Positions 1 to 37,235 of a stretch of 37,235 nt of DNA are shown here, piece after piece. The translations under genes were made by a program, and so were the position numbers. The notes below the pieces were generated by a model that worked only from the letters and a program-made list of their open reading frames with translations, did not search any database and was not told where the DNA came from. The stretch comes from Blautia sp. (GTDB taxonomy: Bacteria; Bacillota; Clostridia; Lachnospirales; Lachnospiraceae): NCBI GenBank assembly GCA_029257775.1, contig JARIAQ010000030.1, positions 1 through 37,235 on the forward strand, given 5' to 3'. The number at the start of each line of letters is the position of its first letter. The first letter of the stretch is position 1.

Positions 1-992
1 CTTCTTCCACTTCCTGTCATAAGCTGCAAGTAGTCAATAAAGATTACTCCCAGGTTATGTTCCATCTTATACTTTCTACACTTTGAACGCAGTTCTGATA
101 TAGAAATACCTGGCTTATCATCTATAATTAAATTAGATTTTCCGATTATATTTGCTCCCTCAATCAGCTTTGCCCATTCTTCATCTTCCAAATTACCAGT
201 TCTGATATTTTGTGAATCTACCTTGGATTCCAATGCCAAAAGACGATTTACAAGCTGCTCCTTTGACATTTCCAAACTAAAAATTGCGGCTGTTACATTA
301 TTATGAAAAGCCATATACTGAGCAATATTTAAAACAAACGCTGTTTTACCCATAGAAGGACGAGCTGCCACTAAGATTAAATCTGAAGGCTGAAATCCAG
401 ACATTTTGTAATCCAAATCAATAAACCCTGTTGGAATACCGGTAACACTCCCCTGACTTCTGGAAGCTTTTTCAATTTTTTCAATGGCATTTAACACAAC
501 TTGACGAATAGGAACGAATTCTTCACTTCCTCTATTCTGCACCAAATCAAAAATTTTCTTTTCTGTAACTTCTAAAATATCCTGTGTCTTTTCTTTTCCT
601 AAATAACAAGCGTTGGTAATTTCTTCTGTGGTTTTAATCAATTTTCTCAGCATTGATTTCTCGGCCACAATTTCTGCATAATATTTTACATTTGCAGAAG
701 TTGGCACTGCTGACAATAAATCTCTTACAAATTCCATGCTGGAAATTTCTGGAGGTAAATCCTTTTCTTTTAATCGCTCCTGTAAAGTAACCAGATCCAC
801 AGCCTTTCCTTCATCATGAAGCTCAATCATGGCTTCAAAAACCATACCATACTGCTGCTGGTAAAAATCGGCCCCGGTAATAATCTCAGATGCCTCTACA
901 ATAGCATCTCGACTCATAATCATAGAACCAATGACAGACTGTTCTGCTTCTGGACTATGTGGTAGAATTCGTTTTATCAGTGCTTCTTCCAT
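1..992 (-). CDS. dnaB: Replicative DNA helicase DnaB, C-terminus cut by window edge
   Basis: Replicative helicase that unwinds DNA at the fork as a hexamer and recruits primase. About 330 residues are visible from the ATG at 992. They include the N-terminal primase-interacting domain, a linker, then the RecA-like domain with a Walker A loop (ARPSMGKTAF, near residue 210) and the Walker B/H2 region (IDYLQLM, near residue 320). The family is about 440-450 residues, so roughly the last quarter lies beyond position 1. GGAAGGGAG upstream of 992 is the ribosome site. The gene follows rplI by 19 bases and is the last visible gene of the gdpP-rplI-dnaB unit. Identity is very secure; the end is unseen. 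Confidence 0.96.
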   Translation of the reverse strand, partial: MEEALIKRILPHSPEAEQSVIGSMIMSRDAIVEASEIITGADFYQQQYGMVFEAMIELHDEGKAVDLVTLQERLKEKDLPPEISSMEFVRDLLSAVPTSANVKYYAEIVAEKSMLRKLIKTTEEITNACYLGKEKTQDILEVTEKKIFDLVQNRGSEEFVPIRQVVLNAIEKIEKASRSQGSVTGIPTGFIDLDYKMSGFQPSDLILVAARPSMGKTAFVLNIAQYMAFHNNVTAAIFSLEMSKEQLVNRLLALESKVDSQNIRTGNLEDEEWAKLIEGANIIGKSNLIIDDKPGISISELRSKCRKYKMEHNLGVIFIDYLQLMTGSGR

Positions 993-1011
993 CTTGGTGA
1001 AGACTCCCTTC

Positions 1012-1458
1012 CTATGCTTCCTTTACCACAACTTTAAGCTGCGCTGTAACTTGTGTATGAAGCTTTACAGGAACCATGGTTGTTCCTAACTCACGAATAG
1101 GATTTGTAAGCTGCATTTTTTTCTTATCAATATCATATCCTAACTGTTTCTTCACTGCTTCTGAAATTTCTTTAGTAGATACAGAACCAAATGTTCTTCC
1201 ATTTTCTCCTACTTTAATTGCAACGGTTACCTGCTTTGTTTCTAATTCTTCTTTAAAATCCTTTGCAGCCTGAAGATTTTCCTTAGCCACCTTTTCCTCA
1301 TGGGCCTTCTGAAGCTTTAAATCATTAATGTTTTTAGCAGTTGCTTCTAAACCTAACTTTTTAGGAAAAAGCATATTTCTTGCATATCCATCACTTACAT
1401 TTACAATCTGTCCTTTTTTCCCAAGAGACTTTACGTCTTCAATTAAAATCACTTTCAT
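1012..1458 (-). CDS. rplI: 50S ribosomal protein L9
   Basis: Large-subunit protein that binds 23S rRNA through its N-terminal domain. At 148 residues it has the usual length. The N-terminus carries the L9 signature ([20 protein letters not shown]), followed by the long connecting helix rich in Lys and Glu and the C-terminal domain ending in VVVKEA. Its ATG overlaps the gdpP stop (ATGA, 1455-1458), which implies translational coupling to gdpP. dnaB follows directly. This order is common in Bacillota. Confidence 0.97.
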
Positions 1459-3500
1459 ATCTCTATATCTCCTTCTTTTATCATCTTGTCAATAGTATAC
1501 TTCAGCTGTCGGATACCTTCTTCTATAGAAACACCTGGAAGCTGTGCGCCTGCCATGTTAATATGACCACCGCCACCTAATTTTTCCATAATCAGCTGTA
1601 CATTCACCTCATCAATGGCTCTGGCGCTAATATAAATCTTATTTTGATAATCTGTAAGCACAAAAGTAGCTTTTATACTGTCTACATTTAAAAGCTCATT
1701 TGCAGCTTGAGATGCTACAACTGTGGGACTATCGATTCCTTCACTTGGGCACACTGCAATAGCAAAGCACCCCTTATAAGTTTCTACATGGCGAATTGCC
1801 TCTGCTTTTGCCCGATAGGATTTTACATCATCTCGAAACATTTTTCGCACTCTTGTTACATCAGCTCCGCAACGGCGAAGGAATGCCGCCGCCTCAAAAG
1901 TACGCACACCTGTTTTCGCAGTAAAATTGTTTGTATCAATAATAATTCCTGAATAAATAGCATCTGCCTCAATATTATAAATTTTAATATCATCTGAAAA
2001 ATACTGCAGTATCTCTGCAACCATTTCACAGGAAGATGACGCATACGGCTCAATATAAGATAATACGGCATTTTGAATCACTTCACTTCCCTGCCTGTGA
2101 TGGTCTAAGACTACAATGGTCTTTGTCTTATGTAAAAGTTCTTCACACTCTGTATAACTAGGTTTGTTCGTATCTACTACTACTACTACTGTATTATTAT
2201 CTACAATACTTTTTGCTTCATCATTATCTACAAACATATCTTCGTCATAATCTGAGTTATTTCTGAAATTCTCAATAATCGGACGCACCGACATTGTCGG
2301 ATTATTTACAACAATATGTGCTTTCTTATTCAAAGACTTTGCAGCCCTGTAAATACCAATCGCAGCTCCAATCGAATCCACATCAGAAATTTTGTGTCCC
2401 ATGACTACAACTTTGTCCTTGCTTATCATGAATTCACGCAAAGCGTGGGCTTTTACCCTCGCTTTGACACGAGTATTTTTACCTGCATGCTGAGACTTGC
2501 CACCAAAGTAAATCATCTGGTCTTTATCTTTAATAACCACCTGGTCACCACCGCGTCCCAAGGCCAAATCAATAGCAATACGGGAATATTCGTAATTTTG
2601 CGCATAGGTCGGCGCATTGATACCAATACCGATACTGACGGTAACTGCCATATCATTTCCAATATTTACAGTCTTTACTTCTTCTAAAATATTAAACCGT
2701 TTTTTCTTTAATTCTTCCAAAGAGCTCTGACGCATTACAAGAATAAATTTATCTTTTTCCAGTTTTTTAATTAATCCATCTACATCATTAAAATACTTAT
2801 TGAGCTTTCTTTCAATTAAAGCCACTAAAAGAGAACGGCGAACTTCCTCTACGCTGTTTAGCGCTTCCTCATAATTATCTAGATACAAAAGCCCAGTGAC
2901 TAACTTTTCGTCTTCCTTCTGTCTTATATACCGATTTAATTCTGTTTCATCAAACAAATAAAATGCAATTAAATCATTCTGCTGTGTTGCCTCTACTAAA
3001 CCAGACTCTTTCAACAGCTTATCCATGGAAATTACGCGCATAACTGCTTTGTAATCTCTTTCTCCATATTGTACAGCCACTGCTACATCTTCTTTTTTAG
3101 GAAGTTTATCTTTAGCAACTTCCGGAAAAAGAGTTGTAATGGATTTACGATATTTTTTACTTTTCCCTGTAAGCTTAGAAAATTCCTCATTTAACCACAA
3201 AATTTTTCCGTTGGAATCCAATAAGACGTAAGGCACAATAAACTCATTTAATAAATTCTTTTGTACCTGTCCGTATTGTGTTGCAAAGGAAATCAATCCA
3301 TTCATAATACCCGCACGACTGTGAAAATACAAAAACACTGCAACCAAAATATACACAGCTACAAAAAGACTTACCAATGTTCCCGCCTTTATACTTACAG
3401 CAAATACAGCCAAGTTCATCATTACGAGTAAAATTCCTAAAATAATAGGGAACTTCATATAGACTTGCAACTGTCCCTTGATCTTAATTTTTCTATCCAT
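1455..3500 (-). CDS. gdpP: Cyclic-di-AMP phosphodiesterase GdpP (DHH/DHHA1)
   Basis: Membrane-bound phosphodiesterase that hydrolyses c-di-AMP, the second messenger controlling potassium and osmotic balance. With the start at 3500 it has 681 residues, typical of the family. Order: two membrane helices (about 15-65), PAS-like region, degenerate GGDEF (reads GRGGDQ near 316), DHH domain with [14 protein letters not shown] near 367 and VVLDHH near 465, and DHHA1 with [10 protein letters not shown] near 643. The frame is open 11 codons further upstream. The ATG at 3500 is preferred because AGGTGGAG precedes it and because the predicted transcript begins near 3535, leaving no leader for the longer form. 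The last bases overlap rplI. Confidence 0.95.
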
Positions 3501-3541
3501 ATCTCCACCTGCCAATACAAAATTAAATAGCAATTCAGTTT

Positions 3542-3570
3542 ATTATACCATTGTTTTTCCTTTTGTACAA
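3542..3570 (-). promoter_or_regulatory. Predicted sigma-A promoter of gdpP-rplI-dnaB
   Basis: On the minus strand TTGTAC (3570-3565), a 17-base spacer and TATAAT (3547-3542) form a near-consensus promoter, with transcription expected to begin near 3535. The -35 box lies immediately downstream of the T-run of the preceding rpsR terminator, so the two signals are packed end to end. Confidence 0.75.
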
Positions 3571-3572
3571 GC

Positions 3573-3599
3573 AAAAAGCACACTGCCGAAGCAGTGTGC
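3573..3599 (-). terminator. Intrinsic terminator of the rpsF-ssb-rpsR operon
   Basis: A 9-bp GC-rich perfect stem (3591-3599 with 3578-3586) closes on a TTCG-type tetraloop and is followed on the minus strand by a run of five T (3577-3573). It sits just after the rpsR stop. Confidence 0.9.
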
Positions 3600-3609
3600 C
3601 AAATATCAA

Positions 3610-3873
3610 TTAGTCCTGAACATAAGGCATAATTGCCAAATGTCTTGCTTTTTTAATTTCTACTGTTAATGCTCTCTGATGTTTTGCACAGTTTCCTGTA
3701 ATTCTTCTAGGAAGAATTTTACCTCTTTCAGATACATATCTTTTCAGTTTGTTAGCGTCTTTGTAGCTAATTTCGTTATTTTCCTGTCCACAGAATACAC
3801 AAACTTTTTTTCTTCTGCGTCCGCCTCTTCTCTTCATTGGAGAATCCGGTCTATTACCTTTTTCGTAAGCCAT
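3610..3873 (-). CDS. rpsR: 30S ribosomal protein S18, zinc-binding form
   Basis: Small-subunit protein that pairs with S6 on the platform. It has 87 residues, with a basic N-terminus ([11 protein letters not shown]) and the conserved core [21 protein letters not shown]. It carries CVFC and a downstream NCAKH, the cysteine/histidine set of the zinc-binding (C+) S18 type. It is the last gene of the rpsF-ssb-rpsR operon, with a terminator directly after. The AGGAGGT before the ATG supports the start. Confidence 0.97.
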
Positions 3874-3909
3874 GATTATTTACCTCCTATCAATATTACT
3901 GCCTGCTAT

Positions 3910-4356
3910 TTAACTAAACGGCAGCTCTTCGTCAATTCCATCAGGGATATTCATAAATCCATCTGCTGATGCCATACTTGGAGTCGGTGCTGGAGCTCCC
4001 ATAGAAGCTGCCTGTCCTACATGACTGTCACTTACAGATTTACTTTCTGCAAATTCTTGTTCTTCTACAACAACATCTGTTGTATAAACTTTATTCCCGT
4101 CTCTATTTGTATAGCTTCCTGTCTGAATTCTACCGCTTACTACAATGCGGATACCCTGACGAAAGTATCTTTCTGCAAATTCTGCCTGTCTACCAAAAGC
4201 AACACAACTAATAAAATCAGCTGTTGCCTCTCCATCTCTCTTAAAGCGTCGGTCTACAGCCAGTGTGTATCTGGCAATTGCCATTGAATTTTCTCCTGCT
4301 GAATATCTCACTTCAGGATCTCTTGTCAAACGTCCCATTAAAATCACTTTATTCAT
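3910..4356 (-). CDS. ssb: Single-stranded DNA-binding protein
   Basis: Homotetrameric ssDNA-binding protein of replication and repair. It has 148 residues: OB fold over about 1-105, starting MNKVILMGRLTRDPEVRYS, then a Gly/Ala/Pro/Ser-rich flexible linker and an acidic tip ending DEELPFS, the docking peptide for partner proteins. The tail is intact. It lies between rpsF and rpsR, the standard arrangement. The 125-base gap before it contains no separate gene that I can see. Confidence 0.97.
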   Translation of the reverse strand: MNKVILMGRLTRDPEVRYSAGENSMAIARYTLAVDRRFKRDGEATADFISCVAFGRQAEFAERYFRQGIRIVVSGRIQTGSYTNRDGNKVYTTDVVVEEQEFAESKSVSDSHVGQAASMGAPAPTPSMASADGFMNIPDGIDEELPFS

Positions 4357-4481
4357 CTAATCACCTCATTATACTTTCATAAATAATTGCCTGTTTCTCT
4401 CGAAGCCCAAAGTCTTCAAAACTGACTTTCGGTGCACCTGATAAATCCGAATTTTAATGAATGTTTGTGCTGTCGAAAGAA

Positions 4482-4769
4482 TTAAGCTTCTTTTTTAACA
4501 ACTAAATATCTTAATACATTGTCCATAATGCGAATGTGTCCTTCAACTTCTGCTGGGCATGCAGCATCAGATTCGAACTGAATGAAGTAGTAATAACCTT
4601 CGCGCATTTTCTGGATTTCATAAGCTAATCTTTTTTTGCCCCATTCTTCAACTTCTGTAACTGTTCCGTTGTAACGAGCAATGTAATTTTTTGCTTTTTC
4701 CACTACTGCTGCACGAGCTTCATCCTCAATCTTTGCATTTACAACTAATGCTAATTCGTATTTGTTCAT
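4482..4769 (-). CDS. rpsF: 30S ribosomal protein S6
   Basis: Small-subunit protein forming a heterodimer with S18. It has 95 residues, beginning MNKYELALVVNAKIED and containing EEWGKKRLAYEIQKMREGYYYF, a diagnostic S6 strand-helix region (read as two parts: EEWGKKRLAYEIQ and KMREGYYYF). AAGGAGG precedes the ATG. It is the first gene of the rpsF-ssb-rpsR operon, with its own promoter at 4846-4874. Confidence 0.96.
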   Translation of the reverse strand: MNKYELALVVNAKIEDEARAAVVEKAKNYIARYNGTVTEVEEWGKKRLAYEIQKMREGYYYFIQFESDAACPAEVEGHIRIMDNVLRYLVVKKEA

Positions 4770-4820
4770 GCTTGTTGTACCTCCTTTTGGTCTTTTGGTC
4801 CCTTGCTAAACAAGGAACAA

Positions 4821-4844
4821 GGATAATAATATATCACGGTTTCC
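4821..4844 (-). promoter_or_regulatory. Possible S6:S18 autoregulatory leader element
   Basis: In the rpsF leader, GGA and a bulge containing CCG are followed by a short AT-rich hairpin closing with TCC. The known S6:S18 feedback element is a hairpin whose bulge carries CCG. The weakness is that the predicted start point (near 4839) would fall inside the left arm, so either transcription starts upstream or this is chance. A second small hairpin (CCTTG/CAAGG, 4801-4815) lies closer to the gene. Confidence 0.25.
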
Positions 4845-4845
4845 T

Positions 4846-4874
4846 ATTCTACCATAAGGATTCTTGTTTTTCAA
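4846..4874 (-). promoter_or_regulatory. Predicted promoter of rpsF-ssb-rpsR
   Basis: TTGAAA (4874-4869), 17 bases, TAGAAT (4851-4846) on the minus strand. The -35 overlaps the stop of the DUF951 gene, so rpsF can be transcribed both from here and by read-through from the sortase-sirtuin-DUF951 unit. Confidence 0.65.
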
Positions 4875-5059
4875 GCTTTTTTTCGCAAATCTCTGGTATT
4901 TTTTTCTACTAACTTTCTGGGAACCATAATCTGATGTCCACATCCCATACACTTTAGACGAAAATCTGCTCCGACTCTTAAAATTTCCCACTCATTGCTT
5001 CCACAGGGATGCTGTTTTTTTAACGTTACAAAATCCCCTACTTCATAATTTAAACCCAT
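4871..5059 (-). CDS. DUF951 family small protein
   Basis: A 62-residue protein of the DUF951 family, recognised from MGLNYEVGDFVTLKKQHPCG and the downstream KCMGCGHQIMVPR. Three cysteines (HPCG and CMGC) suggest a small metal-binding or nucleic-acid-binding fold, but the function is not known. It starts 12 bases after the sirtuin stop, so the two are co-transcribed, and it lies just before rpsF. The family is commonly found beside rpsF/ssb in Bacillota (general knowledge). Confidence 0.85.
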   Translation of the reverse strand: MGLNYEVGDFVTLKKQHPCGSNEWEILRVGADFRLKCMGCGHQIMVPRKLVEKNTRDLRKKA

Positions 5060-5071
5060 TTTACCCTTACC

Positions 5072-5794
5072 TCATTTTCCTATTTGATTAAACACTTCAG
5101 CAATGGGCTGATTTATAACGAGTTCTGCCCTATCATCTTGAGGTGTCTTATCACGATTAATTACAACTAAATGTTTTCCTCCAAAGTAATCCACTAAAGA
5201 TGCAGCTGGATAAACCGAAAGAGAAGTTCCTCCTATAATCAATGTGTCTGCTTGAGAAATAGAGCGGATAGACTCTTTTAAAATATTCTGGTCTAAAGAT
5301 TCTTCGTACAGAACTACATCTGGCTTAATAATTCCCCCACATTTACTGCATCTAGGGATTCCTTTACAATCCTTCATGTAAGTAAAATCATAAAAGCTGC
5401 CACACTTTACACAGTAATTCCGATAAACACTTCCATGTAATTCTAAAACTCTTTTGCTTCCTGCCATCTGATGTAAATGATCAATATTCTGTGTTACAAT
5501 TGCTTTCAACTTTCCCTGTTCTTCCAACTGTGCTAATTTTTTGTGAGCGGCATTTGGCTTTGCAGTATCACATAACATTTTTGCCTGATAAAATCGATAG
5601 AATTCTGCTGGCTTTTTCAGGAAAAACGTATGACTTAAAATTGTTTCTGGGGGAAATTCCCATTCTTGATGATATAATCCATCTACACTTCGAAAATCAG
5701 GAATTCCACTTTCTGTAGAAACTCCTGCTCCGCCAAAAAACACCAGATTACTACTTTCATCTATAATCTGCTGTAATCTTGCTATCTTTTCCAT
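5072..5794 (-). CDS. cobB: NAD-dependent protein deacylase, Sir2 family
   Basis: Sirtuin that removes acyl groups from lysine using NAD+ and releases nicotinamide and O-acyl-ADP-ribose. It has 240 residues. Visible: the NAD loop GGAGVSTESGIPDFR (21-35), TQNIDHLH (about 100-107), catalytic His in LHGS (H120), a zinc ribbon made of two cysteine pairs (CVKC and CSKC), and GGTSLSVYPA near the C-terminus. The ribosome site AGGAGG precedes the ATG. It lies 11 bases after the sortase and 12 before DUF951, hence one operon. Substrates cannot be read from the sequence; the gene symbol is by family. Confidence 0.93.
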   Translation of the reverse strand: MEKIARLQQIIDESSNLVFFGGAGVSTESGIPDFRSVDGLYHQEWEFPPETILSHTFFLKKPAEFYRFYQAKMLCDTAKPNAAHKKLAQLEEQGKLKAIVTQNIDHLHQMAGSKRVLELHGSVYRNYCVKCGSFYDFTYMKDCKGIPRCSKCGGIIKPDVVLYEESLDQNILKESIRSISQADTLIIGGTSLSVYPAASLVDYFGGKHLVVINRDKTPQDDRAELVINQPIAEVFNQIGK

Positions 5795-5805
5795 AAAAAC
5801 GCCTC

Positions 5806-6615
5806 CTAATATTCTCCTTCTCTCTTTGCCTGAACAACAAAGCGAGTAGAATCATTTCCTGTACAAGTAGACAATGTGATTACTTTATCATCCTTTGTTA
5901 CCTCCGTACCAAAATTCACTAAAGACTGCTGTTTCATTCGTTCTACATAACTCGCAAACTGTTCATCTGCCTCCGGAAACAAGGTATATGTTTCTCCAAC
6001 AGCATCTACTACATGACTGGAAAAAATCTCATAACGATAATTCTTTTCTGGTGTACAAATCCAGATGTATCGTCCCGGAAGTGAGTTCTGATCCTTAAAA
6101 TATTTTCTTAGCATTCCAAACATAGAGCCATTTCTCATATTATGTCCATAAATAAGCGTATTGCAGTCTTGAAAATCACTGCTATTTGTGTGATCAATAA
6201 AAATTGATCCTGCTGCATTGGAGTTATTTTCAAAAGTATGTTTTAAATAATAGGAATTATCTGTACCTTTCATAATCGGATAATTAATTTTAGTTCCTTC
6301 GATCTGTAGCCAGCCAATAATATCTTCATTAATTCCTTTTAAACTTACCCAATCAACTTCTGGTGGTACTGGTTTTGATACTTCCTCTGTTTCTGTTTCT
6401 GGTTCCGGTTCCTCTTCCTGATTCTCTTTCTCCGGTTCCGTTGTGGTAACATATTCTCTTACTCTGTTATATTCATCTGTTCCTTTTTTATACTCCATAA
6501 ATATCTTCCCTAACTGTATGGCGGAAAAAAGAAATACTGCCAATGCGGCAAACATAATAATAGAACGAATTATATCTCCTACTGTTCTTTTTTTCTTATT
6601 TTTATTTTTACTCAT
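5806..6615 (-). CDS. srtB: Class B sortase
   Basis: Membrane-anchored cysteine transpeptidase that attaches sorted surface proteins to peptidoglycan. It has 269 residues: basic N-terminus, one membrane helix (about 14-34), an acidic Glu/Pro-rich stalk (about 55-85), then the sortase barrel with His158 (IYGHNM), Cys251 (TLSTCTG) and Arg258 (TRFVVQ), the complete catalytic triad. The overall pattern fits class B. No sorting-signal substrate or pilin gene lies nearby, so the substrate is unknown. AGGAGGA precedes the ATG, and it heads the sortase-sirtuin-DUF951 unit. Confidence 0.92.
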   Translation of the reverse strand: MSKNKNKKKRTVGDIIRSIIMFAALAVFLFSAIQLGKIFMEYKKGTDEYNRVREYVTTTEPEKENQEEEPEPETETEEVSKPVPPEVDWVSLKGINEDIIGWLQIEGTKINYPIMKGTDNSYYLKHTFENNSNAAGSIFIDHTNSSDFQDCNTLIYGHNMRNGSMFGMLRKYFKDQNSLPGRYIWICTPEKNYRYEIFSSHVVDAVGETYTLFPEADEQFASYVERMKQQSLVNFGTEVTKDDKVITLSTCTGNDSTRFVVQAKREGEY

Positions 6616-6710
6616 ACGTCCTCCTGCTTGTAAAGTTATTGTGTTATTGTATCATAAAAAAAGAATTCTGCACAGCATAATTCCCGTCAGATACTCTATA
6701 ATTCTTCTAA

Positions 6711-6738
6711 AAAAGTGCAGTGAAATCACTGCACTTTT
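6711..6738 (-). terminator. Intrinsic terminator after coaX
   Basis: A 13-base inverted repeat (AAAAGTGCAGTGA and its complement) with almost no loop is followed on the minus strand by a T-rich tract. It begins immediately beyond the coaX stop and can work in either direction. Confidence 0.85.
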
Positions 6739-6739
6739 C

Positions 6740-7513
6740 TTATTTTTTCCTATTATTCTTTTTATATAAAATATAGAGTCCCTTTAGTAATAAATCATCA
6801 TCTAAAACAATCTCTCTTTTACAATATGGAATGACCTTCTTTGCTAAACCTCCAGTTGCAATTACTGTAGCTTTTTCCCCCATACGTTCTTCTAACCTAT
6901 CGATAATACCATCAATAGCCGCTGCACTACTATAAATCATACCACTTTTCATGCATTCTATGGTATTTTTTCCAATCATATCTTCTGGAGCTTCCAGTCC
7001 AATTCCACGAAGCTGTGCCGCTCTTTCTGTTAAAGAATCCAAGGATACCCCAATACCTGGATAAATCATTCCACCAATATAATTCTTCTTACCATCAATT
7101 ACGCTAACTGTATTAGCTGTCCCTAAATCAAAAATCAACATGGGAGCTTTGTATTCCGCGATTCCTGCCACAGCATCTACCACCAAATCACTTCCCAGTT
7201 GCTCTGGATTTTCAATTCGAATATTCAACCCTGTTTTAATTCCCGCACCTACCACTAAAACTTCTTTATTTAAGATTTTTTCTACTGCGAGTTTTGCTGT
7301 TTTCGTAATTTTGGGTACAACAGACGATATAATCCCTCCGTCCAACTGTTCTCTATGAATATGATAAATATCTAAAACATTTTTAATATCAATTGCATAT
7401 TCAAGCTCGGTTTTCGTATGCACTGTAGACAGTCTCTCAATAAAAATTCTTTTTCCTTTATCTATACAGCCAATTACAATATTTGTATTTCCTATGTCAA
7501 TTGCTAAAATCAT
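6740..7513 (-). CDS. coaX: Type III pantothenate kinase
   Basis: Phosphorylates pantothenate, the first step of CoA synthesis. It has 257 residues of the ASKHA fold: phosphate-1 loop DIGNTN (5-10), then DLGTANTVSVID, GGMIYPGIG with LTERAAQL, and the nucleotide-binding ATGGLAKK near the C-terminus. These match CoaX rather than the unrelated type I/II kinases. Its start overlaps the end of the upstream ECF S gene by 17 bases, which implies coupled translation. It is the last gene of coaBC-ECF S-coaX. Confidence 0.94.
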   Translation of the reverse strand: MILAIDIGNTNIVIGCIDKGKRIFIERLSTVHTKTELEYAIDIKNVLDIYHIHREQLDGGIISSVVPKITKTAKLAVEKILNKEVLVVGAGIKTGLNIRIENPEQLGSDLVVDAVAGIAEYKAPMLIFDLGTANTVSVIDGKKNYIGGMIYPGIGVSLDSLTERAAQLRGIGLEAPEDMIGKNTIECMKSGMIYSSAAAIDGIIDRLEERMGEKATVIATGGLAKKVIPYCKREIVLDDDLLLKGLYILYKKNNRKK

Positions 7514-8171
7514 TGATAAACCCTAATCTTTCTCTAATATTTCTTTTCATCAAAATTCTTCCGATAAAGAAAATTAATACACCTGCCACAATGGCTTCAG
7601 GTACACCATTGATTCCAATAATAGATAAAATAAATCCATAAACCGCCTTGATTGCTACTCCATTGGCCATTGCATAATCTTTCCTAAAAAATAGAAAAAT
7701 CAAATTCATAACCAAAAGTGTATTAACTAAGGATCCTGTAACTCCAGCAATAATCAACCCCCATGAAGACACTTGCCTTTTATCTATTTTCTTTATCATT
7801 TTGTAAATATAATACGGAAGAACACCTACCAAAATTCTTGGAACAAAGCATATAATTATACTTTCCCATCCACCTTCAAATTCTCCCATCGTATAAAATG
7901 GAGTAAATACAAAAGAAGTAACGGTAGGATTCACAGTATTATTTATAAAACTTGTAAGCCCAAATAAAAACCCTAAAGCAGAGCCTTTTTTAGGGCCTAA
8001 AAGCAGAGATGCCAGAATAACCGGTACATGGATAATTGTTGCTCTAGTAAAACCCAATGGAATATATCCCAAAAAAGGGGTAAATGCCATAATAATAATA
8101 ATTGCGCCAAAAATTGCTGTTTGAACCATACTTTTTGTATTCTGTCTATTATCTGCTATTAAATTTTTCAT
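7497..8171 (-). CDS. ECF transporter S component, probably for pantothenate
   Basis: Substrate-binding membrane subunit of an energy-coupling factor vitamin transporter. It has 224 residues and about six hydrophobic segments. The N-terminal half (TPFLGYIPLGFTRATIIHVP and LLLGPKKGSALGFLFG) is typical of the ECF_trnsprt family. It lies between coaBC (43 bases upstream) and coaX (overlapping), so pantothenate is the likely ligand by context (PanT-like); the sequence alone does not prove this. The shared energising subunits are not in the window and would be encoded elsewhere. Confidence 0.85.
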   Translation of the reverse strand: MKNLIADNRQNTKSMVQTAIFGAIIIIMAFTPFLGYIPLGFTRATIIHVPVILASLLLGPKKGSALGFLFGLTSFINNTVNPTVTSFVFTPFYTMGEFEGGWESIIICFVPRILVGVLPYYIYKMIKKIDKRQVSSWGLIIAGVTGSLVNTLLVMNLIFLFFRKDYAMANGVAIKAVYGFILSIIGINGVPEAIVAGVLIFFIGRILMKRNIRERLGFINDFSN

Positions 8172-8214
8172 AATTTCTCCTTGTTATCGTTCTTTTAAGA
8201 TACAATACTTATTT

Positions 8215-9408
8215 TTATTTTGTCATTTTTAAAATTTGATTTAGAATTTCAAAGGCTGTTTCCTCTTTTGTCATTTTCCCGAGTGAAATCTCCTCATCTT
8301 TTGTAATGATTGTAACAACGTTGGTATCTCCGGCAAAACCCGCACCTTCTACTTTTAAATTGTTTGCCACAATCATATCCAGATTTTTCTTTTTCAGCTT
8401 TTTTCTGGAATTTTCCAGCATATTCTCTGTTTCCATAGAAAATCCACATAAGAACTGTTTCTCTGTCTTATGTTCGCCTAAATAAGCTAAAATATCCTTA
8501 CTTCGCTTCATTTCCAAAGATAACTGACCATCTTTCTTCTTCACTTTTTCTGTGCTTACATACTTCGGACAATAATCTGCCACCGCCGCAGCCTTGATAA
8601 TAATATCTTGTTCTGGTGCTCGTTTTGTCACTTCACAAAACATATCTTCCGCTGTTATAACTGGTACTACTGATACAAACGCCGGCACAGGAATGTTTAC
8701 TGCTCCGCTTACAAGAGTTACTTCTGCCCCTCTTTGCATGCAGACTTTTGCAATAGCATATCCCATTTTTCCCGTGGAATGATTGGTAATATAACGTACA
8801 GGATCAATGGCCTCCTGAGTTGGTCCTGCTGTCACAAGAATCTTTTTTCCCACCAAATCTTTTTCATAAGCACATTCTCGCAAGATATGCTGTAAAAGAA
8901 GTTCTGGTTCCGGCATCTTTCCCTGTCCTGTATCACCGCATGCCAAATATCCATAAGCACTCTCAATAATTTCAAATCCATAATGTTCCAGAGTTTTTAA
9001 ATTATCCTGCACAATTGGATTTTCAAACATATTGGTATTCATCGCCGGTGCTAAGATTTTTTTGCATTTGCATGCCATAATTGTTGTGGTAAGCATATCA
9101 TCTGCTATGCCATGAGCCAACTTCCCAATGCAGTTTGCACTGGCAGGGGCAATTAGAACCACATCTGCCTTCTTTGCCAGAGCTACATGCTCTACACTAT
9201 ACTGAAAGTTCCTATCAAAGGTATCCACCAGACATTTATTTCCAGTTAAAGTTTCAAAGGTAATGGGGTTAATAAAATTCTCCGCATTCTTTGTCATTAA
9301 CACTTGAACGTCTGCGTGAAGCTTTTTCAGCATACTGGCAAGGGAAGCAATTTTGTATGCTGCAATACTACCTGTAACTGCAAGCACTACACACTTTCCT
9401 TTTAACAT
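8215..9408 (-). CDS. coaBC: Bifunctional phosphopantothenoylcysteine decarboxylase / synthetase
   Basis: Catalyses two consecutive CoA steps: CTP-dependent ligation of cysteine to 4'-phosphopantothenate (CoaB), then FMN-dependent decarboxylation (CoaC). It has 397 residues from the ATG at 9408, chosen because GAGAGG lies 8 bases upstream; the frame is open 10 codons further. N-terminal flavoprotein domain: VTGSIAAYK, VEHVALAKKADV with the active-site His, APAMNTNMFENP and CGDTGQGKMPEPE. C-terminal CoaB domain: VTAGPTQEAIDPVR(Y)ITN, STGKMG and LKKKNLDMIVANN. It heads the coaBC-ECF S-coaX operon. Confidence 0.96.
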   Translation of the reverse strand: MLKGKCVVLAVTGSIAAYKIASLASMLKKLHADVQVLMTKNAENFINPITFETLTGNKCLVDTFDRNFQYSVEHVALAKKADVVLIAPASANCIGKLAHGIADDMLTTTIMACKCKKILAPAMNTNMFENPIVQDNLKTLEHYGFEIIESAYGYLACGDTGQGKMPEPELLLQHILRECAYEKDLVGKKILVTAGPTQEAIDPVRYITNHSTGKMGYAIAKVCMQRGAEVTLVSGAVNIPVPAFVSVVPVITAEDMFCEVTKRAPEQDIIIKAAAVADYCPKYVSTEKVKKKDGQLSLEMKRSKDILAYLGEHKTEKQFLCGFSMETENMLENSRKKLKKKNLDMIVANNLKVEGAGFAGDTNVVTIITKDEEISLGKMTKEETAFEILNQILKMTK

Positions 9409-9469
9409 TGTGTATACCTCTCTTTTTTTTGTGAACATCTGATTTCAGATTGCTCCGTTTCCGCCTTTT

Positions 9470-9498
9470 ATTATATGGAATAACCTCTAAAAAATCAA
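9470..9498 (-). promoter_or_regulatory. Predicted promoter of the coaBC operon
   Basis: TTGATT (9498-9493), 17 bases, TATAAT (9475-9470) on the minus strand, with a start point near 9463. A small ATCTG/CAGAT hairpin (9437-9450) lies in the leader. Confidence 0.75.
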
Positions 9499-9518
9499 TA
9501 TACCATTTTCACTTCCTC

Positions 9519-9547
9519 TTGTTCCTATGCCTATTCTGTGCTATGCT
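9519..9547 (+). promoter_or_regulatory. Predicted promoter of the YoaK-like gene
   Basis: TTGTTC (9519-9524), 17 bases, TATGCT (9542-9547). The start point near 9554 leaves a short leader with AAAGGAG before the ATG at 9584. Confidence 0.5.
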
Positions 9548-9583
9548 TTTTTTAGAATTTATATTTATAAAGGAGTTTTTCTC

Positions 9584-10258
9584 ATGTCACGTAATAATCA
9601 AATATCTGAAACCCACCTTCTTGGTCTTCTTCTGGCTGTTGTAGGAGGATTTCTAGATGCTTATACCTATCTTTGCAGAGGACATGTCTTTGCCAATGCG
9701 CAAACTGGCAACATTGTACTTTTAGGCGTGAACCTTACCGAGCAAAATTGGAATAATGTATTTTACTATCTCATGCCAATTCTCGCTTTTGTGTCTGGTA
9801 TTCTTGTTTGCGAAGTCATTCAAACCCACTTTAAATGGAAAAAGAAACTCCATTGGAGACAACTTATTGTTCTTATGGAAATTATATGTCTTATAATGGC
9901 AGGATTTCTTACTTCCTCATACTTTGATACTTTGGTAAATATTATAATTTCTTTTGTGTGTGCCCTTCAAGTGGAGGCCTTCCGTAAAATGAATGGAAAT
10001 GCTTACGCTACTACCATGTGCACAGGTAATTTAAGAAGTGCCTCCCAACAATTGTATCTATATGCTACTACAAAACAAAAATCTTACTTGCACAACAGCC
10101 TTCAATATTATAACGTAATTTTATTCTTTATTATCGGGGCAGGAGCAGGTAGCTTTTTTACGAATCTTTTCCATGCAAAAGCAGTATGGTTTTGCGCTAT
10201 TGGTCTGCTAATTGCTTTTACAGCCATGTTTCTTAATAGAGAAGAACACCATAAATAA
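9584..10258 (+). CDS. YoaK/DUF1275 family membrane protein
   Basis: A 224-residue integral membrane protein with about six helices. The N-terminal signature GGFLDAYTYLCRGHVFANAQ followed by TGNIVLLG is typical of the YoaK (DUF1275) family, and the later NAYATTMCTGNLR is also family-like. The function is not established; transport is assumed. The start at 9584 is chosen for AAAGGAG 8 bases upstream, whereas the open frame begins 19 codons earlier with no ribosome site. The GH13 gene follows by 30 bases and may be co-transcribed. Confidence 0.85.
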   Translation: MSRNNQISETHLLGLLLAVVGGFLDAYTYLCRGHVFANAQTGNIVLLGVNLTEQNWNNVFYYLMPILAFVSGILVCEVIQTHFKWKKKLHWRQLIVLMEIICLIMAGFLTSSYFDTLVNIIISFVCALQVEAFRKMNGNAYATTMCTGNLRSASQQLYLYATTKQKSYLHNSLQYYNVILFFIIGAGAGSFFTNLFHAKAVWFCAIGLLIAFTAMFLNREEHHK

Positions 10259-10288
10259 TATGAAAGAAAATTACTAGGAGGCTTAATT

Positions 10289-11959
10289 ATGAAAAGAAAA
10301 TGGTGGCATGACAAAATTGCTTATCAAATTTATCCCAAAAGCTTTTATGATTCTAATGGGGATGGTATTGGAGACTTACAGGGTATCCTACAAAAAATAG
10401 ATTACTTAAAAGATTTAGGCATTGATATTCTGTGGATTTCCCCTGTTTATCCATCTCCTTTTGCAGATCAAGGATATGACATTTCTGATTATTATAATAT
10501 TGATCCCACTTTTGGTACTTTAGAGGACATGGAGCAACTGATTTTAGAAGCTCAAAAACGGAATATGTATATTCTCATGGATTTAGTTGTGAACCATTGT
10601 TCCGATGAACACCAGTGGTTTGAAAAAGCCTGCGAAGATCCCGATGGAGAATACGGAAACTTTTTTTATATTGAAAACAAAAAAGATGGTGAGCTTCCCT
10701 GTAACTGGCGAAGTTATTTTGGAGGTTCTGTATGGGAACCCCTTCCAAAAAATCCGACTAAACAATATCTGCATGTATTTCATAAAAAGCAACCCGATTT
10801 AAATTGGGAAAATCCAAAAGTGCGAGAAGAAATTTTCAAAAATATAAACTGGTGGTTAGAAAAAGGACTCGGCGGATTCCGTATAGATGCCATTATTAAC
10901 ATTAAGAAAAAACTCCCCTATAAAAATTATTCCTCTGACAGAGATGACGGTTTATGTGATATTGCACTTATGCTGGCAGACGCACAAGGTGTTGGTGCTT
11001 TTCTCAAAGAAATGCATGAAAAAACTTTTAAGCGCTATGATGCCTTTGCTGTAGGGGAAGTCTTTAATGAAAAAGAAGAAGATCTTCCTGCGTTTATCGG
11101 TGAAGACGGATATTTTTCCTCTATTTTTAATTTTTCTACTACTTCTTTAGGAAAAAGTGACAAAGGCTGGTATGATTGCCGCCCCATTACCCCTGATGAA
11201 TACAAAGAATGTTATTTTAAATCACAGGAAAAAATCGGTGATATTGGATTCTACTCTAATATTATTGAAAATCACGATGAACCAAGAGGTGTAAGTTATT
11301 ATTTACCGGAAGAGGGGCGCCATCTAGAAGGCAAAAAAATGCTGGCTGTTCTTTATTTCTTCATGCGCGGCATACCTTTCATTTATCAAGGACAGGAAAT
11401 TGGCATGGAAAATCTAGGTACTCTATCACTGGAACAAATTGATGATATCAGTGCAATAGATCAGTATCAGGTATGCATTGATGCAGGTTACTCATCAGAA
11501 GAAGCTTTAAAAATCATTTCACTTTACAACCGTGACAATGCTCGAACCCCTGTACAATGGGATTGTTCTGAAAATGCCGGATTTACAGAAGGTACTCCTT
11601 GGATTATGGTAAATCCTAATTACAAAGAAATTAATATAGCCTCTCAAAAAAAGGACAAAAATTCTCTCCTTTCTTTTTATAAAGAAATGATTGCTCTCCG
11701 CAAAAGTGAGGATTATAGGGAAACGCTAGTTTATGGAGATGTGATTCCTTTTGAACGAAAACGACACAATCTCATGGCATATCATAGAAAAGGAGAAAAA
11801 GATTTACTAATTATAGGAAATTTTCAAAAAGATCCTCAAACAATTTCTCTTCCTTCTTCTGTAAAAAAAGTGCTATTAAATAACTATCCTTCCTTTACCC
11901 TACAAAATAATCTCTTGCATTTGAATTCTTATCAAGCACTTGTATTAGAACTGATCTAG
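10289..11959 (+). CDS. GH13 alpha-glucosidase / oligo-1,6-glucosidase type
   Basis: Intracellular glycoside hydrolase that releases glucose from short alpha-glucans. It has 556 residues and no signal peptide. The N-terminus (WWHDKIAYQIYPKSFYDSNG) is typical of the subfamily containing oligo-1,6-glucosidase, trehalose-6-phosphate hydrolase and alpha-1,4-glucosidase. Catalytic set: nucleophile D200 (GFRIDA), acid/base E257 (GEVF), stabiliser D330 (NHDEPR), plus DLVVNH. The residue after D200 is Ala. In this subfamily Val there goes with alpha-1,6 preference and Ala/Thr with alpha-1,4, so maltose or maltooligosaccharides are likely; this is inference. GGAGG precedes the ATG. No sugar transporter lies next to it. 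Confidence 0.92.
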   Translation: MKRKWWHDKIAYQIYPKSFYDSNGDGIGDLQGILQKIDYLKDLGIDILWISPVYPSPFADQGYDISDYYNIDPTFGTLEDMEQLILEAQKRNMYILMDLVVNHCSDEHQWFEKACEDPDGEYGNFFYIENKKDGELPCNWRSYFGGSVWEPLPKNPTKQYLHVFHKKQPDLNWENPKVREEIFKNINWWLEKGLGGFRIDAIINIKKKLPYKNYSSDRDDGLCDIALMLADAQGVGAFLKEMHEKTFKRYDAFAVGEVFNEKEEDLPAFIGEDGYFSSIFNFSTTSLGKSDKGWYDCRPITPDEYKECYFKSQEKIGDIGFYSNIIENHDEPRGVSYYLPEEGRHLEGKKMLAVLYFFMRGIPFIYQGQEIGMENLGTLSLEQIDDISAIDQYQVCIDAGYSSEEALKIISLYNRDNARTPVQWDCSENAGFTEGTPWIMVNPNYKEINIASQKKDKNSLLSFYKEMIALRKSEDYRETLVYGDVIPFERKRHNLMAYHRKGEKDLLIIGNFQKDPQTISLPSSVKKVLLNNYPSFTLQNNLLHLNSYQALVLELI

Positions 11960-11962
11960 TTT

Positions 11963-11991
11963 TTCACATTCGTGATTTTTGTGCATATACT
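11963..11991 (+). promoter_or_regulatory. Predicted promoter of feoAB
   Basis: TTCACA (11963-11968), 17 bases, TATACT (11986-11991), just after the GH13 stop. It allows iron-dependent control of feoAB separate from the upstream genes. I see no clear Fur box. Confidence 0.55.
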
Positions 11992-12014
11992 ATCTACAAA
12001 AAGGAGTTTTCAGC

Positions 12015-12287
12015 ATGACTTATATTCCCCTATATCAGTTAAAAGCGGGGCAATATGGTATTGTTCAAAAAATCACTTGTTCCAAGGAAGAAATGTCTCA
12101 AAAAAAGGCAATCTTGCAGCGTTTTCTTGATTTAGGATTTTGTGAAAATACACCGGTACAATGTGTAAATACCGGTATTTTCCACAATCCCCACGCCTAT
12201 AAAATCAGAGGTAGCGTTATGGCAATCCGAAATGAAGATGCTGCTTTTATCCTGGTAGAACCTCTTGCTGAAAATTGTGAGATTTAA
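12015..12287 (+). CDS. feoA: FeoA family ferrous iron transport protein
   Basis: Small cytoplasmic SH3-fold protein that assists FeoB. It has 90 residues from the ATG at 12015, chosen for AAAGGAG 8 bases upstream. Typical features are PLYQLKAGQYGIVQKI, RFLDLGFCENTPVQ (the family's R-L-x-x-L-G-F pattern) and the C-terminal YKIRGSVMAIRNEDA. The stop abuts the feoB ATG with no gap, so the two are translationally coupled. Confidence 0.9.
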   Translation: MTYIPLYQLKAGQYGIVQKITCSKEEMSQKKAILQRFLDLGFCENTPVQCVNTGIFHNPHAYKIRGSVMAIRNEDAAFILVEPLAENCEI

Positions 12288-14162
12288 ATGATGTCCCTTT
12301 TAAAAAAAAGAAAAGAATCTGTTTCCGCTACAATTGCATTGGCCGGAAATCCCAATGTAGGAAAAAGCACCATATTTAATGCACTTACAGGTATGCATCA
12401 ACATACAGGTAACTGGGCGGGAAAAACAGTGGAACTAGCAAAAGGAAACTGTACTTTGGGAAAGCAGACCTGTACCTTTGTAGATCTTCCCGGCTGCTAT
12501 TCTCTTACTGCCTGTTCCAAAGAAGAAGAACTGGCTAAAGACTTCATTCAAAATGCTGAGCCTGATTTAGTTGTTTTGGTATGTGATGCTGTATGTCTGG
12601 AACGCCACCTCCATCTACTTATTCAAATTCTTTCTATCACTCCAAAAGTGCTACTTTGTATCAATCTTATGGATCAGGCAAAGAAAAAAGGAATCTGTAT
12701 TTCCTGCTCGGCTTTGGAAAAGGAATTACATATTCCTGTTATTGGCATTACTGCCCACAAACGCTCTGATATAAAAAAGCTGAAAAATAGCATTGATCTT
12801 GCATTAAAACAACAACCTCAATCTCCTGCAAAAGGCAAAAATTCTTGTGAAATAGTGACCTGTACTTTACCATCTCCCCAAAACTGTGCTCAAGAAGCTA
12901 CCCGACTTTATCATATTGCTTTACAATCTACTGATATTCATCTAACAAACAGAGATCTCTTTTTTGATAAACTCTTCACTGGAAAATTAACAGGAATCCT
13001 CTGTATGATCTGCTTTCTTTTACTGATTTTCTGGATTACTCTTACAGGAGCGAACTATATTTCTCAATTTCTTCATGATATTCTTTTTTCCTTTGAACCT
13101 ATTTTCTTCCACTTTTTACAGCAATTTCTTCCTCCAAAACTATGCTGTATGCTCGCTTTTGGGTTTTATCGAGTGACAGCTTGGGTAATCAGTGTTATGT
13201 TACCTCCTATGGCAATTTTTTTTCCGCTATTTACTCTATTGGAAGATTTCGGTTATCTTCCTCGAGTTGCTTTTAATTTAGATTGCTGCTTTGCCAAATG
13301 TAAAGCTTGTGGAAAGCAGGCTCTGACTATGATTATGGGATTTGGATGTAATGCAGCAGGTGTAACAGGCTGTCGCATTATCGACTCACCTAGGGAACGT
13401 TTAATTGCTATTTTGACCAACTCCATTGTTCCTTGCAACGGACGTTTTCCCATTCTCTTAGCTATCCTTACCATATTCTTTGCAGGAAGTACAAAAAGTC
13501 TTGAACTGGCACTTTTACTGACTCTCGTTATTTTATTTGGTGTATTTATGACTTTTATTTCCTCTTGGTTTTTATCAAAAACTGTGCTAAAGGGAGTCCC
13601 TTCTTCTTTCACTTTAGAACTGCCCCCTTATCGAAAACCTCAAATCGCCTCTGTTTTAATACATTCTGTCATAAACCGTACCATTCGTGTTCTTTTACGT
13701 GCTATTGTCGCTGCAGCGCCTGCTGGAATTATCATCTGGATTATGGCAAATACAACCATCGCAGAAAACAGCATTTTAAATCTTGTATCAGAATTTTTAA
13801 ACCCTTTTGCCCAGCTTTTAGGCTTAGACGGAAAAATTCTTCTTGCTTTTCTGCTAGGGCTTCCTGCGAATGAAATAGTTATTCCTGTATTGATTATGGC
13901 ATATACTGCCCAATCCTCCCTAACAGATTTTGAAAGTCTTTCTAGCCTTCATACCTTACTTCTTGAACAAGGATGGACTCTTTCTACAGCTGTTTCTATG
14001 CTAATTTTTTGTGTACTTCACTGGCCTTGTGCTACTACACTTTTAACCATAAAAAAAGAAACCCATAGTCTAAAGTGGACAATACTCGCTTTCCTTTTAC
14101 CGACTTGTATGGGATTTCTCTTATGTTTTCTTGTAACTTGTATTTTTCGTATATTTTTATAA
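12288..14162 (+). CDS. feoB: Ferrous iron transporter FeoB, short divergent form
   Basis: GTPase-coupled membrane importer of Fe2+. It has 624 residues against about 770 for the E. coli protein. N-terminal G domain: G1 GNPNVGKS (20-27), switch TGNWAGKTVE, G3 DLPG (66-69), G4 NLMD (126-129). The membrane part starts near residue 240 and has about ten helices, with two Gate-type repeats. The central region reads GFGCNAAGVTGC and later IVPCNGRFP, departing from the common GFGCNVPA...SCSARLP pattern. The start may be either of two adjacent ATGs. The shorter length comes mainly from a small linker and no long C-terminal tail. Iron transport is assigned by family and by feoA. Confidence 0.93.
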   Translation: MMSLLKKRKESVSATIALAGNPNVGKSTIFNALTGMHQHTGNWAGKTVELAKGNCTLGKQTCTFVDLPGCYSLTACSKEEELAKDFIQNAEPDLVVLVCDAVCLERHLHLLIQILSITPKVLLCINLMDQAKKKGICISCSALEKELHIPVIGITAHKRSDIKKLKNSIDLALKQQPQSPAKGKNSCEIVTCTLPSPQNCAQEATRLYHIALQSTDIHLTNRDLFFDKLFTGKLTGILCMICFLLLIFWITLTGANYISQFLHDILFSFEPIFFHFLQQFLPPKLCCMLAFGFYRVTAWVISVMLPPMAIFFPLFTLLEDFGYLPRVAFNLDCCFAKCKACGKQALTMIMGFGCNAAGVTGCRIIDSPRERLIAILTNSIVPCNGRFPILLAILTIFFAGSTKSLELALLLTLVILFGVFMTFISSWFLSKTVLKGVPSSFTLELPPYRKPQIASVLIHSVINRTIRVLLRAIVAAAPAGIIIWIMANTTIAENSILNLVSEFLNPFAQLLGLDGKILLAFLLGLPANEIVIPVLIMAYTAQSSLTDFESLSSLHTLLLEQGWTLSTAVSMLIFCVLHWPCATTLLTIKKETHSLKWTILAFLLPTCMGFLLCFLVTCIFRIFL

Positions 14163-14175
14163 TTTTTCCAAAGTA

Positions 14176-14219
14176 ACTTTGTGTTCCATAGGCAGAGATT
14201 TGCTCATAGAACACAAAGT
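14176..14219. terminator. Inverted repeat between convergent feoB and gntR
   Basis: Perfect 11-bp arms ACTTTGTGTTC (14176-14186) and complement (14209-14219) with a 22-base loop. It lies after the feoB stop, and the right arm overlaps the last codons of gntR. There is no strong T-run on either side, so it is at best a weak two-way terminator. Confidence 0.5.
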
Positions 14220-14917
14220 CTGCTTTCTGCCAACATTTGAAGATTCTTATCTATAATATTATAATGCTCCCGAATGCTCTCAATTCCTTCCGACACATCT
14301 TGCCTCTTTAAATTTTCATAAACATTTCGATGAAGTTGTATCAATTCTTCTTTATCCTCAACCACCATATACTTTAACATCTCTCTGATAAAAATTTCAA
14401 ATATTCCTGACAATGCTTCATTTAAGATTTCTAAAAGATGGTTATTGGACATTTTAACAATCTGATCATGAAACCTTTTATCCAATTTCACTCTTTCTTC
14501 ACCTTTTACATTTTCCATCTCCTCTAAGATTTCAGAAAGAGTTTCCATATCTTCCTCTTTTGCATCCTTTACAGCCAGAAGATATGCCCCAATTTCAATA
14601 AATCTTCGCAACTGACTAATCTCAATATAATTCGTCTGATTCATAGATAAAAGCATGGAAAATACTCCACTTAAACTTTCACCAATATGATTAACTAGTA
14701 AGTTTCCCTGTCCTTGGCGACTTTCAATAATCCCCATATTCTCCATAGTTCTTAAAGCTTCTCGAATAGAATTTCTGCTAAATCCCAATGTTGCCATCAA
14801 TTCTCTTTCTGAAGGAATTTTACTTCCAAAAGAAATTTCTCCTGTTTTTGCAAGGTTTGTAATATGTTCAATAACCTGATAATATACTTTTTCATTCTCA
14901 CTTGCTTTTCTTACCAT
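14204..14917 (-). CDS. GntR family regulator, FadR/FCD subfamily
   Basis: Transcriptional repressor of 237 residues from the ATG at 14917, chosen for the AGAGGA site; an upstream ATG in frame lies inside lrgB. The winged HTH covers about 1-75 (GSKIPSERELMATLGFSRNS, REALRTMENMGIIESRQGQG). The C-terminal helical FCD domain has the metal-binding set Asp/His (DKRFHDQIV), His (LHRNVYE) and His (REHYNII). FCD regulators often bind small organic acids. It is the last gene of lrgA-lrgB-gntR. A TGGT-ACT-ACCA site on the lrgA start point fits autoregulation. Confidence 0.9.
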   Translation of the reverse strand: MVRKASENEKVYYQVIEHITNLAKTGEISFGSKIPSERELMATLGFSRNSIREALRTMENMGIIESRQGQGNLLVNHIGESLSGVFSMLLSMNQTNYIEISQLRRFIEIGAYLLAVKDAKEEDMETLSEILEEMENVKGEERVKLDKRFHDQIVKMSNNHLLEILNEALSGIFEIFIREMLKYMVVEDKEELIQLHRNVYENLKRQDVSEGIESIREHYNIIDKNLQMLAESRLCVL

Positions 14918-14936
14918 TTTCTTTCCTCTTTTGAAT

Positions 14937-15629
14937 CTACATAATTCCTGCAAAAATAGATGCTCCAATTACTGTTAAAAGTCCTGCAACAGCAATGGCA
15001 AGACTGCTCATAGCTCCCTCTATCTGCCCCATTTCCATAGCTTTTGCAGTCCCTATTGCATGAGATGCAGTCCCAAGAGCTAGCCCTTTTGCAATAGGTT
15101 CGTGAATTTTAAAAATTTTACAAATAAACTCTGCGATGACATTTCCCAGAACACCTGTAATAACAATAACAGAAACCGTAATTGTAACAATTCCTCCAAG
15201 CTCCTCGGAAACACCCATTCCAATAGCTGTTGTAATAGATTTTGGAAGCAAAGTTACATATTGCTGATGATTTAAATCAAACAACTTTGCCAAAGCTAAA
15301 ACACTGACCAAACTGGCCAAAACTCCTGATATAATTCCAACTGCTACTGCCATAAAATTCTTTTTTAATAAACTTAATTGCTCATAAAGAGGCACTGCCA
15401 GACATACGGTTGCCGGTGTGAGTAAATAAGTAATATACTTTGCTCCTTGATTATATTCCTTATAATCAACACGAAAAAGCAATAAAAAGGCAATAACACA
15501 TATTGTTCCAATTAATAATGGATTCAAAATTGCTAATTTAAACTTTCTTTTCATCAGTAAACCGATTTCATAGGCTGCAAGACTTAATACTGCCCCAAAG
15601 ATAACTGACTCACTTAGAAACTCTTTCAT
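14937..15629 (-). CDS. lrgB: LrgB/CidB family membrane protein
   Basis: Integral membrane protein of 230 residues, partner of LrgA. Family features: LLKKNFMAVAVGIISG, LPKSITTAIGMGVSEELGG and KGLALGTASHAIGTAKAMEM. The pair was first described as affecting murein hydrolase export and cell lysis; in Bacillus and streptococci homologues act as pyruvate facilitators (established knowledge). Its start overlaps the end of lrgA by 20 bases, so the two are translated together. There is no LytSR pair beside it; a GntR gene follows instead. Confidence 0.93.
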   Translation of the reverse strand: MKEFLSESVIFGAVLSLAAYEIGLLMKRKFKLAILNPLLIGTICVIAFLLLFRVDYKEYNQGAKYITYLLTPATVCLAVPLYEQLSLLKKNFMAVAVGIISGVLASLVSVLALAKLFDLNHQQYVTLLPKSITTAIGMGVSEELGGIVTITVSVIVITGVLGNVIAEFICKIFKIHEPIAKGLALGTASHAIGTAKAMEMGQIEGAMSSLAIAVAGLLTVIGASIFAGIM

Positions 15630-15981
15630 CTTTTTTTCCCTTTCTTTTAATCATAATCTGTGTCACCAGTCCGGTAACTACCATGACAATTACTGTCGTT
15701 ATAACTGTAATTACGATTACCGGCACTACAACTGGACGCAAGGCATCCCATGATTCTAATAAGCCGACTGCTGCTGGTATAAACATAACCGGCATAATCT
15801 CAATAAGAAAAACAGCTGCATCTTTTACCTGATGCACTTTTAAAATTCCTGTACAAAGTGCCAGTAACATTAAAATTAATCCATATACACTTGCCGGTAT
15901 AGGTAAGGGCAAAAGTTCTCTTAAACCTTCTCCTAAAAAGGAGATCAACAAAATAATACTAAATTGTCGTAAAAATTTCAT
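15610..15981 (-). CDS. lrgA: LrgA/CidA family holin-like protein
   Basis: Small membrane protein of 123 residues with four predicted helices, typical for LrgA/CidA: FLGEGLRELLPLPIPASVYG near the N-terminus, then FLIEIMPVMFIPAAVGLLES. It acts with LrgB at the cytoplasmic membrane, either as a holin-like regulator or as an organic-acid transporter. AGAGGA precedes the ATG. It is the first gene of the operon, and its promoter and operator are at 16001-16043. Confidence 0.92.
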   Translation of the reverse strand: MKFLRQFSIILLISFLGEGLRELLPLPIPASVYGLILMLLALCTGILKVHQVKDAAVFLIEIMPVMFIPAAVGLLESWDALRPVVVPVIVITVITTVIVMVVTGLVTQIMIKRKGKKDERVSK

Positions 15982-16000
15982 TTTTATGTCCTCTTTTCAT

Positions 16001-16011
16001 TGGTACTACCA
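16001..16011. promoter_or_regulatory. Predicted GntR/FCD operator
   Basis: TGGTACTACCA is a TGGT-N3-ACCA palindrome, the consensus type recognised by FadR-like FCD regulators such as PdhR and LldR. It covers the predicted lrgA start point (near 16008), where binding would block transcription. Confidence 0.7.
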
Positions 16012-16014
16012 GTA

Positions 16015-16043
16015 AGTATAGGCATCTTACAAGGTAAAGTCAA
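16015..16043 (-). promoter_or_regulatory. Predicted promoter of lrgA-lrgB-gntR
   Basis: TTGACT (16043-16038), 17 bases, TATACT (16020-16015) on the minus strand, followed at once by the operator at 16001-16011. Confidence 0.75.
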
Positions 16044-16105
16044 TATAGACAACTGCTTTTTCCTGTGATAGCATGAAGATACAATAATAATAAAGGAGAA
16101 TAAGA

Positions 16106-17320
16106 ATGACTGTATTAGAACGTTTTTTAAAATATGTTGTGATTGAAACCACCTCCGATCCCTGCTCTGAAAGCTTTCCAAGCACCAAAAGCCAGCTAAA
16201 TTTCGGTCTCTCTTTAATGGAAGAAATGAAAGAATTGGGACTTATTGATGTGACTCAAGATGAATATGGATATGTTTTCGGAACAATTCCTTCTACAATT
16301 CCTAATTATAAAGGTAAAATTTTAGGTCTTATTTCTCACATGGATACAGCCTTTGCTGCTTCCGGAGCAAATGTTAAACCACAAATCCTGAAAAATTATG
16401 ATGGGAAAGATATCGTATTAAATCCTGAGAAAAAAATTGTAATGACAACAGAAAACTTTCCCTCCTTGAAACAATATATCGGACAAGATTTAGTAGTAAC
16501 CAATGGACTTACTCTACTGGGTGGTGATGATAAAGCTGGTATAGCAGAAATTTTGACTGCCGCAGAATATCTCCTACAACATCCGGAAATCTCTCATGGA
16601 CCTATTCGTATAGGTTTTACTCCAGATGAAGAGATTGGAAAAGGCAGTGATTATTTTGATGTTAAAAAATTTGGTGCAGATTTTGCCTATACAGTAGACG
16701 GAGGCGAATGTGGCGAACTAGAGTACGAAAATTTCAATGCTGCCAGTGCTTTTATAGATTTTACAGGTCTTAGTATTCATCCTGGTTCTGCCAAAGATAA
16801 AATGATAAACGCTCTGCTTCTTGCTATGGAATTCCAGTCTATGATGCCAGAGGCACAAAAGCCAGAACACACAGAAGGTAGGGAAGGATTTATTCATTTA
16901 GAATCTTTAGAAGGTTCTGTAGAACATGCAGCCAGCGAATATATTATCCGTGACCATGATTTTGATTTATTTAAACAAAAAAAGGAATATATGCAGCGAG
17001 CAGCTGATTATATGAACGCAAAATATGGTGAAGGAACTGTAATTCTTAGAATAGAAGACTCCTACTATAATATGAAACAACAAATTGAACCACACTACTT
17101 TTTAATTGAAAATGTAATAAAAGTCTATGAAAAATTAGACATTCAACCAAAAATCCAACCAATTCGCGGTGGTACTGATGGCGCACGCCTATCCTTTATG
17201 GGACTTCCATGCCCAAATCTGGGAACTGGAGGGCACAACTTCCATGGTCCCTTTGAATATGTATGTGTACAATCTATGGAAAAATGCGTACAAGTATTGA
17301 TTGAACTTTGCAAGGAATAA
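16106..17320 (+). CDS. pepT: Peptidase T (tripeptide aminopeptidase, M20B)
   Basis: Cytoplasmic zinc aminopeptidase that removes the N-terminal residue of tripeptides. It has 404 residues, the usual length. The metal and catalytic set is complete: H78 with D80 (ISHMDTAF), GGDDKAG, the general-base pair in TPDEEIGKG, the VDGGE region, and the last His in GTGGHNFHGP. The dimerisation domain includes GLSIHPGSAKDKMINA. AAAGGAG precedes the ATG. It is divergent from lrgA across 124 bases, and the shared operator may influence both. Peptide breakdown feeding amino-acid fermentation would suit a gut anaerobe (inference). Confidence 0.95.
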   Translation: MTVLERFLKYVVIETTSDPCSESFPSTKSQLNFGLSLMEEMKELGLIDVTQDEYGYVFGTIPSTIPNYKGKILGLISHMDTAFAASGANVKPQILKNYDGKDIVLNPEKKIVMTTENFPSLKQYIGQDLVVTNGLTLLGGDDKAGIAEILTAAEYLLQHPEISHGPIRIGFTPDEEIGKGSDYFDVKKFGADFAYTVDGGECGELEYENFNAASAFIDFTGLSIHPGSAKDKMINALLLAMEFQSMMPEAQKPEHTEGREGFIHLESLEGSVEHAASEYIIRDHDFDLFKQKKEYMQRAADYMNAKYGEGTVILRIEDSYYNMKQQIEPHYFLIENVIKVYEKLDIQPKIQPIRGGTDGARLSFMGLPCPNLGTGGHNFHGPFEYVCVQSMEKCVQVLIELCKE

Positions 17321-17332
17321 TTTTCTAATAAA

Positions 17333-17374
17333 TCAGTCTGTGCACCTAGAAAACCGAAAGGATGCACAGACTGA
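17333..17374. terminator. Inverted repeat between convergent pepT and kdpE
   Basis: Perfect 12-bp arms (TCAGTCTGTGCA, 17333-17344, and complement, 17363-17374) with an 18-base loop. There is no clear T-run. It probably acts as a two-way transcription end or mRNA 3'-end hairpin. Confidence 0.55.
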
Positions 17375-17414
17375 GCATAGAAGCAAGGAAATATTTATTT
17401 CTATACAAGAGTTT

Positions 17415-18110
17415 TTATATGCGAAGCATACGATATCCTACCCCAATATGTGTCTGAATATATTTGGGATCCGATGAATTTTCTTCTATTTTTTTTCTAA
17501 GTGTTGCCATAAATACCCGCAAGGAAGCCACATCATTATCCCACGCACTTCCCCATATTTCTTTTGTAATATAAGTATGTGTCAGTACCTTCCCCACATT
17601 CTTAGAAAGTAAGCACAAAAGTTTATATTCTATAGGCGTAAGATGAAGTTCTTTCTCTTTCATAAAAGCACATCCTGCTGCATAATCAATTTTCAAATTT
17701 CCATTTTGAAATATAGAACTTTGCACAGAATCTCCATTTCTGTCATTTAATCTACGAAACGTTACACGAAGCCTTGCCAGAAGTTCTTCCACAGAAAACG
17801 GTTTTGTCAGATAATCATCTGCCCCTGCATCTAAAGCTTCTATTTTATCCACATCTTCGCTTCTTGCACTAATTACAATAATTGGAGTTTTAGACCATGT
17901 CCTAATTTTTTGAATAACGGCAATTCCATCCATATCTGGCAAACCTAAATCCAGCAAAATCACATCTGGATTATGTGTTGCCACTTCTAAAATCGCAGTT
18001 TCCCCTGTAACTGCTGCTTGAAAGCGATACTCGTGCGTTTCCAACGTTGTTGTAATTAAATTCCGTACTGCTGTATCATCTTCTACTACCATGATTAAGG
18101 GTTTATTCAT
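17415..18110 (-). CDS. kdpE: KdpE-like response regulator (OmpR family)
   Basis: DNA-binding response regulator of 231 residues from the ATG at 18110, chosen for GGAGG 9 bases upstream. Receiver: acidic pair EDD (10-12), phosphoacceptor D54 (LLDLGLPDMDG), conserved Lys in DDYLTKPFS. Output winged helix: LHLTPIEYKLLCLLSKN, HTYITKEIWG and RVFMATLRKKIEE, typical of KdpE. It overlaps the kinase gene by 8 bases. No kdpFABC is present; the linked gene is trkH, so TrkH-type potassium uptake may be the target (inference). Confidence 0.9.
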   Translation of the reverse strand: MNKPLIMVVEDDTAVRNLITTTLETHEYRFQAAVTGETAILEVATHNPDVILLDLGLPDMDGIAVIQKIRTWSKTPIIVISARSEDVDKIEALDAGADDYLTKPFSVEELLARLRVTFRRLNDRNGDSVQSSIFQNGNLKIDYAAGCAFMKEKELHLTPIEYKLLCLLSKNVGKVLTHTYITKEIWGSAWDNDVASLRVFMATLRKKIEENSSDPKYIQTHIGVGYRMLRI

Positions 18111-19650
18111 ATAATTTAACCTCCTTTGCAGGCAATGTAAATATAAAACTTGCACCATGTGGCTGACAATCTTCTACAACAATGTCACCTCCATGGGCAT
18201 GCAAAATAGATTTGCATAAAGCTAATCCTAATCCTAAACTTCTACGACTATCGGCTCCATGGCTGCTATCTGTATAAAACATTTCAAAAATATGTTCTTT
18301 GGCCCCATCTGAAATGCCTTTCCCATTATCCGACACACAAATAACAGCTTTTGTTCCTTCCTGTTTTGTCTCAATAGAAATCTCAGAACCTTCCGGCGTA
18401 TATTTCACTGCATTATCCACTAAATTAACAAGAACCTGCACAATTAATCGTGCGTCCACCTTTACTAGAATCAAATTATCCGAAAGTTTTACACGAAGCT
18501 TATGATTTTTACATCGTTTTTCCACATGATGAACCGCTTCCTGCACAATTTCTTCTAAAAGCTCTGCATTTAATCGAAGCTTCATCGTACCATCTTCAAT
18601 TCTGGTGACTGACAGCAAATTTTCCACTAGATTAATAAGCCACAAAGAATCTTCATAAATATCTTCATATAACTGACGTTGCTTTTCTTTTCCTATATTA
18701 TCTGCATTAGAAAGTAATATTCCGGCATTTCCAGAAATGGAAGTAAGAGGTGTTCTTAAATCATGAGAAATGGATCTCAAAAGATTTGCCCTTAGTTTCT
18801 CATTTTTTGCTCTCAAATCTGCTGCTGCTCGTTCTCTTGTAACTTCTTCATTTTTTAATGCTAATGCACATTCCCCTAAAATTGACAGTACAATGCTGTT
18901 TTCAAAACTGTCTAAAGGCCATTCTCCCAGAACAATACCTAAAACACCAAACACAGTTTGTCCCACACGTACAGATAAATACTGACATTTTACTTCTGGA
19001 TACATCTGTGTCCCTGCTCCTGCATGTTTATTATTGTCAAATGCCCACTTGGCAACCTTTCTTTCTTCCGCAGTAAGATAAGCTTTCTCCTGAGTCTCTT
19101 CTTTAAATTTAAAAAACAATGGTTCTCCCAAAGTATTCTCCGTTGTTTTATAAAAAATGATATCTCTTTTCAGTAATTTTTTTAATTGACCACAGGTTAC
19201 AGCGATGATTCCTTCCATATCCTGTTCATTAGAAAGCTGCTGATTCGTATCAAATAGTATCTGTGTACGATACGCTGTATTTGCAGACTGTACTGCCTGT
19301 TTCTTAATTCTCTCTGCCAAAGATCCCGTGATAAATGCGGCAGCCAACATAATCGGAAATGTTGTTAAATAACTGGGATCATAGGCCTTAAACGTAAATC
19401 GCGGCTCTGTAAACCAAAAATTAAATAACAAAACACTAAGGAAGGAGCTTACAAGGCTAAAAAATCTCTGGGAGGTTGATACTGCTGTAATCAACACTCC
19501 CAAAATATAAACAGTAATAATATTTGCCTCATTTAACCCCATACATCTGAAAAATATTCCGATTGCAGTGGCTGCCGATAATATACTCAATGTTTTTAAA
19601 ATATCTTTCACAGAATTTTGAAGTTTTGACTTTTCCTTTAATTTTCTCAA
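18103..19650 (-). CDS. KdpD-like histidine kinase lacking the KdpD/USP sensor domains
   Basis: Membrane histidine kinase of 515 residues. The likely start is TTG at 19650: AGGGGAG lies 7 bases upstream and it falls just after the trkH stop. The only ATG-type longer frame runs deep into trkH. It contains a DUF4118 four-helix membrane block (about 20-110), a GAF-like region (about 130-255), HisKA with H296 (SISHDLRTPLTS) and the ATPase domain (NLVDNAVKYTPEG, SLGLGLALCKS). Canonical KdpD has about 350-400 further N-terminal residues with a Walker-type KdpD domain and a USP domain; these are absent, with no sign of a frameshift. The order is trkH-kinase-kdpE. Confidence 0.88.
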   Translation of the reverse strand: MRKLKEKSKLQNSVKDILKTLSILSAATAIGIFFRCMGLNEANIITVYILGVLITAVSTSQRFFSLVSSFLSVLLFNFWFTEPRFTFKAYDPSYLTTFPIMLAAAFITGSLAERIKKQAVQSANTAYRTQILFDTNQQLSNEQDMEGIIAVTCGQLKKLLKRDIIFYKTTENTLGEPLFFKFKEETQEKAYLTAEERKVAKWAFDNNKHAGAGTQMYPEVKCQYLSVRVGQTVFGVLGIVLGEWPLDSFENSIVLSILGECALALKNEEVTRERAAADLRAKNEKLRANLLRSISHDLRTPLTSISGNAGILLSNADNIGKEKQRQLYEDIYEDSLWLINLVENLLSVTRIEDGTMKLRLNAELLEEIVQEAVHHVEKRCKNHKLRVKLSDNLILVKVDARLIVQVLVNLVDNAVKYTPEGSEISIETKQEGTKAVICVSDNGKGISDGAKEHIFEMFYTDSSHGADSRRSLGLGLALCKSILHAHGGDIVVEDCQPHGASFIFTLPAKEVKLYE

Positions 19651-19664
19651 GTCGTCACTCCCCT

Positions 19665-21014
19665 TTATCCTACTGTAATTTTCTCCTCTGGAAATCTTCC
19701 AACTTCTATATGCTTTCCTGAAACAGCTGCAAAGACCAAAGTCAAACCACCTACACGGCCCCAAAACATCAAAAGCATTAAAATTAATCTTGACACAAGC
19801 CCCACTTCTGTAGTAATTCCCAAGGTAAGTCCTACTGTTCCAATTGCAGAAGCCGTTTCAAAAAGACATGTTAAAATAGGAATATCCTCGATACAACTGA
19901 TTATAATTCCACCTGAAAGGAATAATACTAAATACATCACAAGAATCGTTGCAGCATCATTCACCGTACTTTCTGAAATGCGACGATGGAAAACCTGTGC
20001 ATTTTCCCTTCTTCGAAATACAGAAGCTGTAGAAGCGAAAAGCACTGCAATTGTAGTTGTTTTCATACCTCCTGCTGTTGAACCTGGAGAACCTCCTGTA
20101 AGCATTAAAAGGATCATAATCATAATCCCCGCCTCTGTAAATAATGTTAAATCCACAGAGTTAAATCCTGCTGTTCTAGGCGTTACTGCTTGAAATAAAG
20201 ATGCCAAAATCTTTTCATACAAATTTAACTCACTCCACTGATTTTGGGAAAATTCCACAAAAAAGAAATAGAGCGCCGGAAGGGCAATCAAAAGACTGGT
20301 AACTGTAAGAATTACTTTACTTTGCATTCTATATTTTTTAATATGAAACTTATTTGTTTTAATATCTTCCCAAGTAAGGAAACCAATACCACCTGTGACA
20401 ATCAAAGCCATAATTGTAAAGTTAATCATTGGCTGAGTGGAATAAGTAGTAATAGAAGAAAACTCTCCTCTCACACCTAGCAAATCAAATCCTGCATTAC
20501 AAAAAGCTGAAACCGAATGAAATATAGCGTACCACAGTCCTTTAAAAAATCCAAAATCTTTACAAAAGACAGGCGCCATTAACGCTGCACCTACCAGTTC
20601 TATACAAAGGGTTGTTTTCAAAATAAAACCTGTCATTCGCACCATTCCGCCTACATGATGAGCCGCAATTGCCTCACGCATGGTATTTCTCTGCATCAGA
20701 CCAATTTTTCGCCCTGCAAACATAGCAATCGAAACAGACACCGTTACTACTCCCATACCTCCAATTTGTATCAACAAAAGAATGACAAACTGACCAAAAT
20801 AAGACCAGTACGTTGCTGTATCATGTAGCACCAATCCTGTTACACAAACTGCCGATGTAGAAGTGAACATAGCATCTAAAAAGGGGGCTCCTCCAGGTCC
20901 TTGGGTAGAAATTGGTAGCATTAATAAAAAACCACCTGTTAAAATAGCAATTAAAAAACCTAAACTAATAATTTGAAATGAAGAAAAATTTGTCTTCTTA
21001 TCTATAAATTTCAT
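19665..21014 (-). CDS. TrkH/KtrB family potassium uptake channel subunit
   Basis: Membrane potassium translocation subunit of 449 residues from the ATG at 21014, chosen for GGAGGG 5 bases upstream; the frame is open 27 codons further. It shows the four pore loops of the superfamily, each with its filter glycine: TSAVCVTGL, AFCNAGFD, TPRTAGFNS and AIGTVGLTL. The length matches KtrB better than the longer proteobacterial TrkH. The cytoplasmic gating partner (KtrA/TrkA) is not in the window. It lies directly upstream of the KdpD-like kinase and KdpE, 105 bases after the VanY-type gene. Confidence 0.92.
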   Translation of the reverse strand: MKFIDKKTNFSSFQIISLGFLIAILTGGFLLMLPISTQGPGGAPFLDAMFTSTSAVCVTGLVLHDTATYWSYFGQFVILLLIQIGGMGVVTVSVSIAMFAGRKIGLMQRNTMREAIAAHHVGGMVRMTGFILKTTLCIELVGAALMAPVFCKDFGFFKGLWYAIFHSVSAFCNAGFDLLGVRGEFSSITTYSTQPMINFTIMALIVTGGIGFLTWEDIKTNKFHIKKYRMQSKVILTVTSLLIALPALYFFFVEFSQNQWSELNLYEKILASLFQAVTPRTAGFNSVDLTLFTEAGIMIMILLMLTGGSPGSTAGGMKTTTIAVLFASTASVFRRRENAQVFHRRISESTVNDAATILVMYLVLFLSGGIIISCIEDIPILTCLFETASAIGTVGLTLGITTEVGLVSRLILMLLMFWGRVGGLTLVFAAVSGKHIEVGRFPEEKITVG

Positions 21015-21119
21015 CTTACCCTCCATGCGCTTTACAGTATCTTCTACTATATATCCTGCGATATAAAAAATGTATAAATAAATTATATAAGACATTAAGA
21101 CTATATAAAGATTATCTTT

Positions 21120-21956
21120 TTAAACTTCCGGCATCTGTACCGGCTTAGCACCAACATATTCTTCTAATGTAATATTCTGTTCTGTAATCTCTTTTGCCGC
21201 TTTTTTTCCAACATAACGATAATGCCATGGTTCAAAAATAATACCGGTAATGTCACTTTTATCCATTGGATAACGCAAAATAAATCCATATTTCCATGAA
21301 TTTTCCATTAACCATTTCTGATCTTCTGTCTCCATCTGTTCCTCGTCAAGTTCTTGATATTCTGAAGATACAATATCAAGAGCCAGCCCTACTTGATGCT
21401 CACTGGTTCCTGGCTTTGCCACCTCAGTACCAGCCTTAACTGCTGCTTCTTCCTGACTTAATCCCTCTTCCTGCATTACTCTTTCAATTTTATTTTCATA
21501 AAGTGATACCTGCATATCCCAGGCACGAAAAGCAGAACAAATCATAGGATTTCTTCCTGCTGCCCGTGCATCGGCAAACATGTCCTCCAAATCCTGCATA
21601 ATTCGCACATCTACTTGATATCCATTGTCATCCACTGTTTCTGTGGCAACTTCTGGCACATCAGCTTCCGTCATCAGATGCTCACTATTTACCAGCCTTA
21701 AATACCACTGTTGTTTCTCCGTTTCATCTGCCAAAACCAGTTTTTCTTCCTTTGTATATACCTTATCTTTTTCTTTCGATTTTTCTTTGTCTATTTCCTC
21801 TGTATATGCCTGTTTTGCTTTTTTCTCTATTTTTTTTTCATCTATAGAAAGCCAAATCGCTGTTATCCCAAACACACACACGCACATCATTAAAAATATT
21901 CTTCTATTTCGTTGACGTATCCTACGTATATTTCCTCTGTGCCGTCTTCTTTTCAT
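21120..21956 (-). CDS. VanY-type D-alanyl-D-alanine carboxypeptidase (M15B)
   Basis: Membrane-anchored zinc carboxypeptidase that trims the terminal D-Ala from peptidoglycan stem peptides. It has 278 residues from the ATG at 21956; AAGGCGG sits correctly for this codon and too close to the ATG two codons earlier. Highly basic N-terminus, one membrane helix (about 22-42), a Lys/Glu-rich stalk (about 45-75), then the M15 domain with SAFRAWDMQ, zinc ligands in TSEHQVGLALDIVS (His, Asp) and the last His in EPWHYRYVG. There is no VanRS or vanA-type cluster, so it is a housekeeping wall enzyme and not evidence of glycopeptide resistance. Confidence 0.92.
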   Translation of the reverse strand: MKRRRHRGNIRRIRQRNRRIFLMMCVCVFGITAIWLSIDEKKIEKKAKQAYTEEIDKEKSKEKDKVYTKEEKLVLADETEKQQWYLRLVNSEHLMTEADVPEVATETVDDNGYQVDVRIMQDLEDMFADARAAGRNPMICSAFRAWDMQVSLYENKIERVMQEEGLSQEEAAVKAGTEVAKPGTSEHQVGLALDIVSSEYQELDEEQMETEDQKWLMENSWKYGFILRYPMDKSDITGIIFEPWHYRYVGKKAAKEITEQNITLEEYVGAKPVQMPEV

Positions 21957-22000
21957 TCTCATACCGCCTTGCTCATTACTCTGTTTTCATGTTACCGCTC

Positions 22001-22009
22001 ATTATAACA
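22001..22009 (-). promoter_or_regulatory. Predicted extended -10 promoter of the vanY-type gene
   Basis: The minus strand reads TGTTATAAT, an extended -10 element. The -35 is poor (TAGAAA at 17 bases). Start point near 21994. Confidence 0.55.
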
Positions 22010-22078
22010 CCTTTTTTTTAATGTTTCTATAATATCCGTTTAAATTTACTGTATCAGTTTTTCTTGAAATATAAATAA

Positions 22079-22127
22079 CCAAGAGGGGAAGAAATAGCAT
22101 TTTTTATACCATTTCTTCCCCTCTTGG
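22079..22127. repeat. Perfect 17-bp inverted repeat
   Basis: CCAAGAGGGGAAGAAAT (22079-22095) and its exact complement (22111-22127) flank a 15-base loop. It is the strongest hairpin in the window without an adjoining gene end or U-tract. It may end transcripts arriving from the yeiH-like gene, 213 bases upstream on the minus strand. Confidence 0.75.
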
Positions 22128-22339
22128 CAGTAAACTTTCCAAAAGGATTTGATATATTTCTATATAATGTATAGATTTAAAAGAAGTATAACATATTTTT
22201 CGACATTATTTTATACGGAGAAGTACAAAACAGAACATTCTACAGAAATCTCTAGGAACTCATTTCACCAAAGAAGATTTATTGAGTATAGGTGGTTATC
22301 GTTCCATAAAATCCCGGAAAGAAAACTAACACTTTAAAT

Positions 22340-23371
22340 TTACCACATTCCCAAAAAATGCTGCATAATCAATGTCACTGCTGTGATTCCTATCCAACAA
22401 GCCATTCCCATTAAAATAGGCTTTCCTCCGCTTTTTACCAATTTTACAACATCTGTATGAAACCCAATGGCCCCCATAGCCATAACAATAAAAAACTTCG
22501 AAATTTCTTTAAGCGGCTGAAAACTTTCAATTGGAACTCCTGCTGCAACAGCAACTGTAGTAATGATGCTTGCTCCAATGAAAAACAAGATAAAAAATGG
22601 AAAGACTTTTTTTAAAGATACCGTGCCTCCACTTTGATTTTCCTCTTTTCTTGCTCTATTTATTGCCAGTACAAGAGTAATTGGAATAATTGCCAATGTT
22701 CTAGTTAATTTTACTGTAACTGCTTTATCTAAAGTCTGACTGCCTAACTGATACATGTTATCCCAAGTAGAGGCTGCTGCCGTTACAGAAGATGTGTCAT
22801 TTACTGCAGTACCTGCAAAAATTCCAAATGCCTCACCTGAATGTGTGGAAAATCCAATTGCTGCTCCCATAGCAGGAAAAATCAGCGCTGCCAAAATATT
22901 AAAAAGAAAAATAACTGAAATCGCCTGTGCTACTTCCTCATCATCTGCATCAATGACTGGTGCCGTTGCAGCAATTGCTGAACCGCCACAAATGGAAGAT
23001 CCTACACCTACCAATGTAGAAATTTTTTCTGGAATATTCATCACTTTGTGAAGTACAAATGAAATTACCAGAGATGTCGTAATCGTACATACGATAATAG
23101 GAAGCGATTGTTTTCCTGTTTCCATAACAACTTCCAAATTCATTCCAAATCCCAGCAGTACAACTGCATATTGAAGAATTTTTTTTGAAGTATATTTTAC
23201 TCCCCCTTCAAAAGAATCCTTCTTTTTGATAATCTGAGCAAAAATCATTCCTATAACAATGGCAAATACCGGTCCTCCAATAACAGGAAGCAATCTTCCT
23301 AAAATACACGCAGGAATTGCAAATACTAAACATAATAAAAGTCCTTTTCCATTTTTTGCTAAAAAATTCAT
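22340..23371 (-). CDS. YeiH family putative sulfate/sulfite exporter
   Basis: Integral membrane protein of 343 residues with about ten helices, of the UPF0324/YeiH family named putative sulfate exporter. Motifs: [15 protein letters not shown], the conserved [18 protein letters not shown], and [17 protein letters not shown]. The ATG at 23371 is chosen for GGGAGG 5 bases upstream; the frame extends 15 codons earlier into the flavoprotein gene. It starts 10 bases after that gene and is co-transcribed with it. A divergent LysR gene completes an arrangement like enterobacterial yeiE-yeiH, where YeiE responds to sulfite (family knowledge). The true substrate is unproven. Confidence 0.87.
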
Positions 23372-23381
23372 CTCATCCTCC

Positions 23382-24278
23382 CTACATCGCTGCGTGAATA
23401 GCTGCAATTGTTCCATCAGAAACTGCTGTAGATACCTGACGAATTTTCTTCACACGGATATCACCTATTGCATAAACACCTGCTATTTCTGTTTCCATAT
23501 TTTCATTTACCGGTATAAAACCGTTATCCAATTTTAACTCTGTATATATATCTGTATTTGGAAGAGTTCCAGCATACACAAAAACCCCACATCCCGGATC
23601 TGCAATCGTCTCAATTGCTCCTGTTTTTTCATCAGAAAATTCTAATGATTCCACGTTATCTACCCCATATACTCCATGAAGTCTTGTATTTAATCGAACT
23701 TTAATATTCGGTGTTTTTATAACTTTTTCTTTGAATTCCGAAATACATCCTAAGCTTTCCTCAAAATGTACAATTGTTACCTCTGAGGCATATTTTGCTA
23801 AATATAGAGCCTCTTTTACTGCTCCGTCTGCGCCCCCTATTACATAAACATTTTTTCCTTGATATTGTCTTGCATCTCGTGCAGCATTCATTCCAAACCC
23901 TTTTCCGAACAGCTGTTTTTCCCCTTCAATATTTAGTTTTCTTGGAGATGTACCATTCGCTAAAATTATCTTTGGTGCTAAATACTCATGCTCATTTGTA
24001 CAAACCTTCTTAATTTCCCCTTTAAGTTCCACACGAACCACATCTTCTTTAATAATTTCTACACCAGCATTCTCTGCCTGAGTCTTTAGCTTTTCTGCGA
24101 AGATATATCCTGTTTCCCCTTTAGACACCCCAACATAATGTGTCACTGTAGATACCTTCCCAATTAATCCTCCCACTTGGTTCTTTTCCAGAATTAATGC
24201 TTTCTTTCCTCTGCTTGCTGCATAAATTCCTGCACTAATACCTGCAGGTCCTGCTCCAATAATAATAATGTCGTACAT
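23382..24278 (-). CDS. Thioredoxin-reductase-like FAD/NAD(P) flavoprotein without CxxC
   Basis: Flavin oxidoreductase of 298 residues from the ATG at 24278, chosen for GGAGGAGAAGAG directly upstream. FAD motif [20 protein letters not shown] (about 4-23), NAD(P) motif [13 protein letters not shown] (about 145-157), C-terminal FAD motif [11 protein letters not shown]. Where thioredoxin reductase has its CATC active site, near residue 130-138, this protein reads [12 protein letters not shown]. Only three scattered cysteines occur, none in a CxxC. It therefore cannot work as a standard disulfide reductase; a ferredoxin/flavodoxin or other NAD(P)H-linked reductase is more likely. First gene of the unit with yeiH. 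Confidence 0.88.
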
Positions 24279-24314
24279 CTCTTCTCCTCCATTTTCTCTG
24301 TTTTCTACATTTTT

Positions 24315-24343
24315 ACTATAATCCCATTTTATCATTTTGTAAA
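24315..24343 (-). promoter_or_regulatory. Predicted promoter of the flavoprotein-yeiH unit
   Basis: TTTACA (24343-24338), 17 bases, TATAGT (24320-24315) on the minus strand. The -35 lies 10 bases from the -35 of the divergent lysR promoter, so one LysR-bound site could control both. Confidence 0.65.
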
Positions 24344-24353
24344 ATTATAAATA

Positions 24354-24382
24354 TTGATATTTCGATAAGAATTTGTTATAAT
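24354..24382 (+). promoter_or_regulatory. Predicted promoter of the LysR gene
   Basis: TTGATA (24354-24359), 17 bases, TATAAT (24377-24382). Start point near 24389; GGGGGA precedes the ATG at 24420. Confidence 0.78.
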
Positions 24383-24419
24383 AAACCTATCAAATTTAAT
24401 TTTATGGGGGACTTTTATT

Positions 24420-25304
24420 ATGTTAGATTTTCGTATGGAAACATTTTTAACAGTATGTGAATATATGAATTTTACCCATGCTGCTGAAAAATTAAACCTG
24501 ACACAACCTGCTGTATCTCAGCATATTAAACACCTAGAAGAAGAATATGACTCGCCTCTATTTATTCGAGAGAAGAAAAAACTACTTCTTACTCCAGCAG
24601 GAGAAATTCTTAAATCAGCTTTAGAAACTATGAGGAATGATCAAAACACCATAAAAAAGCGCATGAAAGAAAGTATTACTTCAAAAAAAGTATTGACTTT
24701 TGGTGTAACTATGACAATTGGTGAGTATAGTATTGTCCCTGCTTTAACAAAATTTATTCAAAACCATTCCGATACAAACTTTCATATTCGATATGGAAAT
24801 ACTAAAAAACTGCTATCCCTTCTTAGTGAAGGACTCATTGATTTTGCCATTGTTGAAGGATATTTTAAAGATGATTATTACCAAACTCGCATATTTAAAT
24901 CAGAAGAATATATTGCTGTAGCATCTAAAGACCATATTTTCAAAAAAAAGATTCAGGGAGTACGCGATTTAACTTCTGAATGCCTGCTAATCCGAGAGCC
25001 GGGGTCAGGGACTAGAGATATCCTTACCAAAACCCTTGCTTTAAAGAATATGTCCATTCATAACTTCCCCCATATTATAGAAATAGAAAATATACACACT
25101 CTGGTCTCCTTGCTACGTCATGACTGTGGTATCTCATTTTTATATAAGGCTGCTGTAGAAAAAGAAATTGCTGATGGTACATTAAAACAAATTCCTTTAA
25201 CAGATTTTATGATTATGCATGACTTTACCTTTCTCTGGAATAAAGACAGCATCTTTTCAGAGGAATACGAAAATATTTTTCAAGAACTTCAAAAATTTTC
25301 TTAA
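24420..25304 (+). CDS. LysR family transcriptional regulator (CysL/YeiE-like by context)
   Basis: Regulator of 294 residues. The N-terminal HTH covers about 3-62, with FTHAAEKLNLTQPAVSQHIK. A linker helix and a periplasmic-binding-like effector domain (about 90-290) follow, including the conserved REPGSGTRD stretch. It is divergent from the flavoprotein-yeiH unit with back-to-back promoters, the usual LysR layout for an adjacent target. The context suggests a sulfur oxyanion or cysteine-related effector, as for CysL and YeiE; the sequence alone does not show this. A two-way terminator follows. Confidence 0.9.
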   Translation: MLDFRMETFLTVCEYMNFTHAAEKLNLTQPAVSQHIKHLEEEYDSPLFIREKKKLLLTPAGEILKSALETMRNDQNTIKKRMKESITSKKVLTFGVTMTIGEYSIVPALTKFIQNHSDTNFHIRYGNTKKLLSLLSEGLIDFAIVEGYFKDDYYQTRIFKSEEYIAVASKDHIFKKKIQGVRDLTSECLLIREPGSGTRDILTKTLALKNMSIHNFPHIIEIENIHTLVSLLRHDCGISFLYKAAVEKEIADGTLKQIPLTDFMIMHDFTFLWNKDSIFSEEYENIFQELQKFS

Positions 25305-25308
25305 ATTA

Positions 25309-25352
25309 AAAAAACTGTGTCACTAAGCTTCCCTTTTGTGACACAGTTTTTT
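25309..25352. terminator. Bidirectional intrinsic terminator
   Basis: Perfect 15-bp arms (AAAAAACTGTGTCAC at 25309-25323 and complement at 25338-25352) with A-run and T-run on either side, between convergent lysR and the CoA-disulfide-reductase fusion. Good in both directions. Confidence 0.92.
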
Positions 25353-25369
25353 CTAACTATTTATTTATT

Positions 25370-27952
25370 TTAGCAAGTTGCTCCGCCTTTTAAGTGCTTT
25401 TGAGCTTTAATATTTTCTTCTTTTCTACTTAATAAATCATCTGCAAGAAGCTGTTTCTGAACATTTTCAAAACCTAATCTCGCTACAGTATCTGCAAAAC
25501 GTTCGCCTGTAATTCCCTGTTCTCTAAACAAGAGAATTGCTTTTTCTACAATGGAAAGTACTTCTTCTTTGTCTGTGAAGATTTTTTCTAAATAATGTCC
25601 CTGAGCAACTTTTTTGCCCCAACGTCCGCCAATATAGATACGATATCCATTTGTATAACTTTCAAATGCATGAAATGGACATTTGCCTATACAACGACCA
25701 CAGTGGTTACACATATCTTCATCAATAGAAATTTTGCCATCTACAACTTTTGCAACATTAATTGGACAGTTCTTTTCTACACGGCAAATTGCACATCCAT
25801 GGCATTTTTCCATATCTATTTGAGGAATTCTCTGTCCGATAATACCCAAATCATTTAAGTCTGGTTTCACACAGTTATTTGGACATCCACCTACAGCAAT
25901 TTTGAATTTATGTGGTAATTTTACATCTGCATAACCATGGAAAAATCTCTCATGTATTTCTTCTGACAAAGCAAAAGTATCAATCAAACCATATTGACAT
26001 GTTGTACCTTTACAAGATACAACTGGACGAACTTTTGATCCGGTTCCACCTGTCTCCAGTCCTGCCTGCATCAAATATTCTCGTAATGGTTCAATATTAT
26101 CAAATGGTACTCCTTGGATTTCCATTGTCAATCGAGAAGTCATGGTAACTTCACCACTTCCAAAAAGTTCTGCTGCTTCTCCGATTGTTTTTGCTTCCTC
26201 TGCTGTGATTTTTCCATTTCTTGTAATTACACGACCATTGAATTTATCTAATGTAGTTTTATCTTTTAAAAATCCCCATGCTTTTACTCTTGTTTCTTCT
26301 TCTGGAGACACTGCACTTTCTACATTTTCAACTTTTACATCATTGAAGAACAACGCACCTTCCAATACTTCTGTGTGTTTGTATCCGTAGAAACGCATAC
26401 GGTTCTGAAGGAAATATCCACGTTTTCCTTTTGCACATACAAGAAGAATTTTATCCTCTTTATCTAATCCTTCAATTTCACCCTGGACTTTAGACAGATC
26501 CACATAAACTGCACCTCTAATAGATGGTTTCAATCCAACATCAACTACTTTATAGTCTTTTGCTTTTCCTTCTGCATATTCTGCCGGTGTCATGCTGACA
26601 ATATCTCCGTTAATTTTATTAAGTAAGATATATACAACCTGTACCAATGGATGGATGGATGTAGAGAATGGTGGTGCATAAGCAAAATCTGCATTTTCAA
26701 AATCTTCTAAAACAGCTCCCATATTAATTCCCATAGCTGCAATATCAACCATTTTATCTACTGCTCCTGGTCCGAAAACCTGCATTCCAAGCAACTTATG
26801 TGTTTCTCTATCTGCAATCAGTTTTGTGATAAAAAATTCAGAATCTGGATAATAATGTGCTTTATCATCTGTTGGAGCAAGAACTGTAACAACATTGTAT
26901 CCTGCTGCTTTGGCCTGTTCTTCTGTCAAACCAGTACGTCCTACATTTAATCCAGGTAATTTTACAACTCCTGTTCCTAATACCCCCGGATATGTTTTCT
27001 TAGTTCCTGTCAGAATCTGAGCCAATGTTCTTCCTTCCATATTAGCTGAAGATCCCATTGGAGACCACTGTGGCTTTCCTGTAATACGGCTTCTAACCAT
27101 TACACAGTCACCTGCTGCATATACATCTTCTAAATTTGTCTTCATGGTATTATCTACCATAATAGTACCTTTAAACATTTCCATTCCTGTATCTTTAAGG
27201 AAATCTGTATTTGGACGAATTCCTGCTGCTGTAATCAACAAATCACATGTTAACAATCCTGCTGAAGTCTTTACTCCTGTCACTTTTCCATCACCAAGTA
27301 CAGCTTCTGCTTTTGTTCCAGTTATAACACGAATTCCTTCTTTAAGAAGATGTTTCTTTGCATAATTTGCCATTTCTTTATCCAAAATGTTTGGTAAAAC
27401 TTGATTTGCAAAATCAATTACAGTTACCTGAATTCCCTTTGCTTTCAAGTTTTCTGCAACTTCTAAGCCTATAAATCCAGCACCAATAACAACTGCTTTT
27501 TTTACCTGATTTTCTTCTGCATAAGCACGAATACTGGTAGCATCATCCGGTGTACGCATTTGAAAAACACCTTTCTGATTTACGCCCTCGATTGGAAGTT
27601 TTGCAGGAGATGCACCTACAGCTATTACCAGCTTATCGTAGGTATACACTTCTTCTTCCCCTGATACGGTATCTTTTACCTTAACTTCTTTTTTATCTGC
27701 ATCAAGAGCAATGGCTTCTTTTCCTGTCTTTACTTCAACACCTGTAAGTCCTGAATATTTTTCTGGTGTATTTACAATCAATTCATCACGACTTTCAATT
27801 AATCCCCCTACATAATAAGGAAGTCCGCAGCCCGCATAAGAAATATCTTTATCTTTTGTAATTACAGTAACTTCTACACTTCTATCTTCTCTTTTTAATT
27901 TAGCTGCTGTCTTTGTTCCTGCAGCAACTCCTCCAATAATTAATACTCTCAT
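25370..27952 (-). CDS. CoA-disulfide reductase / rhodanese / siroheme reductase / ferredoxin fusion
   Basis: An 860-residue multidomain redox enzyme. Order: FAD/NAD(P)H disulfide oxidoreductase (about 1-450) with IIGGVAAGTKTAAK and a single active Cys42 (YAGCGLPYY), as in CoA-disulfide and persulfide reductases; rhodanese (about 455-545) with a CAKGKR loop near 505; nitrite/sulfite-reductase half domain (about 560-710) with CKGTTC near 647 and GCPNNC near 689, followed by PDLNDLGI as in the siroheme/4Fe-4S signature; two 4Fe-4S motifs (CHGCAIC, CNHCGRC; about 715-750); helical tail. The first cysteine pair is C-x4-C where many relatives have C-x5-C. Likely NADH-driven reduction of persulfide, polysulfide or sulfite (inference). 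Start at 27952 after GGGAG; 42 bases after DUF134. Confidence 0.9.
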   Translation of the reverse strand: MRVLIIGGVAAGTKTAAKLKREDRSVEVTVITKDKDISYAGCGLPYYVGGLIESRDELIVNTPEKYSGLTGVEVKTGKEAIALDADKKEVKVKDTVSGEEEVYTYDKLVIAVGASPAKLPIEGVNQKGVFQMRTPDDATSIRAYAEENQVKKAVVIGAGFIGLEVAENLKAKGIQVTVIDFANQVLPNILDKEMANYAKKHLLKEGIRVITGTKAEAVLGDGKVTGVKTSAGLLTCDLLITAAGIRPNTDFLKDTGMEMFKGTIMVDNTMKTNLEDVYAAGDCVMVRSRITGKPQWSPMGSSANMEGRTLAQILTGTKKTYPGVLGTGVVKLPGLNVGRTGLTEEQAKAAGYNVVTVLAPTDDKAHYYPDSEFFITKLIADRETHKLLGMQVFGPGAVDKMVDIAAMGINMGAVLEDFENADFAYAPPFSTSIHPLVQVVYILLNKINGDIVSMTPAEYAEGKAKDYKVVDVGLKPSIRGAVYVDLSKVQGEIEGLDKEDKILLVCAKGKRGYFLQNRMRFYGYKHTEVLEGALFFNDVKVENVESAVSPEEETRVKAWGFLKDKTTLDKFNGRVITRNGKITAEEAKTIGEAAELFGSGEVTMTSRLTMEIQGVPFDNIEPLREYLMQAGLETGGTGSKVRPVVSCKGTTCQYGLIDTFALSEEIHERFFHGYADVKLPHKFKIAVGGCPNNCVKPDLNDLGIIGQRIPQIDMEKCHGCAICRVEKNCPINVAKVVDGKISIDEDMCNHCGRCIGKCPFHAFESYTNGYRIYIGGRWGKKVAQGHYLEKIFTDKEEVLSIVEKAILLFREQGITGERFADTVARLGFENVQKQLLADDLLSRKEENIKAQKHLKGGATC

Positions 27953-27994
27953 ATTTATTTCTCCCATTCTTCTTTTAACTGGTATTCTAAATTA

Positions 27995-28357
27995 TCAAAG
28001 TTTCTCTGCTCCATTTTCCATCCTTTTGTGGCAGCAATGTTCCTCTCCTACACATTCGGGACGCATCTTTTCACATACAATTACATCACCTCCACTGATT
28101 GTCAGTCTATATCCATTTACCAGCGCATCTGCCATTTTCTGTCTAGCTCCATCGTAAATTCGAGTCACTGTCGGACGGGAAATGTTCATTTTTGCCGCAC
28201 ACTGTTCCTGTGTCAACTTTACATAATCTAAAAGACGAATTACTTCGTACTCATCATAAGTAAGATTTAAAGTTCCAGCTTCGGGACATCCCTGTGGCAA
28301 AAATCCAGTGATTTTTGGTTTTGAACAGATACATCTGAGTTTCTGAGGCCGGGCCAT
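27995..28357 (-). CDS. DUF134 family HTH regulator, cysteine-rich
   Basis: A 120-residue DNA-binding protein of the DUF134 family. N-terminal MARPQKLRCICSKP, a stretch GFLPQGCPEAG, then sigma-70 region 4-like HTH (LTQEQCAAKMNISRPTVTRI) and a short C-terminus with CEKMRPECVGEEHCCHKRM. At least eight cysteines plus a histidine give it the look of a metal or Fe-S/thiol sensor; that is inference. AGGAGG precedes the ATG. It heads the operon with the redox fusion, so it probably controls that gene. DUF134 genes often sit beside Fe-S and redox proteins (general knowledge). Confidence 0.88.
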   Translation of the reverse strand: MARPQKLRCICSKPKITGFLPQGCPEAGTLNLTYDEYEVIRLLDYVKLTQEQCAAKMNISRPTVTRIYDGARQKMADALVNGYRLTISGGDVIVCEKMRPECVGEEHCCHKRMENGAEKL

Positions 28358-28372
28358 TGGTCCTCCTTTCTT

Positions 28373-28392
28373 CTATTAATTGAAACTAATAG
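28373..28392. promoter_or_regulatory. Inverted repeat in the DUF134 leader
   Basis: CTATTA (28373-28378) and TAATAG (28387-28392) with an 8-base centre lie between the predicted start point and the ribosome site of the DUF134 gene. Candidate operator, weak on its own. Confidence 0.3.
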
Positions 28393-28413
28393 CTATGTCA
28401 TTTCTATGGTTTT

Positions 28414-28442
28414 AACATACTCTGATTTTAAACATATGTCAA
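28414..28442 (-). promoter_or_regulatory. Predicted promoter of the DUF134-redox fusion operon
   Basis: TTGACA (28442-28437), 17 bases, TATGTT (28419-28414) on the minus strand. The -35 overlaps the palindrome ACATATGT (28432-28439). Confidence 0.7.
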
Positions 28443-28501
28443 TATTCTTTAAGGCCTTTTACAATAACACTTTTTAATGGTATCTTCGAAAAATTTTTAT
28501 G

Positions 28502-28530
28502 TTGACAATCAAAATAAGATGCCATATAAT
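28502..28530 (+). promoter_or_regulatory. Consensus promoter of the marR-FUSC operon
   Basis: TTGACA (28502-28507), exactly 17 bases, TATAAT (28525-28530): a full sigma-A consensus. Such a strong promoter normally needs repression. Confidence 0.88.
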
Positions 28531-28542
28531 TAACCCTGTTAA
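28530..28542. promoter_or_regulatory. Candidate MarR operator at the start point
   Basis: TTAACCCTGTTAA has perfect 5-bp arms around a 3-base centre. It touches the -10 box and covers the expected start near 28537; a further TTTGTTAA follows. Binding by the encoded MarR protein would shut off the promoter. Confidence 0.55.
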
Positions 28543-28564
28543 TTTGTTAAGGAGATTTTTATTT

Positions 28565-29008
28565 ATGAAAGAAATAGACTGGTTGCAAATGATTGTATAC
28601 CATCAAGAATTACATCGCTTTTCGCGAACATTATTAACTCAAGAACAAACCCCGTCTTTAACTTCCAGTGAGCGGGAACTTTTGGCTCGACTTTATTTAG
28701 AACCTCTGGACAATACACCTTTGGCTTTAAGCCGAAGTAGTGGAATGAAAAAGGAAGCAGTAAGTCGATGCTTAAAAAAATTGTGTGAAAAAAATTGCAT
28801 TCAAAAAACAAAACATCCTCAAGATGAACGTAGTTACATTCTTTCTCTTACCTCACTGGGTGAAATGGAACTTCGAAAAGATTACGAGGCAATTCTCCAG
28901 CCGCTTTATGATTTATGGCGAAATATGGGAGATGAATTTGAAACACTTTTACATCTGATCTGTAAAGCAAATAAACAGACAGATGATGATTATAAAGGAG
29001 GTATTTAA
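28565..29008 (+). CDS. MarR family transcriptional regulator
   Basis: Repressor of 147 residues with the MarR winged helix: TSSERELLARLYLEP, recognition region SRSSGMKKEAVSRCLKKL, and a wing with HPQDERSYILSLT. The ATG at 28565 follows AAGGAG by 10 bases; the frame is open 22 codons earlier through the promoter, so that longer form is not possible from the predicted transcript. The FUSC gene starts 3 bases after its stop. This is the standard layout of a ligand-responsive exporter operon. Confidence 0.9.
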   Translation: MKEIDWLQMIVYHQELHRFSRTLLTQEQTPSLTSSERELLARLYLEPLDNTPLALSRSSGMKKEAVSRCLKKLCEKNCIQKTKHPQDERSYILSLTSLGEMELRKDYEAILQPLYDLWRNMGDEFETLLHLICKANKQTDDDYKGGI

Positions 29009-29011
29009 TTT

Positions 29012-30097
29012 ATGCGTTTTTATGATGCATTACAACTAGATCCAGCAGTTTTAAAACCACAAATACGCACTGCTGAAACTTCATCTGAAAAGAGGAAACT
29101 TCAAATCGCATTAGTATTAAGATCTACATTAATCGTTGCATTTGCTATCTTATTTATTTCCTCTCTTTCTAAAGTATTTGGTACAGAAAATACACCAATG
29201 TGTGTAGCAATGTTTTGTATATTACTTGGACTCCGATTTGTTGACTTTGGCTACTGTATTAAAGATTCTCTTGTAAACCTAGCTGTAGTATTTCTAATTT
29301 TACTTGTAGCTCCAGTAGTAGCCTCTTTTGCCAATCCTGTCTTGGCAATTATCATTCATTTTGCTGCATTTTTAACACTTCTTCTCATGACCAGTGATAA
29401 ACCAGAATTGGGAAATGGTGGACTATGTGGATTTTCTTATGTATATCTTACTGGAAATCCGGTAACAGGAGAAAGTTTCCTAAAGCGTTGTCTTTTAACT
29501 CTATTCTTATTTCTATTATATAGTATTATTTTTTATGTAAAGCATCATGCAAAACATACCAACGTTCGTTTCCAAGACATTATTAAAAATTTTGACTTAT
29601 CTAATGAAAAAAGTCGCTGGCAACTTCGAATGGCAATTGGTGTCAGCCTTGTACTAACTCTGGGGAACTTTTTTCATATACAACGTTTTATGTGGGCAGG
29701 ATTTGCCTGTGCTTCCTTGCTGTCAACTTATCCATATGCTGTAAACGTAAAAGAACGTCTTTTTCATCGTATGATTGGTGTAATTACAGGTTCTCTCCTA
29801 TTTTTAGTTGTTTACAAAATAACCCCTGAATCCTACCATACATTATTAGGTCCTTTAGGAGGATTTTGTCTGGGATTTGCCTCTGATTATCGAGTTAAAA
29901 CTGCTTTGAACTGCTTTGGTGCACTGGCTTTAGCAGCTGGCTTGTATGGAATTGAAGGTGCAGTGCTTCTACGTATTTTAAATAATTTTATGGGTGTATT
30001 ATTTGGATATGCCTTTATACTTTTATATCGCCACTGTGTAGATAAACACTTCGAAGATGATAATGAAAATTTTGGAGAAACTTCTGCAGAATTTTAA
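29012..30097 (+). CDS. FUSC family membrane protein (putative exporter)
   Basis: Membrane protein of 361 residues with two sets of hydrophobic helices (about 30-155 and 205-345) separated by a hydrophilic stretch, as in the FUSC/aromatic-acid exporter group. HIQRFMWAGFACASLL and KERLFHRMIGVITGSLLFL are typical of the family's second half. AAAGGAGG precedes the ATG inside the end of marR, so the two are coupled. The substrate is unknown; relatives export aromatic acids or other amphipathic compounds. Confidence 0.83.
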   Translation: MRFYDALQLDPAVLKPQIRTAETSSEKRKLQIALVLRSTLIVAFAILFISSLSKVFGTENTPMCVAMFCILLGLRFVDFGYCIKDSLVNLAVVFLILLVAPVVASFANPVLAIIIHFAAFLTLLLMTSDKPELGNGGLCGFSYVYLTGNPVTGESFLKRCLLTLFLFLLYSIIFYVKHHAKHTNVRFQDIIKNFDLSNEKSRWQLRMAIGVSLVLTLGNFFHIQRFMWAGFACASLLSTYPYAVNVKERLFHRMIGVITGSLLFLVVYKITPESYHTLLGPLGGFCLGFASDYRVKTALNCFGALALAAGLYGIEGAVLLRILNNFMGVLFGYAFILLYRHCVDKHFEDDNENFGETSAEF

Positions 30098-30107
30098 TTA
30101 ACACAAC

Positions 30108-30154
30108 AGAAAAGCGAGAACCAGTTTCAATCATTTACTGGTTCTCGCTTTTCT
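30108..30154. terminator. Bidirectional terminator
   Basis: Perfect 18-bp arms (30108-30125 with 30137-30154) and an 11-base loop, with short A and T runs at the ends. It lies between convergent FUSC and the opine-type dehydrogenase. Confidence 0.88.
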
Positions 30155-30190
30155 AATTTTTATAATTAAGATTTTTATGAGCTTGAAAAA

Positions 30191-31300
30191 TTATACACCG
30201 AGAAATTCAAGAATTTCCTGCTTTGTCCAATGATTAAATCCCATTTTAGCTAAAGTACGTCCTGTTTTACGATAATCTTCATTATTATACATACTTGCCA
30301 GAGTAATCAATGCTTCTGCCGCTGGAACTTCAACACCACAAATTTTAGCCAGTTCACAAAATGGAACAAACAAATATGGAATATCTTCTGTAATGTATCT
30401 TGTTTTTGCATTTGCAGGGGCATTTTTTATTTTTCCATGAGCACTAGAACCTCGATTAAATTCATAAATAGAAGAACAATCACTTGCATAAAGGGCGTTC
30501 ATCGCTTCTAATTCTGTGCGTAAATGCAAATGTAAACTTTCTCCAACTGCTAAACGTTCTTGATCTAGAATATCTTCTACTTTTGCAATTGATGGCGAAC
30601 AACAATCACGATAGAAATTATATCCACCTTCAAAGTTTTCTAATAATCCCATATTTAAAATTGTAAAGAGGGGATGTGCTCCAAAATTAATATTTTCTAA
30701 AGCTGCCACTAAAGGATTGTCCAAAATTTCAACAGGAATAGGGAAAATTTCTTTCACAAATTTAATCATCTCTTCTGTGCGTTTCACTTTTGGAAAAATG
30801 CTTAAAGGCATAAACTCTTTCGCACCCATAATAGAAATAACTCCAGCATCCACAGCACGAGTAGCCCATGGCAAACTAATGGTATCAATAAAAGTAATAT
30901 CGGTTCCACGTTTATCTGAATTTTGTACCATTTTATTCAATACAAGTCCGCCATAATTTCCAGGAACAATAAAAATTTTCATTCCATCTTTAATATAGGG
31001 AAGCATGGTAGAAAACATAATTTCTTGTGCAAAAGACGGACATACCATCATAAAAGTATCCGCAAATCCCATGGCTTCTTCAATATCCGTTGTAGCTAAA
31101 CTAATTGCTTCAAATCCAGGAAACAGCATCTTAGCCCCATTATCCTCTGGCAGGGCCTTAATTCCACCCTTTTCTTTAATTGCATTTACCTGTGCAGGAA
31201 ATTTCGGTGAATCATAAATACAAACCTCATTTCCACTACCTGCTAAAACATACGCTGCAGTAAGACCACCATTTCCAGCTCCAATCACAGTAATTCTCAT
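30191..31300 (-). CDS. NAD/NADP octopine/nopaline dehydrogenase family protein
   Basis: Oxidoreductase of 369 residues. N-terminal Rossmann domain with GAGNGGLTAAYVLAGSG (7-23), and a helical C-terminal domain of the opine dehydrogenase family with NFGAHPLFTILNMGLLE carrying the likely catalytic His. Family enzymes reductively condense an amino acid with a 2-oxo acid, or run the reverse. The substrate pair here is unknown. GGAGG precedes the ATG by 9 bases. It starts 29 bases after the YfcC-type transporter and is surely co-transcribed, which points to import or export of an amino acid or opine (inference). Confidence 0.88.
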   Translation of the reverse strand: MRITVIGAGNGGLTAAYVLAGSGNEVCIYDSPKFPAQVNAIKEKGGIKALPEDNGAKMLFPGFEAISLATTDIEEAMGFADTFMMVCPSFAQEIMFSTMLPYIKDGMKIFIVPGNYGGLVLNKMVQNSDKRGTDITFIDTISLPWATRAVDAGVISIMGAKEFMPLSIFPKVKRTEEMIKFVKEIFPIPVEILDNPLVAALENINFGAHPLFTILNMGLLENFEGGYNFYRDCCSPSIAKVEDILDQERLAVGESLHLHLRTELEAMNALYASDCSSIYEFNRGSSAHGKIKNAPANAKTRYITEDIPYLFVPFCELAKICGVEVPAAEALITLASMYNNEDYRKTGRTLAKMGFNHWTKQEILEFLGV

Positions 31301-31329
31301 CTTTCATTTCCTCCATTTCTTTTAAATAA

Positions 31330-32814
31330 TTATAAAAATGCACATCCAACCGTAAGAACAATGCAAGTAATCACAATAATTCCAAAGAAAAACGGTAATA
31401 TATGTTTTAACCATCTTTCGTATGGGATATTGGCAAGTGTTAAAGCTCCAATCAACACAGCCTGTGTAGGAGAAATAAAATTCATGGTTTCACTTCCCGC
31501 CTGACATGCCATGACAATAAATTCACGTCCTACATTCAAAAAATCTCCTAATGGCGCTAAAATTGGAATCGTTGCAGTATGTAATCCTGAAGAAGACGGG
31601 ATTAACAATGACATGGGAATATATAAGATATATGCAATTGCAGGAAATACAACACCTGAAATATTAGACAATAGTATTTCTCCATAATGCAAAATCGTAT
31701 CTATAATTAATCCTCCACTCATAATAACGGATAATCCTTTTGCAACTCCCAAAATCAATGCCACACTTAAAATATCTTTTGCCCCATAAATAAAAAGATT
31801 TACAATTTTTTTCTCATTAAATCCATAAACAATTCCTATCAAAATTGCACCCACTAAAAATAACATGGTCATTTCGGTAAAGAACCAATCTCCCAGCGGA
31901 ACCGTATGTCCTAAAATACTACCTACAACAGGAATACCTAATAAGAATTCATGAAAATTCTCAAAAATATGAATGCCAAACTTACTTCCCCATGGAATAA
32001 TTGCAATAATCATCAATAAAAACATACCTCCAAAAATTGCAATTACTTTTTTTCGTTTCGAAGTAAACTCTACAATTTCATCATCATTATTTTTTTCAAA
32101 GGGCGCATTTGTAATATGCCTAATATCATACACAATTGATTTGGTAGGATCTTTTCGAACTTTTTCTGCATATCGCATAACAAAAAAAACTGCAAATGCA
32201 AAACATGCTAAAAATAAAACACTTCTTGTAAGAATACCGTCTCCTAATGAAATATCTGCAAGATTTGACCCAATTCCCACAGAAAATGGATTAGAAATAC
32301 CTCCTACGATTCCAACTCCAGCTCCTAAAAATACCACCATAATACCTGTTACAACATCATAACCCGCCGCTAAAAGAACAGGGATTAGTATGGGATAAAA
32401 TGCAATGGTTTCTTCTGCCATACCATAGGTTGTTCCACCAATTGCACAAATTCCCATTACAATTGGTATTAATACTTTTTCCCTTCCTTTCAGCCTTACA
32501 ACTACTTTAGAAAGAGCTGCATCAATGGCTTTCGTTTCAAATAAAACACCTAAACATCCACCTAAAACCAATACAAACAGAATAATATCAATAGCACCTC
32601 TAAATCCTTCTATTGGCGCATTTAATACATCCCATATTCCCTGGGGATTTGACTCTACAACTTTGTAAGTTCCTGCCACAGGCATTCCGTCCTTATATTC
32701 ATACTGACCAGCTGGTATTATAAATGTTAGGACTGCAACCACAATAGTCAGTATAATAATGGTCGTAAATGAGGTAGGCATTTGAAACTTTTTACGTTTT
32801 TTCTTTTCGTTCAT
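31330..32814 (-). CDS. YfcC family (ArcD/DcuC-like) transporter
   Basis: Membrane transporter of 494 residues with about twelve helices. Typical features: FQMPTSFTTIIILTIVVAVL then TFIIPAGQYEY, GTTYGMAEETIAFYPILIPV, GGISNPFSVGIGSN and, near the end, LLIPSSSGLHTATIPILAPL. Family members are annotated as basic amino acid antiporters or C4-dicarboxylate carriers. AAGGAGG precedes the ATG. It heads the operon with the opine-type dehydrogenase and is divergent from a two-component system, which is the likely controller. Confidence 0.87.
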   Translation of the reverse strand: MNEKKKRKKFQMPTSFTTIIILTIVVAVLTFIIPAGQYEYKDGMPVAGTYKVVESNPQGIWDVLNAPIEGFRGAIDIILFVLVLGGCLGVLFETKAIDAALSKVVVRLKGREKVLIPIVMGICAIGGTTYGMAEETIAFYPILIPVLLAAGYDVVTGIMVVFLGAGVGIVGGISNPFSVGIGSNLADISLGDGILTRSVLFLACFAFAVFFVMRYAEKVRKDPTKSIVYDIRHITNAPFEKNNDDEIVEFTSKRKKVIAIFGGMFLLMIIAIIPWGSKFGIHIFENFHEFLLGIPVVGSILGHTVPLGDWFFTEMTMLFLVGAILIGIVYGFNEKKIVNLFIYGAKDILSVALILGVAKGLSVIMSGGLIIDTILHYGEILLSNISGVVFPAIAYILYIPMSLLIPSSSGLHTATIPILAPLGDFLNVGREFIVMACQAGSETMNFISPTQAVLIGALTLANIPYERWLKHILPFFFGIIVITCIVLTVGCAFL

Positions 32815-32837
32815 AACTCTGACCTCCTTATAGTGTT

Positions 32838-32866
32838 AGTATACGGAAAAGTTTTGTGAGAAATAT
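32838..32866 (-). promoter_or_regulatory. Possible promoter of the YfcC-type operon
   Basis: TATACT (32843-32838) on the minus strand with a poor -35 (AT-rich, 32866-32861) that overlaps the palindrome at 32861-32874. A weak -35 covered by a palindrome suits activation by a response regulator. Confidence 0.4.
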
Positions 32867-32874
32867 GCATATTT
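32861..32874. promoter_or_regulatory. 14-bp palindrome between divergent operons
   Basis: AAATATGCATATTT is a perfect palindrome. It lies over the -35 region of the transporter operon and 10 bases before the -35 of the response-regulator gene. Candidate operator for the adjacent regulator. Confidence 0.5.
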
Positions 32875-32883
32875 TCTGTAATT

Positions 32884-32912
32884 TTGTATGGAATTATGTT
32901 AAAATGTATAAT
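32884..32912 (+). promoter_or_regulatory. Predicted promoter of the two-component system
   Basis: TTGTAT (32884-32889), 17 bases, TATAAT (32907-32912), start point near 32919. Confidence 0.7.
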
Positions 32913-32939
32913 ACAGATTGACATAAGGTGGTTAAATAT

Positions 32940-33605
32940 ATGAAACAGATTTGTATCGTAGAAGACGAACTTGACTTAAACCGATTAATGCAGTTTTATC
33001 TTGAAAAAGAAGGATATTCTGTAATAACCTGCCACACTTTTTCAGAGGCACAAAAACAATTGCATTGTGATATTTCTGTTTGGGTTGTGGATATTATGCT
33101 TCCAGATGGGAATGGACTTGATATTTTAAAAGCATTAAAATTGCAAAATTCCAATGCTTTCGTAATTATCATATCGGCTAAAGGAGATCGATTCGACCGT
33201 GTTACAGGATTTGAACTAGGTTGCGATGACTACATTTCAAAACCATTTCTTCCTGCAGAATTAGTTTTTCGTATAAAAAAACTTTTACATCAAACACAAA
33301 CTGAAGAAAAAACAAATGATACTATTCTCTCCCTTGGCTGTTATGAGATGAATTTATCTCGTCGAATTATTTTAAATTCAGGAGAAAAAGCGGATATTAC
33401 CAGCAGAGAATTTGATATTATCCTCTTCTTCTTTCATCACAAAGGACAAGCCATTTCTCGTGAGCAAATTCTTCATGATGTCTGGTCCGATGAATACTTT
33501 GGAAGCGACCGTGTTGTGGATAATTATATAAAAAACATTCGACGAAAGTTACCGAAACTACAAATTGAAACCGTCTACGGCTACGGATACCGTTATAACC
33601 AATGA
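32940..33605 (+). CDS. OmpR-family response regulator
   Basis: Response regulator of 221 residues from the ATG at 32940, chosen for AAGGTGG 8 bases upstream. Receiver with acidic pair ED (8-9), phosphoacceptor D51 (VVDIMLPDGNG) and Lys in DDYISKPFL; C-terminal winged helix with DITSREFDIILFFFHHKG, REQILHDVW and VVDNYIKNIRRKL. Its stop overlaps the kinase start (ATGA). Divergent from the YfcC/opine-dehydrogenase operon, its probable target. Confidence 0.93.
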   Translation: MKQICIVEDELDLNRLMQFYLEKEGYSVITCHTFSEAQKQLHCDISVWVVDIMLPDGNGLDILKALKLQNSNAFVIIISAKGDRFDRVTGFELGCDDYISKPFLPAELVFRIKKLLHQTQTEEKTNDTILSLGCYEMNLSRRIILNSGEKADITSREFDIILFFFHHKGQAISREQILHDVWSDEYFGSDRVVDNYIKNIRRKLPKLQIETVYGYGYRYNQ

Positions 33606-34906
33606 AAAAAATACAAGGATTTCGCAAGCGGATGCTTATTAGCACCGTGTTTTTCATATTTATTATTACAATTTTATGCCTTGGAGCAGTATATTATTGG
33701 TCATTTTTTCACTTCAAATATTTATTTGAAGATCGCGTCATTGATCAATATACCTTTCAAAAAAATCAAGATATGGGAATCAAAAATGAATGGATTTTAG
33801 GTGTTACCACAGATAGTATTGATGTAGTAGAAGGAATTCATGGTCCAAAAGTGGCTCAACATCTACAAAATCATGCACAGAAACAACAAGAAAATACAGA
33901 ACTATACCGTGAAACCATTGATGGAAAACATCTTCTGTACACTATAGAATTGAATACTCAAAATGGAGAAATGCTTTATAAATATTCTATTATTAAAGAC
34001 ATCTATGCTGAAACCTTTCCCCAAATAGCTGTTTCTTTATCTATACTTGCAATTGTTATCATTGGAATATCCAGTTTATATTCTAATATTCTCAGCCATG
34101 ATTTCTATAATGGTGTTCACCGTTTACGTGGATATTCAAAAAAAATTGCCCAAGGGAAACATATTGAACCCATTGACATTAAAACTTGTGATCAAGAATT
34201 TCAGGCTCTTGCTAAAGATTTAGAAACTATGAGATGTACATTAGAAAAAAATAATGAAAATCGGCAACAAGTTCTACAATATATATCCCATGAATTAAAA
34301 ACACCCCTGATGATCATTGAAGGATATGCAAGTTCTGCTTTAGATGGATACTATCCAAAAGGAACTCTTGAGGACTCTCTAAATACGATCCTTACCCAAT
34401 CTGATCGGATAAAAAATCGAGTTCAGGATCTTCTTACGATTGTTCATTTAACTTCTTTAGATACGTCTGAAGACTTACAAGAAATTGCTATACTCCCCTG
34501 TATCCAAGAAACTGTAACTCTTTTGGGTAAAGATTCTCACATTCAGAACTGGCACATAGATGTAAAAAATGACCTTATTGTATACGGAAGTCATGAACAT
34601 ATCATGATTTTATTGGAAAATCTTATTTCTAATCAAATAAAATATGGAGATTCTGTTTCGATTATTTCTCAATCAGAGTCGAAAACACATCATATTATTA
34701 AATTTTATAATGATGGTCCAAAAATACCAAAAGAAATACAGCCAGAACTTTTCAAACCCTTTGTTAAAGGCAGTTCACAAGGCAGTGGCTTAGGTCTTCC
34801 TATCTGTCAAAGAATTATGAATCAGCTAAATGGAAATATTCAGTTAGATGATTCTTCGGATGGAACAGTTTTTATTTTGGAATTTCCTAAAGCAAAACCC
34901 AGTTAA
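33602..34906 (+). CDS. Membrane sensor histidine kinase
   Basis: Sensor kinase of 434 residues, partner of the regulator it overlaps by 4 bases. First membrane helix (about 10-35), an extracellular domain of about 110 residues, second helix (about 142-165), HAMP-like region, HisKA with H230 (YISHELKTPLMIIEGYA) and ATPase domain (LLENLISNQIKYGD, GSGLGLPICQRI). The extracellular part has no recognised sensor fold by eye. Signal unknown; by context it may be an amino acid or related compound handled by the divergent transporter. Confidence 0.92.
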   Translation: MKKIQGFRKRMLISTVFFIFIITILCLGAVYYWSFFHFKYLFEDRVIDQYTFQKNQDMGIKNEWILGVTTDSIDVVEGIHGPKVAQHLQNHAQKQQENTELYRETIDGKHLLYTIELNTQNGEMLYKYSIIKDIYAETFPQIAVSLSILAIVIIGISSLYSNILSHDFYNGVHRLRGYSKKIAQGKHIEPIDIKTCDQEFQALAKDLETMRCTLEKNNENRQQVLQYISHELKTPLMIIEGYASSALDGYYPKGTLEDSLNTILTQSDRIKNRVQDLLTIVHLTSLDTSEDLQEIAILPCIQETVTLLGKDSHIQNWHIDVKNDLIVYGSHEHIMILLENLISNQIKYGDSVSIISQSESKTHHIIKFYNDGPKIPKEIQPELFKPFVKGSSQGSGLGLPICQRIMNQLNGNIQLDDSSDGTVFILEFPKAKPS

Positions 34907-35004
34907 ATAATATAACTTAATAAAAATTATAGGAGAACTTTTTCTTATAACAATATCAAAACTACACAACATATTAAATATAGTTCAAATATTCTAAAAA
35001 GGAA

Positions 35005-35646
35005 GTGAACCTAATCAAAAATCGACAACTAGAAATAATTTTATATTTAAACCAAAGAAAAAGCAGTACTCTTTCAGAGCTTTCGAAAAAATTTGAAATC
35101 AGCAAACGGACCGTTATGCGGGATTTAGATTTCATTTCCTCTTTAGGTGTCCCTGTATATACTCGCCCTGGTTATGGCGGAGGTGTCTATCTAGATGAAA
35201 ATTATAAATTTGACCAAAGTTTCTTTACGCCCCAAGAAGTTGGAGATCTGGTGCTGGCTCTGCATATTGCAGACTGTTTAAGCTTGTGCAATCATAAAAA
35301 CCCTATTTTAAAAAAACTGGAGTTGCTACTTCCGGAATTAACACTGGCAAAAGAACATGATTTCTATGAATATGTGAAAGTGGATCCTCTTTTGCAAGAT
35401 TTTGATTTGAATGACCCTGTAATTCAGAATATCAATCGTGCTTTAGACGATGAAGTCTGGCTGAAAATCACCTATGAAAACCATTTTTTTGAAATCGTAC
35501 CACTTTATTATGCTATTGGGGCTAATGGCATCTCGCTTTGTGGCAGTGATGGACAGAAAAAATTACTTTTCCCTATCCAGCAAATCACATCCTGTACCAC
35601 AACAACTTTAGAATTTGACCGTGAACAATTTCAAAAATATCTCTGA
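35005..35646 (+). CDS. HTH regulator with WYL-like C-terminal region, short form
   Basis: Putative transcription factor of 213 residues. The N-terminal HTH_11 type covers about 5-60 (STLSELSKKFEISKRTVMRD, LDFISSLGVPVYTRPGYGGG), followed by a helical middle and a partial WYL-like beta region (WLKITYENHFFEIVPLYYAI). Full WYL regulators are about 300 residues, so the last domain is missing. The start is uncertain. GTG at 35005 is written here, but AAGGAAGTGA, an excellent ribosome site, overlaps it and places the best-spaced codon at 35014, which is ATC. It precedes the MATE gene and probably regulates it. Confidence 0.72.
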   Translation: MNLIKNRQLEIILYLNQRKSSTLSELSKKFEISKRTVMRDLDFISSLGVPVYTRPGYGGGVYLDENYKFDQSFFTPQEVGDLVLALHIADCLSLCNHKNPILKKLELLLPELTLAKEHDFYEYVKVDPLLQDFDLNDPVIQNINRALDDEVWLKITYENHFFEIVPLYYAIGANGISLCGSDGQKKLLFPIQQITSCTTTTLEFDREQFQKYL

Positions 35647-35687
35647 ATCAAAAGGAAGATGACACAACCTGTCACCTTCCTTTTGAT
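35647..35687 (+). terminator. Hairpin between the regulator and the MATE gene
   Basis: ATCAAAAGGAAG (35647-35658) pairs with 35676-35687. One A/C mismatch separates it from an inner TGACA/TGTCA pair. It starts one base after the regulator stop. The T content downstream is modest, so it may end or attenuate transcription before MATE. Confidence 0.6.
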
Positions 35688-35713
35688 ATATTATCTTTCG
35701 GAGGTAAATTTTA

Positions 35714-37033
35714 ATGAAAGATAATATTTATGAAAAAAAATCCGTAAACAAATTAATCTTATACTTTTCACTGCCAGCTATTCTATCACTAATTGTAGAA
35801 ATTATGGCTTCCGTAGTGGATACTGCCTTTGCCGGACACCTCGGCAGTATTTCTGTAGATGCCCTGACCGCTATGGGCTTACTAACTCCTGTTCTCAACT
35901 TTTTTACTGCAGTACAATCTCTGTTTGCCGTTTCAACTTCTGTTTTCGTTGCAAAATATCTGAATCAGAAAGAACAATGCAGCGAGTATTTTTTCTGCGG
36001 AATTATAATGACTCTCATTGTATCTACGCTTTTGTCAATTTCATTCTATTTCTGGTTAGAACCTATTTTAAAACTGCTAGGTGCAAAGGAACAGGTATTT
36101 ACATTAGCCAAAACCTATTTACAAATTCAACTGTTCAGTAATCTGTTCAGTTCTATGGGATATACGCTAACCAGCTGTATTCGTGCCTTCGGTTATCCCA
36201 AAATTGAAATGATTCTCACCAGTCTGGCTGTCCTTGTAAATATCTTATTTAATGCTTTTTTAGTATTTGGGCTTCATTTGGGTTTTGCAGGGCTGGCTTA
36301 TGGCACACTAATGAGCGAAATATTCTGTGCTGTCAGTGCCTGGATCTGGCTATCTAATCGTCAGATGCTACGCAAAATCCCACAACTTTCTCTTAGCAAA
36401 TTCAAAAACTGCACTGCCCACCTGGCAAAGCTGGGAATTGCCCAGACTATTATTCAAGCTATGGGCGGATTCACAGGATTTTTTGTAAACAATAGTTTGA
36501 TACTACATACAGCTTCCACCTATGTGGCCGTATGGAATGTGGTACAGAATATTTATACCCTGTTCCTGATGCCAACTGTGGGTATCACACAAGGAGTCCA
36601 AACCATCATTGCCTATTTCAGTGGTCAAGAAAAAGAGAAGGAAAAGAAACAGGCCATTGGATCTACAATAACAGGAACTATCCTATATGGCTTACTGTCC
36701 ACTATTTGTATCTTTCTATTTGGCGATACACTTCTCTCTGTTTTTATAGAAGCCGGAAGCTTTTTACAAATTGCAAAAAACGTCTTAAAAATCATCTTTG
36801 TTACTTTTCCCCTGATAGGTATTTTCTATACCATCATGACTCTTCTTGAAGTAACAGGCCATGAGTTGAAGGCCGTTGGATTAATTCTAACTCGACAGAT
36901 ACTTTTGATGATTCCTCTGGTTTATTTCCTACCTATGGTATTCCCTAACCAATCGACTTCTATTTTCTTTTCGGTACCTATTGCAGACGTGGTTGCAATA
37001 CTTGTTTCTGTCCTATTTGCGATCTTCCTATAA
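35714..37033 (+). CDS. MATE family multidrug efflux transporter
   Basis: Membrane antiporter of 439 residues with twelve predicted helices, exporting drugs or metabolites against Na+ or H+. N-terminal LILYFSLPAILSLIVEIMAS and VVDTAFAGHLGS are typical, as is the second-half start LAKLGIAQTIIQAMGGFTGF. GGAGGT precedes the ATG. The protein ends directly at the last hydrophobic helix (VLFAIFL), without the short basic tail most relatives have, and the stop lies only about 9 bases from the presumed end of an insertion sequence. A small truncation by insertion is possible. Confidence 0.9.
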   Translation: MKDNIYEKKSVNKLILYFSLPAILSLIVEIMASVVDTAFAGHLGSISVDALTAMGLLTPVLNFFTAVQSLFAVSTSVFVAKYLNQKEQCSEYFFCGIIMTLIVSTLLSISFYFWLEPILKLLGAKEQVFTLAKTYLQIQLFSNLFSSMGYTLTSCIRAFGYPKIEMILTSLAVLVNILFNAFLVFGLHLGFAGLAYGTLMSEIFCAVSAWIWLSNRQMLRKIPQLSLSKFKNCTAHLAKLGIAQTIIQAMGGFTGFFVNNSLILHTASTYVAVWNVVQNIYTLFLMPTVGITQGVQTIIAYFSGQEKEKEKKQAIGSTITGTILYGLLSTICIFLFGDTLLSVFIEAGSFLQIAKNVLKIIFVTFPLIGIFYTIMTLLEVTGHELKAVGLILTRQILLMIPLVYFLPMVFPNQSTSIFFSVPIADVVAILVSVLFAIFL

Positions 37034-37041
37034 CACGCTAT

Positions 37042-37235
37042 TGTAGTGGTCAAGCATTTTTGTAACACTTGTGCCTAATAATTTCGTATTCCATACCGGG
37101 CTTCAAAGGGTGTCCGGTAATCATTATAAGAATGTGGTCTTACATGGTTGTACCAGATATATGCAAACTCCGATACTGCTTTATTTAATTCATCATCATT
37201 GTGATAGTAATGTAAATTCGTTAGTTCATTTTTCA
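37042..37235 (-). mobile_element. End of an insertion sequence, rest beyond the window
   Basis: A transposase C-terminus on the minus strand, with the sequence starting TGTAGTGGTCAAGC at 37042 as the possible terminal repeat about 33 bases beyond its stop. The other end lies outside the window, so the boundary cannot be confirmed. Confidence 0.65.
37075..37235 (-). CDS. Transposase, integrase-core C-terminus (partial)
   Basis: The last 53 residues of a DDE transposase of IS3/IS481-like type. The ending WYNHVRPHSYNDYRTPFEAR then YGIRNY is the usual tail of the rve integrase core, after the catalytic glutamate. The start lies right of 37235. Nothing in the visible part is broken. Exact IS family cannot be named from this fragment. 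Confidence 0.85.
   Translation of the reverse strand, partial: KNELTNLHYYHNDDELNKAVSEFAYIWYNHVRPHSYNDYRTPFEARYGIRNY

Follow-up and report, generated by a model that had tools for sequence, protein, structure and literature searches.

A Blautia locus that may couple a putative YeiH-family sulfite exporter to a siroheme reductase fused with a persulfide reductase module

In Salmonella, YeiE binds sulfite and activates yeiH, which is reported to be the main sulfite-resistance factor, by a mode of action that the study leaves open (PMC12880088). Among siroheme enzymes, FsrI and DsrA carry four basic sulfite-binding residues, and FsrII, which takes nitrite with F420H2, is described as lacking the second of the four (PMC9295563). 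There is a recent dispute over whether the product that such reductases release is sulfide or zero-valent sulfur, and the assimilatory siroheme reductases are reported to give off zero-valent sulfur (S0) first (PMC13188885). Here, we describe a locus from a Blautia-type genome (2.23 Mb, 99.87% complete), analysed within a window of 37,235 nt, the whole stretch of DNA studied. We judge it evenly balanced whether this locus handles sulfite through export by YeiH and through reduction by a fused enzyme via a persulfide relay, the two arms being separately regulated.

Five genes make up the locus, as the first-pass annotation had listed them, and both open reading frames and profile searches agree. 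On the minus strand, a DUF134 regulator gene (27995..28357; PF02001, 88 bits) is the first gene of an operon whose second gene (25370..27967) encodes an 865-residue fusion of a CoA-disulfide/persulfide reductase (CoADR), a rhodanese and a siroheme sulfite reductase with two [4Fe-4S] motifs. A second minus-strand operon encodes a thioredoxin-reductase-like FAD protein devoid of CxxC, here called FLAVO (23382..24278; called ORF start 24335), and a YeiH-family membrane protein of 343 aa, the presumed exporter (22340..23371; PF03601; called ORF start 23416). A LysR-type regulator gene on the plus strand (24420..25304), identified by profile searches, is divergent from FLAVO and convergent with the fusion. 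The divergence of LysR from an exporter–flavoprotein unit, and a DUF134-led operon whose second gene combines CoADR, rhodanese, siroheme reductase and ferredoxin parts, had both been claimed beforehand; ORFs and profiles confirm the former and profiles the latter. The two operons had also been thought to face each other, which is incorrect, since they lie in tandem on the minus strand; the gene that faces the fusion is LysR alone. A strong hairpin with A/T flanks (25309..25352; −20.1 kcal/mol, z −6.5) lies between these two genes and is likely a bidirectional terminator; it is missing from the consensus scan, its loop being longer than that scan allows. At gathering scores, no Rfam RNA element matched in the 37,235-nt window. 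Elsewhere in the window, a MarR gene and then a FUSC-type transporter gene lie at 28499-30097; a perfect promoter-like TTGACA-17-TATAAT site at 28502-28530 falls inside the called MarR ORF, so the true MarR start is probably further in. An octopine-dehydrogenase-like gene and a DcuC/YfcC-type transporter gene stand in tandem at 30191-32814.

The N half of the fusion (residues 6-543) is an Npsr-type CoADR-rhodanese by profile and structure search, a fold that includes Cys47 and Cys511. Its CoADR module spans residues 6-440 (26648..27952, minus strand) with the active-site Cys47 in 39/39 aligned sequences, and the rhodanese domain covers about residues 455-545 (26333..26605, minus strand), where Cys511 is accompanied by a loop that is basic at 513 and 515 in 39/39 and carries Arg516 in 36/39. 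The siroheme/NIR_SIR domain with its inserted 2x[4Fe-4S] segment occupies about residues 579-840 (25448..26233, minus strand), as placed by profile and Fsr alignment. This half was judged by sequence profile, where it matches Fsr at E 1e-42; the Foldseek and VIA matches listed all fall to the CoADR part. Aligned to Fsr, the siroheme-coupled [4Fe-4S] set is present as Cys652, 657, 695 and 699 (Cx4C, then Cx3C) in 39/39, as are the peripheral and additional [4Fe-4S] motifs (Cys722, 725, 728, 734, 753, 756, 759 and 763). The sulfite-binding basic residues Arg612, Arg647, Lys687 and Lys689, placed by eye on the Fsr alignment, are likewise found in 39/39. We infer from this residue set that the siroheme centre of the fusion reduces sulfite. 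Membership in AsrC (TIGR02912, 102.8 bits; cut-off 324.1) and in NirB (TIGR02374, 235.9 bits; cut-off 578.35) was ruled out. An AlphaFold2 monomer model of the fusion, built from 39 sequences, has a mean pLDDT of 85.3 and a pTM of 0.71.

The chain ends in GGATC (residues 861-865; 25373..25387, minus strand), with Cys865 as the last residue in 39/39. DsrC-type carriers have two conserved cysteines in a C-terminal arm; the fusion lacks such a two-cysteine arm, Cys865 being its only invariant cysteine beyond residue 763. In the AlphaFold2 model, the last five residues have a mean pLDDT of 36, and the tail is not the sole loose part, as residues 642-644 and 653-656, both stretches of the siroheme site, and 784-789 also fall below 50. 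We read the tail as a mobile arm that would work with the thiol-redox module.

A terminal cysteine of the GGATC kind was present in 89 of 96 reductase loci in a first comparison; the seven lacking it are five solo reductases, L053, whose frame is broken, and L015, which a contig end cuts short. In the full comparison of 136 loci (141 reductase rows minus five that are near-identical or short), with GGATC, GGASC or GGAKC counted as a tail, the tail and the CoADR/rhodanese module are both present in 104 and both missing in 26, four loci have the tail only, one has the module only (L053) and one is unreadable (L015). Among the tail-only loci, L183 lies at a contig edge where the end of a CoADR module is visible, L094 and L184 carry another redox domain (PF09719) in front, and L188 is a true exception, a solo reductase with the tail. 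This C_GCAxxG_C_C domain is fused to a tailed reductase by profile at L094:3698-5083 and L102:8587-9948, and by reading only in the minus-strand reductase ORF of L184. Because the tail-less rows were partly picked for a short match, their proportion should not be read as an estimate: 20 of the 23 family matches that stop short of the reductase end were fetched, G180 was added separately, and G081 and G342 were left out. L012, the same place as L029, was left out of the reductase comparisons. A quick reductase tree was built from rows trimmed at 305 residues, which removes the tail from most of them; on it, the fewest changes needed are 14 for the tail and 16 for the module, and five independent pairs on starred branches agree 4.1 times on average and oppose 0 times. 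The sign test on such pairs is not significant (median p 0.125; it cannot reach 0.05), and many branches are weak. The pattern suggests that the terminal cysteine may be evolutionarily tied to the CoADR/rhodanese module.

The exporter candidate matches PF03601 at 257.4 bits against a cut-off of 24.5, placing it in the family, and scores 141.7 bits with TIGR00698, under the subfamily cut-off of 232.6. Its true start is probably 23371, where a GGGAGG Shine–Dalgarno motif precedes the ATG and several homologues are likewise 343 aa long, and that of FLAVO is probably 24278, where GGAGGAGAAGAG precedes the ATG, rather than the called ORF starts. The CxxC redox centre of thioredoxin reductase is absent from 23/23 aligned FLAVO proteins, that of the window included. 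FLAVO and YeiH co-occur in 13 of 21 FLAVO genomes against 5.4 expected (p 0.0003), and FLAVO as a partner of the reductase was ruled out, the two being together in 5/21 against 4.7 expected. The YeiH-FLAVO pair is also present in G447 (L219). Of 20 other FLAVO loci fetched, some on short contigs, 17 have no adjoining YeiH; L125, L132 and L134-L148 hold CxxC-less flavoprotein relatives of this kind. By analogy with its relatives, YeiH may transport sulfite as an exporter.

For the effector domain of LysR, the best solved chain is 8sbf, an unnamed LysR regulator, followed by 8sbh, named YeiE, with which it has the stretches TIGxY, GN[TS], [IV]EG and RE.GSGTR in common. The whole protein scores 118.8 bits with the YeiE equivalog NF040889, under its cut-off of 480. 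A 44-bp conserved block in the LysR/FLAVO gap (24339..24382, minus strand), the presumed LysR binding region, emerged from intergenic comparison and is kept in six genomes or loci (the window, L011, L013, L130, L131 and L133). It is single-copy in this genome; at three mismatches or fewer, G000, G001, G004 and G017 have one site each and the other 16 of the 20 genus genomes none, and a reversed-pattern control matched 0 times in all 20. Consensus scans place a sigma-70-like promoter of FLAVO-yeiH (TTTACA-17 nt-TATAGT) at 24315..24343 on the minus strand, a position kept in all six intergenic regions compared, and a promoter-like site for LysR (TTGATA-17 nt-TATAAT, 11/12) within the block at 24354..24382 on the plus strand. 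The window's copy of the LysR inverted repeat has diverged further, so the form present in the relatives has no match in the window at three mismatches.

Beyond its HTH/Pfam domain, the DUF134 regulator has a conserved C-x6-C-x5-CC cluster; in 37 sequences, Cys11, 53, 95 and 108 are kept in 37, Cys102 in 36 and Cys109 in 34. This cluster is perhaps a metal, thiol or sulfur sensor. The promoter of the DUF134-fusion operon lies at 28442-28414 by consensus scan, and a conserved upstream motif, the putative operator TTGACATATGTTTAAAA (28426..28442, minus strand), covers its −35 box. Among 36 DUF134 upstream regions, one further region of 8 bases being left out, 33 are within two mismatches of TTGACATATGTTCATAA, many of these loci being close kin, and letter-shuffled regions never came under three mismatches. 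At one mismatch or fewer, 28426-28442 is the sole operator of this type in the genome; a second match in the window at three mismatches is within chance. Across the 20 genus genomes, 16 real matches were obtained against 9 for a reversed-pattern control, so chance may account for the matches in genomes that lack this operon. The DUF134 gene stands ahead of 34/71 fused, 1/35 split and 2/30 solo reductase genes, and thus belongs mainly to the fused form. The block at LysR and the operator at DUF134 are unlike each other, and either is present once in the genome, so the two operons seem to be separately switched and shared regulation is not supported. The first-pass annotation had treated them as two arms of one system; a single regulated unit finds no support, given the different operators, the tandem layout, a linkage seen in only 4/20 genus genomes and a joint presence of reductase and YeiH no higher than chance.

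Those four (G000, G001, G004 and G017) have LysR-FLAVO-YeiH beside the fused gene; in G017 a contig break intervenes, and the assignment there covers FLAVO and YeiH. Of the 20 genus genomes, 7 encode the reductase as a fusion and 12 as two neighbouring genes, and G015 (76% complete) lacks it; the remaining three with a fused gene have neither YeiH nor a close FLAVO. The split form of the 12 genomes (L017-L028) has a divergent, different LysR gene and is followed by DapF-like and MATE genes. Wider searches covered a family set of 397 genomes, taken to be Lachnospiraceae, and the rest of the class, scoring the best few candidates per genome, so that counts are lower bounds. In the family set, the reductase (E 1e-90) occurs in at least 89/397 genomes and PF03601 in at least 102/397. 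At E 1e-70, the reductase occurs in at least 50/341 class genomes; outside the family set, the class yielded 49 reductase genomes, of which at least 14 have PF03601 and five have it directly downstream, the YeiH match being partial in G622 and the matched stretch containing stops in G419.

The two operons could be unrelated neighbours whose linkage in Blautia is chance, the fusion serving redox disposal without an exporter, and the joint presence of reductase and PF03601 in 20/397 scored family genomes, not above the chance level of 22.9 (p 0.49), speaks for this reading. So do the separate operators, the presence of YeiH near only 3/71 fused rows and the occurrence of LysR-FLAVO-YeiH without a neighbouring reductase in three other genera (L130, L131 and L133). 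Gene order points the other way. YeiH adjoins the reductase in 7 of the 20 family genomes with both, namely the window and six with YeiH 3′ on the same strand, and overall in 12/34 genomes with both (11/33 minus the window), against about 0.05 expected if YeiH were placed anywhere among 3000 genes, a rough figure that takes no account of shared descent. In 11 of the 12 adjacent cases, YeiH is the next gene downstream and has the same orientation. On a 53-row YeiH tree (without L215, of 180 aa, and L225; L226 and L227 gave no YeiH match), the linkage needs three changes, at least two of them forced by starred branches, and by this tree YeiH-reductase linkage arose at least twice. One deep 13-row clade holds 12 linked members, and the YeiH of the window lies in another clade. 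With adjacency in 12/34 and two or more origins, we regard unrelated neighbours as improbable. A lack of co-occurrence in relatives had been named as an outcome refuting the proposal; judged by linkage, the proposal is thus not refuted, and judged by mere presence it would be. The link of exporter and reductase to sulfite, also claimed at the outset, is supported by the recurrent adjacency with its multiple origins, the Fsr-like residues, the YeiE-like effector domain and the role in sulfite resistance that the Salmonella study gives YeiE/YeiH (PMC12880088).

Other neighbours recur as well. Genes for a periplasmic-binding/FecCD/ATPase ABC transporter adjoin the fusion downstream in L067, L077, L082, L085 and L086, and the same set lies upstream and divergent in L075. 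A NifX-like protein (PF02579) is encoded just before the fusion gene at L052:435-941 and in L059, L063, L066 and L072, and a DUF134-NifX fusion protein lies near a YeiH gene at L201:6787-7560. In G531, an Npsr-type gene clusters within 6 kb with those for YeiH, LysR and DUF134, and the reductase gene is some 9 kb away.

If the locus does handle sulfite, LysR would sense sulfite or a related small anion and switch on FLAVO-yeiH, and YeiH, judging from its relatives, would expel sulfite as a safety valve. DUF134 would independently control the fusion by binding the operator over its own promoter. The siroheme-[4Fe-4S] centre, given its ligands and substrate residues, would reduce sulfite with electrons arriving through two ferredoxin-type clusters, as proposed for Fsr. 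Sulfur would leave the siroheme, in part or entirely, at the zero-valent level, to be caught by Cys865 as a persulfide and passed to rhodanese Cys511 or to CoA, and the NAD(P)H-dependent CoADR module would then release sulfide. The case for this persulfide relay is drawn from the evolutionary tie of the tail to the CoADR module: should the fusion too release S0 first, the step after it would be expected to fall to a persulfide reductase, with Cys865 as the obvious carrier. A single chain with a built-in sulfur relay, its swinging C-terminal cysteine joining the ferredoxin-driven and NAD(P)H-driven halves of sulfite reduction, is a tentative proposal that we consider less likely than not. As to the source of the sulfite, PF01507 (CysD/CysH family) has no match in this genome (G000), the same search being positive in 14/14 control genomes. 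Without such a protein, ordinary sulfate assimilation is unlikely, and sulfite probably comes from outside or from thiosulfate; outside sources would be food, the host or neighbours. A profile finds the siroheme synthase N-domain in this genome, and TIGR01470 serves B12 synthesis too, a point against the sulfite reading.

The same fusion could instead act as a one-chain thiosulfate reductase, in which the rhodanese splits thiosulfate, the CoADR reduces the sulfane sulfur with NAD(P)H, the siroheme centre takes the freed sulfite and YeiH vents the excess. This would explain why rhodanese and siroheme domains are joined, and a rhodanese with a sulfite reductase is reported as a thiosulfate route in Halanaerobium (PMC5497025). 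The loop residues at 513 and 515, basic in 39/39, are I/S and L in two aligned Npsr-type chains, and a basic loop fits an anionic donor. We still consider this rather unlikely, as on its own it leaves the C-terminal cysteine unexplained, and reductases without a rhodanese exist, 26/136 rows having neither module nor tail. Thiosulfate cleavage and sulfur relay may both take place at once. Nitrite is a further candidate substrate, with the fusion an ammonifying reductase in the fashion of NirB whose FAD module feeds the siroheme centre. The two modules are ordered as in NirB and TIGR02374 does match, and nearly all characterised sulfite reductases are reported to reduce nitrite too (PMC9295563). 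That match is under the NirB cut-off, however (235.9 against 578.35 bits), all four sulfite-binding basic residues are present and the reductase is linked to YeiH genes, which makes an ammonifying role very doubtful.

In the open-access literature, searched at listing level, no description of the fusion or its tail was found; within that literature, the parts are known, and the combination and the tail appear to be new. Sulfite is a food preservative, and this reductase family is widespread in Clostridia, including many that their record titles place in the gut, so it bears on the origin of gut sulfide and on how anaerobes cope with sulfite. The linkage to YeiH is evidence from genomes, independent of the enterobacterial studies, for a role of YeiH proteins in handling sulfite. 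As the reductase is joined to a persulfide reductase and its terminal cysteine is kept or lost with it, the dispute over the released sulfur species becomes testable by one point mutant.

Set against described systems, the LysR and YeiH genes resemble Salmonella YeiE-YeiH in their divergent arrangement and effector-domain similarity (PMC12880088). They differ in that both proteins score under the curated cut-offs, FLAVO lies between the promoter and yeiH, and a sulfite reductase operon adjoins. The fusion is like Npsr/CoADR-RHD of Archaeoglobus, Shewanella, Bacillus and Enterococcus in the fold of residues 6-543 with Cys47 and Cys511, and unlike it in being fused to a sulfite reductase and in its basic rhodanese loop. 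With Fsr and Group III Dsr-LP, it shares siroheme-[4Fe-4S], peripheral and additional [4Fe-4S] motifs and the four basic residues, and with Fsr also a flavoprotein module fused N-terminally to the reductase (PMC9295563, PMC3448663). Unlike Fsr, its N half is a CoADR-rhodanese in place of the F420H2 dehydrogenase/oxidase half, and it has the GGATC tail. The DsrC/DsrAB/DsrMK system is similar as an idea, in that a cysteine carrier brings sulfur from the siroheme centre of one reductase to another reductase by way of a DsrC-trisulfide (PMC10504309). In the fusion, the carrier would be the tail of the same protein, with one cysteine and no membrane complex; if the relay is true, the enzyme would be a single-chain, soluble counterpart of DsrAB-DsrC-DsrMK.
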